A stretch of 64,000 bases of DNA, taken from IMG/VR virus record IMGVR_UViG_3300043570_001741, positions 93,714 through 157,713 of that record. One strand, given 5' to 3'. Below the pieces are notes generated by a model, which did no database searches, was not told where the DNA came from, and was given only the letters and a program-made list of their open reading frames with translations. The DNA is from a virus. Below are positions 1-64,000 of this stretch, in pieces (the stretch's first letter is position 1; each line of letters opens with the position of its first letter). Made by a program: the position numbers and the translations under genes.

Positions 1-970
1 GCGCTACTTGCGGAGGACCTCCAGCGGGTTGAGGACTTGTGGGTGCGGGACCTGCTTGTGTTGGACTAGGTTGTGCCGGATCCATTTGAGCAACGGATGG
101 GTTTTGATTTACATCTTGAGTTTGCGATACTGGACCCTGTTGTGTAGGTGTAGAAACTTGTTGTGATGGTTGAATCGCAACATTGATAGACTCAGGTAAT
201 GATTGTGTAGCAGTAGGCGTTGTATATGTGGTTGTAGGAATATAAGAAGTTGTAGGACTCAATATTGAATTTTTAATATTGGCTATGGCATATCCTGAAC
301 AAGTAGGGCTTGACAATGGATCAGCAATACAAGGATCAGGTTTAACTGAATACTTTAAACTGAAACTAACATTATAAATTTCAGGACCGTAATTACCAGA
401 CCAGAAATTATTATCTCTACCTACAAAACCTACTTGTGCATTACCAAGGGTTGCTACTGTATATGGTGTTGTAAATGTTTCGCTAAAGTTAAACTGTGTC
501 CAATTATATCGCCTGTTAGTTTGACTTGTGTAATCATAGTTAGCAACCTGATTACCAGTGCTCCCATACAATTTTACATATGCAGACAAATAGTCTTGCC
601 GGCCATCATCCCAACCGTTACCATTCTTAGCCATAAAACCAAAATTGAAACCGCTAAGTTGTACACCACTACCACCAATGGACAAAGCCTTGTTTATGCT
701 AACAATTTGATTTAAATCTACAGTACCATACGAGAAGTTAATAACACCGTTTGGTCGTACACTAGGATTTGGCCCGCAGTTTCCAGGTTGACCATACTGA
801 AAACACAATTGGTCAACGTACACACCATTATTCCATTTACTTGTCGTATCTGTAGGTGTACTACCGTAATTAATTAAATTGCCGGTAGTAGATATATCTT
901 GACTGTTAGAATAACTTGTGAACAAGAACGCCGAGAACAGCGCCAATGCCAATTTTCTTATGAGTGTCAT
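1..970 (-). CDS. Secreted protein of unknown function, 3' end outside the window
   Basis: The reading frame is open from an ATG at 970 to the window edge (about 323 residues). It begins with a clear signal peptide (positively charged MTLIRK, then a hydrophobic core), so it is predicted to be exported. Residues about 25-205 look like a globular beta-rich domain with many Gly, Asn and aromatic residues and two cysteine pairs. The rest is a low-complexity Pro/Gln/Thr-rich tail. An AAGG about 9 nt upstream supports the start. The start lies inside the 3' end of the neighbouring secreted gene, a 65-bp overlap, which suggests translational coupling. I do not recognise the family; an adhesin or cell-surface role is inference. 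Confidence 0.75.
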   Translation of the reverse strand, partial: MTLIRKLALALFSAFLFTSYSNSQDISTTGNLINYGSTPTDTTSKWNNGVYVDQLCFQYGQPGNCGPNPSVRPNGVINFSYGTVDLNQIVSINKALSIGGSGVQLSGFNFGFMAKNGNGWDDGRQDYLSAYVKLYGSTGNQVANYDYTSQTNRRYNWTQFNFSETFTTPYTVATLGNAQVGFVGRDNNFWSGNYGPEIYNVSFSLKYSVKPDPCIADPLSSPTCSGYAIANIKNSILSPTTSYIPTTTYTTPTATQSLPESINVAIQPSQQVSTPTQQGPVSQTQDVNQNPSVAQMDPAQPSPTQAGPAPTSPQPAGGPPQVA

Positions 971-2066
971 CTGCTATTACCTTGTCAAGTGCTGGAATTT
1001 TTTCTGGATTTGCTTCCCAAGATGCTTTAGCTTGAGCACCAATTTGACCTTCATACGGGCAAGGTGTGCCTGCGGCCATCATAGCGTCAAACACTCTACG
1101 GTCTTGGCACATAGTAGCAACTGCAGCTACTTTCATACCCATATCATAAAGAGTCTTGGACAACTTCAGGCGTTCGCAATTCAGGTCTCTGACAGTACCA
1201 CCACTAGACACACCAAAAATCTGCGTCTGAACAGAACCAGAAGTTCCTGTTGAACACAAATCGGTATTTCCACCACTCATCATTGCCGGTGCAACAGCTG
1301 TTGGAGGAGGTTGAATAACTTTCTGAGTGATAGTTGATTCATTTATGTTACGATTCGTCATGTCACCAGAGTTAATGTTTTGGTTAACATTAGCATTTTG
1401 GTTAACACTTGTACTGGTACTGGCTGATGTTGAAGCATTGATATTACGATTGGTCATATCGCCACTATTCACATTATTGTTTTGGTTAACACTAGTGCTT
1501 GTATTAACGTTTGTATTTCTACTATCACTGGTTGAAGCATTGACATTGTTGTTATTGTATGTCATTGTACCGGTGTTTTCACTTTTATTGATATTGGTTG
1601 ATGTACTGGTGCTATTATTGTTATTGTTAAATGTCTGAGTTCCGCTATTGACGTTGTTGTTTGTGTTTACGCTGGTAGAGGTTGAAGCATTGACATTATT
1701 GTTATTGTTGGTCATTGTGCCGCTATTGACGTTATTATTGTTAAACGTCTGAGTACCAGAATTTACGTTGTTGTTATTGTTTGTATAAGTGACTGAACCA
1801 CTCATAACGTTGTTGTTGTTATTGTTGTTTGTCAGAGTACCGCTATTGACATTGTTATTGTTGTTGGTATTGGTACTTGTACTGCCAACTGTAGTTTGGT
1901 TGATATTGGTTATAGTGCCACTGTTAACATTATTTGTGTTAACGGTACTTGTGCTGGTGCTTGTGCTATTTGTGTCTACCAGACTTTTAGTATCATATGT
2001 GGTCTGAGCGAAAGCCCCGCCACCAATCATAACAAAAAGAAGCGCAGCTATCTTTTTGCGTAGCAT
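906..2066 (-). CDS. Secreted Asn/Ser/Thr-rich repeat protein with C-terminal cysteine domain
   Basis: This 386-residue protein starts with a signal peptide ending near AFAQ (residue 21). Residues about 25-260 are built from irregular repeats around the core NNNVNSGT or NVNASTST, almost only Asn, Ser, Thr, Val and Gly. That composition suggests a beta-solenoid or amyloid-like fibre. Residues about 275-386 form a distinct domain with several cysteines (CSTGTSG, LNCERLKL, TMCQDRR, TPCPYEG) and a hydrophobic C-terminal end. T4-like phages of marine bacteria are known to carry curli-like export genes, so a curli-like fibre is one hypothesis, but no CsgG or CsgF is visible here. An AAAGGA Shine-Dalgarno site precedes the ATG. 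Confidence 0.8.
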   Translation of the reverse strand: MLRKKIAALLFVMIGGGAFAQTTYDTKSLVDTNSTSTSTSTVNTNNVNSGTITNINQTTVGSTSTNTNNNNNVNSGTLTNNNNNNNVMSGSVTYTNNNNNVNSGTQTFNNNNVNSGTMTNNNNNVNASTSTSVNTNNNVNSGTQTFNNNNNSTSTSTNINKSENTGTMTYNNNNVNASTSDSRNTNVNTSTSVNQNNNVNSGDMTNRNINASTSASTSTSVNQNANVNQNINSGDMTNRNINESTITQKVIQPPPTAVAPAMMSGGNTDLCSTGTSGSVQTQIFGVSSGGTVRDLNCERLKLSKTLYDMGMKVAAVATMCQDRRVFDAMMAAGTPCPYEGQIGAQAKASWEANPEKIPALDKVIADDTHKKIGIGAVLGVLVHKLF

Positions 2067-2122
2067 TTCTTTTTCCTTTTATGTTTTTGTTTCCTATCAA
2101 ATGGTTCATTAAACTATATGGG

Positions 2123-2130
2123 TATTTATG
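2123..2130 (-). promoter_or_regulatory. T4-type late promoter box, CATAAATA
   Basis: On the minus strand this octamer matches the T4 late consensus TATAAATA at seven of eight positions. It lies about 57 bp upstream of the start codon of the Asn-rich secreted gene. That makes the two secreted proteins likely late gene products. The match is short, so this is a candidate only. Confidence 0.45.
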
Positions 2131-2175
2131 CCTCCATTGACTCCACACGCTGTTGTTTTGGCACAACATAGGCTC

Positions 2176-2204
2176 TTGATTAATTTGACTACATATGTTA
2201 TACT
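2176..2204 (+). promoter_or_regulatory. Sigma-70-like promoter, TTGATT-17-TATACT
   Basis: The -35 box is at 2176-2181 and the -10 box at 2199-2204, with a 17-bp spacer. Transcription should begin near 2211. An AAGGA site at 2216-2220 then serves the ATG at 2227. It drives the rightward early-type gene set and lies just downstream of the leftward late box, making a divergent control region. Confidence 0.6.
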
Positions 2205-2226
2205 AGAACATAAACAAGGACTTTAT

Positions 2227-2493
2227 ATGTCAGATGGAATCTACATACTAAAGACGGCTGATGGTTTTCGTGTTACTTACTCAAAACGATATGATGATTT
2301 TGTGACAATTGAAGGCAAGTTGGTTGGTCTTTCGGTAAATGAATGTTTTGGTTCATGTGAACCTTTACGAACACAGGAAAATGCTATGGATGTGGCACAA
2401 CGGCTTGCGAGAAAATACCACGAAACCGATGATGGTATTTGTTTGATTGAAATAGGTAAAAAACAAACATTTGATGAAATTGTAGGAATTTAA
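2227..2493 (+). CDS. Small hypothetical phage protein (88 aa)
   Basis: I do not recognise this protein. I chose the ATG at 2227 over the upstream ATG at 2128 because the promoter -10 box (2199-2204) lies inside the longer version and a good AAGGA site sits 6 nt before 2227. It is a compact mixed alpha/beta protein without obvious motifs or membrane segments. One base separates it from the next gene, so both are probably co-transcribed. Confidence 0.65.
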   Translation: MSDGIYILKTADGFRVTYSKRYDDFVTIEGKLVGLSVNECFGSCEPLRTQENAMDVAQRLARKYHETDDGICLIEIGKKQTFDEIVGI

Positions 2494-2494
2494 A

Positions 2495-3547
2495 ATGGCT
2501 ACTAGACATTTAAAAATTGAAGAACCAAAATTTATTAATGAGATGACCACTATTCAATTAATGAATAGTTTAAATTGGTATCATCAGAATAAAGAATATA
2601 AAGAAGGTGTTAATTACATCCAAGATTATGCCAAGAAGCATAAAATTGAAGGCCGTGTTGATACCTCAAAAAGCATTTTAACATTAGCTTGGGCTTGCCG
2701 TCTTGTGATGAACGGAAATGATATTGGTGAAAAAGGTCGAAACTTTTTAAATGCCGAAATCAGAAATGTCATGCAAAAAGAAGTTGAAGAAGCATCGGTT
2801 AAAGTTGATACAACACCGACAGTTTCAATTCAGGAAAGATTGCGTGAAAAGGTTGCAGAAATTGCTGGTGACCTTGAAGGTGCTATTGACGATTATATTG
2901 AAAATGACTTTGCCCACCCAGCGTCACCTTTTGCTATTATGCAAGACAGAGCTAAAGGCGTTCATGCACAAAGGTTGATTGAGCAGTTTAAGAAACGCAG
3001 GATTGAATTTGATGAAGTGTTACACACCAAAGATGCTGAAATTAAAGAAGGTTATGGCAACTTTACTAAACCACAACTGAAGAAGATTGTGGCTTTGTGT
3101 GATGCTATCATTACTGATGCCATGAAGATTGCTGGTGAAGCCAAAGTTAATCGTAAACCACGTAAACGTAAACAAAAATCTGCCGATGAATTGGTGGCTA
3201 AGATGAATTACTGCCAAGAGTTTGCAGAATTGAAGTTAAAATCGGTTGCACCAAAAGAAGTCATTGGTGCGTTACAAGTTTGGGTATATAATACCAAGAC
3301 TAGAAAATTAGGTTGTTATCATGCAGAAGATGCTGGCGGCATTTCAGTCAAAGGGTCATCGCTGTTGAATTTCAATGAGACCAAATCGGTACAGAAGAAA
3401 CTCAGAAAACCAGAAGTTACTTTGCCTGAAGTATTGAAAGGTGGCAAAATTTATCTAAGAAGTGCAATAGATAACATTAAAGCTGTAGATTCAGCCTTGA
3501 CAGGACGTATCAATGGTGATACAATCTTGGTGCGCTGTATTAAATAA
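2495..3547 (+). CDS. Conserved T4-like phage hypothetical protein (350 aa)
   Basis: A largely helical, charged 350-residue protein. A very basic stretch near residues 215-235 (many Lys and Arg) suggests nucleic-acid contact. The C-terminal about 110 residues look like a small beta-rich domain. It is cytoplasmic by composition, with no signal peptide or membrane segment. Its position between a small early gene and a metallophosphoesterase suggests early or middle expression. I recall similar proteins in T4-like phages of marine bacteria but cannot assign a function. Confidence 0.75.
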   Translation: MATRHLKIEEPKFINEMTTIQLMNSLNWYHQNKEYKEGVNYIQDYAKKHKIEGRVDTSKSILTLAWACRLVMNGNDIGEKGRNFLNAEIRNVMQKEVEEASVKVDTTPTVSIQERLREKVAEIAGDLEGAIDDYIENDFAHPASPFAIMQDRAKGVHAQRLIEQFKKRRIEFDEVLHTKDAEIKEGYGNFTKPQLKKIVALCDAIITDAMKIAGEAKVNRKPRKRKQKSADELVAKMNYCQEFAELKLKSVAPKEVIGALQVWVYNTKTRKLGCYHAEDAGGISVKGSSLLNFNETKSVQKKLRKPEVTLPEVLKGGKIYLRSAIDNIKAVDSALTGRINGDTILVRCIK

Positions 3548-3555
3548 GGATTATT

Positions 3556-4389
3556 ATGAAGATTGCTGTTTGTTCCGATATTCACCTAGAATTCGGTCCT
3601 ATTGAATTAGAAAACACCGACAATGCCGATGTGCTGATATTGTCTGGTGACATTTGTGTAGCTAAAGACTTGCCTTATAGTGATTCTAAAAAGGGTGGTA
3701 TAGCTAGAGACTTTTTTAGAATGTGTGCTTTGAGATTTCCGCATGTACTCTATGTTATGGGTAATCATGAGCATTATAATGGAGATTTTGCCAAGAGTGC
3801 CAAGATTATCAAAGAAGAACTTGCTCAATATGCTAATGTCCATCTACTTGATAAAGAAATCAAATTGATTGGTGATGTTACCTTTATTGGTGGAACATTG
3901 TGGACTGATATGAACAAGGAAGATGGAATCACTTTATATCATATGAAAACTATGATGAATGATTTTATGTGTGTAACAAATGCAAACCGAGAAACGTCTT
4001 ATAAAGATGAAGGTGGAATGAATCATACAAGAAAAACTCGCTTTACTCCAGAAGATGCGGTTGAAGACCACAAAAAAATGGTAGGTTACATTAAACAAAT
4101 TGTTGTTGAGAAGCCTGATGAGAAATTTGTTGTGGTTGGCCATCATGCGCCAAGTAAAGCTTCTACTCATCCTAGATATATCAAAGAAGAAATTATGAAT
4201 GGTGGATATAGCTCTGATTTGTCGGAGTTTATACTAGATAGGCCACAAATTAAATTGTGGACACATGGACATACGCATGAAGAATTCGATTACATGATTG
4301 GGTCTACCCGTATTGTTTGCAACCCACGTGGTTACATTAATTACGAAGACCGTGCTGATAAATTTACTTTAAAAACTGTGGAGATTTAA
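3556..4389 (+). CDS. Calcineurin-like metallophosphoesterase
   Basis: The 277-residue protein shows the complete metal-binding signature of the calcineurin-like superfamily: D8-x-H10, GD at 31-32, GNHE at 69-72, GHH at 195-197 and GHTH at 238-241. These residues hold two divalent metals and hydrolyse a phosphoester. Candidate substrates are nucleic acids, cyclic nucleotides or nucleotides; the sequence does not decide. An AAGGA site precedes the start. It is co-oriented and almost contiguous with its neighbours. Confidence 0.9.
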   Translation: MKIAVCSDIHLEFGPIELENTDNADVLILSGDICVAKDLPYSDSKKGGIARDFFRMCALRFPHVLYVMGNHEHYNGDFAKSAKIIKEELAQYANVHLLDKEIKLIGDVTFIGGTLWTDMNKEDGITLYHMKTMMNDFMCVTNANRETSYKDEGGMNHTRKTRFTPEDAVEDHKKMVGYIKQIVVEKPDEKFVVVGHHAPSKASTHPRYIKEEIMNGGYSSDLSEFILDRPQIKLWTHGHTHEEFDYMIGSTRIVCNPRGYINYEDRADKFTLKTVEI

Positions 4390-4390
4390 A

Positions 4391-4912
4391 ATGGGATACA
4401 ATTATAGCCGATACGAAGAACTAGTCACGATGCTCATGGAAGCTTCATGGCGTGACCCCGAAGATTTGGAAATTGGTAGGGATATTTCAGACCAACCAGA
4501 AGTTAAAATTATTTTTGATGGTTATGGTGATTTAGAAATTGACAATGGTGTTGATGAGTATCAATATAAAGAAGGTGGCAACACCAAGATGGAATCATAT
4601 GCCATCTTTATTCACAAGGATGCATTAGAACCTGAGTTTATATTCCCTGAGCATGAGCTGACTCCTTGGGCTTTGATTCATAGACCAAAAGAAGAAATCT
4701 GCATCTATGCATGGTATGACGTAGAGAATGACATTTGGGATATCTTACCAATTGAAGATAGGCTAGATGAAGATAATACAATGACTGCCGAAGATGTAAT
4801 GGTAATACTTGAAGGCCTCTATGAGTATTATTTTAAACCATGGGAAGGCAAGTTTACGAATGACCCCGAAACTGGTTTGCCTAATTGGCCATTCCCTACC
4901 GCCAAACCTTAA
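4391..4912 (+). CDS. Acidic hypothetical protein (173 aa)
   Basis: A 173-residue acidic protein rich in Asp, Glu, Tyr and Trp, with no signal peptide or membrane segment. Acidic phage proteins of this size can mimic DNA or bind basic partners, but nothing here proves that. It starts one base after the stop of the metallophosphoesterase and so is translationally linked to it. I do not recognise the family. Confidence 0.7.
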   Translation: MGYNYSRYEELVTMLMEASWRDPEDLEIGRDISDQPEVKIIFDGYGDLEIDNGVDEYQYKEGGNTKMESYAIFIHKDALEPEFIFPEHELTPWALIHRPKEEICIYAWYDVENDIWDILPIEDRLDEDNTMTAEDVMVILEGLYEYYFKPWEGKFTNDPETGLPNWPFPTAKP

Positions 4913-4920
4913 TTATTGCC

Positions 4921-4947
4921 TCACTAGTGATGAATTTGTGATATACT
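4921..4947 (+). promoter_or_regulatory. Extended -10 promoter with palindrome, before RNase H
   Basis: The sequence TGATATACT (4939-4947) fits an extended -10 element; no good -35 box is present. A perfect 10-bp palindrome TCACTAGTGA lies at 4921-4930, roughly where a -35 element would fall, and could be an operator. The predicted start of transcription falls at or next to the ATG at 4954, so the mRNA from here may be leaderless. Confidence 0.4.
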
Positions 4948-4953
4948 GACTGT

Positions 4954-5802
4954 ATGATTATATTTGATTTTAACCAAGTTGCTATTTCTAATCTGATGGA
5001 ACAAATCGGTTCGTCTAAGACTGCGGTCGAAGAAAGTCTGGTTCGCCACATGATTCTTAATAGCTTGCGTACCTATGTGAAGAAGTTTCGTGACTCACAT
5101 GGGCCAGAAGTTATCATTGCTTGCGACAATAAAAAATATTGGCGCCGTGATATCTTCCCACACTATAAAGCCAGTCGGAAGAAAATGCGTGAGGCATCTG
5201 GACATGATTGGGTTACTATCTTTGAATGTTTGAGTAAAATCAAACAAGAATTGAAAGACCATTCTCCATATAAAGTTATTGATGTTGACTCATGCGAAGC
5301 TGATGATGTTATTGCTGTATTGGCAACAAAATACTCAGCTACTCAAAAGGTTATGATTCTGTCAAGTGATAAAGACTTTGCTCAATTGCAAAAGTTTCCT
5401 AACGTAGAACAGTATTCACCAATTCTAAAGAAGTTCATTCGTGAGCCTTTACCTTCAGCTCAACTCAAACAACTTATTATTCGAGGAGACAAAGGCGATG
5501 GCATCCCTAATATTCTTAGTGCTGATGATTGCTTTATTACTGCGACTAGGCAGAAACCAATAACTGAAGCAAAAATCATTAATTGGATGAATCAGCAACC
5601 TTCAGAGTTTTGTAATGAAGATATGATGAGGAACTATTCTCGTAATGAGAATTTGATTGATTTGACGATGATTCCGTCAACTCTGAAGGTTGCTATACTA
5701 GATACCTATGATAACACCAAAGGTAAGACTAAACAAGAGTTTATGAACTATCTGATGGTGAATCGACTTAAAAATTTGTTAGAAGTAATTGATGAATTTT
5801 GA
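4954..5802 (+). CDS. rnh: RNase H / 5'-3' flap exonuclease, T4 Rnh-like
   Basis: At 282 residues this matches the size of T4 RNase H (305), which removes RNA primers and trims flaps on the lagging strand with gp32. The N-terminal FDFN carries the first catalytic Asp. The acidic clusters CEADD and SSDKD form the two-metal FEN-type active site, and the following GDKGDGIPN is the helix-three-turn-helix DNA-binding motif. In T4 rnh is next to dsbA-33-59-32; here it has moved about 12 kb upstream of that cluster. No Shine-Dalgarno site is evident before the ATG. Confidence 0.9.
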   Translation: MIIFDFNQVAISNLMEQIGSSKTAVEESLVRHMILNSLRTYVKKFRDSHGPEVIIACDNKKYWRRDIFPHYKASRKKMREASGHDWVTIFECLSKIKQELKDHSPYKVIDVDSCEADDVIAVLATKYSATQKVMILSSDKDFAQLQKFPNVEQYSPILKKFIREPLPSAQLKQLIIRGDKGDGIPNILSADDCFITATRQKPITEAKIINWMNQQPSEFCNEDMMRNYSRNENLIDLTMIPSTLKVAILDTYDNTKGKTKQEFMNYLMVNRLKNLLEVIDEF

Positions 5803-5820
5803 TATAACCCACTTGAGAAC

Positions 5821-6252
5821 ATGATGAGCTCTGAAAAACTATACTCCGAAATTTTTGAAGATTTCGATAAATGCAAAAACAAAGAAGAACGTATTGGCGT
5901 GTTACGGAAGAATTTTCATCCACGCTTTGCTGAATTCTTGCAAATGGCATTTCACCCAAATATTGAATTTGATGTACCAATCCCGAATTACAGACCGGCA
6001 ACTGAACCTGCTGGTTTGAATTTCTCGTATATTGATACTGAGATTTCTAAGATGTATCGATTCATTAAAGGTCATCCAAAACGACCTGAAGGATTGACAC
6101 CACATAAACAAACTAGTATTCTGTTGGTCATTCTAGAATCACTACATAAAGACGAAGCTGAACTGCTTGTTAAATTGTTCAAAAAAGATTTAGGTGTAAA
6201 ATACCTAACATTGAATCTTGTTAAAGAAGCATATCCAACTTTAAACATTTAA
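5821..6252 (+). CDS. DUF6433-like conserved phage protein (143 aa)
   Basis: A 143-residue helical protein that resembles the DUF6433 family common in T4-like phages of marine bacteria: an N-terminal segment reading VLRKNFHPRF, a Pro-rich middle and a C-terminal helix ending KEAYPTLNI. The function of the family is unknown to me. Two tandem ATGs at 5821 and 5824 are both possible starts. It is one base from the next gene. Confidence 0.65.
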   Translation: MMSSEKLYSEIFEDFDKCKNKEERIGVLRKNFHPRFAEFLQMAFHPNIEFDVPIPNYRPATEPAGLNFSYIDTEISKMYRFIKGHPKRPEGLTPHKQTSILLVILESLHKDEAELLVKLFKKDLGVKYLTLNLVKEAYPTLNI

Positions 6253-6253
6253 A

Positions 6254-6679
6254 ATGAAATTTGTTGTTGTGACGGGTGGGTTTGATCCCATCCATTCTGG
6301 TCATATTGAATATATACGTGAAGCTGCCAAGCTTGGTGATGTGTTGATTGTTGGTGTAAATTCTGATGAATGGTTGACTCGTAAAAAAGGTAAACCATTT
6401 ATGAATTGGAATGAACGATCCATTATCGTTAATGAATTGCGACACGTTGATTTTGTTTTGAAGTTTGATGACTCTGATGATTCTGCTTGTAGTTTATTAG
6501 AAGACTTGAAAAGAAGCTGGATTGGTAAAGGTGATGAGATTATCTTTGCAAATGGTGGTGATAGAAACAACACAAACAACCGTGAAGTTAAAGTTGAAGG
6601 TATAACATTTGTATATGGAGTTGGTGGCTCAAATAAAATGAATTCATCATCCGATATTTTGAAAGCGTGGAAAGAATGA
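6254..6679 (+). CDS. Cytidylyltransferase-like nucleotidyltransferase
   Basis: The protein (141 aa) has the hallmark HxGH motif of the nucleotidyltransferase superfamily at residues 14-17 (HSGH) inside a Rossmann start MKFVVVTGGFDPIH. Near the C-terminus NSSSDIL corresponds to the second nucleotide-binding motif (ISSTxL type). Relatives activate glycerol-phosphate, heptose-phosphate or similar sugars with CTP or ATP. It overlaps the following glycosyltransferase (ATGA at 6676-6679) and lies close to an RmlC-like epimerase, so a role in making a nucleotide-activated sugar is likely. Confidence 0.85.
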   Translation: MKFVVVTGGFDPIHSGHIEYIREAAKLGDVLIVGVNSDEWLTRKKGKPFMNWNERSIIVNELRHVDFVLKFDDSDDSACSLLEDLKRSWIGKGDEIIFANGGDRNNTNNREVKVEGITFVYGVGGSNKMNSSSDILKAWKE

Positions 6680-7428
6680 AAGTAGCAGTAATAACTCCTA
6701 CAATTGGTTCAGAGTATTTGCAACAATGCATTAACTCTGTAGATAAACAAACTTATGAAAATTTAACCCATTACATTTTTGTTGATGGTGCTCAGTACGA
6801 GGAAAAGGTCAATGATACAATTCAAGGCGCTACCAAAGTCAAAACCATCCGTCTTGAGGAGAATGTTGGTAAAGGTTGGTATGGCCACAGGGTTTACTCC
6901 GCTTGTTCTTTTCTTGTTAATGCTGATGTAATTTGTTATTTGGATGAGGACAATTGGTTTGACAGTTGCCATGTAGAAAAACTTGTCAAGAAAATTCAAG
7001 CTGGAAATGATTGGGCATATTCTTTAAGGAAAATTTATGATAAAGATGCAAACTACCTCTTTGAGGACAACTGTGAAAGCCTTGGTAAATGGCCTGTATA
7101 TTTTGATGACCAAGTATTCCATATTGATACCTCAAGTTTTGCTGTTAAGCGTGACGTTGCTGCTCGCATCGGGCATGCTTGGTATGGCCAATGGGGCGCA
7201 GATAGGCAATTCTTTGCTAACTTGAAACAACACTTTCCAAGATTTGAATGCTCTAACACACATACACTTTGCTATCGTTTAGATGGTAATGATAATTCTG
7301 TTAAATCAGATTTCTTTGTTGGTGGTAATGAAAAGATGGAAGCAAAATATGGAAAAGATTTTCCATGGAAAAAACAAAACAACTTCCATAAGATTCAAAT
7401 TGCACCAGGTATTGTGATTGTAGAATGA
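6676..7428 (+). CDS. Family 2-type glycosyltransferase
   Basis: The protein (about 250 aa) begins MKVAVITPTIGS, typical of GT-A fold family 2 enzymes, and has a DED metal/nucleotide-sugar motif at about residues 90-92. I chose the ATG at 6676, which overlaps the previous stop as ATGA; an ATG at 6667 would add three residues. It probably transfers an activated sugar to a glycan or a protein. The neighbours make a three-gene sugar module. Phage use could be decoration of virion proteins or alteration of host surface glycans. Confidence 0.85.
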   Translation: MKVAVITPTIGSEYLQQCINSVDKQTYENLTHYIFVDGAQYEEKVNDTIQGATKVKTIRLEENVGKGWYGHRVYSACSFLVNADVICYLDEDNWFDSCHVEKLVKKIQAGNDWAYSLRKIYDKDANYLFEDNCESLGKWPVYFDDQVFHIDTSSFAVKRDVAARIGHAWYGQWGADRQFFANLKQHFPRFECSNTHTLCYRLDGNDNSVKSDFFVGGNEKMEAKYGKDFPWKKQNNFHKIQIAPGIVIVE

Positions 7429-7925
7429 TTGAGTTTACAGACCTAGAAGAAGTATTGTTGGTCACACCTCCTATGGTCTTTGAAGATTTCCGTGGAACAA
7501 ACGTAGAAATTTTCAATAAAGCCTTGTATGGGAATGGTGTCTTAGATAAAGTCAAATGGAAAATTGATAGTGTCAGCACATCGAGGCAACATGTCTTACG
7601 TGGTGTTCACGGAGACGAAAAGACCTACAAGTTGATTAGTTGTCTTTATGGTACAATCTATTTGTTGGTCGTTGATAATAGACCTTGGTCGCCACAATAT
7701 AAAGAGTGGACATCTTTTACTTTATCCGACAAGAATCACAAACAAGTTTTAGTACCACCAGGCTTTGGCAATGGCCATCTGGTTATGTCTGAAACTGCGG
7801 TGTTTCATTACAAGTGGTCGGAGTATTATGACCAAGAAGCACAATTTACAATCAAATGGAATGATCCAGAATATGAATTCTGGTGGCCAGTTAAACACCC
7901 TATTTTATCCCTAAGAGATTACTAA
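7425..7925 (+). CDS. dTDP-4-dehydrorhamnose 3,5-epimerase-like (RmlC family)
   Basis: A 166-residue cupin-fold protein of the RmlC family. The motif HVLRGVHGD contains the catalytic His (H62), and PPGFGNGHLV (residues 111-120) matches the family's conserved PPGFAHGF loop. Tyr134/135 lies where the catalytic Tyr is expected. Family members epimerise a dTDP- or other NDP-4-keto sugar at C3 and/or C5. ATG overlaps the preceding stop by 4 nt. Without RmlA, B and D in view, the enzyme must draw on host or other phage sugar nucleotides. Confidence 0.85.
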   Translation: MIEFTDLEEVLLVTPPMVFEDFRGTNVEIFNKALYGNGVLDKVKWKIDSVSTSRQHVLRGVHGDEKTYKLISCLYGTIYLLVVDNRPWSPQYKEWTSFTLSDKNHKQVLVPPGFGNGHLVMSETAVFHYKWSEYYDQEAQFTIKWNDPEYEFWWPVKHPILSLRDY

Positions 7926-8488
7926 TGAAAAAAGAAGACTTGATGATTCCTGCCGAAGAAAAGATTAGTATCGGTTTATTGAACGCACACGTACATTTTC
8001 TCTCAGGCGAAATTAATGAGGAAACTGTAAAGAGTGCTATTCAATGGATTGTATATGAAAACTTGAATACGTCAAGTGATACTCCCCTCAGTTTGTATAT
8101 CAATTCAACTGGTGGTGATTTGAGTGAAGCTTTTGCACTTACAGATATAATGCGTAATTCAAATCGTGTTATCAGAACGTTTGGTTTGGGTTCAGTATGC
8201 TCAGCCGCCTTTTTAATCTTTGCTTCAGGAACTCAGGGGCATAGATATATCGCTAAGAATACCAGTATTATGTGTCACCAATATGCTTCTGAAATGAATG
8301 GTAAATACCATGACATGAAAGCCTATGTACGTGAAAGTGAGCTTGCTAATACCCGAATGAATAAGTTATTGCAAGAATGTACTGGTATGGATTCTAGAAG
8401 CGTTAAAACTAAACTTCTTCCACCAAGTGATGTTTGGTTTACCGCTGAAGAATTAGTAGAACTAAGTGTAGCAGACCAAATTTTTTAG
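7925..8488 (+). CDS. ClpP-like serine protease
   Basis: The 187 residues fit the ClpP fold. The likely triad is Ser93 (in VCSAAF), His118 (in MCHQY) and Asp169 (in PSDVWF), and YINSTGG at 58-64 forms the oxyanion-side loop. C-terminal TAEELVELSVADQI matches the usual ClpP ending. Phage ClpP-like proteins may act as independent proteases, as prohead proteases or by joining host Clp complexes. The start overlaps the epimerase stop by one base. No partner ATPase is encoded in the window. Confidence 0.85.
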   Translation: MKKEDLMIPAEEKISIGLLNAHVHFLSGEINEETVKSAIQWIVYENLNTSSDTPLSLYINSTGGDLSEAFALTDIMRNSNRVIRTFGLGSVCSAAFLIFASGTQGHRYIAKNTSIMCHQYASEMNGKYHDMKAYVRESELANTRMNKLLQECTGMDSRSVKTKLLPPSDVWFTAEELVELSVADQIF

Positions 8489-8505
8489 GAGAAGTGTTTT
8501 CTAGT

Positions 8506-8658
8506 ATGTTAAGCGGCGGTAAAAAGGTTGAAAAACCTCAAAGAACAAAATTTAGAAAGAATACGGATAATTTGAATCAGAAGAATTCGAATAAACCGAA
8601 ACACCATGACCGATCCTTTTATCGGTTAGTAAAAGAGGAAAAAGAATATGTCTTATAG
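8506..8658 (+). CDS. Small basic protein (50 aa)
   Basis: A short open frame with an AGGAGAAG site about 12 nt before the ATG. The product is very basic (many Lys, Arg, His), with no hydrophobic segment, so an RNA- or DNA-binding role is possible. A 6-bp hairpin (8609-8626) lies within it, and its last 11 bases overlap the next gene. I do not recognise it. Confidence 0.5.
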   Translation: MLSGGKKVEKPQRTKFRKNTDNLNQKNSNKPKHHDRSFYRLVKEEKEYVL

Positions 8659-8815
8659 AAATAACCTCAGAGAACGAATTGCTGAATTGCAAAAAGAAAT
8701 TACCGAAGACAAAGGTCAAATCGAAGCCTTGAAAAAAGAATTGAAAAGACTTGAAATGGCTGAATTTGAAGAAGATTTGTCGGAAGAATCTAATCAGCAA
8801 CTACTAAAAGGTTGA
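8648..8815 (+). CDS. Small coiled-coil protein (55 aa)
   Basis: The ATG at 8648 is preceded by a GAGGA site at 8635-8639. The product is almost wholly a charged heptad-patterned helix (leucines and isoleucines spaced through ELQKEI, IEALKKEL, RLEMAEF), typical of a short coiled coil. Its acidic C-terminus contrasts with the basic protein before it, and the two genes overlap, so the two products could pair. Function unknown. Confidence 0.6.
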   Translation: MSYRNNLRERIAELQKEITEDKGQIEALKKELKRLEMAEFEEDLSEESNQQLLKG

Positions 8816-8839
8816 TGTTGTTTTAATACAACAACCCGC

Positions 8840-8868
8840 TTGACATTTCCATCAATATCTGTTAAGGT
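8840..8868 (+). promoter_or_regulatory. Sigma-70-like promoter, TTGACA-17-TAAGGT
   Basis: A perfect -35 box TTGACA at 8840-8845 is followed after 17 bp by TAAGGT. Transcription would start around 8875, the position of the ATG of the next gene, so the message may have almost no leader. The -10 match is weak. Confidence 0.45.
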
Positions 8869-8874
8869 ATTGGT

Positions 8875-9258
8875 ATGAGTGAAATTCTGCAAGAAACTAC
8901 AATTTGGACAGGCCATTATGGTGCCTGTAATCACACGTATTTACTAGATAATCAAAATAAGATTATCGCATATATCAAACAAAATGATAATAAAGTAAAT
9001 ATATTAAAAACCCAAATCAAACTAGATAAACGTTATCGGACATTTAATAAAGTCCGTAATATTCAATTAGAATTATTATCTGGTAAATCCATAAAGAATA
9101 ATACCCGTATATTCAAAGTAAAAAGTAAAGATAAAGAATATAATGTTGAATTAATAGATTCTCATTATACCTGCACCTGTACTGGTTTTAATTTTCGTGG
9201 TAAATGTAAACATATTGACGCTGTTGCAAAAACACTACAGTCTGCCGAAATCGCTTGA
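8875..9258 (+). CDS. Small SWIM-type zinc-finger protein (127 aa)
   Basis: The C-terminal part carries a CxC...CxH arrangement (YTCTCTGF, then GKCKHIDAV), which fits the SWIM zinc finger seen in DNA- or protein-binding proteins. The N-terminal about 95 residues are basic and beta-rich, without a known signature. It stands alone behind its own promoter and is followed by another promoter whose -35 box overlaps its stop codon. Early expression and binding of nucleic acid or host protein are inference. Confidence 0.7.
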   Translation: MSEILQETTIWTGHYGACNHTYLLDNQNKIIAYIKQNDNKVNILKTQIKLDKRYRTFNKVRNIQLELLSGKSIKNNTRIFKVKSKDKEYNVELIDSHYTCTCTGFNFRGKCKHIDAVAKTLQSAEIA

Positions 9259-9282
9259 CAAACCTGCCCGAATCTGTATAAT
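9255..9282 (+). promoter_or_regulatory. Strong sigma-70 promoter, TTGACA-16-TATAAT
   Basis: Both boxes are perfect: TTGACA at 9255-9260 and TATAAT at 9277-9282, 16 bp apart. The -35 box overlaps the stop of the SWIM-finger gene. From the -10 box onward, 32 bp (9277-9308) are identical to 11055-11086 at a second promoter. Confidence 0.8.
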
Positions 9283-9311
9283 GGTACCTGTTGAGTTGAT
9301 AAGGACATCAA

Positions 9312-9548
9312 ATGAAAGATAAATTGACATGGGAATTGCAGGCATATGGCTCGCCTGCTGATGATATCATTGCTTCTGTGGAAGAATCAATGACTTTTAA
9401 ATTTTCAGGTGTGGGCATGGTCATTGCTTCGTACCTGTCGGATGCTCAAGAAATGTTAGAGCGTGACAACAAAAACGCTTCTCGCCAATATATCAATATT
9501 GCTAAAATGTTGATAATGCATTATGACCTTGGTTTCAAACGTGCTTAA
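9312..9548 (+). CDS. Small early-type protein (78 aa)
   Basis: First gene behind the strong promoter at 9255; the shared leader supplies the ribosome site (GATAAGGA, 9298-9305). The product is a compact mostly helical protein without membrane segments or known motifs. Its location in a run of tiny genes behind a host-type promoter suggests host takeover, but I do not recognise it. Confidence 0.65.
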   Translation: MKDKLTWELQAYGSPADDIIASVEESMTFKFSGVGMVIASYLSDAQEMLERDNKNASRQYINIAKMLIMHYDLGFKRA

Positions 9549-9558
9549 GGATAAAAAA

Positions 9559-9831
9559 ATGTCTGCTACAAAAGAATACACCATCGAAATTTACAAAACC
9601 GACCGCCGCACAAAAGAAGGCCGCCGTCTGGTTGCTAAACAGGAATTTGCTCCTGTAACTAAAGATTACATCGGCTACGTAGCTGATGCAAAGCGCAATT
9701 TAGGTTTTACTGTAGAAGTTTTTGAAACCTGGGTTACTAAAAAGAATTTAATTTCTGGAAAAGAATATCAGGAAAAATACGATACACCGCATTTTTGCTC
9801 TGCTTCTTCAGAATCATATTGGTCAATGTAA
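9559..9831 (+). CDS. Small basic early-type protein (90 aa)
   Basis: I chose the ATG at 9559, preceded by AAGGAT, over an upstream ATG at 9523 that lies inside the previous gene. The N-terminal half looks like beta strands with many charged residues (EIYKTDRRTKEGRR), the rest mixed. No known motif. The AAGGATAAAAA-ATG arrangement recurs before the next gene, suggesting a co-evolved operon. Confidence 0.6.
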   Translation: MSATKEYTIEIYKTDRRTKEGRRLVAKQEFAPVTKDYIGYVADAKRNLGFTVEVFETWVTKKNLISGKEYQEKYDTPHFCSASSESYWSM

Positions 9832-9840
9832 GGATAAAAA

Positions 9841-10152
9841 ATGAAATTGCTCATCACCACACAAAATTTAGAAAACTACGGCGCCCATGATTGGGACGGA
9901 GTTGGCGAGTGCCCACAATATTGGAAAGCCAAGGGTGGTAGTGATTATGTGGTAAAGAATTTTACCAATTTCAATAATACCACAGAAGCCGTTATGGCTC
10001 TCCGTGGCCAAATTGAAGAGGACAGCGAGTATTATCGTTCCTTTATTATTGATTGGGAAGTTGTGGCTGATGACTACCTCACCGAGTTTGAGCAAATGCA
10101 GCTGGACTATGAAGGCAAGATTCGTTTTGCTGCCAAAGAATTGACATTGTAA
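9841..10152 (+). CDS. Conserved small phage protein (103 aa)
   Basis: The protein begins MKLLITTQNLENYGAHDWDG, a start I recall from many unrelated phage proteins of unknown role. It is acidic, with aromatic residues clustered in the first half. Spacing and ribosome site (AAGGATAAAAA) match the gene before it. No catalytic or membrane signature. Confidence 0.65.
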   Translation: MKLLITTQNLENYGAHDWDGVGECPQYWKAKGGSDYVVKNFTNFNNTTEAVMALRGQIEEDSEYYRSFIIDWEVVADDYLTEFEQMQLDYEGKIRFAAKELTL

Positions 10153-10161
10153 GGATATATT

Positions 10162-10296
10162 ATGTGGCGAATTGTTTATTTAAATGACAGATATGGTATA
10201 ATGAATTTGCTGACCGAAGAATGCTGCGGTTGGTATGAATTTAAATCGGATGCTAAAGAAGCTTTCGAATCTTTGCGTAAAAATGGAGAACTTTAA
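10162..10296 (+). CDS. Very small protein (44 aa)
   Basis: A short frame with an AGGATA ribosome site 5-6 nt before the ATG, in the same spacing as its neighbours. It opens MWRIVYLND and contains a CC pair followed by GWYEF. The tight fit between flanking genes and the ribosome site make it credible. Function unknown. Confidence 0.55.
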   Translation: MWRIVYLNDRYGIMNLLTEECCGWYEFKSDAKEAFESLRKNGEL

Positions 10297-10298
10297 TT

Positions 10299-10646
10299 AT
10301 GGCTTATATGAACCAACAAAAGAAAGCAGTTATTGCTGCAGCTTTAAAACCTATTTTGAAAAAGTACAATCTCAAAGGTTCTTTGCGGGTTAACAATCAT
10401 TCAAGCATTATGTTAAACCTGAAATCTGGCCCAATTGATTTTGGCGGTGATTATGTTCAGGTTAATCCTTATTGGCTCGATGACCATTATGATGGTGTAG
10501 CCTTAGAAGCTTTGAAAGAAATCAAAGAAGCTTTGCTCTCGGCTGATTATTATGACCATTCCGATGCTCAGACTGATTATTTCAATACGGCATATTATTA
10601 CCACATTCATGTTGGTAAATGGGATAAACCATACGTATGTCAATAA
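10299..10646 (+). CDS. Conserved small phage protein (115 aa)
   Basis: I recognise the layout of a widespread phage family of unknown function: a helical N-terminus with ALKPILKKYNLKGSLRV, a central NHSSIMLNLKSG strand pair, and the C-terminal TDYFNTAYYYHIHVGKWDKPY. A GGAGAA site lies just upstream. The gene overlaps the next by 10 nt. No enzyme motif is visible. Confidence 0.7.
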   Translation: MAYMNQQKKAVIAAALKPILKKYNLKGSLRVNNHSSIMLNLKSGPIDFGGDYVQVNPYWLDDHYDGVALEALKEIKEALLSADYYDHSDAQTDYFNTAYYYHIHVGKWDKPYVCQ

Positions 10647-10984
10647 TTTATACTTACCAAAAGTCTAAAAAGAAAAGCAAGACCAAAAAGGAAATTGCTG
10701 AGTATCAGGCATGGCTTGATAGCGTCAACAATATGTCCACTGGCTTTTCTAAACTAAAACCTAAAGTGATAAATTCTGGTGTTCCGAAACTGACCACACC
10801 CGTTGGTCGTGAAACGCCAAAATATCCTAGTTTTGAAACGTTTGGTGGTTCTGCTACAAAACCAATTCAAGGTAAAGTTTATACTGGTACTGCTATGAAG
10901 GGTATTGGCACTTTGCACAAAAGCAATGCGGTTCCTATATTTTCGGATGAGGAAGCTCGTGACCAGGCATTGATGCGGAGATGA
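10637..10984 (+). CDS. Conserved basic phage protein (115 aa)
   Basis: The N-terminus is very Lys-rich; the C-terminal segment (KVYTGTAMKGIGTLHKSN, then SDEEARDQALMRR) is a conserved block that I recall from many phage and phage-like proteins of unknown function. The middle is Pro-rich and probably disordered. It overlaps the previous gene by 10 nt and lacks a clear ribosome site, so translation may be coupled. Confidence 0.65.
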   Translation: MSIIYTYQKSKKKSKTKKEIAEYQAWLDSVNNMSTGFSKLKPKVINSGVPKLTTPVGRETPKYPSFETFGGSATKPIQGKVYTGTAMKGIGTLHKSNAVPIFSDEEARDQALMRR

Positions 10985-11032
10985 ATACTTTAGTATTACT
11001 GTTGCTTTCACGCAACACCTGCCAAAAAGTGC

Positions 11033-11060
11033 TTGACTATCCTGCCAGTTTGTGTATAAT
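11033..11060 (+). promoter_or_regulatory. Sigma-70 promoter, TTGACT-16-TATAAT, duplicated leader
   Basis: TTGACT at 11033-11038 and TATAAT at 11055-11060 have a 16-bp spacer. The 32 bp from 11055 to 11086 are identical to 9277-9308, including the ribosome site. The spacer and -35 differ slightly, so the promoter-leader unit was duplicated and then drifted or was kept by selection. Confidence 0.75.
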
Positions 11061-11090
11061 GGTACCTGTTGAGTTGATAAGGACATTGAA

Positions 11091-11840
11091 ATGAATTTGC
11101 TATCTACAGGTAACCCCAAAATTTTAAAAGGTTTGGCACAAGGTTACAATACCTACATTTTGCACCTGGCTCCTGCTGACTTGTCAGGTTATGAAACCTG
11201 CGCTAAACGTACCATTGGTTGCACAGCTGCTTGCTTGAACCTCGCTGGTCGTGGCGGTATGTTCAAGCGTGGCGAATTTACCAACGTCATTCAAAAAGCT
11301 CGTATTCGCAAAACCAAAATGTTTTTCGAAGACCGTATTACATTTATGAATTTGTTGGTTAAAGATATTGAATTGGGCATTAAACAAAGCAAACGCCTTG
11401 GCTTAATTCCTGTTTTCCGTTTGAACGGCACCTCTGACCTTGCTTTTGAAAAGTATGAGGTCAACCGCAATGGACAAACCTATTCAAACATTTTCTACGC
11501 TTTTCCTGAAGTGACATTTTATGATTACACCAAAATTCTTGGTCGTAAAATTAAAATGGTTCCCAATTATTCGTTGACATTTTCTGCCGCTGATGGTAAT
11601 GATGCTGACGTTTATGCTGCCATTCAACAAGGTTACAATGTTGCTACGGTGTTCGGTTTGAAAAAGACTGAACCAATGCCTGATAGCTACATGGGTCGTC
11701 CTGTTTTTAATGGCGATGAATCAGACCTGCGGTTTCTGGATCCCAAAGGTGTTGTGGTCGGTTTGTATGCAAAAGGCAAAGCCAAAAAAGATACAACCGG
11801 TTTTGTAAAGTATCCAGTTCTAATGATGAAAGCTGCGTAA
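11091..11840 (+). CDS. Gp88-like phage protein (249 aa)
   Basis: The sequence resembles the gene-product-88 domain found in diverse phages: NLLSTGNPKILKG at the start, a cluster of cysteines (YETCAKRTIGCTAACLN) near residues 37-53, a central FRLNGTSDLAFEK, and SLTFSAADGND. The function of the family is unknown to me. Four cysteines in the cluster could bind a metal. It is the first gene behind the duplicated promoter, so it should be strongly expressed early. Confidence 0.75.
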   Translation: MNLLSTGNPKILKGLAQGYNTYILHLAPADLSGYETCAKRTIGCTAACLNLAGRGGMFKRGEFTNVIQKARIRKTKMFFEDRITFMNLLVKDIELGIKQSKRLGLIPVFRLNGTSDLAFEKYEVNRNGQTYSNIFYAFPEVTFYDYTKILGRKIKMVPNYSLTFSAADGNDADVYAAIQQGYNVATVFGLKKTEPMPDSYMGRPVFNGDESDLRFLDPKGVVVGLYAKGKAKKDTTGFVKYPVLMMKAA

Positions 11841-11974
11841 TGATAAAAGAATTTTTCTTCTACCTCGATGCATGGAAATTTTGTAGAGATAATGACCTTC
11901 CCGTATCTCTAATTGTCCGTAAAAATTGGAAAGTTTGGGAAGTTGATTTTGAAATGAATGAAATGGAGTCTTAA
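11840..11974 (+). CDS. Very small protein (44 aa)
   Basis: A short frame whose ATG overlaps the preceding stop (TAATG) and whose stop is directly followed by the next ATG. It is aromatic-rich (FFFYLDAWKF) with an acidic C-terminus. Exact packing between neighbours supports translation. Function unknown. Confidence 0.5.
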   Translation: MIKEFFFYLDAWKFCRDNDLPVSLIVRKNWKVWEVDFEMNEMES

Positions 11975-12211
11975 ATGAAAAGATTGTTAGTTATCCCTTT
12001 AGTGTTATCTTTGGTTGCTTGCTCGTCAACACCAACCTATAAATTGACGAACTATAAAGGCCCTGAAGCCATGGACCGAAACGAAGCAGTACAAGCTGCT
12101 AAACAATGTGTGTTCGCTAAAATGCGACCAAATGTGGAATATATTTCCGTAAAAACCGATGCTGGTCCCAAAGTTATGGTGCCTATAAATGTTCATTGCG
12201 AACCATTTTGA
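11975..12211 (+). CDS. Predicted lipoprotein (78 aa)
   Basis: The first 16 residues form a lipoprotein signal with lipobox LVAC, so Cys16 should be lipidated and the mature about 63 residues placed in the periplasm. There are two other cysteines that could pair. Phage lipoproteins of this kind may act in superinfection exclusion or in lysis (outer-membrane spanin), but the mature part lacks the Pro-rich character of typical spanins. The next gene encodes a membrane protein. Confidence 0.75.
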   Translation: MKRLLVIPLVLSLVACSSTPTYKLTNYKGPEAMDRNEAVQAAKQCVFAKMRPNVEYISVKTDAGPKVMVPINVHCEPF

Positions 12212-12217
12212 TTGTAA

Positions 12218-12535
12218 ATGCTTAATCAGGAAACATTAGAACTGATTTTATTGGGTGGCATTGGTATTGTCATTCTTGGTTTTTTCTGGAGAATTATTGT
12301 TATTGGTGCTGCATTGCTTTTTGCTATTGTAGTTCTTGCTAACCATACACCACCTACTGAAACCAGAACCGTTGCACCTTCTGTGGTTGTGCAACAAGAG
12401 GTTGTAATAGAACCGCAAAAAGTGAACGACCCTCGCCGTGAGGAATACGTTCAAGGATGTGTAAGATATGGATTCACCAAGCAATCTTGTGAAGATTATT
12501 GGGATGGAAAAGTTGATAGTTTAATGGAGATTTAA
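12218..12535 (+). CDS. Small membrane protein (105 aa)
   Basis: Residues about 8-42 are strongly hydrophobic (one long or two short membrane spans). The soluble tail of about 60 residues contains a Val/Glu-rich stretch and two cysteines. It lies directly after a lipoprotein gene, so the pair may work together at the envelope. I cannot assign it to holin, spanin or exclusion protein from sequence alone. Confidence 0.65.
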   Translation: MLNQETLELILLGGIGIVILGFFWRIIVIGAALLFAIVVLANHTPPTETRTVAPSVVVQQEVVIEPQKVNDPRREEYVQGCVRYGFTKQSCEDYWDGKVDSLMEI

Positions 12536-12536
12536 A

Positions 12537-12917
12537 ATGGGAACACGTAGTTTGACTTTTGTTTATGAAGAAAACAAACCAATTATCAACATGTACCGCC
12601 AATTCGATGGCTATCCAGAAGGTCACGGCCAAGAACTGGCTGATTTTCTGTTGTCTGGTAAATTGGTAAATGGTTTTTCTGAAACTCAAACCGTGCAGTT
12701 TAATGGCATGGGTTGCTTGGCAGCTCAGATGATTGCCAACTTTAAGAAATCTGTAGGAGGTTTCTACATTTATCCTATTGAATCTAATTCATGCTGGCAA
12801 GATTATGAATACCACGTTTATGAAGAAACTGTGGTTGTAAAGAATCCCGACCAAGTTATCTTTGATGGCACTTGGGAAGAATTCAAAGCTTTCTGTTGCG
12901 AAATGGCGACAGACTGA
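12537..12917 (+). CDS. Conserved phage protein of MGTRS type (126 aa)
   Basis: It begins MGTRSLTFVYE and continues with MYRQFDGYPEGHGQELADFL, a conserved pattern I know from many phage and bacterial hypothetical proteins. The rest contains an aromatic segment (GGFYIYPIE) and an acidic C-terminus. No signal peptide. Function unknown. It is the last gene before a promoter. Confidence 0.7.
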   Translation: MGTRSLTFVYEENKPIINMYRQFDGYPEGHGQELADFLLSGKLVNGFSETQTVQFNGMGCLAAQMIANFKKSVGGFYIYPIESNSCWQDYEYHVYEETVVVKNPDQVIFDGTWEEFKAFCCEMATD

Positions 12918-12937
12918 GGCAACAATGGCGATGCCTC

Positions 12938-12966
12938 TTGACAAACTCGCCTATTTGTGTTACACT
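12938..12966 (+). promoter_or_regulatory. Sigma-70-like promoter, TTGACA-17-TACACT
   Basis: Perfect -35 at 12938-12943, TACACT at 12961-12966, spacer 17 bp. Transcription should start near 12973, leaving a 25-nt leader with a TTGGAG ribosome site before the ATG at 12998. Confidence 0.7.
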
Positions 12967-12997
12967 TGAAGTTCTTAAATTATATTGGAGTTATATT

Positions 12998-13426
12998 ATG
13001 GCCCGTGGAAAATCTACTAAACTAAAGCCCTTTCAGAAATTGTTGACCGTTATGATTAGCGGCAACCCAACAACAGTCGAAGAAATCGATGCCTTACTTG
13101 GCAAAGAAATCCAAATGTATCGCTTGTCGACCTACATTTGGCACATTAAGACCAATGCCGATGGCGTTGTTCGTGCAATCAAAGATGGTCGCAAAGTGAC
13201 CGCTTATCAAATCGTTAACGTTCCTGACGTTAAAAAATACATGAGTCGTGTTGGCATTACCAACAGCGGATTCGTAGCAGGTCAACCTGCACCAGCGCCT
13301 GTAACTAAGGCTAAGAAAACTAAGGTTGAGAAACTGGCTGACTTGGCCGCCACACCAATCGAAACACCAGTTATTGTTGAACCAGTAGCTGAGTTACAAG
13401 TGACAGAAATCACCGTAACGGAATGA
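12998..13426 (+). CDS. Possible DNA-binding protein (142 aa)
   Basis: The ATG at 12998 has a good GGAG site; a longer frame from 12872 would include the promoter and overlap the upstream gene. Residues about 15-75 suggest a winged-helix-like fold (TVEEIDALLGK, then YRLSTYIWHIK and a basic wing). A Lys/Ala/Pro-rich linker and an acidic Val/Glu tail follow. This resembles small phage transcription or replication accessory proteins, but the assignment is inference. It overlaps the MazG-like gene by 4 nt. Confidence 0.6.
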   Translation: MARGKSTKLKPFQKLLTVMISGNPTTVEEIDALLGKEIQMYRLSTYIWHIKTNADGVVRAIKDGRKVTAYQIVNVPDVKKYMSRVGITNSGFVAGQPAPAPVTKAKKTKVEKLADLAATPIETPVIVEPVAELQVTEITVTE

Positions 13427-13698
13427 AAGATGTGCAAAAAGAAATCCTTCTGATTGCTCAGGAGGAATGTGCAGAGGTCACCCAAGCTATTTCTAAAGTG
13501 TTTCGTTTCGGTATTGAGGCCAAATATAATGGCAAAACCAATCGTGAGCGCTTAACGGAAGAAGTTGGTGACCTTCTTTGCATGATTGATTTGATGGTTG
13601 AAAGAAAAATCATTGATGATACAAATGTACATGAAGCTATGCTAGCTAAAAAAGCAAAATTACAAACTTGGTCAAATATCTTTGGAGAAAATAAATGA
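13423..13698 (+). CDS. MazG-like nucleotide pyrophosphohydrolase
   Basis: The 91 residues form a single MazG-like helical domain with the metal-binding pattern E15-x-x-E18 and, after a loop, E47-x-x-D50. Such enzymes hydrolyse (d)NTPs or alarmones to monophosphates. In marine phages MazG has been proposed to alter nucleotide pools or ppGpp. The gene overlaps both neighbours by 4 nt. Confidence 0.85.
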   Translation: MKDVQKEILLIAQEECAEVTQAISKVFRFGIEAKYNGKTNRERLTEEVGDLLCMIDLMVERKIIDDTNVHEAMLAKKAKLQTWSNIFGENK

Positions 13699-14135
13699 GT
13701 TATATAATTACACTTGAGAACGATCCAGAAACTGGCGATTTGATTTTGCCATTGCCAGATGAATTGTTGAGAGAAGCTGGTTGGCAAACTGGCGACACTT
13801 TAGACTGGAAAGATAATGGTGATGGAACATTCACTATGACTAAAAAAGAAGAAACTGAATGGGTACTTGTTGAAGCTATCTCTCAGTTCCGTGAACGCTA
13901 TATGGTCGAAGTGCCAAAAGGCAAAGCAGAATGGGCTCTTGATACTGTAACCCTGAATGAAGCACAAGAATTTAGCCAAGAACATCTTGGTGAAGTGATT
14001 GTCTCTCACCGTGTTGTATCATTTGATGAAGCCTTGGAAATGTGTGATAAAGATAATCACTATTGTAAAGATTGGGACAATGAGCACAAGATAAGAGCCT
14101 TCTTTTCAAAAGAAGGCGTAAAGTATGACGTATGA
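13695..14135 (+). CDS. Two-domain phage protein with AbrB/MazE-like N-terminus (146 aa)
   Basis: Residues about 10-52 resemble a SpoVT/AbrB swapped-hairpin DNA-binding domain (LPLPDELLREAGWQTGDTL then DGTFTMTK). The remaining part (FRERYMVEVPKGKAEWALDTV, then EHLGEVIVSHRVV) is a conserved block found alone in many phages. The fusion suggests a regulator, though DNA binding is not proven. Coupled to neighbours through ATGA overlaps. Confidence 0.65.
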   Translation: MSYIITLENDPETGDLILPLPDELLREAGWQTGDTLDWKDNGDGTFTMTKKEETEWVLVEAISQFRERYMVEVPKGKAEWALDTVTLNEAQEFSQEHLGEVIVSHRVVSFDEALEMCDKDNHYCKDWDNEHKIRAFFSKEGVKYDV

Positions 14136-14680
14136 ATATTTTTTACCTAGACCATGATGTTTTAAAATGTGCTAAGATGCACAATGACAAACACACAGTT
14201 AAAATGATTCTTGAATATGCTCAATTACTTTCTACTGCTCATCGTTATCTTGATGGTAATATCGTTACTGGCCTCAGTAAAACTGGTCGTAAACAAGTTA
14301 GATATGTACTTTCTGATAATCGTGAATCTATTTTGTATAGTGCTACTCATATCAACCATCCTTCAGCAATTTGGGTGAGACAGACACATGAGAATTATCG
14401 ATGGTTGCAAGCTATGCTTGTAGCACTATGTGGTGAGTATTCTTATCGTTATGGTAAAATTCATAAATCTGAACGTGATGGTTTAGTTGACCAATTAGCA
14501 CAGGTGCCAAATTCAATACCATTTGGCACATTTACTGAACCAACTCCTGCGATGCCTGATGAAGTGAAAGTTGCAGGCGATTCTATAGCTTCTTATCGTA
14601 GTTACTATATAAACAACAAGGCGCATTTAGCGTCATGGAAAAAGCGTAATCAACCGGAGTGGTATAGTGCCCTTGTATAG
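14132..14680 (+). CDS. Conserved phage protein (182 aa)
   Basis: The sequence has a strongly conserved look: NIFYLDHDVLKCAKMHNDKH, then NHPSAIWVRQTHENYRWL, and near the end SIASYRSYYINNKAHLASWKKR. The His, Asp and Arg residues could form an active site, but I know of no characterised member. It is soluble and common in T4-like phages. It overlaps the next gene, which uses a GTG start. Confidence 0.7.
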   Translation: MNIFYLDHDVLKCAKMHNDKHTVKMILEYAQLLSTAHRYLDGNIVTGLSKTGRKQVRYVLSDNRESILYSATHINHPSAIWVRQTHENYRWLQAMLVALCGEYSYRYGKIHKSERDGLVDQLAQVPNSIPFGTFTEPTPAMPDEVKVAGDSIASYRSYYINNKAHLASWKKRNQPEWYSALV

Positions 14681-14960
14681 TTTTTTAGACACCGAAACAG
14701 GTGAAGAATTTGAATCATTTATGAGCATTTCTGCTCGTGAAGAATATCTACAAACCAATCCAACAATTCATTCAGTTGTAACATCGGCTGCAATTGTTAG
14801 TGGAGTTTCCGTTACTGGTAAAGTGCCTGATGGATTCAAAGAAGTGCTTTCTAAAATTTCAGAGAATCACAAATCAAGTGAAGTTGCTAGTCGTCATGGC
14901 CAGCGTTCATCAAAAGAAATTAAGACCAAACAATTGGTTGATAAACACATAGGAAGATAA
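14667..14960 (+). CDS. FmdB-like small phage protein, cysteine-free (97 aa)
   Basis: The frame begins with GTG at 14667 after a GGAG site, inside the 3' end of the previous gene. The start MPLYSFLDTETGEEFE resembles FmdB-type zinc ribbons (MPTYEFRCxxCGxxFE) in which the cysteines have been replaced. The C-terminal half is basic. It is a known type of small protein in T4-like marine phages, function unknown. Confidence 0.65.
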   Translation: MPLYSFLDTETGEEFESFMSISAREEYLQTNPTIHSVVTSAAIVSGVSVTGKVPDGFKEVLSKISENHKSSEVASRHGQRSSKEIKTKQLVDKHIGR

Positions 14961-14962
14961 GT

Positions 14963-15655
14963 TTGGCATTTAATCATGTAAAATTGAAAGAGTTGGATTT
15001 CGATTTAAAAGCAATTACAACTGATAGTGGTCGTCAATATCTAACACCTGATGGCCATTCTTTTCCATCCGTAACCACAGTATTGTCGGATTATAATAAG
15101 AAGGCTTTATTTGAATGGCGTGAAAGAGTTGGTGCTGAAGAAGCAAATAGAATTGCAGCCAAAGCCTCAAGTCGTGGAACAAAGTTACATACAATATGTG
15201 AAAACTATTTGATGAATGAATTGACTCCTATAAAAATGACATCCATGATGCCAGATACCAAAGAGTTGTTTCTGTCTTTGAAACCACATATTGATACGAA
15301 CATTGGTAATGTATATTCAATTGAACAAGCATTGTATTCAACTCGCCTCAGATTGGCAGGCCGTGTTGATTGTATTGCAGAATGGAATGGCCAACTATCA
15401 GTGATTGACTTTAAAACTTCTACTAGAGAAAAGTCAGAAGAAGGTATTTTAAATTACTTCATGCAATGTACAGCTTATGCAACCATGTTTGAAGAAATTA
15501 CACATAAACCAATCAATCAATTGGTGGTTGCTATTGCAGTTGCTGATGGTAGTAATCAAATTTTTGTTAAAGAGAAAAGTCAACATTACATTGATTCTTT
15601 AGATAGTTACATTGCTAAGTATTGGAAGAAAAAGTATAAACAACAAGGTGAATGA
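14963..15655 (+). CDS. PD-(D/E)XK exonuclease/endonuclease
   Basis: The protein (230 aa) starts with TTG at 14963, supported by AGGAAG 7 nt upstream. It shows a RecB-like nuclease core: GTKLHTICE (residues 72-80), D136 in GRVDCIAEW, and D149-x-K151 in VIDFKTS. These are the metal-binding residues of the PD-(D/E)XK superfamily. In T4-like phages such enzymes act in DNA recombination or degradation of host DNA. A separate TnsA-like nuclease (gp4) is encoded at 24701-25147. Confidence 0.85.
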   Translation: MAFNHVKLKELDFDLKAITTDSGRQYLTPDGHSFPSVTTVLSDYNKKALFEWRERVGAEEANRIAAKASSRGTKLHTICENYLMNELTPIKMTSMMPDTKELFLSLKPHIDTNIGNVYSIEQALYSTRLRLAGRVDCIAEWNGQLSVIDFKTSTREKSEEGILNYFMQCTAYATMFEEITHKPINQLVVAIAVADGSNQIFVKEKSQHYIDSLDSYIAKYWKKKYKQQGE

Positions 15656-15656
15656 A

Positions 15657-16022
15657 ATGCCAATTACACGTAAACAAGGTTTTATAGAAAAAGGTTGGGG
15701 ACACGAACTTATTTGGGCCACGAATGATAAATATGCTGGTAAGTTGCTGAAGTTTAACAAAGATGCCAGATTCAGCATGCACTTCCATTCCGTTAAAGAT
15801 GAAACATGGTATGTTTTGTCTGGTAAATTCGAAGTGAAATATATTCTAACCAAAGACGCTTCAATCAAGTCTCAAATTCTGGAACCAGGTTCTGTTTGGC
15901 GAAACGAACCTCTTGAACCTCATCAAATCATCTGCCTAGAGGAAGGCACAATCATAGAAGTTAGCACACCAGATTCCGTTGAGGATAACTATCGTGTGTT
16001 TCCTGGAGATTCTCAGAAATGA
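15657..16022 (+). CDS. Cupin-fold protein, sugar isomerase-like
   Basis: I chose the ATG at 15657, just after the nuclease stop; an upstream ATG at 15612 would lie within that gene. The 121-residue protein is a single cupin barrel with the metal motif MHFHSVKDETWYVLSGKFEV. It resembles the C-terminal half of mannose-6-phosphate isomerase/GDP-mannose enzymes and stand-alone sugar-binding cupins. With the sugar genes near 6.3-7.9 kb it may serve glycan metabolism, which is inference. Confidence 0.75.
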   Translation: MPITRKQGFIEKGWGHELIWATNDKYAGKLLKFNKDARFSMHFHSVKDETWYVLSGKFEVKYILTKDASIKSQILEPGSVWRNEPLEPHQIICLEEGTIIEVSTPDSVEDNYRVFPGDSQK

Positions 16023-16690
16023 AAGTTTACATAAGCAAGTATCGATATCACTGGATATCACCATATCATATCTTAGAAAAGGTTTGTTTTTGGGAAAAAG
16101 ACAACGATGTGTTTTACAACCATGAAGAAAAGCCTGGTAACAAGTATGACAAATGGGTGAATCGTTTAAACCCTATCTGTAAAGCTTTACATAAGTTTTT
16201 AGATTTTGTTCATCCTAAAATTGACTATGTGAAGGTTGATAGATGGGACACTTGGTCAATGGATCACACCCTTGGTATGATTGCTTTGCCAATGTTGAAA
16301 CAATTGCAAACAAGCAAACACGGTGCACCAAATGTCGATGATGAAGATGTGCCAGATGAATTGAAATCCACTTCAGCTCCACCAAAAGAGAATGAATGGG
16401 ATACAGATGAGAACTGGCATAAGCGCTGGGATTGGGTAATGAATGAAATGATTTTTGCATTCGAACATCACCTTGACACTAAGTGGGAAGAAGCATATTC
16501 TAAAGGCAAATGGAGTACAAGAAGTGAAGCCTGTAAGTGGGATGAAAATAAGAAACCAAAGATGTTTAAAATGGTTTACAATGATGACCACACACATGAA
16601 ACTGATTATGAAGCTCTAAAGATTGTACATGAAAGAATTGCAAATGGTTTTAAGCTGTTTGGTAAGTATTATCGAAACCTTTGGGACTAA
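16019..16690 (+). CDS. Conserved Trp/His-rich phage protein (223 aa)
   Basis: A soluble protein rich in Trp, Tyr, His and Asp, starting MKVYISKYRYHWISPYHILE. I recall it as a frequent hypothetical protein of tailed phages, without a known role. The middle is acidic and Pro-rich and may be flexible. ATG overlaps the cupin stop. Confidence 0.7.
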   Translation: MKVYISKYRYHWISPYHILEKVCFWEKDNDVFYNHEEKPGNKYDKWVNRLNPICKALHKFLDFVHPKIDYVKVDRWDTWSMDHTLGMIALPMLKQLQTSKHGAPNVDDEDVPDELKSTSAPPKENEWDTDENWHKRWDWVMNEMIFAFEHHLDTKWEEAYSKGKWSTRSEACKWDENKKPKMFKMVYNDDHTHETDYEALKIVHERIANGFKLFGKYYRNLWD

Positions 16691-16705
16691 AAAAGAAAGG
16701 ATAGG

Positions 16706-17269
16706 ATGAAAAGTAAACCAATACTTTTTAGTCTTATATTTGCAACTCTAATTATAACGTTATCGTTTGTAAATATAAACAAATACAATTTGCCAATCAA
16801 AGCACCATTTAGCTCATTGGCACCAGATGTAAAAAAACAAATCACATGTCTAGCCGAAAATATATATTTTGAAGCAGCACATGAACCTATTGAAGGCCAA
16901 ACAGCAGTAGCTTTCGTTACATTTAATAGGTTACAAACAGGCAATTATGCAAATTCAATATGTGAGGTCGTACAACAAAAAACTGGCAATGTTTGTCAAT
17001 TTTCGTGGTACTGTGATAAGACTATTACCTCAAAGCGCTTGACAATCAAGCATACTCCGTTGTATAATGATATATTAGAGATGTCCACTAATCTTTATCT
17101 AAATTTTGAAAGAACGAAAGATGTAACAAACGGAGCAACTTATTATCATGCTGATTATGTAAACCCTGAGTGGTCTAAACTTAAAAAGGAGAAACAAATT
17201 GGCAGGCATATTTTCTACAAAAGCAAAGGTGACAAAATTGACAGAAACAAAGGAATTATCTATGAATAA
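16706..17269 (+). CDS. SleB-type cell wall hydrolase (endolysin candidate)
   Basis: Residues 8-24 form a hydrophobic N-terminal segment, likely a signal-anchor. The rest matches the SleB/hydrolase-2 family of lytic transglycosylase-like enzymes: CLAENIYFEAAHEP with the probable catalytic Glu at 51 or 56, then FVTFNRL, CQFSWYCD, TYYHADYVNPEW and HIFYK at the end. This would cut peptidoglycan at lysis; the anchor suggests release from the membrane without a large holin. Its stop overlaps the start of a small membrane protein. A second, tail-borne lysozyme is encoded at 20479-22380. Confidence 0.85.
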   Translation: MKSKPILFSLIFATLIITLSFVNINKYNLPIKAPFSSLAPDVKKQITCLAENIYFEAAHEPIEGQTAVAFVTFNRLQTGNYANSICEVVQQKTGNVCQFSWYCDKTITSKRLTIKHTPLYNDILEMSTNLYLNFERTKDVTNGATYYHADYVNPEWSKLKKEKQIGRHIFYKSKGDKIDRNKGIIYE

Positions 17270-17474
17270 AGATTTGATTACAATATGTGTATCAATAATT
17301 ATTGTTGTTTGTACCGCAATCATTGGTGCATTCATCTATAATATCAATGACAGAAACAACATGGCGAAAAACATTGAAGCAGCGATTGCTAAAGGTGTTG
17401 ATCCGCTATCTGTAAAGTGTGCATATGAAACGCACACAAACCCAACCTGCATTACATATGCAATGAAAAAGTAA
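17262..17474 (+). CDS. Small membrane protein next to lysin (70 aa)
   Basis: The ATG at 17262 has an AAAGGA site and is preferred over one at 17199 inside the lysin gene. Residues about 6-28 are one hydrophobic span, followed by about 40 soluble residues with two cysteines. It overlaps the endolysin gene by 8 nt, which suggests a lysis role (holin or spanin-like), but the soluble motif AIAKGVDPLSVKCAY also occurs in phage proteins of unknown function. Confidence 0.6.
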   Translation: MNKDLITICVSIIIVVCTAIIGAFIYNINDRNNMAKNIEAAIAKGVDPLSVKCAYETHTNPTCITYAMKK

Positions 17475-17488
17475 ACTAGGAGTATATT

Positions 17489-17761
17489 ATGGCTATCCAG
17501 CAAGTGAGTGTCAATCAATTATCTAACCCAGCCGACCGAGATAAACTATTAAAAGTTATCCGTGAATGTTCTGATGCGATGGTTCGAGCGTCAGCGGAGA
17601 AAGACTTTATCAAAGAAGCAACCGCTGATATCAGCAAACAATTACAGTTACCTAAGAAAATCGTTCAACGAATGGTTAAGGTTTACTGGAAACAAAATTA
17701 CGATGAAGAAGTGGCAGTCCACGACCAATTTGAAACTTTATATGAAACGGTGGTGAAATAA
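17489..17761 (+). CDS. dsbA: DsbA-like dsDNA-binding late-transcription protein
   Basis: The 90 residues match T4 DsbA in length (89), in its helical and charged make-up (KVIRECSDAMVRA, IVQRMVKVYWKQNYDEE) and in place, directly before 33, 59 and 32. T4 DsbA binds double-stranded DNA near late promoters and enhances late transcription. The AGGAG site is strong. Identity rests on synteny plus similarity by eye. Confidence 0.75.
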   Translation: MAIQQVSVNQLSNPADRDKLLKVIRECSDAMVRASAEKDFIKEATADISKQLQLPKKIVQRMVKVYWKQNYDEEVAVHDQFETLYETVVK

Positions 17762-18174
17762 TGCCTAAATTTATCTTAACATGTGAGCACGATTATCCTA
17801 CTGGCTCAAGAAACACATTAGAGTTTGAAGCTGACTTTTTACCAACTGTACTCGAACACTTTAGACAATTCTTAAAAGGTTGTACATTTGAGTTTGATGG
17901 TGAGTTGGAAATTGTTGATGTTGACTATAGCCAAAAACCATCAGAAGATGAGTGTGAAGAAGATTATTCTGTTGCAGGTTCCCAAGCATTCAATACCATG
18001 GCTGGTAATTTGATTCAACCTAAACAAAATGTAACAACTGAAGATTTTTGGAATGAAGCTCCATCTATCGGTGCATTCAACACAAGCAGTCCTAAATGTC
18101 CTGTGTGTGGTTTGCCAGAATCAATTATGAAGCGTAGCGTGTGCTTTGATAAAAACTGTGGACTTAAAAAATAA
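17761..18174 (+). CDS. Conserved phage protein with C-terminal zinc ribbon (137 aa)
   Basis: A beta-rich N-terminal domain (about 60 residues) and an acidic linker are followed by CPVCGLPESIMKRSVCFDKNC, whose spaced cysteines suggest zinc binding. It lies between dsbA and gene 33, an insertion relative to T4, and may be involved in transcription or replication. Start overlaps the dsbA stop by one base. Confidence 0.65.
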   Translation: MPKFILTCEHDYPTGSRNTLEFEADFLPTVLEHFRQFLKGCTFEFDGELEIVDVDYSQKPSEDECEEDYSVAGSQAFNTMAGNLIQPKQNVTTEDFWNEAPSIGAFNTSSPKCPVCGLPESIMKRSVCFDKNCGLKK

Positions 18175-18398
18175 TGCCAACAAGAGATGAAATGGTTAAA
18201 TTCGCCAAAGCAATTGATGTTATTGTTGCTAGAACGGATTACAATTACATTGAAGCCATTCTGGAACATTGTAAAGAAACCGGTCTTGAACTTGAGATTG
18301 CAGCTACTCTAGTAAACGCTAATCTTAAATCTAAGATTGAGAATGATGCAATGGATAATAATATGTTGAAAGAAAAGGGTGCTAGACTTCCTATATGA
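18174..18398 (+). CDS. 33: gp33, late-transcription RNA polymerase accessory protein
   Basis: The 74-residue protein resembles gp33 of marine T4-like phages (FAKAIDVIVARTDYNYIEAI, ANLKSKIENDAMD, ending RLPI). T4 gp33 (112 aa) binds the RNA polymerase flap and links it to the sliding clamp for late transcription. The partner sigma-like gp55 is not in the window. Its place between dsbA and 59 is the T4 order. TAATG overlap with the previous gene. Confidence 0.8.
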   Translation: MPTRDEMVKFAKAIDVIVARTDYNYIEAILEHCKETGLELEIAATLVNANLKSKIENDAMDNNMLKEKGARLPI

Positions 18399-18988
18399 CT
18401 GGTTATGAAACCTTTGGTTTATATCAAGCACTTAAATTACACTTTACACAAGAATCATATGACTTCTTTAAGTACAATGGTAAAACTAATGTAAGTGTGA
18501 CCACATTCGACAATAGAAAAGACAAGTATCATTTCCATAAACTTTCTCGTAGATTATCTCAAAAAGAAGATATGATTGATTTCATTGTTGCTAATCTTAT
18601 TGAAGATGGAAATACTTGGGTCGGCTCTCTTTTGACAGAAGATGCTGAAGTGAATTATCGCAAGCACCAGAAGGTTATACAATCAATTTCCTATATTTTT
18701 GAAAATGAATGTAGGAATGTCTTTAGTGGACTTGATAATCCAAACGAAGCATTGAAGACAGAAGGTGATTATCCTTTACTACTGAAAAGTGGTCTAAGGA
18801 AAGAAGTAAGTATTGAAACTGTTTGCCTATTAAATAATGTTCTTGGTTTTGTACCGATGTGGTCACGTAAGATTGCTGATACGATACATTGGCCTAATTA
18901 CAGGATGAAATTGCTCAAGTATGCCGCATTCCTTCCTAAGGATGATGTAAAATATAAGTTATTATTAAAGAAAGTATTAGATACATGA
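18395..18988 (+). CDS. 59: gp59, helicase-loading protein
   Basis: The start MTGYETFGLYQALKLHF and the following YDFFKYNGKT are diagnostic of gp59. At 197 residues it is near T4 gp59 (217). gp59 binds forked DNA and gp32 and loads the gp41 helicase. The gene is in its T4 position shortly before gene 32, but a HAD phosphatase gene lies between. It overlaps both neighbours by 4 nt. Confidence 0.85.
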   Translation: MTGYETFGLYQALKLHFTQESYDFFKYNGKTNVSVTTFDNRKDKYHFHKLSRRLSQKEDMIDFIVANLIEDGNTWVGSLLTEDAEVNYRKHQKVIQSISYIFENECRNVFSGLDNPNEALKTEGDYPLLLKSGLRKEVSIETVCLLNNVLGFVPMWSRKIADTIHWPNYRMKLLKYAAFLPKDDVKYKLLLKKVLDT

Positions 18989-19470
18989 AGGTAACTAAAA
19001 TTTATTTGGATATGGATGGTGTTCTTTGCCATTTCCAAAAACGTTTCAATGAGTTGTTCGGTGTACAATCATCCGAAGTTCGTAATCGTAAAAACTTTAC
19101 TGAACATTGGCCATTGTTTGTTGCACAAGAACAATTTGAAACACTTGAGTGGTTCCCAGGCGCTCATGAGCTTTTGGAATTTGTAAACGCTTCTGGAATT
19201 GAGATTGAGATTCTTTCTTCCTCAGGCGGTGAAAGATTCCACACCGAAGTTCAGAAACAAAAGAACGTGTGGTTGAAAAGTAAAGGTATTGATTATCCTG
19301 TCAATATCGTTCCGGGTCGTAAGTTTAAATCAGACTATGCAACACCGACCACAATTTTAATTGACGATACTGAGGATATTATTGTCAATTTCAACGCTGC
19401 TGGAGGTATTGGTATTCTTCACAAAGATATCAATGAAACTTTAGACAGACTCAGGATTCTACTTAAATGA
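18985..19470 (+). CDS. HAD-family phosphatase, deoxyribonucleotidase-like
   Basis: The N-terminus YLDMDGVLCHF is HAD motif I with nucleophile Asp9 and acid Asp11. SSSGG near residue 71 is motif II and IDDTEDII near the C-terminus is motif IV. Length (161) and layout resemble 5'(3')-deoxyribonucleotidases. It may dephosphorylate nucleotides made during host DNA breakdown, which is inference. It is an insertion in the 59-32 interval relative to T4. Confidence 0.8.
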   Translation: MKVTKIYLDMDGVLCHFQKRFNELFGVQSSEVRNRKNFTEHWPLFVAQEQFETLEWFPGAHELLEFVNASGIEIEILSSSGGERFHTEVQKQKNVWLKSKGIDYPVNIVPGRKFKSDYATPTTILIDDTEDIIVNFNAAGGIGILHKDINETLDRLRILLK

Positions 19471-19473
19471 TAT

Positions 19474-19481
19474 ACTAAATA
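19474..19481 (+). promoter_or_regulatory. Late promoter variant, ACTAAATA, upstream of gene 32
   Basis: The octamer ACTAAATA recurs at 56895 and 58574, also before genes. Downstream comes a short hairpin (19479-19493) and an A/T-rich leader of about 60 nt. In T4 the gene 32 leader is where gp32 represses its own translation; I see no clear pseudoknot here. Confidence 0.4.
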
Positions 19482-19547
19482 ATGGTACATTATGATATTG
19501 TGGATAAAACTTATACTACGTAATACAATTTATACAAGGAAAAATAT

Positions 19548-20435
19548 ATGACTTCATTTGCTAACCTCAAGCGTAACCGCAACTCATTTGAGAAGCTCTC
19601 AAAAGCGGTAGAAGCAACCTCAACAGGTTCAGACGCAAACTCCAAAGATGACAATCGTTTCTGGCAACCAGAAGTAGATAAGGCAGGTAACGGCATGGCT
19701 GTTATTCGCTTCTTGCCTGCACCTGCTGTTGATGGTGATGATGCACTTCCATGGGTTCGCACATTCAGCCACGGATTTCAAGGTCCAGGCGGATGGTTTA
19801 TTGATAACTGCTTGACAACTCTTAATGAGAAGTGTCCAGTTTGTGAACACAATAACACATTGTGGAATTCAGGAATTGAAGCTAACAAAGATATCGCTCG
19901 TAAACAAAAGCGTAAACTATCTTATGTTGCTAACATTTTGGTTGTGTCAGACCCTAGCAATCCTTCTAACGAAGGCCAAATCAAACTGTTTAAGTTTGGT
20001 AAGAAAATCTTTGACAAGATTACAGAAGCAATGAATCCAGATTTTGCTGATGAAACACCAGTTAACCCATTTGATATGTGGGAAGGTGCTAACTTCAAGT
20101 TGAAGATTCGTAATGTCGAAGGCTATCGGAATTATGACAAATCAGAATTTGCTGATGTGTCTGCTTTGTTTGATGGCAACGATGAGAAACTTGAAGAACT
20201 GTGGAAGAAAGAATTCTCTTTGAAGGATTTCACAGAACGTAAAAACTTCAAACCTTATGACCAATTGAAAGGTCGTTTGGATAAGGTTCTTGGTTTTAGT
20301 GGTGCACCTATCGCTAAGACAAAGGCTGAAGATACAGTTGCAACATTTAAAGATGATGTTTCTGTATTGGATAAACCAATTCAATCTGACGATGATGACC
20401 TGGATTATTTCAAGTCACTCGCTGAATCAGATTAA
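19548..20435 (+). CDS. 32: gp32, single-stranded DNA-binding protein
   Basis: The protein (295 aa; T4 gp32 is 301) coats ssDNA in replication, recombination and repair. The N-terminus has the basic cooperativity segment LKRNRNSF. The zinc site is intact: H75, C88, C96 and C99. The OB-fold core follows, and the C-terminal tail is acidic (SDDDDLDYF), the surface used by gp59 and other partners. AAGGA precedes the ATG after a 60-nt leader, and a strong terminator follows. Confidence 0.95.
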   Translation: MTSFANLKRNRNSFEKLSKAVEATSTGSDANSKDDNRFWQPEVDKAGNGMAVIRFLPAPAVDGDDALPWVRTFSHGFQGPGGWFIDNCLTTLNEKCPVCEHNNTLWNSGIEANKDIARKQKRKLSYVANILVVSDPSNPSNEGQIKLFKFGKKIFDKITEAMNPDFADETPVNPFDMWEGANFKLKIRNVEGYRNYDKSEFADVSALFDGNDEKLEELWKKEFSLKDFTERKNFKPYDQLKGRLDKVLGFSGAPIAKTKAEDTVATFKDDVSVLDKPIQSDDDDLDYFKSLAESD

Positions 20436-20456
20436 ATAAATCCCATGCAAGTGTGC

Positions 20457-20480
20457 AACCCCGCTTCGGCGGGGTTTTTT
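20457..20480 (+). terminator. Rho-independent terminator after gene 32
   Basis: An 8-bp GC-rich stem (20457-20464 with 20469-20476) closes a TTCG tetraloop and runs into six T residues. It ends rightward transcription of gene 32 at a convergent junction. The stop codon of the leftward lysozyme gene overlaps its T tract. Confidence 0.92.
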
Positions 20481-22380
20481 ATGCGACTCTACCAAACAAG
20501 GTAGTAAACACATCATCGAATGCTGATGGTATGTTTGGAGTGCCTTGAGTTCCTTGGCCACCGCCACCAGTTTTACTGTTGTTGGTGGTATTATTGTTTA
20601 TGATAGTTGTTCCCGCTTGACCAGCACTTGCTACTTGTACTGAAGAAGTTGTTAATGCACTACCTGTTGATGGTCTAGGTGGAACCTGAGATGCGGATGC
20701 TACCATTGTTGAACTTGGAGGTGCAACAGAAGGAGAATAACCAGCAAACATGGTAGATTCTTCAGTTCTTCTTTTAACTAAACCAGTATTTACAACATTT
20801 GAAGCTTTATTATATTCTAATATTTTTTGACCAATTTGTTCATTTGTTCTTGTTCCATTAGCTGTTAAAGAATTTAGAGAACCTGATCCTAAATTGTAAA
20901 CAAAAGAAGTTAGTGCATCCTTTTGGCCTTGATTCCAATCATATTTATTTTTCTTAGCAAAATTGTCAACAAAATCAACATCTTTTTTCAATCTTTCTCT
21001 TAAACGACTATCGGCTTCTTTCTCAGTGATAACTTCATTCTCACTATTAGCTTTTGTTCCATATCCTATAGACCATTGTTTATGATCCCAAATAGCCTTT
21101 GCTGTAAATCCTTCTTTTTTCTTCACATAGTTAACCAAATCTTCACTCAAACCATCTGATGGAACTGGAGTTGGACTAAGTTGTTCTGCTGTTGGCCCAC
21201 CTTGGCCACCACGACCAGCACCTGCTCCACCATCGGACGTTGGTGTGGGTGCAATCTTCATTCTTCTCATTTCAGCTGCATCAATACTTCCATCTGCTTG
21301 GCTTTTTAATGCATCGGCATGTTGTATATCTTGCTGTTCTTTAACGACACGAGATTCTTTAATTTCGATAGCTCTTTTACCTAATGCTTCAGCCTCAGCA
21401 ATTTTAGCACGCAATTCATCTTTAGTCCTTATTTCACCTGAGGTAAAGTCAGATAGCTCTTCATCGGTTCTATCATCTTTTAGATAGGATTTCAATTCAT
21501 CATTTATTAAAAAAGTTCTTCTTGCAACTTTTGATGATTGACTACCCCTGTCTTGAGCTATACGCAAATCAGTTTTTGCTTTTGTATTAGCTTCTGAATT
21601 TTTCTTATCAATTAAGTCCATTAACCATTTTGCAGCCAACAGGCCACCAACAAGGCCTAAAAATACTGGACTTGTTAGTAAAGGTAATAATGTACGAAAT
21701 ACGGTACTTATACCTTTAATAACATCTAAGCCAAGGCCAAATACTTTTACTAAATTATCTGGAGAAAATATTGATCCCAATGTTGCAGTAATTGCTGAAA
21801 CAATTGTTCCACCAAGTGTTAAAAGTGGTGCAAAAAGTGTTGATAAGAATCCTAAGATTCCAGTGTTCTTTTCTGGTTCTTTTGATGTTACTGGTGTTGG
21901 TGCCACACCTTTTTGTTTGCCAAATTGTGTCTCATAAGCAGATTCACGCTCACTAGATTTTCTGAAGTACATATCAGCTTTATTGGTTGCTTCTCCGCCT
22001 TGGAGTTTAACCAGTTTGACAATGTTCTGTCTCATCACATTCATGTCTCTAGCTATATCAGGTAGAGTCATTGAATTTTTTGCAGCCAGCTGTGTGTTTA
22101 AACTTACATTTCTTGTTTCATTTGTTAACCCATCTATCTTAGATTCCAATTGCATTGTTGAAATCTGAGGAGCCGGTGCAGATAAAGATGTTGGTGATTT
22201 ACCAGTTGTTCGAGTTGCAGAATATGTTTTGAACAGAGATGGCGCAATGGCAGCTGCCAATCCTTTTTGATTGAACATTCGTCTTGGGTCAATTTTCTCT
22301 AAGGCTCTTTTACCCAAAGCTGATGCTATTCCACCACCTTTTGCTTTTTCTGATTTATAAATTTCTGCTAATCTTGACAT
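20479..22380 (-). CDS. Baseplate-associated protein with GH24 lysozyme domain (633 aa)
   Basis: The first about 170 residues are helical and basic. Residues 173-258 are very hydrophobic, possibly membrane-active. A charged coiled region and a Gly/Pro linker follow. Residues about 409-560 are a T4-lysozyme-like domain: catalytic Glu in KKEGF, Asp in WDHKQW, then SIGYGT, and FVYNLGSG further on. The tail is Ser/Gly/Asn-rich. In T4 the tail lysozyme is part of gp5; here gp5 lacks it and this gene, beginning directly after the gp51-like stop in a baseplate-hub operon, probably supplies peptidoglycan cutting during DNA entry. Confidence 0.75.
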   Translation of the reverse strand: MSRLAEIYKSEKAKGGGIASALGKRALEKIDPRRMFNQKGLAAAIAPSLFKTYSATRTTGKSPTSLSAPAPQISTMQLESKIDGLTNETRNVSLNTQLAAKNSMTLPDIARDMNVMRQNIVKLVKLQGGEATNKADMYFRKSSERESAYETQFGKQKGVAPTPVTSKEPEKNTGILGFLSTLFAPLLTLGGTIVSAITATLGSIFSPDNLVKVFGLGLDVIKGISTVFRTLLPLLTSPVFLGLVGGLLAAKWLMDLIDKKNSEANTKAKTDLRIAQDRGSQSSKVARRTFLINDELKSYLKDDRTDEELSDFTSGEIRTKDELRAKIAEAEALGKRAIEIKESRVVKEQQDIQHADALKSQADGSIDAAEMRRMKIAPTPTSDGGAGAGRGGQGGPTAEQLSPTPVPSDGLSEDLVNYVKKKEGFTAKAIWDHKQWSIGYGTKANSENEVITEKEADSRLRERLKKDVDFVDNFAKKNKYDWNQGQKDALTSFVYNLGSGSLNSLTANGTRTNEQIGQKILEYNKASNVVNTGLVKRRTEESTMFAGYSPSVAPPSSTMVASASQVPPRPSTGSALTTSSVQVASAGQAGTTIINNNTTNNSKTGGGGQGTQGTPNIPSAFDDVFTTLFGRVA

Positions 22381-22572
22381 TTATTTTGCCTTTTGTTGTT
22401 TCAATCTCTCTTTTTCTTCTTCTAAAAACTTCACTAACATATCAATATATACTTGTCGTTCCCAAGGTAACATATTATCCAATTCTGTCAAACTATATTT
22501 GTGGTGTTGCATTAATGCAAAATTAGTTTGATAGTAATTACCTAGGTTATCATAATTAAAATTTAGACGAAA
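22381..22572 (-). CDS. 51: gp51-like extension read by -1 frameshift from gp26
   Basis: This frame encodes 63 residues with a conserved core (HHKYSLTELDNMLPWERQVY) that I associate with the gp51/tail-assembly family of T4-like phages. It has no usable start codon before that core: upstream the frame is closed by TGA near 22605 and holds no ATG, GTG or TTG before the internal ATG. Instead it is in exact -1 phase with gp26 after the heptamer A AAT TTT, nine nt before the gp26 stop. A gp26-gp51 fusion is therefore the natural product. Its stop is immediately followed by the ATG of the lysozyme gene. Alternative: initiation at the internal ATG, giving 43 residues. Confidence 0.65.
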   Translation of the reverse strand, partial: FRLNFNYDNLGNYYQTNFALMQHHKYSLTELDNMLPWERQVYIDMLVKFLEEEKERLKQQKAK

Positions 22573-23300
22573 AAATTTTGAATTCCTTCTACCTCGATTC
22601 TTTCCTCATATCCACACTTGGGACATTTAAAGTCCAAATCTTTTTTGATTTTTGGCATGGTTGAAAAGAAATTTTGAATCTTCTCTATATCATCTTGTTG
22701 TAAGTTTTCAATAAACTCCACAAGCTCTTCTTTTGGTGTATCTTTTGCATAATACATTTGATTCTCATCATAGATGTAATCAATACAATTCGCAATGATA
22801 TCGATTGTCTTTTCTATATTGTTTTCAACTGATTCATCATTGAATGATGTTTCAAAACTAGGATACTTCATAACAAGTCCTAGTTTTGGTGAAATAACAA
22901 TTTTAGTAGAATGTTCTTTATCAATTGTTGGTTCAATCTCCAACAATTTTAAATCAAACTTAACTAGACCACCACATGTCTTTTCTTCACCATCGTCTTT
23001 TTTGACAATGTTGTTGCAGTTGTATTTGAGGTTAACTACCTCACCCACAGACCTAGCACGAAGCTGCATGAATAAGTGTTCAAGGTCGAATGTTGGTAAT
23101 GTTTCAACATCCACATCTGATAAAATACAATTATTCAAAACTTGTTTGATAACACCAACTGTTTCTTTAACATCAGTTGATTCTGAAGCCATCATAAAAA
23201 GTTTTTGTTCTTTAACTAAGAACGGTCTAAATTTAACCGTTTTTCCCGTTGAAACCAATTTAGTTTCATATACAGGCACATCAATTTTTGGTAAAGCCAT
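22563..23300 (-). CDS. 26: gp26, baseplate hub subunit
   Basis: At 245 residues, starting MALPKIDVPVYETKLVSTGK, it fits the T4 gp26/baseplate family (T4 gp26 is 208). It has VKFRPFLVKEQKLFMMA, and two cysteine pairs (YNC...TCGG and CPKCGYE) that could bind zinc. gp26 works with gp51 and gp28 in hub assembly. A GAGGAT site precedes the ATG. The end of the gene carries the slippery sequence that gives access to the gp51 frame. Confidence 0.85.
   Translation of the reverse strand: MALPKIDVPVYETKLVSTGKTVKFRPFLVKEQKLFMMASESTDVKETVGVIKQVLNNCILSDVDVETLPTFDLEHLFMQLRARSVGEVVNLKYNCNNIVKKDDGEEKTCGGLVKFDLKLLEIEPTIDKEHSTKIVISPKLGLVMKYPSFETSFNDESVENNIEKTIDIIANCIDYIYDENQMYYAKDTPKEELVEFIENLQQDDIEKIQNFFSTMPKIKKDLDFKCPKCGYEERIEVEGIQNFFV
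22572..22578 (-). promoter_or_regulatory. Candidate -1 ribosomal frameshift site, A AAT TTT
   Basis: Read in the gp26 frame the heptamer is A AAT TTT, a fit to X XXY YYZ. Slippage by one base enters the gp51 frame, open for 63 more codons. A purine-rich GAAGGA lies just upstream and could act as an internal Shine-Dalgarno stimulator. No strong downstream stem-loop is evident, so the efficiency is uncertain. Confidence 0.6.
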
Positions 23301-23315
23301 ATTATATCCTCACAT

Positions 23316-24110
23316 TTAAAATATTAATCTACTAACTGGTGTAATCAGTCTTTCACTAATTGAGTTACCAGCTTTGTCGAAGAATCTGGATGCTTTGTCT
23401 CCAAATAGTTGAGCTGCCGCAGCAGCAATATCATATTGACCAGAATATACCACACGGTATTTTTGGTACGCAAATTGAACCGTCAATCGGTGAAATCCTT
23501 CTTCAGACCATGACAATGGCTGAGCAGCAATGGAAATTGGATAAGCATCAATCATTTCCACCGCATAAATTTGTTTGATAAAATCATCATACTGAATAAC
23601 CTTAATATTGGTCATATAACCAGTACCAGTGTTACCGCCTTTTGGAAAACGCAAGTTGTTGGTATCAGATGGCATAATTGCATCTAACCAGCGGTCAAAT
23701 AACTTGCGCTCATAGAATTCGTTTGTGCATACAAAATTTAATGCAAGCTGATTATATTGAGTTTGATATGGAACTTTAAATGTTGGTCCATAAATTTTAA
23801 CATCAGTTGTTATTAATTCTCTACCTGGCAATTCAGCACTTTCACATTGAAGTGCCAAATATCTGGACATAGATGCATTGCTAGTTTTAGATTGGCCGTC
23901 CGCAGATTCATTGCCTAAAATTTGATTAATAGCATCTGAAACATCTGTTACAATTGTTGTTGGTAGATTTAAAAGTTTTTCGAGTGCTGATGATTTAACG
24001 AAATCATTAACGTATTGTGGAATAGGAAGAATAACCTCGAAACGGTTGTTCTTTGCTAGGCCATCTTTAGCTTTGATATTGGACAGAAATGATTGTGGTG
24101 TAAAAGCCAT
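23316..24110 (-). CDS. 54: gp54-like baseplate tail-tube initiator
   Basis: This 264-residue protein has the tail-tube fold features of gp19/gp54: SRYLALQCESAELPGREL, then YGPTFKVPYQTQYNQLALNFVC and ERKLFDRWLDAI. Its length fits gp54 (T4 320 aa) better than gp19 (163). T4 gp54 caps the baseplate with gp48 and starts tube polymerisation. It overlaps the preceding gene by one base, and gp48 lies about 1 kb away on the other strand. Confidence 0.75.
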   Translation of the reverse strand: MAFTPQSFLSNIKAKDGLAKNNRFEVILPIPQYVNDFVKSSALEKLLNLPTTIVTDVSDAINQILGNESADGQSKTSNASMSRYLALQCESAELPGRELITTDVKIYGPTFKVPYQTQYNQLALNFVCTNEFYERKLFDRWLDAIMPSDTNNLRFPKGGNTGTGYMTNIKVIQYDDFIKQIYAVEMIDAYPISIAAQPLSWSEEGFHRLTVQFAYQKYRVVYSGQYDIAAAAAQLFGDKASRFFDKAGNSISERLITPVSRLIF

Positions 24111-24688
24111 TAGAATTTTCCCTCTGAGTCGGCATAAACCTTACTTGTTGAAGCACCGACAAAACTTTCCATTGGTAATAATGCAGCTATATCCCACTCA
24201 TCAGCTGTAATTTCCAAAAATCTGGAACCAACATGTGAATATAGATAACGTTTGATACATGGTTGCGCCTCAAATATCTTAGAAGCCGATGCCAATACGG
24301 CATAACTTAAACGCAATTTGGTGCTCTTATCAAAGTTTTTATTGGTCGCAAAACTACTCAATTTATCCAACAAAATCATCCGTTGCTTTGGGTGAATGTA
24401 ATGTAAATTCAACCCTAAAAATCCGTCATTGTATTGTTCTATTGGTAGTACCAAAGGGAACCGGTCGTAGTATGGCAACGAAGCTTTCGTCTTGGGACTG
24501 TATGAATAGAAATACATTTTCCCAATTATGGTATTATCCTTTAGACGGGTTCTATCCTGTAGTAATGCTTGTCTTGTGGGATTCAATTCAGTTATTTTAG
24601 ATTGAAGCCACGAGCGTGCTTGGTTTGTTCTTGGTGTCAAACCTTGTTTCATCAACGATTGATTTATTCTGTCTAATAGATATGCCAT
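24110..24688 (-). CDS. Conserved T4-like virion assembly protein, gp2 (DNA end protector) candidate
   Basis: The protein (192 aa) contains a conserved core: KMYFYSYSPKTKASLPYYDR, then PLVLPIEQYNDGFLGLNLHY, and IKRYLYSHVGSRFLEI near the end. I recall this family in most T4-like phages of marine bacteria. Its place next to gp4 mirrors the T4 order 2-4, which makes gp2, the protein that protects DNA ends, one option, but the length (T4 gp2 is about 274) and my memory do not settle it. A perfect TATAAATA stands only four bases before its ATG. Confidence 0.5.
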   Translation of the reverse strand: MAYLLDRINQSLMKQGLTPRTNQARSWLQSKITELNPTRQALLQDRTRLKDNTIIGKMYFYSYSPKTKASLPYYDRFPLVLPIEQYNDGFLGLNLHYIHPKQRMILLDKLSSFATNKNFDKSTKLRLSYAVLASASKIFEAQPCIKRYLYSHVGSRFLEITADEWDIAALLPMESFVGASTSKVYADSEGKF

Positions 24689-24692
24689 TGGT

Positions 24693-24700
24693 TATTTATA
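24693..24700 (-). promoter_or_regulatory. T4 late promoter box, perfect TATAAATA
   Basis: A perfect match to the T4 late consensus on the minus strand, lying between gp4 and the next leftward gene. T4-type initiation about six bases downstream would begin at the ATG (24688), so this mRNA may be leaderless; no Shine-Dalgarno site is present. Confidence 0.55.
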
Positions 24701-25147
24701 TTAAAGTCCAAGTTCTTTTTCAGTCAATATTTGAAATTGCCATCCATGTTCCTTACAGAATAGGTCGGCTGCTCGCCACTTCTCTTGATTAATGGCGTAA
24801 GTTGCCGCCTCTTGAATGAATCGTTTTGTCTGCCGTTTCTGTACTGGCATCTTGGTTTGGGCGTTTGGTTTTACCTCAATCATTACAGTTTTTATCAGGC
24901 CAGTTTTCACTTTGAGTTTTGCAACAAAATCAGGGTAATACTTGTGCATTCTGTTGTCCACTGGAGACTTGTAAGGAATTGATAATTCTTCGGAAGCCCA
25001 CCAAATCACGTTTGGATTGTCATCAAAATATTTCATAACCCTGAGTTCCCACGAAGAACGATAAATGATGTTTGACGCATCTCCGTTATATTTTGCTGGG
25101 TTCTTTGGTTTGAATATTCCTTTGTATGTTTTATTTAAGGAAGTCAT
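24701..25147 (-). CDS. 4: gp4 head completion protein, TnsA-like nuclease fold
   Basis: At 148 residues this equals T4 gp4 (gp50/65) in length. It starts with YKGIFKPKNPAKYNGD, followed by IYRSSWELRVMKYFDDNPNVIWWASEE. Potential nuclease residues are E34, D73 (YYPDF) and E91-x-K93 (IEVK), a PD-(D/E)XK/TnsA arrangement. gp4 finishes the packaged head before tail joining. The ATG lacks a clear ribosome site and overlaps the start of the rightward late promoter box. Confidence 0.85.
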   Translation of the reverse strand: MTSLNKTYKGIFKPKNPAKYNGDASNIIYRSSWELRVMKYFDDNPNVIWWASEELSIPYKSPVDNRMHKYYPDFVAKLKVKTGLIKTVMIEVKPNAQTKMPVQKRQTKRFIQEAATYAINQEKWRAADLFCKEHGWQFQILTEKELGL

Positions 25148-25154
25148 ATAAATA
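25147..25154 (+). promoter_or_regulatory. T4 late promoter box, perfect TATAAATA, baseplate operon
   Basis: A perfect match placed 25 bp before the gp48 ATG. The leader then holds AGGA at 25170-25173. It should drive gp48 and the co-oriented baseplate genes. It shares a base with the start codon of the divergent gp4 gene. Confidence 0.75.
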
Positions 25155-25179
25155 TATAGTAAATTCTATAGGACCACAA

Positions 25180-26358
25180 ATGGCACTTTTCTCTTTAACG
25201 GACATAAATTTCAAACCGGACGCTACAAGAAATTTCAAATCATTGAATTCTTATAGTGTCGATAATAAAAGATATCCAATAGACCTTGGCGCAACAGATA
25301 AGGGACACTATATGATGTTTTTTATCAATGTCCAAAGACGAACACAATTTGAAGCTAATTATGATAACTCTGGTCCAATGCCAACAGTTCTTGCCAATGC
25401 TCAGAAAAATAACAATAATACATTGACTGGTGCACTAAGTAATGTGGGTGAAAAAATTAAATCTGTTGTATCATCTTCCATATCAGGCCTTGTAACAAAT
25501 GCTGATAATGAATATGTGAATAAAGCTAGTGATGTTATTGGTCAAGAAATAAATGCTGGCTTTGGTAGATTGAAAGAAGGAAATCTCTTTCGTTCCATTA
25601 AAAGAACGAAAGATACAATTGCCTTGTATATGCCAGACACATTGAATTTTAATTATCAACAGAGTTATTCAGACGTTTCACTAACTGATGCTTTTGGTAT
25701 ACCGGGTGCGCTTGCTCAAGGTGCTGCGGCAGGTTTAGATGCTTACAATGATTATAAAGCAACAGGCAGAGTTAATCTTCAAAACATGTCTCCTTTTGCA
25801 GTTGCAGCTTTAACATCGAAATTTGGTGGTTCTCAAGGACCACTCTTTACTGCATTGACTTCGGCAACTGGTGGTGTGATTGCACAGAATCCACAATTAG
25901 AGTTAATTTATAGTAAGCCACAATTTAGACAATTTAGATTTTCTTTTATGTTCTATCCAAGGAGTCAAAGAGAGGCTAGAGAAGTTATTGACATTATTGA
26001 AATGTTTAAATATCACCAAGCACCAGAATTATTGAATGGTACTTATGGTAGATTTTTAGTTCCACCATCTGAATTTGATATTCAATTCATGTACAATGGC
26101 CAAGAAAATGTGAACATTCCAAAAGTTTCAACCTGTGTACTAACCGGTCTAGATATAAACTATGCACCAACAGGTACTTTTGCAGCTTATGAAACAATTG
26201 ATTCCAACTCACCATCAAAAGGCGGAACTGGTATGCCAGTTGGTATTGGTTTGGATTTGTCATTTACAGAAACCGAAATTATTACTAAAAATTATTACAA
26301 TCCAACACTAAGACAAAACGCACCAAATCAATTTGATATTGCTAATGGAGGTGTTTAA
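25180..26358 (+). CDS. 48: gp48-like baseplate tail-tube cap
   Basis: I take the ATG at 25180 (AGGA 6 nt upstream) instead of an ATG at 25126 that precedes the promoter. The product has 392 residues (T4 gp48 364). The core YMPDTLNFNYQQSYSDVSLTDAFG and the C-terminal FRQFRFSFMFYPRSQREARE are typical of gp48. With gp54 it forms the platform on which the tail tube starts. The N-terminal region is variable and Asn-rich. Confidence 0.8.
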   Translation: MALFSLTDINFKPDATRNFKSLNSYSVDNKRYPIDLGATDKGHYMMFFINVQRRTQFEANYDNSGPMPTVLANAQKNNNNTLTGALSNVGEKIKSVVSSSISGLVTNADNEYVNKASDVIGQEINAGFGRLKEGNLFRSIKRTKDTIALYMPDTLNFNYQQSYSDVSLTDAFGIPGALAQGAAAGLDAYNDYKATGRVNLQNMSPFAVAALTSKFGGSQGPLFTALTSATGGVIAQNPQLELIYSKPQFRQFRFSFMFYPRSQREAREVIDIIEMFKYHQAPELLNGTYGRFLVPPSEFDIQFMYNGQENVNIPKVSTCVLTGLDINYAPTGTFAAYETIDSNSPSKGGTGMPVGIGLDLSFTETEIITKNYYNPTLRQNAPNQFDIANGGV

Positions 26359-26359
26359 T

Positions 26360-27007
26360 ATGGCAAAATACTTTAAACATTTCCCAAAAGTTTATTATAC
26401 TCCAAACTCCGAAATGGAATCTTTGGATGTTTTAACTAACATCACAACAAGATTTTCTTTTGAACAGGAGTTTAAGAAAAACAGTTCTATTTACTATGAG
26501 TATAGTGTTGAAGATGGTGAAACACCTGAAATTGTTGCTGCTAAAATTTATGGTTCTTCCGAAAAACATTGGATTATTATGAATCTTAATGACATTGTTG
26601 ATCCAATGTATGATTGGCCTCTTACACAAAGAAACGTTATTAAATACATTGAAGCTAAATATTCTGCCAATGCAGCTGCCGGTCAAACAGGTTACGAATG
26701 GGCGGTACAAACCACACATTCTTATTATCGAATTGAAACACAAACAGAACCAGTTTCTGGTATATCTACGATAATTAAAAAAGAAATCGATTCTGCAACG
26801 TATGCTAATGTTGCATCTTCAACAACAACTTATACATTACCTGATAGTAATACCATAACGATTGATATTGGCAAAGAGTTTAAAACATATTATGAATATG
26901 AAGTTGAAGCTAATGATGCTAAAAGGTCAATAAAAATTTTAAAACCTGAATTAGTTGATGTTGTTGAAAAAGAATTTAAACGTGTGATTGCTGATATCAT
27001 TGTATGA
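26360..27007 (+). CDS. 53: gp53 baseplate wedge subunit
   Basis: Start taken at 26360, directly after the gp48 stop; a longer frame from 26333 would be inside gp48. The 215 residues include the LysM-like gp53 pattern GETPEIVAAKIYGSSEKHWIIMNLN (residues about 54-78) with WPLTQ after it. gp53 (T4 196 aa) joins the wedges around the hub. The C-terminal half is extended compared with T4. Confidence 0.85.
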   Translation: MAKYFKHFPKVYYTPNSEMESLDVLTNITTRFSFEQEFKKNSSIYYEYSVEDGETPEIVAAKIYGSSEKHWIIMNLNDIVDPMYDWPLTQRNVIKYIEAKYSANAAAGQTGYEWAVQTTHSYYRIETQTEPVSGISTIIKKEIDSATYANVASSTTTYTLPDSNTITIDIGKEFKTYYEYEVEANDAKRSIKILKPELVDVVEKEFKRVIADIIV

Positions 27008-28338
27008 ACGAAAACCAATTGCTACAACCTACAGATTTTGATATTCAGAGATTGGATCTGGTAACAAAATTTGGTTCGGTTGATTTACGTGGCATGTTTG
27101 AAGAAATCAACCTGTATGATAGTATGTTGGCACCATGTGCAACCGGCAATATGTTGATTGTCGATGCTATTGGTTTATCACAAAAATTACTATTAGATGG
27201 AACAGAATATTTGTTGGTGGAAATTGACAAGGGTGATGGCCTTTTTCCAATAAAAAGAAAGTATCGTGTTCATAGCCAAACTGATAGAAAGACTATGAAT
27301 CAAACCAGTGAGAGCTATATTTTAAAGTTTTCTTCGGAAGAATTAATTTTCTCTGAGCAACAAAGAGTCAGTCATTATTATGAAGGCACATATACTGAAA
27401 TTATTTTGGCTATCATTAGGGATTATTTAAAACCTGATAATGTAACATTAACTGGTGTTTATGACGCTTCAAATGGTTTGAATAAGGTAGTCATACCAAA
27501 CTTAAAACCATTTGATGCTATTCAATGGTGTGTCAAAAGAGCTTTAAATAATAATTCTAAACCGAATTTCATGTTCTTTCAAAACAATGATGGTTACAAT
27601 TTAAGCACATTAGATACAATTATGTCTAGTGAACCACTTTTAAATTTGACGTTCTCTGTTAAAAACTTGCCCGATGGAACATTAAATGAAGAAATGATTG
27701 GCGTTAGACACATGCAAGTAATGACACAATCAGACTTCATAAAAAATACTAGAGCTGGTGTATATTCTGGTAGTGTTGTTGGTTTTGATCCAGTAACTAG
27801 AACGTTGAAAAAAACAAATTACACCTTCAATGATATATACGAAGGTTCGGCTCATGCTAATCCAAATAGAATTGTAGCAAAATCTCAAACGAAGTATGGT
27901 AATAGTAACTATGATATGAATAACTCCAGAAAAATATTTTATTTGGATACAACTGAGCGACAAACTACTGCATACATTAATGAAAATGATCCAGAGCCTT
28001 TGCAGAATCAAGACACTCCTCAACAATACATTTTTCAACGAGAATCAATTCTGCAAAATTTTGTGAGTCAACGATTAAGACTGGTTATTCCTGGTAACTT
28101 TGCGGTAACATCTGGAAAAACATTGTATCTAAATGTACCACGTAGAGGTTTTGATTCAGATGATACAGATAATTTTGATATTACGTTAAAGGGCAAATAC
28201 GCTATTTTGGCTACAAGACATATGATACGACATAATAGGTTTGAAACCATTGTGGAAGCGGTAACAGATTCAACCGAAAGACCTGAATTTACTGCAAATC
28301 AGCAGGAGATGGATAAACAAATGGAATCGTTTAAGTAA
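27004..28338 (+). CDS. 27: gp27-like baseplate hub protein
   Basis: The 444-residue protein fits the hub family of T4 gp27 (391 aa) by position before the gp5-like spike gene and by features: an N-terminal DLRGMFEEINLYDSM, FSSEELIFSEQQRVSHYYEG, and a domain with NLKPFDAIQWCVKRA. gp27 forms the trimeric torus onto which gp5 docks. ATG overlaps the gp53 stop by 4 nt, and its own stop overlaps the gp5 start by one base. Confidence 0.75.
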   Translation: MNENQLLQPTDFDIQRLDLVTKFGSVDLRGMFEEINLYDSMLAPCATGNMLIVDAIGLSQKLLLDGTEYLLVEIDKGDGLFPIKRKYRVHSQTDRKTMNQTSESYILKFSSEELIFSEQQRVSHYYEGTYTEIILAIIRDYLKPDNVTLTGVYDASNGLNKVVIPNLKPFDAIQWCVKRALNNNSKPNFMFFQNNDGYNLSTLDTIMSSEPLLNLTFSVKNLPDGTLNEEMIGVRHMQVMTQSDFIKNTRAGVYSGSVVGFDPVTRTLKKTNYTFNDIYEGSAHANPNRIVAKSQTKYGNSNYDMNNSRKIFYLDTTERQTTAYINENDPEPLQNQDTPQQYIFQRESILQNFVSQRLRLVIPGNFAVTSGKTLYLNVPRRGFDSDDTDNFDITLKGKYAILATRHMIRHNRFETIVEAVTDSTERPEFTANQQEMDKQMESFK

Positions 28339-29456
28339 TGAAGACAGAATATAAACAACACCAAGGTATGTACCATGGTATCATTGAAGATATTGATGAC
28401 CCATTAAAACTGCATCGTTTGAGGGTTAGAGTTATTGAAATACACGATGATGATAAACAAAGAATTCCAACTACAACGTTGCCGTGGTTTCAGCCATTAT
28501 TTGCAGTAAACAATTCTGATAAAGCTTCTGCACCTAAACTTGGTGATTGGGTTTTGGTGTATTTTCCTGATCCTGATTCTGCACAATTTGGTTATGTGAT
28601 GGGTGTAATTCCTGGTATTGTATCTGAAGAAGAAGTGCCAGAACTTGTGGTAACAGCAAAAAGACCAGTTAAACCGGCCGGTGATCCAGCGGGAAATGTA
28701 GGTTATCCCTCAACTGCACCAACAGGTAGAAGTGTTGTCACGGGCACTGGTGTTGATAGAACAAACAACAAACTTATTCACGTTTGTGATATTACAATTG
28801 AAACGGACCGAGTTGTTGGTGCTGTAACAAGACAATTTAGTGAAGTTGTTGCTGCAATTAAAGCTGCAATAGCTGCTTTACTGAAGACTCTTGGAGCTAC
28901 AGATAGGTCTGGCGAAGTTTTGAAACTTACTGAAATTGCTAAAAATATTGCAAGAGAAATAAAAAAAGTTACTGATTTTATTAAAGACATTAATCAAACA
29001 ATTGCCGGTTATTTAAAAATTGTTGCAAAGATTAGAGCAATGATTGCATACATCTTAAACTTGCCTGCAAAATTATTAGCAGAATTTCAACAATGTTTGG
29101 CTAACTTATATAAATCATTACTTGCTGGTTTTACAACAGGTTTTGCTGATATTGGTTTAGTTTCTGATTTAAAAGAATTGGCCACTGCTGTTAATGAAGT
29201 TGGTACTGAAATTGCGGAAGTTGCTAAACAAGGTGCTATTTTGGCCAGTACACCACAACAATTAGGTGCAGTTCTTGTGGCACCATCAAGTGCGGCCGAC
29301 ATTAAAGCATCTGAAACCGCATTTACAAATTACATGGCATCACCTACAGCATATAGTTCATTGGTGCCATCTACATCGTCTTTGACAGCATCAACAGAAG
29401 CAACAGCTATTTCTAATGCTAATATCACAGACCCAACTAATGCGAAACTGGCTTAA
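28338..29456 (+). CDS. gp5-like spike base (OB fold), without lysozyme
   Basis: Residues about 1-95 form the gp5 OB-fold domain: YHGIIEDIDDPLKLHRLRVRV, then LPWFQPLF and LGDWVLVYFPDPDSAQFGYVMG. This part binds gp27. Unlike T4 gp5 no lysozyme and no beta-helix follow; instead residues about 150-310 are long helices, with an Ala/Thr/Ser-rich end. The needle is the next gene and the lysozyme domain is in the leftward gene at 20479-22380. All three parts of T4 gp5 are thus present but separated. Confidence 0.8.
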   Translation: MKTEYKQHQGMYHGIIEDIDDPLKLHRLRVRVIEIHDDDKQRIPTTTLPWFQPLFAVNNSDKASAPKLGDWVLVYFPDPDSAQFGYVMGVIPGIVSEEEVPELVVTAKRPVKPAGDPAGNVGYPSTAPTGRSVVTGTGVDRTNNKLIHVCDITIETDRVVGAVTRQFSEVVAAIKAAIAALLKTLGATDRSGEVLKLTEIAKNIAREIKKVTDFIKDINQTIAGYLKIVAKIRAMIAYILNLPAKLLAEFQQCLANLYKSLLAGFTTGFADIGLVSDLKELATAVNEVGTEIAEVAKQGAILASTPQQLGAVLVAPSSAADIKASETAFTNYMASPTAYSSLVPSTSSLTASTEATAISNANITDPTNAKLA

Positions 29457-29461
29457 ATAAT

Positions 29462-30271
29462 ATGGCAATTACTAATGAATATTCTCCACCAGATTATAGT
29501 TGGAGACAAAGAGAGTCTGAGGCTTCGGTAGAAAATCCTCCAAAGTATCCTGACAATAACGTTACACAAACAAAATCGGGACACTTATTTGAATTGGATG
29601 ATACGTTTGACCGTGAACGTATCCGCATTCACCACAGAACAGGTACATTCATTGAAATGCATTCTAATGGTGATGAGACACATAAAATCGAAGGCGATGG
29701 TTATGAAATCATTGCTGGTAACAAATACGTACACATTACTGGATTTTGCAACATCACTATTGAAGGTGATGCTATTGTCAATATTAAGGGCAATAAAACA
29801 GAATTGATTGAAGGCAATTTGAATCAAGTTGTTAAAGGTGATTACACACAAGTTGTTAAAGGTGAATCTAGAATTTTAGCCGATGGTAACATGACTGTTG
29901 GATGTGGTTCTGATTTTCTTGGTTCTCTGAGGTTAGTTACTGGTGACCACATGAGACTTGAGGGTGACCTATCAGTTAATGGTGGTATCTCCGCAACAAA
30001 CATTACGAGTGAAAATTGGGTTGCAGCTGGCGTGGGTGTAAATGCAGGACCATCCGGTTTTGTTTCTATACTTGGTGGTTTAGCTGTAGGTTTTCCAATT
30101 GCTATTCCAGGTTCTGTGACTGCTGCTGTGCAAGTTAAAGCACCACTTGGTTCATTTGGCACAATGTCAGCCGTATTGATGACTGATATGATTAATACAA
30201 AAATATTTGACACACATATTCATATGGCTAAAGGTCCAACTTCTCCACCAATTTCTGGTCCAATGATTTAA
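29462..30271 (+). CDS. gp5 C-terminal-like beta-helix needle
   Basis: The middle (residues about 70-150) has the gp5/VgrG-type repeat pattern with Gly every eight residues (IKGNKTELIEGNLNQVVKGD), which forms a triple-stranded beta-helix. The N-terminus has an FELDDTFDRERIRIHHRTGT segment. The C-terminus ends DTHIHMAKGPTSPP; the H-x-H resembles the metal-binding tip of P2 gpV-type spikes. It would be the membrane-piercing needle joined to the OB-fold base encoded just upstream. Confidence 0.8.
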   Translation: MAITNEYSPPDYSWRQRESEASVENPPKYPDNNVTQTKSGHLFELDDTFDRERIRIHHRTGTFIEMHSNGDETHKIEGDGYEIIAGNKYVHITGFCNITIEGDAIVNIKGNKTELIEGNLNQVVKGDYTQVVKGESRILADGNMTVGCGSDFLGSLRLVTGDHMRLEGDLSVNGGISATNITSENWVAAGVGVNAGPSGFVSILGGLAVGFPIAIPGSVTAAVQVKAPLGSFGTMSAVLMTDMINTKIFDTHIHMAKGPTSPPISGPMI

Positions 30272-30281
30272 GGAATATATT

Positions 30282-31139
30282 ATGGCTTCTTTGTTTTCCC
30301 GATTAAATTATAACTACGTAGATACCAATTCAGTTATTAGTGAATTATCTACTGAAGTGAGAACGACACTAGATTCTATGCCGAAGATGTTGACTTCTTG
30401 GCAAGCTGCTGATTTAGCTAATAATGATACTGGTGGTTACTTTATTAATCCTTGTGCTAATGTGACAAGTAATATTTGGAGTGTATCTAATAATTTGGTG
30501 AATGTTACAAGCTCACTACAAGGCTCAGGTAATTTGACTGGTCTGTGGACTCATATTCGTAGCACTTTTGCTTACATCAGTAATAGCGCAACCGGTAACA
30601 CACAAGCTGGTGACTTCCTTGCTCACACGAACAGAATTTCAGGTGTAACTTCTATAACAGTATCATCTGACCAAGGTGTTGCAAATTTACCACATTATGA
30701 GACTGCCGTTCAAACAGGCAAAGCAGTAGTCTCATTAATTTACCAAACAGAAGGTGTATCCAACAATGCACCAATTATGGGCAACTTTACGAGCTTGTTT
30801 GTGGCTAATGATTTGATATCAATCTATAATACTGTGGTCACATATGCAAATACGATTAACAGTAGTATTTCGATTTCAGGTTCTGGTAGCGAAATGGATC
30901 CATTCATTAGAACTTCCAATCTGACATTCAACACAGTAAATGCCATAGCAACCACAGCTAATTCTGCTAACTCCATCTTCTATGACCGCAGAGTCCATGA
31001 TGAGCAGTTTTATAAGAATTCGTTAAGTATTCTTACAGACTACAAAAAGGCTCGTGGTGTTGGAAGTACAGGTCAAACAGAAGACTTTTTAATTAAAAAT
31101 TATATTGGCTCAAGTAAACTATTATATAGGATAGGTTGA
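30282..31139 (+). CDS. Conserved baseplate-region protein (285 aa)
   Basis: Rich in Ser, Thr and Asn, with alternating strands and some helix, located between the needle and gp25. I recall a gene of this type at the same place in T4-like marine phages, so it is probably a virion baseplate component, but its function is unknown. AAGGAATA precedes the ATG. Confidence 0.65.
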   Translation: MASLFSRLNYNYVDTNSVISELSTEVRTTLDSMPKMLTSWQAADLANNDTGGYFINPCANVTSNIWSVSNNLVNVTSSLQGSGNLTGLWTHIRSTFAYISNSATGNTQAGDFLAHTNRISGVTSITVSSDQGVANLPHYETAVQTGKAVVSLIYQTEGVSNNAPIMGNFTSLFVANDLISIYNTVVTYANTINSSISISGSGSEMDPFIRTSNLTFNTVNAIATTANSANSIFYDRRVHDEQFYKNSLSILTDYKKARGVGSTGQTEDFLIKNYIGSSKLLYRIG

Positions 31140-31146
31140 ATAAATA
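31139..31146 (+). promoter_or_regulatory. Late promoter-like box, AATAAATA, before gp25
   Basis: Seven of eight positions match TATAAATA. It overlaps the stop codon of the previous gene and stands only four bases before the gp25 ATG, with no good ribosome site. It may be a leaderless late start or a chance match. Confidence 0.3.
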
Positions 31147-31150
31147 GAAA

Positions 31151-31555
31151 ATGGCAATAGGAATAACCACAACCGTAAGAGAATATCGTGACTTGGATTT
31201 GAATTTTAAGATTCATCCAATCAGGAAAGATATCAATAAACATACTGCTGAGATGGCGGTAATCAATTCCATTAAGAATTTGGTACTGACTCAGCATTAT
31301 GAAGTGCCTTTTCAACCAGAAATTGGTTGTAATATCCAAAAGTTACTATTTGAGCCTTTGGATCCAGTATCGGCAACTCTCATTCAACGTGAGATAACGC
31401 AAACAATTCAAAACTTTGAGCCTAGAGTTAGTGTCTCAAAGGTACAAGTATTTCCAGATTATGATAAGAATGGTTTTAGGATTGCGATGGAATTTTTCAT
31501 TGTCAACAGAACCGAACCAGTAACAATACAATTTTTCTTAGAACGAGTACGATAA
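31151..31555 (+). CDS. 25: gp25 baseplate wedge subunit
   Basis: The 134 residues match T4 gp25 (132) and the GPW/gp25 family. It contains NSIKNLVLTQHYEVPFQPEIG and LLFEPLDP, the conserved EPR-like core. gp25 links gp6 with the sheath and has a lysozyme-like name only by history. The gene ends directly at the gp6 ATG. Confidence 0.92.
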   Translation: MAIGITTTVREYRDLDLNFKIHPIRKDINKHTAEMAVINSIKNLVLTQHYEVPFQPEIGCNIQKLLFEPLDPVSATLIQREITQTIQNFEPRVSVSKVQVFPDYDKNGFRIAMEFFIVNRTEPVTIQFFLERVR

Positions 31556-33607
31556 ATGGCACAAAATCGTTTACAGGTAACAGACCTTGATTTCGATACA
31601 ATCAAGACCAACCTAAAATCATTCCTAAAACAACAAACTGAATTCCAAGATTATGATTTTGAGGGTTCTGGTTTAAATGTTTTGGTTAATCTTTTAGCTT
31701 ACAATACACACTATAATGCCTACTATCTAAACATGGTTGCCAACGAGGCATTCTTAGATACTGCCCTGTTGCGTGATTCTGTGGTTTCTCATGCCAAGAC
31801 ATTAGGCTATGTGCCTTATTCTAAAACTGCACCTACAGCAACTATCAACCTAACAATCAATAGTGGTAACACAACATTGGATACATTAACTATTCCAAAG
31901 GGATATGTTTTTAATTCTAAGTTGGTAGATAAACGTATTTTTGGTTTTGTGGTTATGAATGGCGTTACTGTCACAAAATCTGACACCAGTTATTACTTTG
32001 AGAATTTAGAAATCAAAGAAGGCCAGTTATTGAATTACACTTTCAATTATGATGAGAGTGCTAATCCAAAGTCAATATTTACTTTGCCTGATATGGACAT
32101 TGATACATCCACAATTACTGTATCAGTAAATCCATCCACAAGTAATACATCAACCACAGTTTATAACAAAGTGACGGATATTTTGGATGTTGGCGCTGAC
32201 TCTGCCGTATTCTATTTGCAAGAATCTAAAGGCGGAAAATATCAAATCTATTTTGGTAATGGAACTGTTGGTCGTAAGATTGAAGATGGTTCTGTAATTT
32301 CAGTTGGCTATTTGTCAACAAACGGCACTTTAGCCAACAAGGTTGATGGTTTCGGAATGTCTTCTGCCATTGGCCCTTACAGTACCGGTGTAATTCAAGT
32401 TGTCTCTGTTGCAGCTGGTGGCTCAGATAGAGAAACAGTTGATGAAATTAAATCAGCATCACCAGTTCAATTTGCCACGCAGAATCGTTTAGTTACTAAG
32501 GTGGACTATGAGTCCTACATTAAGAAGAATTATCCAAGTATTGATTCATTATCAGTATGGGGTGGTGAAGATGAAATTCCACCAATCTATGGTAAAGTTT
32601 TGATTTCTTTGAAACCAAAAGAAAACTACTATATCACAGAATCAGAAAAGACAAGAATTATCAATGAGATTATTAAACCAAAGGCCATTGTTTCAGTTAG
32701 CGCTGAAATTCGTGACCCCGAGTATTTGTATTTGATTTTAAACTCGGTTGTGAAATATGATGATAGAAAAACATCTCTTAATGAAAACACATTAAGAACT
32801 CTAATCAGGAACGGAATCATTGGTTACAAAAATACTTACCTTAATAAATTTAATAGTGTTTTCGCTCTCTCGAAATTACAAGACGAAATTGACAATGTTA
32901 GCTTCAATGGTATCATTGGTTCAGAAACGATTGTTAGATTACAAAAAAGATTCCAACCAGAAGTAGGAACAACGTCTAATTATACTATTAATTTTGGTGT
33001 TCCACTACATCGTGGCACAATCACAAACAGAATGACCTCATCGGAGTTTACTACAGTTGATAATAGTGGTGTTAGTCGTACTGCTGTCATTGAAGAAATT
33101 CCACAATCTTCAACCGGCATTTCTTCTATCGAAATTTCAAACGCAGGCTATGGTTTTCAAACTGTGCCAACGGTAACAATTACTGGAGATGGCGTAGGTG
33201 CAACAGCTGTGGCTGTAATCCAAAATGGTAGAATTACTGAAATCAAAATGACAAATCGTGGCTCTGACTATAGCCGTGCAGTTGTTACTATTACAGGTGG
33301 TGATGGTTATAACGCTGCAGCATCGGCTGTAATCGATACTAAAGTTGGAACAATTAGAACAATTTATTACGATAGTACCGCCAATAGGCAAGTTATAAAT
33401 CCAAGTGTAGGTACAATTAATTACTCAACTGGTATTATTACAATCAACGATTTAAGAATTTTAGCAGTTGCTACTTCAGATGGTTTAATTCGTTTGAGTA
33501 TAGAATCTGAATCTGGTATTATTGAATCGATTAGAAACACTATTATTACTATTGATGAAACAGACCCATCAGCAGTTGCTACGCAATTATTAAAAGTTAA
33601 TTCGTAA
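31556..33607 (+). CDS. 6: gp6 baseplate wedge subunit
   Basis: The protein has 683 residues (T4 gp6 660). The N-terminus DLDFDTIKTNLKSFLKQQTEF and the following GSGLNVLVNLLAYNTHYNAYYLNM are diagnostic of gp6, which makes the inner ring of the baseplate. A Gly-rich beta insertion (GYGFQTVPTVTITGDG, YSRAVVTITGG) near residues 520-590 is unlike T4 and recurs in the next two genes. Confidence 0.92.
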   Translation: MAQNRLQVTDLDFDTIKTNLKSFLKQQTEFQDYDFEGSGLNVLVNLLAYNTHYNAYYLNMVANEAFLDTALLRDSVVSHAKTLGYVPYSKTAPTATINLTINSGNTTLDTLTIPKGYVFNSKLVDKRIFGFVVMNGVTVTKSDTSYYFENLEIKEGQLLNYTFNYDESANPKSIFTLPDMDIDTSTITVSVNPSTSNTSTTVYNKVTDILDVGADSAVFYLQESKGGKYQIYFGNGTVGRKIEDGSVISVGYLSTNGTLANKVDGFGMSSAIGPYSTGVIQVVSVAAGGSDRETVDEIKSASPVQFATQNRLVTKVDYESYIKKNYPSIDSLSVWGGEDEIPPIYGKVLISLKPKENYYITESEKTRIINEIIKPKAIVSVSAEIRDPEYLYLILNSVVKYDDRKTSLNENTLRTLIRNGIIGYKNTYLNKFNSVFALSKLQDEIDNVSFNGIIGSETIVRLQKRFQPEVGTTSNYTINFGVPLHRGTITNRMTSSEFTTVDNSGVSRTAVIEEIPQSSTGISSIEISNAGYGFQTVPTVTITGDGVGATAVAVIQNGRITEIKMTNRGSDYSRAVVTITGGDGYNAAASAVIDTKVGTIRTIYYDSTANRQVINPSVGTINYSTGIITINDLRILAVATSDGLIRLSIESESGIIESIRNTIITIDETDPSAVATQLLKVNS

Positions 33608-36111
33608 TGTCAGATTTTAAAAATTCAATTCTTGTAAATCAACAAGTACCCGAGTATGTTCGGGAAGAATATCCATTATTCGTAAACTTCTTAGAAGCTT
33701 ACTATGAGTTCCTTGAAACTAAACAAGGAACCCAACAGAATGATTTAGTTACTCAGGCCAAAAACTTACGATATATTTCTGACGTTGATGATTCAATTGA
33801 TGCGTTTGGAGAAAGTTTCGTATCAAATTTTGCAACGCTTTTGCCGCAAGCAGAACAGATTGATAAAGCATTTTTAATTAAGAATGTTCTTCCATTGTAC
33901 CTATCAAGAGGTAGTGAGAAGTCTTTCAGTTTGTTGTTTAGAATTCTTTATGGTGAAGAAGTTGAATTTACTTTGCCAAAAGACAATATTCTTAGAGCAT
34001 CCGCTGGCGATTGGGTTGTTGAGAATGTTCTTAGAATTGACAATGATGTATATACCTCTTATGTTGGTGATGGTGAAACCACCACATTCTATTTGGCTCA
34101 GCAAGCACTTATAACAGACCTTCGTGTGTATGAAAATGGTGTTTTGTTGAATAGTGGATATACTGTACGTAAAGAAACTAAAAAGTTAATCTTTTATACC
34201 GCACCGCCAGTTGGCATGGTTATCAAAGTATATTATCCAAGCTTTGACTTTGACGCATTTAATTCCAGAAGAATTATTGGTACAACATCTGGTGCCAGTG
34301 CAATTGTTGAACGTGCCGCACCAAGGTTGATTACACAACAAACAGCAATTGAATTATACATCAATACCAAGAATTTAGATGGCACATTCCTAAATGCTGA
34401 AGAAATTACCTGTGAGATTATTGGTGATGATGGAACAACATTAATCACCATTGGTTCTAACACCATCTCTACTGTTAACCTAATCAATGTTATCAATGGC
34501 GGCGCAAGTTACAATATTGGCGACCAAGTTCCAATTAATGGTGGTGGTTTTACAACCAGAGCAGAAGCTGTAGTTGATTCTATTTCAACAGGTTTTGTGG
34601 ACGTAATGAATGTCCGTTTTGGTGGTGCAGGATTCCAATCAGGTGATGATTTTAAAGGATTTGGTCCAGGTGGCACAGTTGTTACTGGTGCGATTAATAC
34701 GGTTGACACAAGCGGTACACTTAGTCCAAACACATTCACCTTGTTTACTGATGTTATCTCGACATATTCTAGTATACAACTTTCAAATACAGATTATGGA
34801 TTTCCAGCTAATGTAATTCCAACTGGTGAAAATGCAAGTACAAGAATTGTTGATGCGTTGTCCAGAACAACATTGACCTCATTAGGTCCAATCACCAATG
34901 TATCCATTCTTTCATCAAATTCATCAAGTAATACTATAACGTATAATGCTAATAGTCCTTTGGCTATTGCTAACACAAACGTTAGATTAAAAGACTTTGG
35001 TTCTTTAGGTAGAATCAGAATTAATGCTGGCGGCCAAGGTTATAAAAAAGGCGATGAAGTTGTCTTTGGTGCAAACCCACCATCAACAACAGGTGCAGGT
35101 GCTGCAGCTGCGGTAACTAACGTCAGTTCAACTGGTGCAATTACTAGGATTGAATTTGGTCCTTCCAGAATTCCAGGTACCGCAAACGCATCATCTGGTG
35201 ATATTATAGTTACTGGTACTGGAACAAACTTCACATCTGATTTGTTCGTTGGTGACCAGATTATGATTAATTTGGAAGCTCGTTACATTAACAGTATCAC
35301 ATCATCAACATCATTCAATGTCAACGTAGCATTCACTAAAACATCCACATTTGCAAAAGTTGGTGTATATGACCGAGATTTAATTGGTGGCCAAGGTTAC
35401 GTACAAGACAATTTCCCATCTATTACCATTTCTTCTGCAAACACATCAGCTGTAAATGCTAACGTGGAGATTGTTTCTATTATGGGTGACTCAGAGCTCA
35501 TTAGTGGTAACACATCTACAGTTGTTGGCCAGATTCAATCAATTCGTGTTACTGACACCGGTTCAGGTTATGAGTTTTTGCCTGCGGTTGATTTATCACA
35601 GTCTGGAGATGGAACTGCGACTGCTGAGGCCGTAATTGAAAGGTCTTATGTTTCATTCCCAGGTAAATGGAATAGTTCAGAAGGTATTCTGTCCTCATTG
35701 GATAGAAAACTTGAAGGCCTAAACTATTACACGGACTTTGTTTATGTGACATCCGTACAAGTTGAATTCTCTAAGTATAGAGAGATTTTAAAAGGATTGT
35801 TACACCCAGCTGGTTTCAAACAGTATGCTGAATATCCAATTAACAGAACTATTGACACAAATATTAGTTTGTCTTCGGATAAACAAGTTTCTGTTTCCGG
35901 CAGAGTCAATGTCAATAGTTCAATTCACGTAACAGGTACTTTGACCAAATTTGTTACGGCCAACAGTCGTGGCATTCTAACAGTTGGTTCAAACATCTCT
36001 GTAAATAATCAAATCAGAACAGTTAATGCTATTACAAGTAATACATCTTTAACTGTATCCAGTGCATTTACAACCAATGCCAACTCACAATCTTTGATAA
36101 TTGTAACATAA
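33607..36111 (+). CDS. gp7-like baseplate wedge protein (834 aa)
   Basis: The N-terminus (EYPLFVNFLEAYYEFLE, then LIKNVLPLYLSRGSEKSFSLLFRILYGEEV) is the conserved part of the gp7-position protein of T4-like marine phages. Several Gly/Thr-rich beta repeats follow (NGGASYNIGDQVPING, GTGTNFTSDLFVGDQI), and a C-terminal YYTDFVYVTSVQ with LKGLLHPAGFKQYAEY. It would be the wedge initiator, inferred from its order between gp6 and gp8. TAATG overlap with gp6. Confidence 0.7.
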   Translation: MSDFKNSILVNQQVPEYVREEYPLFVNFLEAYYEFLETKQGTQQNDLVTQAKNLRYISDVDDSIDAFGESFVSNFATLLPQAEQIDKAFLIKNVLPLYLSRGSEKSFSLLFRILYGEEVEFTLPKDNILRASAGDWVVENVLRIDNDVYTSYVGDGETTTFYLAQQALITDLRVYENGVLLNSGYTVRKETKKLIFYTAPPVGMVIKVYYPSFDFDAFNSRRIIGTTSGASAIVERAAPRLITQQTAIELYINTKNLDGTFLNAEEITCEIIGDDGTTLITIGSNTISTVNLINVINGGASYNIGDQVPINGGGFTTRAEAVVDSISTGFVDVMNVRFGGAGFQSGDDFKGFGPGGTVVTGAINTVDTSGTLSPNTFTLFTDVISTYSSIQLSNTDYGFPANVIPTGENASTRIVDALSRTTLTSLGPITNVSILSSNSSSNTITYNANSPLAIANTNVRLKDFGSLGRIRINAGGQGYKKGDEVVFGANPPSTTGAGAAAAVTNVSSTGAITRIEFGPSRIPGTANASSGDIIVTGTGTNFTSDLFVGDQIMINLEARYINSITSSTSFNVNVAFTKTSTFAKVGVYDRDLIGGQGYVQDNFPSITISSANTSAVNANVEIVSIMGDSELISGNTSTVVGQIQSIRVTDTGSGYEFLPAVDLSQSGDGTATAEAVIERSYVSFPGKWNSSEGILSSLDRKLEGLNYYTDFVYVTSVQVEFSKYREILKGLLHPAGFKQYAEYPINRTIDTNISLSSDKQVSVSGRVNVNSSIHVTGTLTKFVTANSRGILTVGSNISVNNQIRTVNAITSNTSLTVSSAFTTNANSQSLIIVT

Positions 36112-36114
36112 ATA
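36107..36114 (+). promoter_or_regulatory. Late promoter-like box, CATAAATA, before gp8
   Basis: It overlaps the previous stop codon, since TAA followed by ATA makes part of the motif, and lies six bases before the gp8 ATG. Either a leaderless late start or coincidence. Confidence 0.3.
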
Positions 36115-36120
36115 TAGTTC

Positions 36121-37686
36121 ATGGCAACAAATTACACATCAAAAAAACTACCTTTGAATAGCGCTGAGAGATTTAAAAACTCTTTTAGCGATACTACTCC
36201 ATCAATTGAATACGTCTTCATTGGTGGCCACGTGGCATATGCTAATGAGGCATCTCCAGATTCAATCGTAGAAACCATCTCAAATGAAAAAGAAGTTTGG
36301 GACAATATGTTTGCAGCTAAGAAAGTTACTGCAAATGACGTAGAACATGTTATTCCAAGGGTCAACTGGACGGCAAACACAAAGTACCGCCAGTATGACG
36401 ACACTATTGGCTTGGAAAACTTAATTACCGCAAACGTTAGTCAAAACTTGAAACCGATGTATGTCATTACTTCGACTAAAAATGTTTACAAATGTTTGTC
36501 TAATAATGCAACGGCTAATTCGACAGTTGAACCAACAGGAGACTATACCACTTCAAATGGTGTAATCTCAACAGCCGACAGTTATATTTGGAAGTACATG
36601 TTTAATGTTCGTTCTTCCAACAAGTTTTTAACTAACGATTGGATTCCAACACCAAGAAGGTCTGACACCGCTAGTACATTGTCTGACTATAGTTTAGATG
36701 ATACGGGTGTGGTTGCTGGCGAATTGACAACTGTGGTTATTCAAACTGGCGGTACAGGTTATTACCATAACGTTATTACTTGTTCCGCATTTGGAACAGG
36801 TTGCACAATTCTTACATTGGCCAATACAACTAATGTTTCTTCCAACATGTCTGTTACAGGAACTGGTATTCCAGTTGGTGCTTTTATCTCCAACTTAGAT
36901 TCACCAAACAATAAGATTACGTTGTCTTCTGCCACTACTGCTAATGGCGGTGGTGCCGCAACTGCAAACAACCTGTCAATCTCCACAAGAATTTACTTTG
37001 ACGGAGATGGCACTTTGGCAGCTGCATCAGCAACTGTATCTAATGGTGCAATCAATAAGATTACAGTAACTACAATTGGTGCTGGTTATACGTATGCTAA
37101 CGCCATCATCTTTGGTTCTGGAACTAATGCAAATGCTCGTTGTATCATTGCGCCAAAATATGGCCATGCAAAGAATCCAGTTAAAGACTTACTTGCTACT
37201 AATGTTATGGTTGCAAGTAAAATTGGAGAAGTTGATTCTACAGAAAGTGGTTTAATTTCTGTAGATACTGCTTTTAGACAATTTGGTTTGCTTAGGAACC
37301 CACATAAATATGGCGTTACATCAGTAGCAAATAATTCAACAGCAAATGCTGTTATTTCACAGGCGAGAACTATTACATTGACTGCGGGTTCATCATATTC
37401 CCTTAATGAGTATGTTTACCAAGGTGCTTCAGTAAATACAGCAACAGCATATGGTTATGTTTATTCTCAGACCTCTACTTCAGTTAAAATGACAAATACA
37501 CAAGGAACATTTGTGGTTGGTGCTTCTTTAACTGGAACAACTTCAGGTGTATCGAGAACAATCGTTTCACAAATAAATCCAGAATTCGAACCGTATTCTG
37601 GTGACATTCTCTATGTTGAGAATGCGGCCAAAACTGATAGAGCAGATGGCCAAGCAGAAAATATTAAATTTGTAATACAGTTTTAA
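36121..37686 (+). CDS. 8: gp8 baseplate wedge subunit
   Basis: The first about 200 residues are clearly gp8: IEYVFIGGHVAYANE, then NVYKCLSNNATANSTVEPTG and SYIWKYMFNV. T4 gp8 is 334 residues; this protein has 521, the extra length being Gly/Thr-rich beta segments like those inserted into gp6 and the gp7-like protein. gp8 is an outer wedge component. Confidence 0.9.
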   Translation: MATNYTSKKLPLNSAERFKNSFSDTTPSIEYVFIGGHVAYANEASPDSIVETISNEKEVWDNMFAAKKVTANDVEHVIPRVNWTANTKYRQYDDTIGLENLITANVSQNLKPMYVITSTKNVYKCLSNNATANSTVEPTGDYTTSNGVISTADSYIWKYMFNVRSSNKFLTNDWIPTPRRSDTASTLSDYSLDDTGVVAGELTTVVIQTGGTGYYHNVITCSAFGTGCTILTLANTTNVSSNMSVTGTGIPVGAFISNLDSPNNKITLSSATTANGGGAATANNLSISTRIYFDGDGTLAAASATVSNGAINKITVTTIGAGYTYANAIIFGSGTNANARCIIAPKYGHAKNPVKDLLATNVMVASKIGEVDSTESGLISVDTAFRQFGLLRNPHKYGVTSVANNSTANAVISQARTITLTAGSSYSLNEYVYQGASVNTATAYGYVYSQTSTSVKMTNTQGTFVVGASLTGTTSGVSRTIVSQINPEFEPYSGDILYVENAAKTDRADGQAENIKFVIQF

Positions 37687-37695
37687 AGGCAATTT

Positions 37696-40600
37696 ATGGC
37701 GCAGAACTATAATGTTAATCCCTACTATGACGACTACGATGAAACGAAACAGTTTTATCGTATCTTGTTTAGACCAGGTCGTGCAGTCCAGGCTCGTGAA
37801 TTAACACAGTTACAAACATCACTACAAAAACAAATTGAGCGTTTTGGCCAAGGCATCTATAAAGAAGGTTCAATCGTTGTTCCTGGTGGTCAAGCTGTTG
37901 ATAATAAGTACAACTATGTTAAATTGACGGCATCATATGGTGCTAATACTTCTGACACTAAAATTTCTTCGTTGATTAATGAAACGATTACAGGTTTAAC
38001 TTCTAACGTAAAAGCTATTGTTGTTAATTCTATCAGTTCAACATCTGGTGGTGACCCATCAACCATTTACGTAAAATATACAGCATCACAACCATATTCT
38101 GGTGGTTCTAACACAGTCTTTCAGGCTGGTGAGTTAATTACCACACAATCAGGCAATGTGACATTACAAGTTGCAGCTACTACTCCAACTGGTGTAGCTA
38201 CTGCGTTCTCTGTATCATCTGGTGTTATCTTCACTAAAGGTGTGTTTGCTTATTTTGACAATCAAACTTTGGTTGCAGGAAAATATGCTTTGGCTAACAA
38301 TACTATTATTGGTTTCCAAGTAACAGAATCTACAACAACTTCTTCACAAGATACTTCACTACTTGACCCAGCTGTTGGTGCAAGTAACTATATTGCGCCT
38401 GGTGCCGACCGTTATAAAATTGCATTGGACTTGGCCACACGTCCTGTCACATTTAATGCTAACGATGACCCCAACTTCATTGAATTAATTAAAATTGAAA
38501 ATGGTGAAGTCATTTCTCAGAACTTGGATCCACGATACAGTATCTTGGGTGACACATTTGCTAGAAGAACATATGACGAATCTGGCAACTACATTGTAAA
38601 ACCTTACACCTTGAATATCATTAACCATTTGAAGAGCAGTAATGTCTCAAGTAATGGTTACTATGAGGCTGCTAATGGTGGTGATGATAACAAGTTAATG
38701 ACTATCATTCAGCCAGGAAAAGCATACGTTCGTGGTTATGAAGTTGAGAACATTCGAACAAAATATACTATTGGAAATAAAGCCAGAGAATATGCTAACG
38801 TAAACAATGGTGTAGTTAGTACAACAATTGGTAACTATATCTACATCACTGGTTTAAGTTCAATTCCCGATTTGTCGTTGTTGCCATCTGTGTCATTCTA
38901 TGACCAATATACTGTGACTGCTGGTTCTTCTAGTGGTACTGCAATTGGTACTGGTAAAATTAGAGCCATGGAATTCAGTTCTGGCACAGCAGGCACTACA
39001 ACTGCAATTTACAAGTGCTGGTTATTTGACGTTTCTATGACGCCTGGTTATGTCTTTGAGCGTGATGTTAAACAGTTGTATGTTGACAATACTGGTTATG
39101 CAGATTTTACTGCTAACATTTCGCCAACACAAATTGCATTATCTGGTTCTGTTTCAACAACAAACGGAAGTAATGTAATTACTGGTGCTGCTACATTGTT
39201 TACCAATGAAGTAACAACTAATGATTTTATTTCAATTAACAGTATAAGTTATAGAATTACTTCTGTTACAAATGCTGTGAGTTTAGTGGTAGCTACTGCA
39301 CCAACATCTAATCAAACTGGTATCATTGCATTTTACGATACAGCTGCATATAATGAAACACAATACTTGTCACATTTGTTTGAGTTGCCATATTCAACAA
39401 TTAAAACTGTTGACCCAACAAACATTGAAACTTCTTATGATGTTAAGCGTTCATATGCAAGAACGCTATCTTCTAATACTGTAACCATTTCAGCTGGTAC
39501 TGATGAGACCTTTGACAGTATCTCCACATCGTCTTACATCTTGGTTGTTAAGAGTGGTACAAACGCTGGTCAATATTTGAATCCAACAACTTTTGTGACA
39601 CGAGCAGTTGGCGGCACTTCTGTTACTATTAACCTTGCTGCTTTGTCAAACTCGCCTGCCAATGTATCAGCCTATGCTACTGCTGACGTGGCACTTGTTG
39701 GCAAACTTACAAAGACAAATACTGCGGCAGACAAGAAAACTAAAACTTTGGTGTCTGGTGCCACAATTGATTATACCGATGCCAATACTGCTCAGGCAAC
39801 TGTCGTGTCTTTAGGTAAGGCTGACGTCTATAAACTAACATCTGTAATGATGTCTCCAGATGCGTTTGGAACTGCGTATAACACGACAGGAGACGTTGAC
39901 ATTACTGACAGATATGAATTAGACAATGGCCAAAAATTAACGTATTATGGCCTTGGCAAAGTTAGACTGAAAACTGGTTCACCAAAACCAACTAACCCAA
40001 TTCGTATTACCTTTGATTACTTTACCCATGGTTCTGGTGATTACTTTTCGGTAAACTCATATACTGGAATTGCCTATAAAGATATTCCTACATTTACCGA
40101 TAACAGAAAAACTTACCAACTAAGAGATTGCTTGGACTTCAGACCAAGAATCAATGATGCTGGCACAGGATTCACTGGAGCTGGTGCTGTTGTAAACGAC
40201 TTCATTGATCCATCTAGCGATGTTCTAACTGATTATTCTTATTACTTGCCAAGAACTGATAAGATTGTCCTCGATAAGAATGGCATATTTTCTATTGTTG
40301 AAGGTATTAGTTCTTTAAATCCTAAAGAGCCAAATGTGTCTGATGATACAATGCCTTTGTTTGTAATTAAACAAAAACCATATGTGTTTGATATTACTTC
40401 TGATATTGAAGTAACCACTATTGATAATCGTAGATACACAATGCGTGACATTGGTCGTATCGAAAACCGTGTTAAGAATTTGGAATATTACACAACATTG
40501 AATTTGTTGGAGAAAGATACACAGTCTTTACAGATTCAAGATTCAAATGGTTTTGACCGATTCAAAAATGGTTTTGTTGTAGATAACTTTGCTGGCCATG

Positions 40601-43600
40601 GTGTTGGTGATGTTTATAACCGTGACTATGGTGTTTCTATTGATTACACTAAGAAAGAATTGAGACCTCTTTCCAAAACACAATTTGTTCCGTTGCAAGA
40701 AATTAATTTAACAACACCAGCAAGAACTGCAAACAATTATGTTTTAACAAACGATTTGATTACTTTGCCATATACTGACGTTTCATACATTAAAAATGAA
40801 AAGGCAAGTAAGACAGAAAACATTAACCCATTTAGTGTTATCACATGGACTGGTTCTATCAAGTTGGATCCACCATCAGATATCTGGTTTAGTGAAGAAG
40901 AATTGCCGATGGTTGCTAAAAATGAAAATGGCAACTATGACCAATTCGGTGCTACCTCACAATCTAAGGGTACATATAATGCAGTTTGGGGTAATTGGAG
41001 AACCAACTATTACGGCAGCCAAAGAACAGACGATAGGACAGGTCTTGACTATGCTGTTTCAGAGGGACAAGATACTAAAACAAACAATGATTTGGTAACA
41101 AATTCTGCTCTTGTTCCAAAAATGCGCTCAGTGAAAATTACATTTACTGCTGAGGGCATGAAACCTAAGACAAGAGTTAATATATTCTTCGATAACATCA
41201 ATGTTACAAACTATTGTAATAGCATCAATACAAATCCTATTGGCGCTAACTCTGCATTGGCCGCTGCAGCTACTGCAAACTCACAAAACTTGATTACTGA
41301 TGAAACAGGTAAACTTACAGGTGAGTTCCATTACTTGGCTAATTTGTTTAACTTGCCAACTGGTGAATCAACGTTTGTTGTAACAGATTCTACAGCTGGT
41401 GGTACTGACTTTGAAACTTTTGCTGTTGCGAAATTTAATTCAAATGGCCAGTTGATTAAGAAACCGGTTCCAGCTCCACAAGTTATTTTGGAACCACCTC
41501 CAACTTATGTTGCATCGGCATATGTTCCTGAATATGTTGAACCAGATCCTGCTCCAGCTCCTGTGCCACCAACGCCAGATTATCTGGATGTGACTTATCG
41601 TTATGCCTTTGGCCGCAATCCTGCGCCTAGTGAAAAACAATATTGGTATGATTCTTTTTCTAAGCAAGTTACCAACAAAGGTTATGCAAGTATTAATGCT
41701 TTGATTAGCGCTTCTAGTGTTAATGGTGGCGCTTTTGTTGACGTTGGTGCAATTTCTCCTGACTTAATTACAATTGGCGATTATAATACAGCAGCTGCTG
41801 ATTTGTATGCACTCACAAAACAAATTACTGATGCGGGTATTAGAAATAACGAACAAGGCAAAAATGGTGTTAATGGCATTACAGAAATCCATTTAAACAA
41901 TGGCGGAACAAAAGAAGTAGCTTCTGATTTTACAGCTAAACAAATTACATATGCAATTGCAGCTATAAACGGTGCTGTACCTGAGGCAACTAATACAAGT
42001 AATTATTGGAAAGGTGATGCTCAGTCAGCTGTACTTACAACAGTTAAGGCAGAGCCAACTGCTGGTTATTCTTATGGTGCAAACTGTTTGTCTGCTGGTG
42101 GCATGGATCCATTAGCGCAATCATTCTTTATCAATACACCAATCTACTTGTCTAAACTTGATGTTTATTTCTCAAGTAAAGATGATACTATTCCAATGCG
42201 TGTTCAAATTCGCAAAATGGAAAACGGTGTTCCTGGTTCGTTTATTTTGCCATCATCTGAAGTTGTTGTTTATCCTACTAACATTAATACATCAACTGAT
42301 GGTAGCACAGCAACATCAATTAGTTTTGGGAGTCCAGTATTCTTAGATTCTGGTGAATACGCTTTTGTTCTATTGTCCGATTCTATCAACTATAGAGTTT
42401 GGATTGCACAAGTTGGTGAATTCGACATTCTAACTAATGCATTTATTGCTGAACAACCATATATTGGTGTATTGTTCAAATCACAAAATGCTTCAACGTG
42501 GCAGGCTGACCAATTCCAAGATATGAAGTTTAATTTGTATCGTGCAGAATTTGATACGTCTGTAACTGGTGTTGTTGAGTTTAATGTTGATGATGAATAT
42601 TATGACCAAATTTCTTTGGGTATTGACCCATTTGAAGTTTACGCAAACTCCAACATCATGCGTGTGATTCATCCAGCACATGGCCAAGTTACAGGTTCTT
42701 CAATCAAACTTAATGGTTTCCCATTAAATGGTAATCTGATTAATTCATCTGCTAACTCTAATTTCTTTGGTATCAATGTAAGTTCATTAAATGCTCAAAC
42801 CTTTACAATTGATAATACAACATTAGACTCATACACAATTACATTGCCATCTAATGTGTCGAATGCTATTACGCAAACAACACGTACTGGTGGTGCTAGT
42901 ATTCAAGTTTCTACAGACTTTGCATATGACACTTACTATCCTGTAATCTCTGCCGTTGTTCCATCCGGTACAACATTGGTTAATAAGATTAAGACAACCA
43001 GTTCATCCACGTATGGCGTTGATTCTGCATTTACTACAATTGCATTAGATGATGTAAACTTCAATTCTACTAAGACATTGGCAAGTAATGTGAATAAACA
43101 AGTTGCAATGAGCAACACTAATCCGTTTATTCATAGAATTGAATTCTCAACGTCTTCTAGCTTGGTTTCACCAGTAATTGACACTAAACAAATTGGTGGT
43201 GTGTTTGCTCGTAACTTGATTAACAACCCAACTTACAGCACACAAAATAAAATCTCTGCAAATGATATTGTTACTATTGCTAATGCTAATAACATCATCT
43301 TTACTCAAGTGTCTGGTGCTCAAGGCCTAATTACACTATCAGGTTCACAAGACAAGATTAATGCTACATCAATTATTAAGGGTACATATATTAATGTTAC
43401 CGCTAATAACGGTGTGAATGCTGGTCAATACCGAGTGATTGATGTTACAGATGCTGGTGCAAACATCTCCATCTATAATGTAAGTACACAAAATGTATCC
43501 ACAAATGCAACTGCAACATACACTATCACAAATGGTAGAAACTTCATTGCAGAAGAAGCTGCATATGACGGATCAGCCTATTCTAAATACATTACAAGAG

Positions 43601-43911
43601 AAATCGATTTTACCAACCCATCTACTTCGTTTAAGTTCTACGTAGATGTGGCCAAACCAACAAACGCTAACATCAAGTTCTTCTACAAGATTAGTGAAGT
43701 TGGCGATACAGTTGATTTGAGAGAAAAAGAGTATACCGAAATTACTGGCATAACTGTTCAAGCTTCTCTTGGTGGCGAATTTAATGAAGTAGAAAAATTG
43801 GTAGAAAACCTTCCACAGTTTGATGCAATCGTATTTAAGATTGTATTCTTGTCTGATGATAGTTCTCAGATACCAAAATGTAAAAACCTACGTTTAGTTG
43901 CATTGGCATAA
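37696..43911 (+). CDS. Giant baseplate/tail-fibre protein, DUF4815-like (2071 aa)
   Basis: The start (NVNPYYDDYDETKQFYRILFRPGRAVQARELTQLQ) is typical of the DUF4815 virion proteins of T4-like marine phages. It continues for about 1250 residues of structural sequence including YTMRDIGRIENRVKNLEYYT. A Pro-rich hinge at about 1255-1290 leads to a segment like DUF4214 (VTYRYAFGRNPAPSEKQYWYD). From about residue 1469 a conserved carbohydrate- or fibre-binding part begins (GGMDPLAQSFFI, then VYFSSKDDTIPMRVQIRKME). It probably takes the gp10 place at the baseplate rim and anchors fibres. Confidence 0.75.
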   Translation: MAQNYNVNPYYDDYDETKQFYRILFRPGRAVQARELTQLQTSLQKQIERFGQGIYKEGSIVVPGGQAVDNKYNYVKLTASYGANTSDTKISSLINETITGLTSNVKAIVVNSISSTSGGDPSTIYVKYTASQPYSGGSNTVFQAGELITTQSGNVTLQVAATTPTGVATAFSVSSGVIFTKGVFAYFDNQTLVAGKYALANNTIIGFQVTESTTTSSQDTSLLDPAVGASNYIAPGADRYKIALDLATRPVTFNANDDPNFIELIKIENGEVISQNLDPRYSILGDTFARRTYDESGNYIVKPYTLNIINHLKSSNVSSNGYYEAANGGDDNKLMTIIQPGKAYVRGYEVENIRTKYTIGNKAREYANVNNGVVSTTIGNYIYITGLSSIPDLSLLPSVSFYDQYTVTAGSSSGTAIGTGKIRAMEFSSGTAGTTTAIYKCWLFDVSMTPGYVFERDVKQLYVDNTGYADFTANISPTQIALSGSVSTTNGSNVITGAATLFTNEVTTNDFISINSISYRITSVTNAVSLVVATAPTSNQTGIIAFYDTAAYNETQYLSHLFELPYSTIKTVDPTNIETSYDVKRSYARTLSSNTVTISAGTDETFDSISTSSYILVVKSGTNAGQYLNPTTFVTRAVGGTSVTINLAALSNSPANVSAYATADVALVGKLTKTNTAADKKTKTLVSGATIDYTDANTAQATVVSLGKADVYKLTSVMMSPDAFGTAYNTTGDVDITDRYELDNGQKLTYYGLGKVRLKTGSPKPTNPIRITFDYFTHGSGDYFSVNSYTGIAYKDIPTFTDNRKTYQLRDCLDFRPRINDAGTGFTGAGAVVNDFIDPSSDVLTDYSYYLPRTDKIVLDKNGIFSIVEGISSLNPKEPNVSDDTMPLFVIKQKPYVFDITSDIEVTTIDNRRYTMRDIGRIENRVKNLEYYTTLNLLEKDTQSLQIQDSNGFDRFKNGFVVDNFAGHGVGDVYNRDYGVSIDYTKKELRPLSKTQFVPLQEINLTTPARTANNYVLTNDLITLPYTDVSYIKNEKASKTENINPFSVITWTGSIKLDPPSDIWFSEEELPMVAKNENGNYDQFGATSQSKGTYNAVWGNWRTNYYGSQRTDDRTGLDYAVSEGQDTKTNNDLVTNSALVPKMRSVKITFTAEGMKPKTRVNIFFDNINVTNYCNSINTNPIGANSALAAAATANSQNLITDETGKLTGEFHYLANLFNLPTGESTFVVTDSTAGGTDFETFAVAKFNSNGQLIKKPVPAPQVILEPPPTYVASAYVPEYVEPDPAPAPVPPTPDYLDVTYRYAFGRNPAPSEKQYWYDSFSKQVTNKGYASINALISASSVNGGAFVDVGAISPDLITIGDYNTAAADLYALTKQITDAGIRNNEQGKNGVNGITEIHLNNGGTKEVASDFTAKQITYAIAAINGAVPEATNTSNYWKGDAQSAVLTTVKAEPTAGYSYGANCLSAGGMDPLAQSFFINTPIYLSKLDVYFSSKDDTIPMRVQIRKMENGVPGSFILPSSEVVVYPTNINTSTDGSTATSISFGSPVFLDSGEYAFVLLSDSINYRVWIAQVGEFDILTNAFIAEQPYIGVLFKSQNASTWQADQFQDMKFNLYRAEFDTSVTGVVEFNVDDEYYDQISLGIDPFEVYANSNIMRVIHPAHGQVTGSSIKLNGFPLNGNLINSSANSNFFGINVSSLNAQTFTIDNTTLDSYTITLPSNVSNAITQTTRTGGASIQVSTDFAYDTYYPVISAVVPSGTTLVNKIKTTSSSTYGVDSAFTTIALDDVNFNSTKTLASNVNKQVAMSNTNPFIHRIEFSTSSSLVSPVIDTKQIGGVFARNLINNPTYSTQNKISANDIVTIANANNIIFTQVSGAQGLITLSGSQDKINATSIIKGTYINVTANNGVNAGQYRVIDVTDAGANISIYNVSTQNVSTNATATYTITNGRNFIAEEAAYDGSAYSKYITREIDFTNPSTSFKFYVDVAKPTNANIKFFYKISEVGDTVDLREKEYTEITGITVQASLGGEFNEVEKLVENLPQFDAIVFKIVFLSDDSSQIPKCKNLRLVALA

Positions 43912-43912
43912 T

Positions 43913-44125
43913 ATGGAATACAAAGTAGAAGGCCACCCTGACCTGGTCAGGGATTCTAAAAGCAAAGCGATTATTAATATCAATCGTGGTGCTATGATGG
44001 AACATAAGTATAAAAAAGATATGAAAACAACTGTCGAATCCTTATCTGATGAAATAGCATCAATAAAAGATGAATTCAGAGAAATCAAATCTCTGTTACA
44101 ACAGATTGCGTCTAAGGGACAATAA
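43913..44125 (+). CDS. Small conserved fibre-locus protein (70 aa)
   Basis: The ATG at 43913 overlaps the previous stop region (TAATATG). The start MEYKVEGHPDLVRDSKSKAIIN is a pattern I recall next to the giant fibre gene in T4-like marine phages. The C-terminal half is a coiled coil. Probably a virion or assembly factor. Confidence 0.7.
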   Translation: MEYKVEGHPDLVRDSKSKAIININRGAMMEHKYKKDMKTTVESLSDEIASIKDEFREIKSLLQQIASKGQ

Positions 44126-44385
44126 TGGCAATTAATCAACTAACCACGGCAAATACATTCCAACAATGGCTGGGTGCTTCACAGTCTTTAATCACTACGA
44201 CCAACAACCTAACAGATGGTGGTAACTCAGCAACATTCTATGCCAACACAAATGTGACAATTGGTGGCAATTTAAATGTTACACAGCTTTCAGGTTCTGC
44301 TAATACAGCAATTTACGCTAACATTGCGAATGCGGCAACAGTATCAACTGGCGACAGTCTTGCCTTTGCAATAGCATTAGGCTAA
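44125..44385 (+). CDS. Small fibre-like protein (86 aa)
   Basis: Gly/Thr/Asn-rich, with INQLTTANTFQQWLGASQ at the start and the phrase TIGGNLNVTQLSGSA that is common in phage fibre shafts. It ends in AFAIALG, similar to the AMAIVFGG end of the fibre protein at 50746-51246, so this hydrophobic tip may be a shared docking or trimer motif. TAATG overlap upstream. Confidence 0.6.
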   Translation: MAINQLTTANTFQQWLGASQSLITTTNNLTDGGNSATFYANTNVTIGGNLNVTQLSGSANTAIYANIANAATVSTGDSLAFAIALG

Positions 44386-44393
44386 TATAAATA
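44386..44393 (+). promoter_or_regulatory. T4 late promoter box, perfect TATAAATA, fibre operon
   Basis: A perfect match directly after the stop of the previous gene. A short leader with AAGGATA serves the ATG at 44415. It should drive the first block of fibre genes. Confidence 0.7.
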
Positions 44394-44414
44394 CGGCATT
44401 AAGGATATCAAAAC

Positions 44415-44735
44415 ATGGCCAATTCTTTTAAAAATTATCACGTTAAAAATGCAAACACAGCTGCACAGACTATATTTACTGCTGGCGCTGGTGTTCAAGC
44501 AACAGTCATTGGCATGAGTATTGCTAATATGACTACATCACCAATTAGCGCTAACGTATTCATTACGGTTAGTGGCACAGACTATTTTATGGTTAAAGAA
44601 GCAACTATTGCAGTTGGTGGTGCTTTAGTTCCAATTGGCGGAGACCAAAAATTGGTACTGGAAGCAACTGATGCAATTAAGGTTTCAGCAACCGCCAACG
44701 CAGACGTTATTTTATCGGTGCTGGAGATTAGTTAA
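44415..44735 (+). CDS. Small beta-sandwich virion accessory protein (106 aa)
   Basis: All-beta by eye, with FKNYHVKNANTAAQTIFTAG at the start and ADVILSVLEIS at the end. A similar protein lies at 51253-51627 (ending VLCSWEEIS), so the pair are likely paralogs. Proteins of this type in marine T4-like phages are virion components. TAATG overlap with the next gene. Confidence 0.65.
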   Translation: MANSFKNYHVKNANTAAQTIFTAGAGVQATVIGMSIANMTTSPISANVFITVSGTDYFMVKEATIAVGGALVPIGGDQKLVLEATDAIKVSATANADVILSVLEIS

Positions 44736-45598
44736 TGTATATCGGTAATACACCATCCACATCAGCTTTCGTATCATTGACCGAAAGGTTTAATGGTGAT
44801 AATACGACAACGGCTTTTACATTATCACGAACAGTTTTTGCTACTGGTGATATTGAAGTTATCGTTAACAATGTCCAACAAGACCCATTTACGGCTTATA
44901 CTGTAAGTGGAACAACACTTACGTTTGACGGTGCTCCATCGTCCGGTACTGGTAACATTCTTGTCACATATAGAAACAGTATCATAAGTAAATTTGTACC
45001 TAGTGATGGTACAGTTTTAACGGCATCTATTGCCGATGGTGCAATCACTGGTGCCAAAATTGCAGCCTATACAATTCCATCTTCTGATTTAAGTAATACT
45101 GGTGTAACATTCGGCTCTTATGGTGGCGCAACACAGATTCCAGTTGTTACAGTTGGCATAGATGGTCGTGTGACTTATGCAGCTAACGTAGCGTTTAGTG
45201 CGGTACCAACATACTCAAGTGGACCATTTGCGGTTGGTAACACATCTGGTGCAATTGCCAATACTTCATTAGATGTATATGGCGGTGTTGCTATGAACGT
45301 AGTAACATTGGCAACCTCAAGTAATACGATTAACGTAGCACTTGCAAATTACTTTGTTGTAAATCCAGCAGGAACAACAGCATTTGTATTCACTGGTGCT
45401 CCTGTCGCAAGAGATAGTTCTTTTGTTATTGAGTTGGCAAATGGCGGTGCATATACTGTTACATTCCCAGCAGCTGTTAGGTGGCCAGCCAACACGGCAC
45501 CAACACTCACATCTTCAGGTAAAGACTTGTTAATCTTCTCAACAGCTAATACTGGAACAACATGGCGTGGTTCTTCATTGATTGGTTACACAGCATAA
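44735..45598 (+). CDS. Tail fibre protein of the YIGN type (287 aa)
   Basis: N-terminal YIGNTPSTSAFVSLTERFNGDNTTTAFTL is a docking module shared with the gene at 50746 (YIGNSPSSATFAIDTFSGDN). The middle has SYGGATQIPVVTVGIDGRVTYA, a repeat also seen in the genes at 48176 and 56932. The C-terminal part is a small beta domain ending SSLIGYTA. Probably a short fibre or connector carrying the following adhesin. Confidence 0.7.
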   Translation: MYIGNTPSTSAFVSLTERFNGDNTTTAFTLSRTVFATGDIEVIVNNVQQDPFTAYTVSGTTLTFDGAPSSGTGNILVTYRNSIISKFVPSDGTVLTASIADGAITGAKIAAYTIPSSDLSNTGVTFGSYGGATQIPVVTVGIDGRVTYAANVAFSAVPTYSSGPFAVGNTSGAIANTSLDVYGGVAMNVVTLATSSNTINVALANYFVVNPAGTTAFVFTGAPVARDSSFVIELANGGAYTVTFPAAVRWPANTAPTLTSSGKDLLIFSTANTGTTWRGSSLIGYTA

Positions 45599-45601
45599 TC
45601 T

Positions 45602-47605
45602 ATGTCATTAACTCCTAAATTATTGCAGCAAGGCGCAGCTGGTTCTGCTAGACCGGTTTATATTGAAGATGTGTTTAGTGCATTCCTTTATACAGGCAAT
45701 GGCACCACAAAAAATATTACCAATGGTATTGATTTGTCTACTAAGGGTGGATTGGTTTGGACAAAAAGCAGAAGTAATGCCCAAAACAACTATCTTGCCG
45801 ATACCGTCGCTTCCCAGTATTTGATTTCCAACACAACGTCTGGAAGTCAGGGTAGTGCTTTTCAAGGCTCAAATGACATTACCTCTGCCACAACAACTGG
45901 GTACACTCTTGGACCAAATTCAAGTACCGTAGTTAATAGTTCAGGGCAAACTCAGGTTTCATGGACATTCCGAAAGCAACGAAAGTTCTTTGATATTGTG
46001 ACTTATACGGGGAATGGCGCAACTTATCAGGATGTAACACATTCGCTTGGAAGCACTCCCGGTTGCATCATGGTTAAGTGCACGTCCACTGGTTCAACAA
46101 ATTGGATGGTGGTACATAGAAGCTTAGCAGTTGTAAATCAAAACCTGATTCTTAACTCAACTGCTAGTGCCTCAACTGTTAATTCTGAAACAATCACTTG
46201 GGGTTCAGTGGATGGGTCGTATAACGGATTTTTTAGGGTGTTAAATAGCCTTGGAAGTTCTGACCCAAACAACTATCTAAACGTTAACGGCAACACTTAT
46301 GTCGCCTACCTATTCGCCCACAACGCAGGAGGCTTTGGCCCGTCCGCTTCAGACAATGTGATTACGTGTGGGTCGTTTACAACAGACGGAAGCGGTAACT
46401 TTTCTGTGAACCTTGGTTATGAACCGCAATGGGTTCTTGCAAAAGCAACCAATGAGGCGGGTAGTGATTGGTATGTGTGGGACACCATGCGTGGATGGCC
46501 TGCTCGTAATAGTACAAGTGTCAATTATGTTAACAGTCGTTATTTGTCACCAAACACCAGCACGGCCGAAGCGGACTTTGGCGGCCCATACGTCACAAAC
46601 ACAGGGTTTGGTGGAGTATTGGTATCCAGTATCACCTACATCTACATAGCCATCCGCCGTGGCCCGATGAAAGTGCCTACGACTGGTACAAGTGTTTTTG
46701 TGGCAGAAACTTATAATGGAACCAACACGCTAAATAGAGAATTTGATGTATCTCCTTTACAGTATTCTGATTTATCTTGGTTTATTAGTAGAAACTACCC
46801 AACTGCACCAGTCAGTATAAGTTTTGTAGATAGATTGCGTGGATCACTTGCAAAGCTATGGACGGGAGGCACTAGCAATGAAAGCACTTCACAAGCATCT
46901 GTTAGTTTTTCAAATAAAATGGAAGCCATAGTAATTGGAACTACTGGCAATTTTTCAGGCTTAAATGAGACTGGTACTTCTTTTGTTATGTACAACTTAA
47001 AACGTGCTCCCGGCTTCTTTGATGAGGTTTGCTATACTGGAAATTACGCAGGGAACCCTCAAATCCCACATAATTTAACCGTAGCGCCAGAACTAATTAT
47101 TGCAAAAGTTAGAAGCACTACAGGCGCATGGTATATCAACAGTCCTTTAATTGGGACTAACTTTCAACTTGCTTTTAACGCAAGTGCAAAAAGTGCCGGA
47201 AGCACTTACACGCTTACATCAACGTATTTTCAAAATCCAGATATTAACTATCCTACGGGGGAGACATTTGTAGCCTACCTTTTTGCCACTTGCGCTGGTG
47301 TTTCCAAAGTTGGTTCATATACAGGTAATGGTTCATCACAAACTATCGATTGTGGCTTTGCTTCTGGTGCTAGGTTTGTTTTAATTAAACGTACAGACTC
47401 ATCAGGCGATTGGTATACATTTGATACTGCTCGAGGTATTGTTTCTGGAAACGATCCATTCTTAAAATTAAACACTACAGATGCTGAAGCAACAGCTTAT
47501 GATGCTGTTGATCCAGCTAACTCAGGTTTCATTGTCAACAACGATGCTACTAATTTCCCAATTAATGTAGCATCCGCCACATACATCTTTTTAGCAATCG
47601 CATAA
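45602..47605 (+). CDS. Large tail adhesin A, DUF7483-like repeats (667 aa)
   Basis: It starts with a short anchor (PVYIEDVFSAFLYTGNG) and then repeats a lectin-like unit several times: FFDIVTYTGNGATYQDVTHSLGS with PGCIMVK; FDEVCYTGNYAG with IPHNL; and VGSYTGNGSSQTIDCGF near the end. Such units fold as concanavalin-like sandwiches in phage adhesins, so binding host surface glycan is likely. The protein is clearly paralogous to the one at 48724-50709, and base composition rises in its middle compared with flanking genes. Confidence 0.75.
   Translation: MSLTPKLLQQGAAGSARPVYIEDVFSAFLYTGNGTTKNITNGIDLSTKGGLVWTKSRSNAQNNYLADTVASQYLISNTTSGSQGSAFQGSNDITSATTTGYTLGPNSSTVVNSSGQTQVSWTFRKQRKFFDIVTYTGNGATYQDVTHSLGSTPGCIMVKCTSTGSTNWMVVHRSLAVVNQNLILNSTASASTVNSETITWGSVDGSYNGFFRVLNSLGSSDPNNYLNVNGNTYVAYLFAHNAGGFGPSASDNVITCGSFTTDGSGNFSVNLGYEPQWVLAKATNEAGSDWYVWDTMRGWPARNSTSVNYVNSRYLSPNTSTAEADFGGPYVTNTGFGGVLVSSITYIYIAIRRGPMKVPTTGTSVFVAETYNGTNTLNREFDVSPLQYSDLSWFISRNYPTAPVSISFVDRLRGSLAKLWTGGTSNESTSQASVSFSNKMEAIVIGTTGNFSGLNETGTSFVMYNLKRAPGFFDEVCYTGNYAGNPQIPHNLTVAPELIIAKVRSTTGAWYINSPLIGTNFQLAFNASAKSAGSTYTLTSTYFQNPDINYPTGETFVAYLFATCAGVSKVGSYTGNGSSQTIDCGFASGARFVLIKRTDSSGDWYTFDTARGIVSGNDPFLKLNTTDAEATAYDAVDPANSGFIVNNDATNFPINVASATYIFLAIA
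46633..46694 (+). repeat. Near-identical DNA island shared by adhesins A and B
   Basis: About 62 bp here match 49743-49804 with only a few differences, including an uninterrupted GGCCCGATGAAAGTGCCTAC. It encodes the IYIAIRxGPMKVPTTGTSVF join between two lectin-like units. It is GC-richer than its surroundings and could act as a recombination handle for exchanging C-terminal halves. Confidence 0.7.
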
Positions 47606-47635
47606 ATAATACAGTTAGAGAATATCAATCTAACT
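47601..47635 (+). promoter_or_regulatory. Late box CATAAATA with a 5'-end hairpin
   Basis: CATAAATA is at 47601-47608 across the previous stop codon. The predicted transcript start is about 47614, and a 7-bp inverted repeat (47613-47619 with 47629-47635) would then form a hairpin at the very 5' end of the mRNA, a known way to slow decay. AAGGA at 47649-47653 serves the ATG at 47658. Confidence 0.45.
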
Positions 47636-47657
47636 ATCCAAATATCAAGGAATAAAA

Positions 47658-48164
47658 ATGTCAGACTATAGAATCAGAGAAACAGGCCAAGTTTTAAGTC
47701 AAGGCGAAGTAAGACGCCTACATTGGAACACATCTTTCCCAGCAGTATGGGATGCATCTGTTTGTGAGTTTATTGGAATTGATCCAGTTCTACAAGCACC
47801 ACAACCAACTAATACAGACCCATTGAAAACAATCCGTTTGAATGGAGTTGTGCAGGATAGCCTAGGCAATTGGGTACAAAACTGGGAAGTAGTAGACCTA
47901 TTCGCAGATACCACAGTAGAAGGTGTAACAACAACTAAGGTTCAGCATGAAGAAGCATTCATGGCCAGACGTAATACTGAGAGATGGACACAAGTCCGTT
48001 CACAGAGAGATTCTTTGTTGAAAGATACAGATTGGTTATCCATCCGTGCCGCAGATACAGTTACTCCAATGCCAACAGAGTGGTCTACATATCGCCAAGC
48101 ATTAAGAGATGTTACAGAACAATCTGACCCATTCAATATTGTGTGGCCAACTAAACCAGAATAA
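47658..48164 (+). CDS. Tail assembly chaperone-like protein (168 aa)
   Basis: N-terminal residues (YRIRETGQVLSQGEVRRLHWNTSFP) look like a capping region found in phage fibre chaperones. The C-terminal half (RWTQVRSQRDSLLKDTDWLS, then PTEWSTYRQALRDVTEQ, ending FNIVWPTKP) matches the phage tail assembly chaperone family (Phage_tail_APC type). It lies between the two big adhesins and probably helps fold or attach one of them. Confidence 0.75.
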   Translation: MSDYRIRETGQVLSQGEVRRLHWNTSFPAVWDASVCEFIGIDPVLQAPQPTNTDPLKTIRLNGVVQDSLGNWVQNWEVVDLFADTTVEGVTTTKVQHEEAFMARRNTERWTQVRSQRDSLLKDTDWLSIRAADTVTPMPTEWSTYRQALRDVTEQSDPFNIVWPTKPE

Positions 48165-48175
48165 GAGAATAAAAA

Positions 48176-48724
48176 ATGGCTTTAACTAGAGTTAGTGGTA
48201 ATTTAATTTCAAGTGGTACCTTAACTGCCACTCAATTAGCGGTAACTGGTGTTTCTGCTGGTAGTTATGGTGGTACTACTTCTATTCCTACAATTACTGT
48301 TGGAACTGATGGTCGTGTGAGTTATGCTTCAAACATAGCTTTAAGTCTGAACAGTATTACAGGTAATGTGAATATTAGCGGCAACGTTAAAGCACAGACA
48401 TATCAAGAAACATTCTCTAACGTTTCTATTGCATCTGGTAACATTACTTGCAACTTGGCTAGTGCAACAATTTTTAAAACTGTAGTGACCTCTGCGGCCA
48501 ATGTTATCTTTACTAGCCCACCACCTAGTCTGACAGGATTTAGTTTTTTAATTCAGTTGTCACAAACTGGAAGTTATGCACTTACATGGCCATCTAGTAT
48601 TCAATGGCCATCAAACACAGCACCAACACTATCCACAACTGCTGGTTATGTTGATACGATTGCTCTATACACTATTGATGGTGGAACAAACTACTACGCT
48701 ACTTCAGTTCTAGGACAATTTTAA
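48176..48724 (+). CDS. Short tail fibre protein (182 aa)
   Basis: It has SAGSYGGTTSIPTITVGTDGRVSYA, the same fibre unit as in the genes at 44735 and 56932, and NVNISGNVKAQTY shaft sequence. The C-terminal part (SFLIQLSQTGSYALTWPSSIQWP and ATSVLGQF) resembles the end of the protein at 44735. It precedes adhesin B by a TAATG overlap, as the 44735 gene precedes adhesin A, so each adhesin has its own connector. Confidence 0.7.
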   Translation: MALTRVSGNLISSGTLTATQLAVTGVSAGSYGGTTSIPTITVGTDGRVSYASNIALSLNSITGNVNISGNVKAQTYQETFSNVSIASGNITCNLASATIFKTVVTSAANVIFTSPPPSLTGFSFLIQLSQTGSYALTWPSSIQWPSNTAPTLSTTAGYVDTIALYTIDGGTNYYATSVLGQF

Positions 48725-50709
48725 TGAGTAAAGCTGCTTATAATGTTTATGCGGCCGGTGGTGCAGCAACGCCAACATATATTGAAGATGTGTTCAGCAC
48801 TTACCTATACACGGGCAATGGCGCTACACAGACCATTGTCAACGGGATCGATTTGTCTGGTAAAGGTGGGTTGGTTTGGCTGAAAAGCCGAGCCGGCGCG
48901 GATCCGCATGAGTTAACAAACACCGTACAGGGCGTTTCAAACTCACTGCGAACTAACAGCACTAATGGTTCGTCTTCTACAGATTTGACTGGTTTTACTT
49001 CTTCCGGCTTTACTCTTGGATACGTCACTGGAAACACCAACTTATCTGGAGCAACTGAAGTTTCATGGACCTTCCGCAAGCAACCAAAGTTCTTTGATAT
49101 TGTGACATGGACGGGAAACGGTACTACACAGAACTTGTCACATAACCTTGGCTCTGTACCGGGTATGATAATTGTAAAAAGAAGTGGTAACACGGGAGAT
49201 TGGAATGTTTGGCATAGAAGTTTAACAGCAGGAAACTACATAAAACTTAATAGTACGGCCGCACAAACCACAGGTGGCGCAGCTAACTATTTTGGAAATA
49301 ACTCTACCACAGTTAATCCAACAAGCACAACATTTACGGTTGGCAACAACTCACAAGTCAACGCTGATAGTGGAGAAGCCGGAAACACATATGTTGCCTA
49401 CCTATTTGCCCATAACGCAGGTGGCTTCGGTCTGACTGGCTCAGACAATGTGATTACGTGTGGGTCTTATACGGGCGGCACTTTTAATGGGGTTACATAC
49501 GATGCAGTAACCACGACTTTGGGGTTTGAGCCTCAATGGCTGCTTATTAAAGAAGCTACAGGCACTAACGCTTGGTTTATATTTGACAATATGCGTGGGA
49601 TTGTCACTGGCGGCAATGATCCGCGATTGAGCCCAAACAGTAGTAATCAAGAATTTAGCTCCAATTGGGTTGATTTAACATCAACAGGCTTTACCGCAAC
49701 AGCATCAGACGGATCAAGCGGAATCAATAACGGCAGCAGCTACACCTACATCTACATCGCCATCCGCTGTGGCCCGATGAAAGTGCCTACGACTGGGACT
49801 AGTGTGTTCAAAACTATTAGTAGAACAGGTACAGGCTCAGCAACTACAGTTACTGGAGTTGGCTTTCCACCAGATTTGGTAATCGCAAGAGCTAAAGCTA
49901 CGGCTGGATTAAATACTACATGGATGGCAAGACTTAGAGGTAGTGCTCAACTATACTCAAATTTTACTTCTTCAGGAGCTAGTAGTTCAACACAACAGAT
50001 AACCTCGTATGACATGGATGGAATAAGTGTAGGAACTGACGTAGCTCAATCTGGATTTAATAGTTCTGGTGATCCGGTTGTAAATTGGTTTCTTCGCCGA
50101 GCTCCAGGTTTCTTTAGTATTCTCACTTTTGTTGGAGACGCAACAACAAATAGGTCAATTAATCATAATTTGGGTGTAACACCAGAATTAATTATTACTA
50201 AGTCAAGTAACCAAACGGGCAATTGGCATGTTGGTATTGGGTTGCTTGGATGGACTTATGGTTTATATTTGGATACAACAAATGCAAGTAGTGTTCAAAA
50301 CTGGTATTCTACACCATCATCAATAGCTTATTCCACTGGTTCATCTACTACTGCAAATAGAAATAGTTACGAATATATTGTTTATCTTTTCGCCTCTTGT
50401 CCTGGTGTTTCCAAAGTAGGCTCATACACAGGTAATGGTTCAACACAAACAATTGATTGTGGCTTTGCAGCTGGTGCTAGGTTTGTTCTTATTAAGAGAA
50501 CCGATGACGTTGCTGATTGGTATGTCTGGGACACTGTTCGAGGTATTATTTCTGGAAATGATCCTTATCTTCTGATTAACAGTACAGTTGCTGAAGTAAC
50601 CAATACAGATTACATTGACCCATACAGCGCAGGGTTTGAATTATCCTCCACCGCACCAGCCGCCATTAATGCAAATGGCGGTACTTACATCTTCCTTGCA
50701 ATTGCATGA
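48724..50709 (+). CDS. Large tail adhesin B, paralog of adhesin A (661 aa)
   Basis: Same plan as adhesin A: PTYIEDVFSTYLYTGNG anchor, repeated lectin-like units (KFFDIVTWTGNGTTQNLSHNLGS, FFSILTFVGDATTNRSINHNLG, VGSYTGNGSTQTIDCGF) and the shared GPMKVPTTGTSVF joint. The variable middle segments differ, as expected for receptor-binding surfaces under diversifying selection. Start overlaps the connector gene. Confidence 0.75.
   Translation: MSKAAYNVYAAGGAATPTYIEDVFSTYLYTGNGATQTIVNGIDLSGKGGLVWLKSRAGADPHELTNTVQGVSNSLRTNSTNGSSSTDLTGFTSSGFTLGYVTGNTNLSGATEVSWTFRKQPKFFDIVTWTGNGTTQNLSHNLGSVPGMIIVKRSGNTGDWNVWHRSLTAGNYIKLNSTAAQTTGGAANYFGNNSTTVNPTSTTFTVGNNSQVNADSGEAGNTYVAYLFAHNAGGFGLTGSDNVITCGSYTGGTFNGVTYDAVTTTLGFEPQWLLIKEATGTNAWFIFDNMRGIVTGGNDPRLSPNSSNQEFSSNWVDLTSTGFTATASDGSSGINNGSSYTYIYIAIRCGPMKVPTTGTSVFKTISRTGTGSATTVTGVGFPPDLVIARAKATAGLNTTWMARLRGSAQLYSNFTSSGASSSTQQITSYDMDGISVGTDVAQSGFNSSGDPVVNWFLRRAPGFFSILTFVGDATTNRSINHNLGVTPELIITKSSNQTGNWHVGIGLLGWTYGLYLDTTNASSVQNWYSTPSSIAYSTGSSTTANRNSYEYIVYLFASCPGVSKVGSYTGNGSTQTIDCGFAAGARFVLIKRTDDVADWYVWDTVRGIISGNDPYLLINSTVAEVTNTDYIDPYSAGFELSSTAPAAINANGGTYIFLAIA
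49743..49804 (+). repeat. Copy of the DNA island shared with adhesin A
   Basis: Matches 46633-46694 with a few changes; see that entry for the interpretation as a recombination handle. Confidence 0.7.
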
Positions 50710-50738
50710 TAAATAGAATAAACCCAACAACATAAATA
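50708..50738 (+). promoter_or_regulatory. Two tandem late promoter-like boxes
   Basis: GATAAATA at 50708-50715 and CATAAATA at 50731-50738 each match seven of eight positions. The first allows a leader of about 25 nt; the second would start at the ATG (50746). No strong Shine-Dalgarno site is visible. Confidence 0.45.
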
Positions 50739-50745
50739 AAGAATT

Positions 50746-51246
50746 ATGGCTTACATCGGAAATTCTCCCAGCTCAGCAACATTTGCTATTGACACCTTTA
50801 GTGGTGACAATACAACTGTTAACTTCACCTTACGTGAAGCACCATTGGCAACAAGTTCTATTATTGTCTTTGTTGGTGGTGTCCGTCAACAAACAGACTC
50901 ATATAGTCTTAGCAGTTCAACTCTTGTGTTCTCTGAAGCACCTCCGTTGGGAACAAATAACGTTGAGGTTATATTCTTAGGTTTAGGTGCAAGTGCTTCT
51001 ATTCCTTCTGATGGGTCTGTATCAACAATAAAGATTATTACTGGTGCAGTAACCGGTGATAAGTTGGGTCTTACATCAATCAATGCAAACAATATTGTTG
51101 ATGCTTCTATTACTGGCAATAAATTAGGATTGACTTCTATCAATGCTAATAATATTGTTGACGGAACAATTACAAACGCAAAACTTGCATCGCCAGGTGC
51201 ATCAACAGGAAAGGCAATAGCAATGGCTATTGTATTTGGAGGATAA
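50746..51246 (+). CDS. YIGN-type fibre connector protein (166 aa)
   Basis: The N-terminal domain (YIGNSPSSATFAIDTFSGDN, about 85 residues) is paralogous to the start of the protein at 44735. A shaft follows with two near-identical copies of LGLTSINANNIVD, and it ends AMAIVFGG. It lacks the globular C-terminus of its paralog, so it may serve as a trimeric linker for the propeller adhesins that follow. Confidence 0.7.
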   Translation: MAYIGNSPSSATFAIDTFSGDNTTVNFTLREAPLATSSIIVFVGGVRQQTDSYSLSSSTLVFSEAPPLGTNNVEVIFLGLGASASIPSDGSVSTIKIITGAVTGDKLGLTSINANNIVDASITGNKLGLTSINANNIVDGTITNAKLASPGASTGKAIAMAIVFGG

Positions 51247-51252
51247 AAATAA

Positions 51253-51627
51253 ATGGCCGCACCTAATATTGTCAACGTAGCACTAATTAATGCTAACTCA
51301 AACACACAAATTCTTTCCACTTCATCAGAGATTGGACTCTTAAGCAATCCAGCATCTAGTGGTAAAGTCTATAAAGTTAATACTATTATAGTAGCAAACA
51401 GAGATGGTACAGCTGCTGTTGATGTGAGTTGTAATATATACTCACAAGCAGCTTTAGCAGGAACTGGTTTTCCAATTGCTTCTACTATTTCTGTTCCAGC
51501 GGATGCAACTTTGATTTTGTCGGATAAATCTACAGCTTTTTACTTGGAAGAAAATCGCTCAATAGGAATTAAATCTGGAACAGCAAATGGTTTATCCGTT
51601 TTATGTTCTTGGGAAGAAATTTCTTAA
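51253..51627 (+). CDS. Small beta-sandwich virion accessory protein (124 aa)
   Basis: Resembles the 44415-44735 protein in size, all-beta layout and position next to a YIGN-type protein (VALINANSNTQILSTSSE start, GLSVLCSWEEIS end). Probably a duplicated accessory of the fibre base. Confidence 0.6.
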   Translation: MAAPNIVNVALINANSNTQILSTSSEIGLLSNPASSGKVYKVNTIIVANRDGTAAVDVSCNIYSQAALAGTGFPIASTISVPADATLILSDKSTAFYLEENRSIGIKSGTANGLSVLCSWEEIS

Positions 51628-51631
51628 TATA

Positions 51632-52834
51632 ATGTCTAAACGATACCCATCCGGGTTTATCTCGGCCTTTTATGATCCCTTAAAAAACCCTGGTGCGCCG
51701 ACCATTGGGACGGCTACGAGTGGTGATGCAACTGCTTCTGTACCGTTTACAGCACCTCCTAATGTTGGCGGTTCGGCTATTACATCATACGTGTTACAAT
51801 CAACACCCGGTAAAATTATTTCAAGTAACACAACGTCTCCGATTTCTGTTACAGGGTTGACCAACGACACAGCATACACCTTTCAGGTGTGGGCTTTGAA
51901 TGCGTATGGGCCAAGTGCGTTTAGTGCGGCAAGCAATAGCGTTACTCCGGCTCAATTGTTCCGTGGTGTTTTTGCAGGTGGAAGTTCTAACATTATTGAT
52001 TATATAAGCATTCCCTCAACAGGTAACGCCACAGATTTTGGCGATTTGCTTTCATCACAAATTTATCAGTCCGGGTTTGGATCCACAACAAGAGGGGTGT
52101 TTGCTGGTGGAAGTAATACAAACGTCATTCAATATATTACAATTGCCTCTACAGGAAACGCCACAGATTTTGGCGATATAACTGTGAACCGCCAGTCTTC
52201 GGCTGGGGCAAGTTCCAGTACCCGAGGATTGGTTGCCGGTGGAGTAATGACTGATAGTCCCTACTTTAGATATAATATTATTGATTACGTAACTATTGCT
52301 TCAGTCGGTAACGCCATTGATTTTGGAGATATGACAAACACTTCTGAAGGGCCAATGGCGTGTTCGTCACCAACTCGGGGAGTTTTTGCTGGCGGATATA
52401 ACGGTGCTAACCGATTAACCACGATTGATTATGTAACTATTGCGTCTGCTGGAAACGCAACCAATTTTGGGTCATTAACATCTCCAACCGCTACTGGTGC
52501 TGGGTGTTCTTCATCTACTCGTGGCATTTTTGGCGGTGGGTATGACGGTAATGCAGCAAATGGTACTAATGTTATTGAATACGTCACAATTGCTTCCACA
52601 GGAAACGCCACAGATTTTGGTGATTTGTCGGATATTCTGAACTTTCTTACCGCTTGTTCTTCACAAATTCGTGCAGTCTTTGGTGGAGGGTTTAGTTATA
52701 ACACATTTACGAGTTTTAATGTGTTGCAATATATAACCATATCCTCAACAGGTAATACAACAGATTTTGGCGATTTAACCAGAGCAACAAATGCCCTAAC
52801 ATCCTGCTCTAATTGCTCTGGAGGAGTCCAATAA
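51632..52834 (+). CDS. Propeller adhesin 1: FN3 domain plus six repeats (400 aa)
   Basis: The ATG at 51632 is chosen over one at 51587 inside the previous gene. Residues about 15-108 form a fibronectin type III domain (PGAPTIGTATSGDATASVPF, TGLTNDTAYTFQVWALNAYG). From about 111 there are six repeats of roughly 45-55 residues with the core RGVFAGG...YITIASTGNATDFGD...SST. The Gly-Gly turn and regular strands suggest a six-bladed kelch-like propeller, with variable loops between units suited to receptor binding. The following two genes have the same six-unit plan. Confidence 0.75.
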   Translation: MSKRYPSGFISAFYDPLKNPGAPTIGTATSGDATASVPFTAPPNVGGSAITSYVLQSTPGKIISSNTTSPISVTGLTNDTAYTFQVWALNAYGPSAFSAASNSVTPAQLFRGVFAGGSSNIIDYISIPSTGNATDFGDLLSSQIYQSGFGSTTRGVFAGGSNTNVIQYITIASTGNATDFGDITVNRQSSAGASSSTRGLVAGGVMTDSPYFRYNIIDYVTIASVGNAIDFGDMTNTSEGPMACSSPTRGVFAGGYNGANRLTTIDYVTIASAGNATNFGSLTSPTATGAGCSSSTRGIFGGGYDGNAANGTNVIEYVTIASTGNATDFGDLSDILNFLTACSSQIRAVFGGGFSYNTFTSFNVLQYITISSTGNTTDFGDLTRATNALTSCSNCSGGVQ

Positions 52835-53796
52835 TGCCAAGCTATTCAGGTGTATGGACACTCACTGCTCAGTATCAAGCCAAGGGTTCTGGTAATTGGC
52901 CTTTCCCACCCCCACTTCTTACTGGGTCCGTAGCGGTGTTTGCTGGACAACAGGCAAATAAGCTTGTTTCTACAAGTGAGTATATTAATATTTCGTCACT
53001 ATCTAACTCTGCTAATTTTGGTGATTTATTAAACCCTTGGGGTAATTGGGGTACATGTGCATCTACTACTAGAGGATTATTTTCTGGAGAAGTTTTTAGT
53101 TCTAATGTAATTCAGTACATCACAATTGCTACAGCTGGTAACGCTATTGACTTTGGTGACCTTACTAGAGGTCGTGAATATCATAGTGGTGGTTGTAACA
53201 GTACAACAAGAGGTGTGTTTGCACCTTCTCAGGGGTCTAATAATGAAAGTAATGTGATTGATTACGTTACAATCGCTACAACAGGTAACGCCACAGATTT
53301 TGGCGATACTACTATATTAGCTTATGAAACTTCATCAGCTTCATCTCAAACTAGAGGAATAATTGCAGTTGGAACCAATTCTACTGGTTTAAAGAATGTT
53401 ATTGAATACATTACAATTGCTTCCACAGGTAACGCCATAGATTTTGGAGATGCAACAATAGCCAAATCCGGTACCGCTGCTTGTTCTAATTCTACTAGGT
53501 TGCTTTTTGGAGGTGGACATGTATCATACGTTAGTCACAATATTATTGACTATATTACAATTGCCTCTACAGGAAATGCAACAGATTTTGGAGACTTGAC
53601 TGTTAGTAGGCGTTATGGAGGCGCTGCCTCAAATTCAACTAGAGGTATTTTTATAGATGGTTATTCTAACCAATCTGTCAATGTGATGGACTACGTTACA
53701 ATTGCCTCTACAGGAAACGCCATAGATTTTGGTGATTCTATAATTTCACAATTAGGTGTTGGTGCTGTATCTAATGCCAACGGAGGAACTCAATAA
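52834..53796 (+). CDS. Propeller adhesin 2: six repeats (320 aa)
   Basis: The ATG at 52834 overlaps the previous stop (TAATG). A short N-terminal anchor contains GVWTLTAQYQAKGSGNWP, a motif also in adhesin 3. Six repeats follow (cores RGLFSGE, RGVFAPS, RGIIAVG, RLLFGGG, RGIFIDG), each with YITIASTGNA-DFGD. It ends NGGTQ like the others. The Gly-Gly of the core is altered in several blades, so the loops have diverged from adhesin 1. Confidence 0.75.
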   Translation: MPSYSGVWTLTAQYQAKGSGNWPFPPPLLTGSVAVFAGQQANKLVSTSEYINISSLSNSANFGDLLNPWGNWGTCASTTRGLFSGEVFSSNVIQYITIATAGNAIDFGDLTRGREYHSGGCNSTTRGVFAPSQGSNNESNVIDYVTIATTGNATDFGDTTILAYETSSASSQTRGIIAVGTNSTGLKNVIEYITIASTGNAIDFGDATIAKSGTAACSNSTRLLFGGGHVSYVSHNIIDYITIASTGNATDFGDLTVSRRYGGAASNSTRGIFIDGYSNQSVNVMDYVTIASTGNAIDFGDSIISQLGVGAVSNANGGTQ

Positions 53797-54836
53797 TGGC
53801 AATTTCATCATGGAGCGCAGGGATTATTAGACCCGTAGCTGTAGCACCTGCTGGTCCTTATCAAGACGGAGCGGCTCCCGGTGTGTGGACGCTGGATGAG
53901 GCAGCTTTTTGGACTAAGCAAGGTCTATGGCCTACTGCAGGAAACGTGTTCCCACTTGGAATATTTTCCGGCGGCAATGAGGGGGGCAACATGACCAACG
54001 TTATTCAGTACGTCAATATATCGACCACTGGTAATTCCGTTGATGTAGGTGACTTGGCTGTGGTTCAAGGTCGAGGGGCTAACGGAACGATTTCTTCAGG
54101 TACTCGCGGCATCTTGGCCGCTGGCGGTGATGCCGGTGGTTATTCCAACACGATCCAGTACATGACACTTGCCACGACTGGCACTTCGTTTGACTTTGGA
54201 GATTGCAGCGGCAGAAAAATTATTCTTGGAGGTTGTTCTAACGCCACCCGTGGCATCATTGCTGGTGGAGATGTTTCTGGCACAGGCCGAGTCAACATCG
54301 TTGAGTACATCACAATTACTACAACTGGTGACGCCACGGATTTTGGCGATTTGACGCAGGTGTGGGAAGGTCTTTCTGGAGTTGCGTCCACAACTCGTGG
54401 CGTCTTCGCTGGTTCTTCAGGTTTAACCTATAACACAATCAATTATATAACAATCGCTTCTGTTGGAAATGCAGTTGATTTTGGTGATTTAAACTCTTCC
54501 AGACAAAGCGCCGGCGCATGTTCAAACTCCACAAAAGGAGTGTTTGGGGGAGGATATCTTTTACCTGGTAGTGTGCTTACGGACGATGTGCAAACAATAA
54601 CAATTGCTAGTACAGGAGACTCCTCCTCTTTTGGTACGTTAACTGTGGCCCGAAATTATGTGAACGGAGTCTCCAGTTCGACACGAGCTTTATTTGCTGG
54701 AGGTACTACTGGTTCCGATTCCAACGTGATTGACTTCCTGACGTTCGCCGCAGGTGGTTCGGCCACAGATTTTGGCGACTTGTTGACTGCCAATAAACAA
54801 ATGTTTTCAGCGTCTGCGGTCCACGGTGGTTTATAA
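53796..54836 (+). CDS. Propeller adhesin 3: six repeats (346 aa)
   Basis: The start overlaps the previous stop. The anchor (AAPGVWTLDEAAFWTKQGLWP) is related to that of adhesin 2. Six units follow with cores such as LGIFSGGNEGG, RGIIAGGDVSG and KGVFGGGYLLPG. Its codon usage appears GC-richer than adhesin 2, which suggests a separate origin. The end HGGL replaces the usual GGTQ. A structured intergenic region follows. Confidence 0.75.
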   Translation: MAISSWSAGIIRPVAVAPAGPYQDGAAPGVWTLDEAAFWTKQGLWPTAGNVFPLGIFSGGNEGGNMTNVIQYVNISTTGNSVDVGDLAVVQGRGANGTISSGTRGILAAGGDAGGYSNTIQYMTLATTGTSFDFGDCSGRKIILGGCSNATRGIIAGGDVSGTGRVNIVEYITITTTGDATDFGDLTQVWEGLSGVASTTRGVFAGSSGLTYNTINYITIASVGNAVDFGDLNSSRQSAGACSNSTKGVFGGGYLLPGSVLTDDVQTITIASTGDSSSFGTLTVARNYVNGVSSSTRALFAGGTTGSDSNVIDFLTFAAGGSATDFGDLLTANKQMFSASAVHGGL

Positions 54837-54891
54837 TTGACTTCTCCACAAACAGGAGAATTCTTTGAACGAGCTTTAATGTCAATTATAA
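54831..54891. repeat. Nested inverted repeat after the adhesin cassette
   Basis: An 11-bp perfect inverted repeat (TTATAATTGAC at 54831-54841, complement at 54881-54891) encloses an inner hairpin TTCTCC/GGAGAA (54842-54847 with 54855-54860). The left arm overlaps the stop of adhesin 3. The RNA would form a branched structure followed by an A-rich run, without the T tract of a standard terminator. It may be a processing site, a protein-binding site or a leftover recombination boundary. Confidence 0.65.
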
Positions 54892-54903
54892 GTAAAAAAA
54901 CCA

Positions 54904-54932
54904 TTGACTTCTTTTACAACATCATATATAAT
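54904..54932 (+). promoter_or_regulatory. Sigma-70-like promoter, TTGACT-17-TATAAT, inside late region
   Basis: TTGACT at 54904-54909 and a perfect TATAAT at 54927-54932 with a 17-bp spacer. It starts transcription near 54939 and a ribosome site AAGGA at 54955-54959 serves the ATG at 54966. This host-type promoter in a fibre region suggests early expression of the next genes. Confidence 0.75.
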
Positions 54933-54965
54933 AGAATACACTATGTTTATATTAAGGAAAAATAA

Positions 54966-55808
54966 ATGAATGATTTGATTATTAAAAATATTAATACCGC
55001 ACTTGCAACTACCAGTAAACCTGAGTATGGGGTAATGTTGCAGAATATTGATGCGAGAATGCCGGCAATTGTCAGAGACACAAGCAACTTCCACAAGTCT
55101 CACAGCCAGTTCATGTCGGTAACACTAGACGTAACGGCAATCACACCAATACGTTCTATCAAGCACACATTGGCTGAGATTGATAGAACAAAATCGGCAT
55201 TACAAGAAGCTTATATTGGTCTACGTAAAAAACAGATTGAGCTAAAGCGCAAGACTGTCGAACTTGCAGCTGCTACCGATCCTCTAGATATAGAGTTACT
55301 TGAAGTAGAAATTCTGGAAATTAATGGCCATTTAGAAGGCACGCAAAACCATGTCAATGGTGCTTTACGTAAAATGAATTTCATGGTCAACCAACATGCA
55401 CAATTGCTAGAGAAGGTTGGTAAGAATGAAATTACTGAAGAAGACTATGAACTAGAAGAATCTAAGTATCACATTATGACTTGTATGAAGCAAGCTCTCA
55501 ATGCTGCTCGTAGTCGCAATGGTATGATTGATGAAGGTAATTTGATTTACTTGTTTGACTTAGGTATCAATGCTGCACAAGCACAGGCTGAAGTTTTTGC
55601 ATATTTAAATATGGAGAATGAATTAATTTCCAATGGTCAGGCTCCAACTCATGAGATGACTGTTCGCTGGTTAGAGGCATGTGCAAATAAATGGGCAGAA
55701 GATCCTGCTAAATTTGCTGGCCGCAGAGGCTTTTCTGTATTTGATAAATCTTCTCTTACTAATGTGCCTTTGTTGGAAGAATCTTCTACAGCACCAGAGG
55801 AAAAATAA
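54966..55808 (+). CDS. Conserved coiled-coil phage protein (280 aa)
   Basis: Residues about 65-115 are a strong charged coiled coil (LAEIDRTKSALQEAYIGLRK). The rest is mainly helical, with NHVNGALRKMNFMVNQH in the middle and a disordered acidic end. I recall such proteins in marine T4-like phages as non-structural or of unknown role. Expression from a sigma-70-like promoter argues against a tail role. TAATG overlap with the glycosyltransferase. Confidence 0.65.
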   Translation: MNDLIIKNINTALATTSKPEYGVMLQNIDARMPAIVRDTSNFHKSHSQFMSVTLDVTAITPIRSIKHTLAEIDRTKSALQEAYIGLRKKQIELKRKTVELAAATDPLDIELLEVEILEINGHLEGTQNHVNGALRKMNFMVNQHAQLLEKVGKNEITEEDYELEESKYHIMTCMKQALNAARSRNGMIDEGNLIYLFDLGINAAQAQAEVFAYLNMENELISNGQAPTHEMTVRWLEACANKWAEDPAKFAGRRGFSVFDKSSLTNVPLLEESSTAPEEK

Positions 55809-56542
55809 TGCATCTGGTCGTTGGTACTCCTTGTTATGGCGGAATGATGTGTACAGAGTACACACAATCCATTCTTGATTTAAAAGAAGCATGTCTAACT
55901 AATAATATTAAACTTACTTGTATCTTTCTTGGTAATGAAAGTTTAATACAGCGAGGTAGAAATACCATTGCTCATCACTTTATGAATATGCAAGATGCTT
56001 CTCATCTTATGTTTATCGATGCGGATCAAAAATTTTTAGCAAATGACATTGCTTTGATGATAAAAGCGGACAAAGGTATTATTGGTGGACCTGTTCCTAT
56101 GAAAGGAATAAATTGGGAAAGAGTGCGACAAGGTGCTGTTCTAAATCATCCAAATCTTTCATCTCTTTCAGGTATATTTAATATAAATAAATTAAAGGAC
56201 CATGAAATGATTGCTCCTAATTTACCCTTTCAGGTTAAACATATAGGCACAGGGTTTATGCTTATTCGCAAAGATGTGTTTGAGAAAATCAAACCACATG
56301 TTGGTTGGTATACTAATGCAGGTAATACTATTAATGCGAATGAAAAAATTTATGATTATTTCAAAGTTCAGAATGTAAATAACGAATTACTATCTGAGGA
56401 TTACAATTTCTGCCACATGTACCGTGAACATGGAGGAACAATCTGGGCTGCTCCTTGGTGCGTTCTCGGTCATTTTGGCTCTTATCTTTTTTCAGGGCAA
56501 TATGCTCAACAAGGAGTTTTAAATGGCACACCATTGCATTAA
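55808..56542 (+). CDS. GT-A type glycosyltransferase-like protein (244 aa)
   Basis: The start HLVVGTPCYGGMMC, an RGRNTIAHHF segment at 49-58, and a DxD motif D71-A-D73 (FIDADQKF) mark a GT-A glycosyltransferase. Near the C-terminus SEDYNFCHMYREHGG holds the probable catalytic acid. Enzymes of this type occur in phages, where they may glycosylate virion proteins, DNA or host glycans. The gene overlaps the coiled-coil gene and the next small gene, so expression is coupled. Confidence 0.8.
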   Translation: MHLVVGTPCYGGMMCTEYTQSILDLKEACLTNNIKLTCIFLGNESLIQRGRNTIAHHFMNMQDASHLMFIDADQKFLANDIALMIKADKGIIGGPVPMKGINWERVRQGAVLNHPNLSSLSGIFNINKLKDHEMIAPNLPFQVKHIGTGFMLIRKDVFEKIKPHVGWYTNAGNTINANEKIYDYFKVQNVNNELLSEDYNFCHMYREHGGTIWAAPWCVLGHFGSYLFSGQYAQQGVLNGTPLH

Positions 56543-56867
56543 ATATCGTCTAACCGCTGAAGGTACAGTCCCAACATTTCTTTGCCTACATCCTGAGGGT
56601 GTTGGTGGTGTATATGTAGTTGGTGATCCTTCAACACCAAGTCCTCGTGATATGGTTATGATTGGTCTATCAGAAAATGATGATGTAGGAGACGCTGAAA
56701 TTATTCCTACAAAAGCTGACCTGTTAACTTATTTGACCGATGTAGGTGCAAATTGGACTCAACCAGATCCAACACAACCTGGTGACCCACAAGCAACTAT
56801 TCCTTTTGATCCTTCTGCTGCGGCTGATTGGGTCTGGGCACGAAAAACAGCTCTTGATGCAAGCTAG
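56523..56867 (+). CDS. Small hypothetical protein (114 aa)
   Basis: The start lies in the 3' end of the glycosyltransferase gene after AAGGAG. The N-terminal half is beta-rich (VPTFLCLHPEGVGGVYVVGD); the C-terminal half is Pro/Asp-rich. No family recognised. It could be a fibre accessory or an early protein, since it follows genes served by the sigma-70-like promoter. Confidence 0.6.
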   Translation: MAHHCIKYRLTAEGTVPTFLCLHPEGVGGVYVVGDPSTPSPRDMVMIGLSENDDVGDAEIIPTKADLLTYLTDVGANWTQPDPTQPGDPQATIPFDPSAAADWVWARKTALDAS

Positions 56868-56868
56868 T

Positions 56869-56902
56869 GTTAATGTAGAAAGCATCCTATATTAACTAAA
56901 TA
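56869..56902 (+). promoter_or_regulatory. Hairpin next to late box ACTAAATA
   Basis: A 10-bp stem with one G-U pair (56869-56878 with 56887-56896, 8-base loop) is followed at 56895-56902 by ACTAAATA. The hairpin would exist only in read-through RNA and be absent from late-initiated RNA. No clear ribosome site stands before the ATG at 56932. Confidence 0.4.
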
Positions 56903-56931
56903 GAGTAAACAACCAATAGAACAATAAAACT

Positions 56932-58296
56932 ATGCCAATCTCAAGAATTACAGCTAATAGTATTACAGCAAACACGATTACATCTGCAGCTCTGGCCAAC
57001 ACTGGCGTAACATCCGGTGTTTATGGTGGTGCTGGTGCTATTCCAATTATCACAGTCGATTCTGTTGGTAGACTGACAAGTGCAGCTAATGTTGCAATTA
57101 GCGGCAGTAGTGTAAAATTATCTTCACGTTCATCTAATACAATATTAGGTGTAAATGATAACTCTTATGTAATTAACCTCAGTAGTACATTTACACAAAC
57201 ATTCACCGCTGCAGCAACTTTAGGTGACGGTTGGTTCTGTTACCTAAAGAATGGTGGTTCAGGTGACATTACACTTGATCCAAACGCAAGCGAAACGATT
57301 GATGGCTTAACAAGTTTTGTAATGTATCCTGGCGAAGTTCGATTGGTTCAATGTACAGGAACAGCATTTACTTCTATAGTTTTAGATACGTTTAAAAAAA
57401 CAATAACTTCAACAGGAGCATTTATTACTCCACCTGGTTACACACAATTGTCTTTAAGAATGTGGGGTGGCGGTGGAGGTGGTGGAGGTGGTAGAGGCGC
57501 AGGTGCACCCGGTCGTTACTCAGGTGCCGGTGGCGCTGGCGGTGGCCAACATATTGCAACTTTTGAAAGTACAGCAGGAACATCCACTACAGTAACTATT
57601 GGTGCCGGCGGCACAGCTGGAGCAGGTGGCCTATCTTCTTCTTCTGATGGTACAGCTGGTGGAGATACTTCTTTTGGCACACAGTTCTATGCTTATGGTG
57701 GTTATTTTGGCCACACCGCAAGCTCAGGCGCTTCTGGCCTAAGCGGCGGCGGCGGAGGTATATTGAGTGCTGGTACTTCAACCACTGGTGGTAATCCTAA
57801 AATGCCTGGTTCCAGTACTACTGGTGTTATTGTTTATGGTGATAGAGGCACAAGTGAAAATTTTTGTATGAATTTTGGATTTGGCGGTGGTGCTCCTAGT
57901 TCCGGAAATCTAGGCTATACTGAATATGGTGGGTCAGCTGGTGGTAGCAATTCTTCTAGAGGATCGAATAGTATATTTGGTGCTACAGGTGGGGGTTCAG
58001 GAGAACAAATGGATGGGTCTGGTAACCCCGGCAACGGCGGTGTAGGTTTCCAAGGCGGTGGCATTGGTTACACAACAGCTTACACTAATGGAGCTTTGCA
58101 CAGCACTAACGGTGTAGTATTAAGTAGTGGCAGTGGAGGCGGTGGCGGCGGAGGTGCTTCTGGTGGTGTAAGTGGCGGTTCTGGCGCAACTCCAGGTGGA
58201 GGTGGCGGAGGAGGCGGTGCAAACTTTGGCGGTGGTAATGGCGGTTCTGGCGGTGCTGGTGGAAACGGACTTTGTATTATTTGGGGGATTGTATAA
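56932..58296 (+). CDS. Tail fibre with Gly-rich adhesin domain (454 aa)
   Basis: Residues about 20-60 contain the fibre unit SGVYGGAGAIPIITVDSVGRLTSA shared with genes 44735 and 48176. A beta domain follows to about 165. The rest is dominated by runs of Gly (GGGGGGGGG near residues 180-190 and again near 400-430) broken by short variable loops. This is the layout of polyglycine-helix adhesins such as gp38 of T-even phages, where loops touch the receptor. It is thus a likely receptor-binding protein. Confidence 0.75.
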   Translation: MPISRITANSITANTITSAALANTGVTSGVYGGAGAIPIITVDSVGRLTSAANVAISGSSVKLSSRSSNTILGVNDNSYVINLSSTFTQTFTAAATLGDGWFCYLKNGGSGDITLDPNASETIDGLTSFVMYPGEVRLVQCTGTAFTSIVLDTFKKTITSTGAFITPPGYTQLSLRMWGGGGGGGGGRGAGAPGRYSGAGGAGGGQHIATFESTAGTSTTVTIGAGGTAGAGGLSSSSDGTAGGDTSFGTQFYAYGGYFGHTASSGASGLSGGGGGILSAGTSTTGGNPKMPGSSTTGVIVYGDRGTSENFCMNFGFGGGAPSSGNLGYTEYGGSAGGSNSSRGSNSIFGATGGGSGEQMDGSGNPGNGGVGFQGGGIGYTTAYTNGALHSTNGVVLSSGSGGGGGGGASGGVSGGSGATPGGGGGGGGANFGGGNGGSGGAGGNGLCIIWGIV

Positions 58297-58550
58297 TGAG
58301 AGCTTTAGTAATCAAAAATGGAATTGTTGTTAATGCTATTTTGGTAGAATCATTAGATGTTTTACCAAACTTAATAACAGACACAGACAGTCAAGGTAAA
58401 GTTGGAAACATTGGTGATTCATGGAATGGAAATACATTCACAACACCTGAACCAGTTGTACCTGAACCTGTTGTTACACCAACACCAACAAAAGAAGAAT
58501 TGTTGGCTCAACTTCAAGCACTTACTGCTAAAATCGAAGCATTAGAATAA
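58296..58550 (+). CDS. Small fibre-associated protein (84 aa)
   Basis: The ATG at 58296 overlaps the adhesin stop; a frame from 58272 would overlap more. A beta-rich first half (RALVIKNGIVVNAILVE, DSWNGNTF) is followed by a Pro/Val-rich link and a C-terminal helix with Leu/Ala heptads. The layout fits a fibre assembly chaperone or cap for the adjacent adhesin. Confidence 0.65.
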   Translation: MRALVIKNGIVVNAILVESLDVLPNLITDTDSQGKVGNIGDSWNGNTFTTPEPVVPEPVVTPTPTKEELLAQLQALTAKIEALE

Positions 58551-58560
58551 CACAGTTCCA

Positions 58561-58600
58561 AACTCCCAGTTTGACTAAATAGGTAATTAAATTGGGAGTT
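58561..58600 (+). promoter_or_regulatory. Hairpin hiding the ribosome site, with late box in its loop
   Basis: A 14-bp stem with two G-U pairs joins 58561-58574 to 58587-58600 around a 12-base loop. The late box ACTAAATA is at 58574-58581 and the Shine-Dalgarno GGGAG at 58594-58598 lies in the right arm. Read-through RNA would hide the site; RNA starting about 58587 lacks the left arm and leaves it free. T4 gene e and some others use this design. Confidence 0.65.
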
Positions 58601-58604
58601 AATT

Positions 58605-58940
58605 TTGGCCGCTTATTCCGAGATAACGATTGAACAATACGCATCTTTTTCCTCTACAATCAATGTAGAAGATACTGCTGGCGATGCTATTAATCTATAT
58701 GGTTATAGCGCATCATCACAACTGCGTAAATCGTTCTATTCAACAACAGCAACTAACTTCACCGCTTCTGTCACAGGCACAGCAAACGGTGAAGTAACTA
58801 TTTCCATGACCTCGGCTAACACAGCCAACTTAACTCCTGGTCGTTATATGTACGATGTTATTATTACTTCTCCACAATCTGTGACAACCAGAGTAGTTGA
58901 AGGAATTGTGGTAGTAGCACCTGGAGTAACACGCATATAA
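58605..58940 (+). CDS. Conserved virion protein, TTG start (111 aa)
   Basis: The start is TTG at 58605, six nt after GGGAG, as no ATG fits. The sequence (YSEITIEQYASFSSTINVED, then TANLTPGRYMYDVIIT and VEGIVVVAPGVTR) is a family I recall as structural in T4-like marine phages. It appears to be an Ig-like beta sandwich. Its translation is probably controlled by the hairpin just upstream. Confidence 0.75.
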   Translation: MAAYSEITIEQYASFSSTINVEDTAGDAINLYGYSASSQLRKSFYSTTATNFTASVTGTANGEVTISMTSANTANLTPGRYMYDVIITSPQSVTTRVVEGIVVVAPGVTRI

Positions 58941-59197
58941 TGGCTATAATAGCTAAAATTAATACAACAGGTTCTATTGGAAGAACAACACTCAACCAGT
59001 CAAATAGGACCACGATTGTTTCCAATAATTTTCGACCAAAACCAAACGTATCTATTAATGAAGTTGGTGGAGTTTCGACAGCGGGTGTTGCCAATGGTTA
59101 CACTTTTGTTTTTAACTCAACAACAAACACTTTCGAGGTTCAACCAACAACAGACCTCACAGGCACAATAACAATAATAACTGGAGGCACTTTTTAA
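58940..59197 (+). CDS. Small conserved virion protein (85 aa)
   Basis: A short beta-rich protein (GYTFVFNSTTNTFEVQPTTD, ending ITIITGGTF). The same ending GGTF occurs in the fibre gene at 59198 (LQGGTF), which suggests a shared docking tail. TAATG overlap with the preceding gene; the next gene starts right after its stop. Confidence 0.65.
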   Translation: MAIIAKINTTGSIGRTTLNQSNRTTIVSNNFRPKPNVSINEVGGVSTAGVANGYTFVFNSTTNTFEVQPTTDLTGTITIITGGTF

Positions 59198-60589
59198 ATG
59201 GCCAATACTGTAATTCAACTTAAATTTTCCACGGTAAATGCGGCGCCAACAACGCTAAACGTTGCAGAACCAGCGTATTCGTATGTAAGTAACGTTGCAT
59301 ACATTGGTTCTCCAGCAGGTACCGGTGCAATTGCTATTGGTGGTAAATTCTACCTTGACCAACAAGCAGGTATCTTCAACTTAGTTAACGCTGCGTTTAC
59401 AACTGCTAATGCGGCAGGAACTTCAACGTTTGCACAAGACGGTTACACTAAGGCCAACAATGCATTCCATCAGGCAAATGCTGCCTTTACAGTTGCTAAT
59501 GCATCCATATTAATTGATGCTACACAGAACAATAGTATTACAGCTGCATTTACACAGGCCAACCTTGCTGTATCAAATGCAGGTAGCGCTTCAATTTATG
59601 CTAACGGTGCCTTTGCGGCAGCCAATTCAGCAGCTACATTATCAGCTGCAACAGATTTAACACAGAATAACAGTATCGTAGCCGCATTCACCCGTGCTAA
59701 TAATTCTATTAGTGCTAATGCAGGCGGTACAATCACCGGTGATTTGGTAATTACTGGTAACTTTACAGTTAGTGGCGCAACTACTTACGCTAATACAACC
59801 AACGTTCAACTTGGTGATAACATTATCACATTGAATGCTGACCTTCCAGTTTCAGTTGCACCATCTGAGAACGCTGGTTTTGAAATCAATCGTGGTAATG
59901 CATTAGCGAATGCTTCTTTTCTATGGGTTGAAGCTTCTGGTAAATGGCAAGCCAACAGCGGTGCTGCAACAGGTGCATACTTTATTGGTTCTGAGTCAAA
60001 TGGTGTTTATGCTAACGGTGCTTTCATTCAGGCCAATGCCGCATTTACAACTGCTAACCAAAGTTTAGCAGTTAATCTTACACAAAACAACAGCATTACA
60101 GCTGCATTTACTCAAGCAAATACTGCGGTAGCAAATGCTGGTGGTGCTTCAATCTATGCAAATGGTGCCTTTGCTGCGGCCAATACTGCTTCAATTTACG
60201 CTAACGGTGCATTTGCTGCAGCTAATAGTGCTTCAATCTATGCGAACGGTGCATTTACTAGGGCTAACACAGACGTTACAAACATTGCGATTTCGGCTGC
60301 CGATTTCGGTTCTGCATCTTCTGTTGCATCATTTAAACTTGAGGCAAACGGTCGTATCAGTACCGCTAACTCTACTTCTATTGCAATTTCGGCCTCTGCT
60401 ATTACTTCTGGTACACTAGGTGTCGCTCGAGGCGGTACAGGTGCAGCCACATTTACAACAAACGGTGTCTTGTTAGGTCAAGGTACTGGTGCAGTTTCTA
60501 CAGCATCGTCTTCAACAGAAGGCCATGTATTGACTATAAATAATGCAGGTGTTCCAACCTTCTCACATTTGCAAGGTGGAACATTCTAA
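59198..60589 (+). CDS. Repeat-rich tail fibre shaft protein (463 aa)
   Basis: The N-terminal about 60 residues (MANTVIQLKFSTVNAAPTTL) form a docking domain. The shaft is made of repeats with cores TQNNSITAAFTQAN and SIYANGAFAAAN, typical of trimeric helical fibres. A globular island in the middle (TGDLVITGNFTVSGATTYAN, then GFEINRGN and WVEASGKWQANSG) is shared with the next fibre gene. The C-terminus contains TSGTLGVARGGTGA, a frequent fibre tip. Confidence 0.75.
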   Translation: MANTVIQLKFSTVNAAPTTLNVAEPAYSYVSNVAYIGSPAGTGAIAIGGKFYLDQQAGIFNLVNAAFTTANAAGTSTFAQDGYTKANNAFHQANAAFTVANASILIDATQNNSITAAFTQANLAVSNAGSASIYANGAFAAANSAATLSAATDLTQNNSIVAAFTRANNSISANAGGTITGDLVITGNFTVSGATTYANTTNVQLGDNIITLNADLPVSVAPSENAGFEINRGNALANASFLWVEASGKWQANSGAATGAYFIGSESNGVYANGAFIQANAAFTTANQSLAVNLTQNNSITAAFTQANTAVANAGGASIYANGAFAAANTASIYANGAFAAANSASIYANGAFTRANTDVTNIAISAADFGSASSVASFKLEANGRISTANSTSIAISASAITSGTLGVARGGTGAATFTTNGVLLGQGTGAVSTASSSTEGHVLTINNAGVPTFSHLQGGTF

Positions 60590-60612
60590 TATTATCGTGA
60601 AAAGGAGTTGTT

Positions 60613-61113
60613 ATGAGTGTGGAATTTTCAAACACTTATCAGGAGATTCTGCTTGACAATTTAATGTCAATCATTAAGCAGAATTTCATGTTTCAAACTC
60701 AACTAAAAATGGTTGAGGACACTGGTACACAGAAGGCAGAATTAGAGGCAAAGTTGGCTGAAGCTCAAAATCAATACAATGCTATTCGTCCATTGGTCGA
60801 GGAAATAGAATCGTATAAACAGAGAGCTTTACAGAATACTTCAGCACATCAGGAAAAAGATAGAATACAATCTGCGCTAAATGATTACATGCGTAAACAT
60901 GCAGATTTGCAAGCAGTGATAACAGAGAGAGATGGAGAAATTGGCAAGCTTAAAGAATACATTGATAAACTTGAGCAAGCAGTTCCTATTTCTAAATTGA
61001 AGAAGATTAATCCTGACAAGAAGTTTGAAGAACCAACACCAGCGCCTGTACTTTTACTTGAAGAACCACCAATCACCAAAAAACAAGAAGTAAAAGACGG
61101 TAGTTCGTTCTAA
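60613..61113 (+). CDS. Coiled-coil fibre-locus protein (166 aa)
   Basis: Residues about 45-125 form a long coiled coil (LEAKLAEAQNQYN, IGKLKEYIDKLEQ), followed by a Pro-rich basic tail. The AAGGAG site before the ATG is strong. Lying between two homologous fibre genes, it may be a chaperone or a structural rod. TAATG overlap with the next gene. Confidence 0.65.
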   Translation: MSVEFSNTYQEILLDNLMSIIKQNFMFQTQLKMVEDTGTQKAELEAKLAEAQNQYNAIRPLVEEIESYKQRALQNTSAHQEKDRIQSALNDYMRKHADLQAVITERDGEIGKLKEYIDKLEQAVPISKLKKINPDKKFEEPTPAPVLLLEEPPITKKQEVKDGSSF

Positions 61114-64000
61114 TGGCAAATACAACAATTCAGATTAAGCACTCAACGGTTGCAGGTAATGTTCCTGCAACCTTGGCCAATGGTGAGATTTCCATCAACT
61201 CAGCTGATGGTAAGATTTTCTATGCGAAACCCAATGGTGCAATATTTTTTATATCAACAGATACCGCAACTGGTCCTGCTGGTCTGAATGGTGAAGTCCA
61301 ATTTAATGATTCAGGTGTTCTAGGTTCAACTGCGAACCTTTCTATCATAAAGGCCAATGGCACACTCACAGTTGGTGGTAGTGTCAGGTCAGCTGGTTCT
61401 CCTGGCGATTCCTCTTTTATATCAAGAGGCACCAATCAAAAAGGTGGTGCAAATTATCATGGTTTCTTAGAGGCTCATAACTCAACTGCGGCAAATGGTT
61501 CTAAACATTTCCGTGTGAACAGCATTGGTGATATGGAAGTTGTTAATAGTGGTTATACAGCCACTATTCTTTCATTAACAGATGCTGGTGTTTTAAGTAC
61601 ACCTGCACTTGCGACAACTGGTTATGTCCAGTTCTCCGATGGTACAAGACAATATACTGCCAATGCTGGTTCAGGTGGTGGTACAGTTACATCTGTTGGT
61701 GGTGTATCTGGTGCAATCTCCAATACTCAACTTCTTGGTTTTATTACCTCAGTTGATGGTGCAGGTTCTGGTCTTGATGCTGACTTATTGGATGGTTTAA
61801 ACAGCACATCATTTGCAAACACAACAACTACTGATGCAATTAATGTTACACAAAACAATAGTATCACGGCCTCTTTTACGCAGGCCAATCTTGCTATTGT
61901 TAATGCATTATCAGCAAGTAACTATGCTAATGGTGCTTTTGCAGTTGCTAATGCAGCTACAACAACAAACCTCACACAAAACAATAGTTTAACAGCGGCC
62001 TTTGTTCAGGCTAATGCCGCTTACACAAGAGCAAACAATAGTCTGAATGCTAACACTGGTGGCACAATCACCGGTAACGTCATCATATCAAGTAATGTAA
62101 CAATTACTGGTAATGGTGCATCATTAACCATCCAGTCTAATACTGCATTCGTAAGTCCAAATACACAAAACACCATCACCATGAGAATGTTGAATGGTGG
62201 AACATTGTCGTTCTCAGGTAATGCTGGCGAGTTGTTCTCTATTACCGACAGCATGGCTGCAGGTAGTATATTCTCAGTTAATGACATTTCTGGTTTGCCT
62301 GTTATTGATGTTGATGCCAATGGATGGATTTCCATGGCACAGTATGGCGGTAACGTCCACATCTACAATGCAGCCACCTCTGTATCTAACTCAACAGGCG
62401 CATTGGTTGTCGATGGAGGCGTTGGGGTAAGAGGGAACGTATATGCAGACGCAGTTTATGATGGAGGCGTTGAGGTCATTGCTTTTGCCAATGCAGCTTT
62501 CAATACTGCAAATGCCGCATTCATTTCTGCCAACTTGGCCAATGGTGTAGATACAACACAAAATAATAGTATTACTGCCGCATTTATTGCTGCAAATAGT
62601 GCCGGCATTTACGCTAATGGTGCCTTTACGGCAGCCAATGCAACTACAACATTACAGTCTGGTATCAATACAACTCAGAATACCAACATTACATCCGTAA
62701 CAAATACGGCTGAAGCTGCTTTCTTAGCAGGTAATACTGCTGCTACATTGCAGTCTACAATTAATACAACGCAAAATAATAGTATTACAGCTGCTTTCTT
62801 AGCTGCTAATTCAGCAGCCACTTTATCAGCAGCTACCGATGCAACTCAGAATACCAACATCACATCGGTAACAAATACGGCTGCAGCTGCTTTCTTAGCA
62901 GCCAATTCAGCTGCTACATTATCAGCTGCAACTGATGTAACTCAAAATAATTCCATAACGGCTGCTTTCTTGGCGGCTAACTCAGCTGCTACACTATCAG
63001 CTGCTACCGATTTAACACAGAACAATTCCATAACGGCCGCTTTTATCAGAGCTAATAATTCTATTAGCGCAAATGCGGGTGGTACAATCACTGGAGATTT
63101 AGTTGTTACTGGTAACTTAACAATTAGTGGTCAAACAACTTATTCCAATACAGTACAACTCTTAGTTGGTGACAACCTTATCACATTGAATGCTGAGTTA
63201 CCAACATCAGTAACACCAGTAGAAAATGCTGGTATTGAAATCAATCGTGGTAATACTTTTGCTAACTCATCACTATTGTGGATTGAGGCTTCTGGTAAGT
63301 GGCAAGCAAATAGTGGTTCTGCAACTGGTGCTTATTTCCTTGCTAATGAAGCCGTTGTTACAGCTGCTTTCTTAGCAGCCAATTCAGCAGCTACATTATC
63401 AGCTGCTACTGATGCAACACAAAACACCAACATCACATCGGTAACAAATACGGCTGCAGCTGCTTTCTTAGCAGGTAATACTGCTGCTACATTGCAGTCT
63501 ACAATTAATACTACACAAAACAATAGTATCACTGCCGCATTTATTGCTGCAAATAGTGCCGGCATTTACGCTAATGGTGCCTTTACGGCAGCCAATGCAG
63601 CTGTAACACTATCAGCTGCAACCGATTTAACACAGAACAATAGTATTACAGCATCTTTCATTGCAGCTAACTCTGCTGGAATTTATGCTAATGGTGCTTT
63701 TGCGGCAGCTAACGCAGCCACTACAACAAACACTACTCAAAACAATAGTATCACGGCTGCGTTTACTACGGCTAATAGTGCCGCAATTTACGCTAACGGT
63801 GCCTTCGCAGCTGCCAATGCAGCTACTGCTACAGATACAACTCAGAACAATAGTATTACAGCGGCATTTACCGCAGCCAATAACCGAGTATTAAAAACTG
63901 GCGATACGATGACCGGTAACTTGGTTATTGTAGGTACTTTATCTGCCACAACTAAGTCATTCGTAATTAAACATCCACTAAAAGAAGGTATGCAATTACG
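61113..64000 (+). CDS. Large repeat-rich tail fibre protein, 3' end outside the window
   Basis: The frame is open from ATG at 61113 to the window edge (about 962 residues). The N-terminus (ANTTIQIKHSTVAGNVPATL) is homologous to that of the fibre at 59198. The shaft has many repeats of TQNNSITAAF, AANSAATLSAATD and GIYANGAF, and one globular island (TGDLVVTGNLTISGQTTYSN, WIEASGKWQANSG). It reaches TGDTMTGNLVIVGTLSAT and SFVIKHPLKEGMQL, which usually begins the C-terminal domain of marine phage fibres. Probably a long distal fibre. Confidence 0.8.
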   Translation, partial: MANTTIQIKHSTVAGNVPATLANGEISINSADGKIFYAKPNGAIFFISTDTATGPAGLNGEVQFNDSGVLGSTANLSIIKANGTLTVGGSVRSAGSPGDSSFISRGTNQKGGANYHGFLEAHNSTAANGSKHFRVNSIGDMEVVNSGYTATILSLTDAGVLSTPALATTGYVQFSDGTRQYTANAGSGGGTVTSVGGVSGAISNTQLLGFITSVDGAGSGLDADLLDGLNSTSFANTTTTDAINVTQNNSITASFTQANLAIVNALSASNYANGAFAVANAATTTNLTQNNSLTAAFVQANAAYTRANNSLNANTGGTITGNVIISSNVTITGNGASLTIQSNTAFVSPNTQNTITMRMLNGGTLSFSGNAGELFSITDSMAAGSIFSVNDISGLPVIDVDANGWISMAQYGGNVHIYNAATSVSNSTGALVVDGGVGVRGNVYADAVYDGGVEVIAFANAAFNTANAAFISANLANGVDTTQNNSITAAFIAANSAGIYANGAFTAANATTTLQSGINTTQNTNITSVTNTAEAAFLAGNTAATLQSTINTTQNNSITAAFLAANSAATLSAATDATQNTNITSVTNTAAAAFLAANSAATLSAATDVTQNNSITAAFLAANSAATLSAATDLTQNNSITAAFIRANNSISANAGGTITGDLVVTGNLTISGQTTYSNTVQLLVGDNLITLNAELPTSVTPVENAGIEINRGNTFANSSLLWIEASGKWQANSGSATGAYFLANEAVVTAAFLAANSAATLSAATDATQNTNITSVTNTAAAAFLAGNTAATLQSTINTTQNNSITAAFIAANSAGIYANGAFTAANAAVTLSAATDLTQNNSITASFIAANSAGIYANGAFAAANAATTTNTTQNNSITAAFTTANSAAIYANGAFAAANAATATDTTQNNSITAAFTAANNRVLKTGDTMTGNLVIVGTLSATTKSFVIKHPLKEGMQL
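62574..62642 (+). repeat. Exact 69-bp direct repeat, copy 1
   Basis: Identical over 69 bp to 63531-63599 in the same reading frame of the fibre gene. Adjacent sequence (62701-62768) also repeats near 63444 with few differences. Recombination between copies would delete about 957 bp, exactly 319 codons, in frame. Confidence 0.8.
63531..63599 (+). repeat. Exact 69-bp direct repeat, copy 2
   Basis: Second copy; see 62574-62642. The distance between copies is a multiple of three, so copy number changes keep the fibre frame intact. Confidence 0.8.

Follow-up and report, generated by a model that had tools for sequence, protein, structure and literature searches.

Three adjoining genes of a T4-like myophage: a probable receptor-binding array of predicted Kelch-like propellers with exchangeable heads

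Three overlapping genes and their setting

The window, a stretch of 64,000 nucleotides that spans bases 93714-157713 of a virus record of 157.7 kb, carries three overlapping genes, A, B and C, each of which encodes a slot-specific N-terminal anchor followed by a C-terminal head of repeated units. The ATG of gene B overlaps the TAA of gene A and the ATG of gene C overlaps the stop of gene B, an uninterrupted run of overlapping genes that suggests that all three proteins are made together. An alternative TTG start of gene B that the ORF tool reports at 52813 is unlikely to be in use. A search of the 157.7-kb record with protein A matched genes A, B and C alone. The features of the array and its immediate neighbours are as follows.

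51253..51627, + strand: gene directly upstream of the array, 124 aa; present in 67 of 79 slot-C loci
51632-52834, + strand: gene A, 400 aa
51632..51955, + strand: slot A anchor, a short N-terminal peptide (GFISAFYDPLKNP) and one FN3 domain (Pfam fn3, E 4e-6)
51959..52831, + strand: slot A head, predicted six-unit Kelch-like propeller (HMM units, AlphaFold2, Foldseek)
52834-53796, + strand: gene B, 320 aa
52834..52902, + strand: slot B anchor, MPSYSGVWTL...NWP peptide, which also starts the slot B genes of relatives
52930..53793, + strand: slot B head, predicted six-unit Kelch-like propeller (HMM units)
53796-54836, + strand: gene C, 346 aa
53796..53945, + strand: slot C anchor, GxIIRxxxVxPAGPxQxGAAxGVWTL...KQGLWPTAGN peptide (alignment of 17 anchors with different heads)
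53952..54833, + strand: slot C head, predicted six-unit Kelch-like propeller (HMM units, AlphaFold2, Foldseek)
54966..55808, + strand: gene directly downstream, 280 aa, PHROG 1409; in 48 of 63 testable slot-C loci, a median of 36.5 bases past C
55808..56542, + strand: downstream neighbour, 244 aa, PHROG 1574 (function unknown); in 44 of 63 testable slot-C loci
56523..56867, + strand: downstream neighbour, 114 aa; in 37 of 63 testable slot-C loci

Upstream of the array lie T4-like baseplate genes and, after them, genes for tail-fibre-like and tail-fibre-assembly proteins. The T4-type major capsid protein (gp23) is 64.8% identical to that of cyanophage P-TIM40 and 62.6% identical to that of pelagiphage HTVC008M. 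We rejected a cyanophage assignment of the host: the psbA/psbD family is absent, and gp23 is nearly equidistant from cyanophages and a pelagiphage. The propeller family also occurs at eight loci in bacterial genomes, mostly metagenome-assembled genomes from unrelated phyla; these are likely phage contigs that were misbinned; no host was drawn from them. tblastn searches for cultured relatives with three family members gave one weak match, to Synechococcus phage S-SKS1, and the query P0001 gave none. The S-SKS1 match (L243, NC_020851.1:202317-203132) is a distant propeller relative at 27-31% identity, located in a stretch without an annotated gene.

The PHROG 1574 protein is about 82% identical in its conserved position downstream of the array, and scans found no Pfam, NCBIfam or PDB relative of it. 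Two large DUF7483 or tail-fibre-like proteins are encoded at 45602-47605 and 48724-50709, and DUF7483 forms the slot C head in three related loci (L074, L077 and L141). A Gly-rich protein (PF21722) is encoded at 56932-58296, and Gly-rich heads sit on slot A or B anchors in four relatives (L107, L130, L132 and L239).

The six-unit rule and the propeller fold

Each of the three genes encodes six units (6+6+6 = 18), as an earlier note made from the sequence had counted, and all 18 score 48-73 bits, far above chance, against a unit HMM that was itself built from these same 18 units. The unit size of 45-55 residues given in that note is slightly too large, the measured spacing being 44-51 residues. 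The consensus core TGNATDFGD is constant (G in 94-99% and F in 96% of units) and the loops are variable, in agreement with the same note. Same-codon rates in the core are near background, with a mild excess at Phe codons alone, which argues that the core is conserved as protein; homogenisation of the core at the DNA level was accordingly rejected. Recent shuffling of single blades was likewise set aside, as in 200 of 204 cases nearest units sharing at least 80% identity occupy the same blade position, with a signal too weak to read below 80%.

The number of units is governed by the same rule in relatives. Of 275 complete distinct ORFs that contain the unit, 6 units are present in 211, 12 in 45 and 18 in 5. 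One of these three numbers is thus found in 261 ORFs, and likewise in 223 of the 232 clusters formed at 70% identity. Neighbouring units lie 41-55 residues apart inside a six and 56-76 residues apart between sixes, ranges that do not overlap. Exceptions comprise L031 and L050-L053, with weak units near the score threshold; L030, with one spurious extra match; L015, with an ORF of 11 units; and two slot A genes that are split between neighbouring reading frames, as 2+4 in L021 (4846-6059) and as 3+3 in L166 (from 2778), the pieces of which sum to six. Inactivation or sequencing error could possibly account for the two split genes. That the unit number is locked to six favours closed rings and disfavours an open solenoid.

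AlphaFold2, supplied with alignments of 77 (A) and 45 (C) relatives, predicts both heads to be closed six-bladed Kelch-type propellers, with a pLDDT of 94.5 and a pTM of 0.87 for head A and a pLDDT of 87.1 and a pTM of 0.82 for head C. DSSP assignment on these models gives blades of four antiparallel strands, six to a closed ring; in one blade of A, strands a to d span residues 147-150, 154-158, 165-170 and 178-182. Closed six-blade propellers had been proposed in the earlier note, and both the models and the multiples-of-six counts bear this out; an open solenoid or an unrelated fold, named beforehand as the outcomes that would contradict the proposal, appeared in the model of neither A nor C. 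In Foldseek searches with A and C, the best solved structures were the Kelch domains of KLHL12 and Keap1 and the designed six-bladed SAKe proteins, with alignments of about 290 columns over the whole length and TM scores by target mostly of 0.85-0.91. The nearest named protein among viral models was a Kelch-motif protein of Burkholderia phage BcepSaruman. All three chains open with strand-b sequence and close after strand-a sequence, which, from the sequence and strand list, indicates that the C-terminus would complete the first blade, as in other propellers. Head B is up to 58% identical to head A and, judged by its sequence, would be a six-unit Kelch-like propeller as well.

The Kelch signature of a double Gly in strand b and a Tyr in strand c is recognizable in the units (GG in 85%/91% and Tyr in 77% in a MAFFT alignment; 92%/99%/87% in the HMM alignment), and Phe takes the place of the conserved Kelch Trp in 96% of them. 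A Pfam scan returned no Kelch family at E values up to 0.1, the propellers matched no PHROG of known function, and a PDB sequence search found no propeller relative, returning FN3 matches alone, for A.

Slots, heads and their exchange

We found three distinct anchors, one per gene, as the earlier note had described; its division into FN3 and GVWTL types needs amending, as FN3 occurs in A only and B and C both follow a GVWTL...WP pattern. No trimerization domain was recognized in the proteins, and Pfam, PHROGs and NCBIfam scans detected no gp10-like XD domains, returning only FN3-type matches, in A. A survey of relatives by anchor identified 65 A, 76 B and 79 C genes, 220 distinct anchor genes in all. 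Their order is A-B-C without exception in the 41 loci that have all three, with stop-to-start distances mostly of -1 to 5 bases. The slot A anchor is kept in relatives, and its first part reaches 100% DNA identity between phages with differing heads.

A Kelch-like head of the array type is carried by 189 of the 220 anchor genes. The other heads on these anchors belong to a second Kelch-like family, a WD40 type, and Lcl_C lectin-like, DUF7483, laminin-G, SBBP and Gly-rich types. The second Kelch-like family, with the repeat IFALG...TTRNKYTYSG...SAAGNST (for example L152:4989-6014, L075:1309-2325 and L082:2512-3444), has exactly six units in all 9 complete members; it aligns with the first by profile at an E value of 5e-16, part of this score coming from the shared anchor. 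WD40-type heads have seven repeats in most complete members and match PDB WD40 propellers (E 2e-30). Three of them, with near-identical AVAH...FITAYPWSGSGFGTKF repeats, sit on anchors A and C (L079:7989-9128, L084:7989-9125 and L085:8001-9134). Double propellers of 12 units occupy slot C in 29 of 59 complete cases, and slots A and B in 2 each.

Heads are exchanged at the DNA level. Loci L070, with a second-family Kelch-like head, and L074, with a DUF7483 head, share 96% DNA identity upstream and 98% in the anchor, against 57% in the head, on a measure by which unrelated DNA gives about 52-60%. Among the relatives, metagenome contigs in which some anchor/head junctions may be assembly chimeras, pairs with an anchor DNA identity of at least 90% had heads below 65% in 396 of 413 cases for slot A, 47 of 58 for slot B and 91 of 109 for slot C. 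In slot A of L096 and L099, identity per 50-base window is 84-100% over 700 bases of upstream sequence and anchor, then falls to 22-34% past the anchor/head junction. The slot A head of L096 is that of slot C in L099, with 96.4% identity over 842 bp from just after the C anchor to the gene end. Similarly, the slot B head of L134 matches the slot C head of L004 (87.4%, 856 bp) with sharp junctions, and the second module of the L146 slot C gene matches the single module of L063 slot C (88%). These moves of complete heads indicate that whole propellers can be units of exchange. Homologous recombination within the anchor would be the simplest mechanism.

Receptor binding and related systems

Proteins A, B and C combine a conserved N-terminal anchor with an exchangeable C-terminal head, and their genes are separate slots, an arrangement that is the signature of phage receptor-binding proteins. 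We consider it probable that genes A-C of this T4-like myophage constitute a three-slot receptor-binding array, the heads of which are replaced through anchor recombination. The slot-specific anchor would fix each protein to the tail or baseplate, and the head would be a closed six-bladed Kelch-like propeller whose ends meet in one blade and both exit on the conserved face. A different and, in our judgement, unlikely placement is that the proteins decorate the capsid or neck and adhere loosely to particles or polysaccharide instead of binding a specific receptor. Phage heads often bear FN3 and Ig-like domains, and A carries FN3, but the genes come after baseplate, tail-fibre and tail-fibre-assembly genes, and wholesale head replacement together with loop variation would be unexpected in a generic adhesive.

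In a receptor-binding array, an abrupt change of host recognition would follow when recombination in anchor DNA brings in another propeller, another fold or a head from another slot. We regard it as very unlikely that such swapping is mostly an artefact of assembly joining strains at conserved anchors. The relatives all come from metagenomes, and the anchors are short conserved islands at which assemblers can switch strain; against this, many pairs from different metagenomes show the pattern (88 slot-A pairs have at least 90% identity upstream and less than 70% in the head), heads of other folds occur on the same anchor in several contigs, and a moved head is complete as far as the gene end.

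A slower change would come from substitutions in the loops. In an alignment of 942 units, with blades 1-5 scored, the most variable positions are 21-26 (the d-a loop) and 41-50 (the b-c loop), and the a-b turn and c-d loop are conserved. The d-a and b-c loops share one side of the antiparallel four-stranded blade, and a-b and c-d lie on the opposite side. In Keap1, KLHL12 and SAKe6 the ligand face is built from the b-c and d-a loops, and in Keap1 this face is the ligand-binding side. The chain termini would lie on the conserved side, so that the variable face would be directed away from the anchor; its two kinds of loop, b-c and d-a, would thereby form a distal face that would bind a ligand, probably a glycan or protein on the bacterial surface. 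In 18 close head pairs, core positions have a pN/pS of 0.10 and loop positions one of 0.44, at similar pS: the heads are maintained by purifying selection and the loops change faster. The loop value, below 1 overall, is no proof of positive selection.

The nature of the conserved residues also bears on whether the propellers are sialidase-like or depolymerase-like enzymes that break down a surface polymer. Phage endosialidases do have a propeller fold (PMC4901313), but the invariant residues here, G, F, T, R and D, are structural and recur in every blade, no conserved asymmetric polar site was found in the loops of 77 sequences, and the nearest structures are binding domains, those of Keap1 and KLHL12, which together make an enzymatic role highly improbable. 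Diversification of the loops by a diversity-generating retroelement is scarcely credible, as the conserved scaffold with variable loops would fit but the 157.7-kb record contains no reverse transcriptase (PF00078) in searches whose controls worked, and variation spreads over about twelve loops per head in addition to the exchange of whole heads.

Propellers in phage receptor-binding proteins, phage Kelch-like proteins and receptor-binding-protein clusters with swappable heads are already known. The literature searched, which covered few subscription papers, contained no description of a three-slot propeller array. The closest parallel in organization is the TSP1-TSP4 cluster of Ackermannviridae, in which N-termini are conserved, heads are swappable and recombination in conserved 5′ ends alters host recognition (PMC11414711). 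Like that cluster, the array groups several putative receptor-binding genes whose products have a conserved N-terminal part for docking and a C-terminal head that can be exchanged; unlike it, the array, here described from sequence, has Kelch-like or WD40 propellers rather than tailspikes, on anchors that are short peptides or FN3. Adhesin swapping through conserved motifs in the T-even distal tail fibre, as summarized in citing papers (Tetart, Desplats and Krisch 1998, J Mol Biol 282:543; cited in PMC7468147 and PMC11414711), appears from those summaries to differ in that the array has three slots, exchanges whole closed domains and moves them between slots. Cryoconite phages carry flexible receptor-binding modules within near-identical backbones (PMC7468147).

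Propellers themselves occur in phages with other architectures. The jumbo phage CBB encodes Kelch-like proteins, of which CBB_552 was detected in virions by mass spectrometry (PMC5259590). In the available part of that account, CBB resembles the array in having several Kelch-type propeller genes close together; a three-slot anchor system is absent from that part, and the array families match no Pfam Kelch model. Proven or putative receptor-binding proteins with β-propellers include the five-bladed phi11 RBP, the distorted five-bladed P2 of PRD1 and the seven-bladed gp131C of PhiKZ (PMC4901313), from which the array differs in blade number and architecture, the phi11 RBP being a trimer with a stem and tower. 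With Keap1, KLHL12 and SAKe6 the heads share six four-stranded blades and GG in strand b, but are only 10-17% identical to them, have F for the Kelch W and stand in a viral context. Pelagimyophages and cyanomyophages, related aquatic T4-like phages, have a host recognition cluster with YHYH, ConA, collagen, Mtd and YadA domains, described in PMC7029224 as a large variable island with putative receptor-binding genes, to that extent like the array; a term search of that paper found no mention of fibronectin.

Beyond this one locus, we lean towards the view that a widespread group of uncultured T4-like phages has a fixed three-slot docking array for combinatorial receptor binding, in which whole closed propellers of three sequence families (one WD40-like with seven blades and two Kelch-like with six), and heads of other folds, move from phage to phage and from slot to slot by way of conserved anchor DNA. 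The receptor-binding proteins of uncultured aquatic phages mostly lack annotation; the unit rule, the slot-identifying anchors and the map of the variable face make such heads recognizable in metagenomes and open to glycan-binding tests. Moves of heads between slots show anchor and head to be separable modules in nature, which bears on the general question of one-step change of host recognition in phages. Larger collections of propellers also occur on other viral contigs: L022 packs nine propeller ORFs into 11.8 kb and L030 packs eleven into 16.9 kb, with N-terminal parts that differ from those of the array.

Follow-up and report, generated by a model that had tools for sequence, protein, structure and literature searches.

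A hairpin with a built-in late-promoter box buries the Shine-Dalgarno sequence of a tail-fibre assembly gene in uncultured T4-like phages

In a virus genome we find a 14-pair RNA hairpin that contains the Shine-Dalgarno sequence of a gene of the 'L-shaped tail fiber protein assembly' family, that carries a late-promoter box at the end of its left arm and in its loop, and that is conserved with compensatory changes in a clade of related phages. The DNA analysed, referred to here as the window, comprises 64,000 nucleotides (93714-157713 in a virus record of 157.7 kb); the features described between 54904 and 58940 are on the + strand. In our opinion it is highly probable that the hairpin locks translation and contains the late promoter that releases it, as in T4 e, soc and I-TevI.

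Anatomy of the hairpin and the gene behind it

The 5' arm AACTCCCAGTTTGA (58561-58574), an anti-Shine-Dalgarno sequence predicted to be absent from late-promoter RNA, pairs with the 3' arm TTAAATTGGGAGTT (58587-58600) across a 12-nt loop, CTAAATAGGTAA (58575-58586). The stem consists of 14 consecutive pairs, two of which are G-U. The late-promoter box ACTAAATA (58574-58581) starts on the final base of the 5' arm, then runs into the loop, while the Shine-Dalgarno sequence GGGAG (58595-58599) is buried in the 3' arm and is separated by a 5-nt gap from the TTG start at 58605. An initial annotation, made from the sequence alone, had described just these elements (a 14-bp stem with the box across its left-arm end and loop and with GGGAG on the right, followed by the TTG start), and all of them are where it placed them. 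It had also proposed to fold 58540-58630; this segment indeed forms a stable stem at -21.6 kcal/mol (z -2.92), with 2 of 200 shuffles equally good.

The hairpin exceeds chance expectation. Shuffling the 34-nt flank to the left of the box gave at least 14 pairs in 11 of 20,000 trials, and putting random window segments in its place did so in 28 of 20,000. On both strands of the 157.7-kb contig there are about seven stems of at least 14 pairs with a loop of at most 20 nt, and the one at 58561-58600 is the sole such stem containing a TAAATA box. A search of Rfam gave no match of the hairpin to any described RNA family.

The controlled gene (58605-58940, 111 aa) matches PHROG 3304 ('L-shaped tail fiber protein assembly') and PHROG 1084 with E values of 1.4e-25 and 5.8e-24. 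Its cultured relatives, at less than 60% identity, are found in T4-like phages of Synechococcus, Prochlorococcus, Methylophilales and Pelagibacter, and the nearest relative of the gp6-like baseplate protein is that of Methylophilales phage Melnitz. The phage is related to T4, and the phages bearing the hairpin are uncultured T4-like phages related to Kyanoviridae. No relatives were found in bacterial genome contigs, and cultured phages gave no DNA-level match to the region. A search for the hairpin in cultured phages returned chance matches only; the leaders of the cultured homologues (DSL-LC02, Melnitz-1, HTVC008M, Bellamy and AG-345-L05) have no such hairpin.

The TTG start is backed by homologues, which have ATG at the same site (L039 and L040) or, in others, GTG or TTG. 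The first codons of the family vary: among 66 distinct homologues (for example L060, L061, L063, L065, L066, L081, L082, L098, L105, L111 and L115) there are 15 with ATG, 18 with GTG, 16 with TTG and 17 with ATC, ATA or ATT. In these 17 the codon corresponds to the conserved first residue, it is preceded at a distance of about 7 nt by a Shine-Dalgarno-like purine run and at 15-39 nt by a stop in frame, and a usable alternative start often does not occur before residue 40 or 66. Initiation of the AUU class, at AUC, AUA or AUU codons, thus appears to be conserved, and gene finders would miss it.

Conservation and covariation in relatives

Homologues and their leaders were collected from viral contigs, the relatives being metagenomic. 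Of 66 distinct leaders, hairpin-bearing and hairpin-less alike, 56 have the box. The hairpin itself is limited to one clade, where it occurs in 24 of 25 rows (the weaker stem of L087 is counted as a hairpin, and L065 has none). Its presence requires two changes on the tree, and the branch leading to the clade has a support of 86 and is not starred; on this tree the hairpin arose once. In a pattern scan of 2.9 million viral contigs every paired hairpin found stood before a gene of the 'L-shaped tail fiber protein assembly' family.

The arms differ within the clade: those of the window are CCCAGTTTGA / TTAAATTGGG, and those of L058, L078 and others are CCCGTTTTA / TAAAACGGG. The two arms vary in concert. 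Pair 8 occurs as A-U, G-C or G-U, pair 9 as G-U, U-A or A-U, and the compensatory changes include A-U to G-C and G-U to U-A; changes on both sides are confined to these two pairs and to one clade. In an alignment of fifteen hairpin variants, pairing holds in 87.6% of cells, versus 31-57% with slid partners. The covariation score lies above that of all 500 shuffles, which, because the sequences are related, is by itself not a proof of pairing. Chimeric hairpins combining different arms reach -11.0 and -12.2 kcal/mol versus -16.2 and -16.3 for the native ones, a loss of 4-5 kcal/mol, and it is the slid controls together with these chimeras that support pairing. The initial annotation had asked for covariation of the stem in relatives, which pairs 8 and 9 display, and had stated that its idea should be given up if close relatives had lost the stem while keeping the gene; with the stem retained in 24 of 25 rows of the clade, this check did not refute it.

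Late transcription and the predicted exposure of the Shine-Dalgarno sequence

The phage encodes a late sigma factor of the gp55 type (PHROG 234, E 5e-62) and a gp45 clamp (E 7e-68), and therefore late transcription of the T4 type is to be expected. The motif [AC]TAAATA has no overall over-representation in the window but is enriched in non-coding DNA, where 9 of 20 hits fall in 6% of the window (p ~1e-6). The ACTAAATA form occurs three times, each time between genes; another of these copies (56895-56902), which has no hairpin, precedes the Gly-rich fibre gene at 56932-58296. Several late-type boxes of the window end 2-7 nt before an ATG (29454, 31140, 36108 and 50732 on the + strand, 24699 on the - strand), as do boxes in L092-L094. 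For these, the T4 spacing would put the RNA start at or inside the start codon, so they represent either leaderless late messages or boxes that do not serve that gene.

At T4 late promoters RNA begins 6 nt past the box. With this spacing the predicted late start at the hairpin is 58587, the first base of the 3' arm; hence the late RNA would carry the Shine-Dalgarno sequence and none of the 5' arm. The proposed switch would work as follows. RNA entering from upstream would have both arms, GGGAG would be locked in the stem, and ribosomes would be unable to start the tail-fibre gene. Late polymerase with the gp55-type factor would use the ACTAAATA box and produce RNA from about 58587, and this RNA, having no 5' arm, would leave the Shine-Dalgarno sequence exposed. 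The gene product would then be made only from the gene's own late RNA, whatever the transcription of the upstream cassette.

Calculated opening costs agree with this scheme. For the window, opening GGGAG costs 11.7 kcal/mol in read-through RNA versus 2.8 in late RNA, and the read-through value stays within 10.1-12.2 kcal/mol across all lengths folded. The mean for 19 hairpin leaders is 10.5 in read-through versus 2.8 in late RNA, and for 23 hairpin-less leaders 3.0 versus 2.4. In L087, L125 and L126 longer folds show little or no calculated masking, and these predicted folds speak against a universal role of the hairpin in the clade.

The initial annotation had concluded that a timing switch as in T4 controls this gene. 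We find the claim partly supported: as regards mechanism it gains from the conserved stem, the register of the predicted start, the gap in calculated exposure and the presence of gp55 and gp45, and timing is one possible purpose. The sequences establish the structure, its conservation with compensatory changes, the box and the genes for gp55 and gp45, and folding gives the calculated difference in exposure; we infer the use of the promoter, the position of the RNA start, the repression of translation and the purpose of the arrangement.

Upstream transcription, the module border and other explanations

Where could read-through RNA come from? An early (sigma-70) type promoter, TTGACT-17-TATAAT, at 54904-54932 is a possible source. 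It is the only intergenic match of at least 11/12 on the + strand of the late region, it lies 3.6 kb from the hairpin, and no intrinsic terminators were detected between it and 58560. Strong sigma-70-type promoters of the form TTGACA-N16/17-TATAAT are common on the + strand in the early part of the genome. Two other hairpin loci, L124 and L126, have perfect 12/12 early-type promoters upstream and no terminators; L125 and L126 have early-type promoters upstream despite their weak or absent calculated masking. In the remaining hairpin loci no upstream early-type promoter was found in the DNA available. An early promoter within 2 kb occurs in 1 of 17 hairpin versus 1 of 39 hairpin-less box leaders, which is not a significant difference. 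For the gene at 58605, the promoter 3.6 kb upstream makes it plausible that early transcripts would read across it. This promoter is followed by three genes of unknown function (PHROG 1409- and 1574-like), and together (54904-56867) they look like an early unit lodged among the late tail genes.

Terminators of the intrinsic type are found just upstream of 3 of 17 hairpin versus 24 of 39 hairpin-less box leaders (Fisher p 0.003), a comparison that is not phylogenetically independent because the hairpin arose once and follows clade structure; the tree offers few independent pairs for contrasting hairpin with terminator. The distribution suggests that hairpin and terminator are two ways to shield the gene from upstream transcription. 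Where a terminator stands directly upstream of the hairpin, as in L048, L050 and L051, the lock should be partly redundant. Altogether the gene has three natural leader types: hairpin plus late promoter, terminator plus late promoter, and neither.

The cassette immediately upstream (56932-58550) consists of the Gly-rich fibre gene and a small ORF, whose stop lies 10 nt before the stem, and it is exchanged between relatives. In close relatives (L005, L006, L008 and L012) the upstream genes differ, and it is at the left edge of the hairpin (58549-58560) that homology is regained. Given that the hairpin-promoter marks a module border, a reading as insulation gains weight. In L017 and L018 the left arm and box stand before a different gene and the right arm is missing. 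L018 further contains a stretch of about 700 nt in two copies with 80% identity (2388-3080 and 7960-8651), comprising a conserved enzyme-like gene, a small gene and the left arm plus box; the copies precede two different tail modules and end just past CTAAATAG, and the late box acts there as a recombination border. Elsewhere in the window there are two tail-fibre paralogues with DUF7483, of about 660 aa (45602-47605 and 48724-50709). A small tail-fibre gene stands before each of them, and late boxes lie at 44387, 47602, 50709 and 50732.

These observations bear on what the hairpin is for. Shielding the gene against late read-through from the variable cassettes upstream is just as possible a role. 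If this were the main one, the mechanism would be the same and the purpose would be to fix the dose of the product and not its timing. We regard this as quite possible, though short of probable: homology resumes at the hairpin edge while the upstream genes differ, the cassette just upstream is driven by the late box at 56895, relatives have a terminator at the same place, and weak start codons are frequent in homologues, as if output were held low; yet an early-type promoter is also present upstream, and with it timing is still possible. A more distant proposal is that the inverted repeat is a DNA element, a cruciform or recombination target for the exchange of tail-fibre modules, and that the RNA structure is incidental. 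The coincidence of module borders with the hairpin, the L018 repeat that stops just past the box, and the left arm and box before another gene in L017 and L018 are in line with it. However, the exchange in L018 ends at the box with no right arm present, so a full hairpin is unnecessary for it; a DNA target needs neither pairing kept against the Shine-Dalgarno sequence nor a place beside one gene family; and the common G-U pairs of the stem fit RNA better than DNA pairing. We consider it unlikely.

Could the structure be an intrinsic terminator of the upstream unit that masks the Shine-Dalgarno sequence by accident? Its location 10 nt past the upstream stop codon, its G+C-rich stem base and the fact that it takes the place of a terminator in the hairpin clade would suit this. 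But the stem is followed by no T run (TTAATTTT in the window, TCAAAC in L041, TAAAC in L043), terminator-like scans do not list the hairpin, and in L048-L052 a real terminator is present upstream, apart from the hairpin. We rejected an intrinsic terminator for the missing T run and the silence of the scans, and the proposal as a whole strikes us as very unlikely. That a conserved promoter flank and a conserved Shine-Dalgarno sequence merely happen to be complementary, with no function, is hardly credible. It is true that TTTGACTAAATAG is conserved in hairpin-less homologues too and that just 4-5 of the 14 pairs are G-C, but such a view has to face the shuffling result (11 in 20,000), the compensatory changes and the retention of the stem in 24 of 25 members of the clade.

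The best explanation, in our opinion, is a switch of the T4 gene-e/I-TevI type that doubles as insulation against the variable cassettes upstream; sequence and evolution support it well. More speculatively, the hairpin-promoter could be a portable insulator at a hypervariable tail-fibre border: adhesin cassettes would be swapped upstream while the assembly gene downstream continued to be expressed late and at a low level of its own, the device would alternate within the family with a terminator plus promoter, and weak GUG, UUG, AUC, AUA and AUU starts would hold output down further. We offer this only tentatively. The three leader types do represent a natural experiment on how genes beside exchangeable adhesin modules are insulated.

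Relation to known systems

The hairpin/late-promoter mechanism is established in T4 (PMC3014915, PMC2988022), and the precedent of gene e that the initial annotation named is borne out by these papers. In gene e a late promoter lies in the DNA encoding the 5' strand of the stem that masks the Shine-Dalgarno sequence, and the late RNA, which is without this strand, is translated (PMC3014915). The arrangement predicted here is the same, except that gene e has two late boxes of the TATAAATA type and here there is a single ACTAAATA box; moreover gene e encodes lysozyme and our gene a tail-fibre assembly protein, and the sequences are unrelated. The A/G-C form of the box at -13/-12 is reported for late promoters of phage Aeh1 (PMC2988020). 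I-TevI, I-TevII, I-TevIII, segB and Aeh1 mobE likewise have a hairpin that sequesters the ribosome-binding site on early or middle RNA and is relieved by a late promoter (PMC2988022). Those hairpins control mobile homing endonucleases, whereas the gene here is virion-related.

Two other kinds of structure deserve comparison. The PeSL cassettes of T4-like phages are reported to pair a terminator with an early promoter (PMC4503421). They share with our case a stem-loop and promoter at the border of an exchanged module, but the stem here has a late promoter and no terminator tail, and it hides a Shine-Dalgarno sequence; for lack of a T run after the stem and given the late-type promoter, we do not count it as a PeSL. 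In the split initiation regions of T4 genes 25 and 38, RNA structure also occurs at the starts of tail and tail-fibre genes. There, however, it lies between the Shine-Dalgarno sequence and the start and aids initiation (PMC3014915), while here the Shine-Dalgarno sequence is inside the stem.

A literature search of incomplete coverage returned no paper describing such a hairpin for the 'L-shaped tail fiber protein assembly' gene. The anatomy is shared with T4 e, soc, 49, I-TevI and Aeh1 mobE (PMC3014915, PMC2988022), and several attributes of a T4-type switch are found together: a stable stem containing the Shine-Dalgarno sequence, a predicted late start past the 5' arm, gp55 and gp45, and compensatory changes in the stem. 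The mechanism is known from T4, the gene and the phage group appear to be new cases of it, and the timing trick of T4 would be extended to a tail-fibre gene with natural compensatory changes as evidence.
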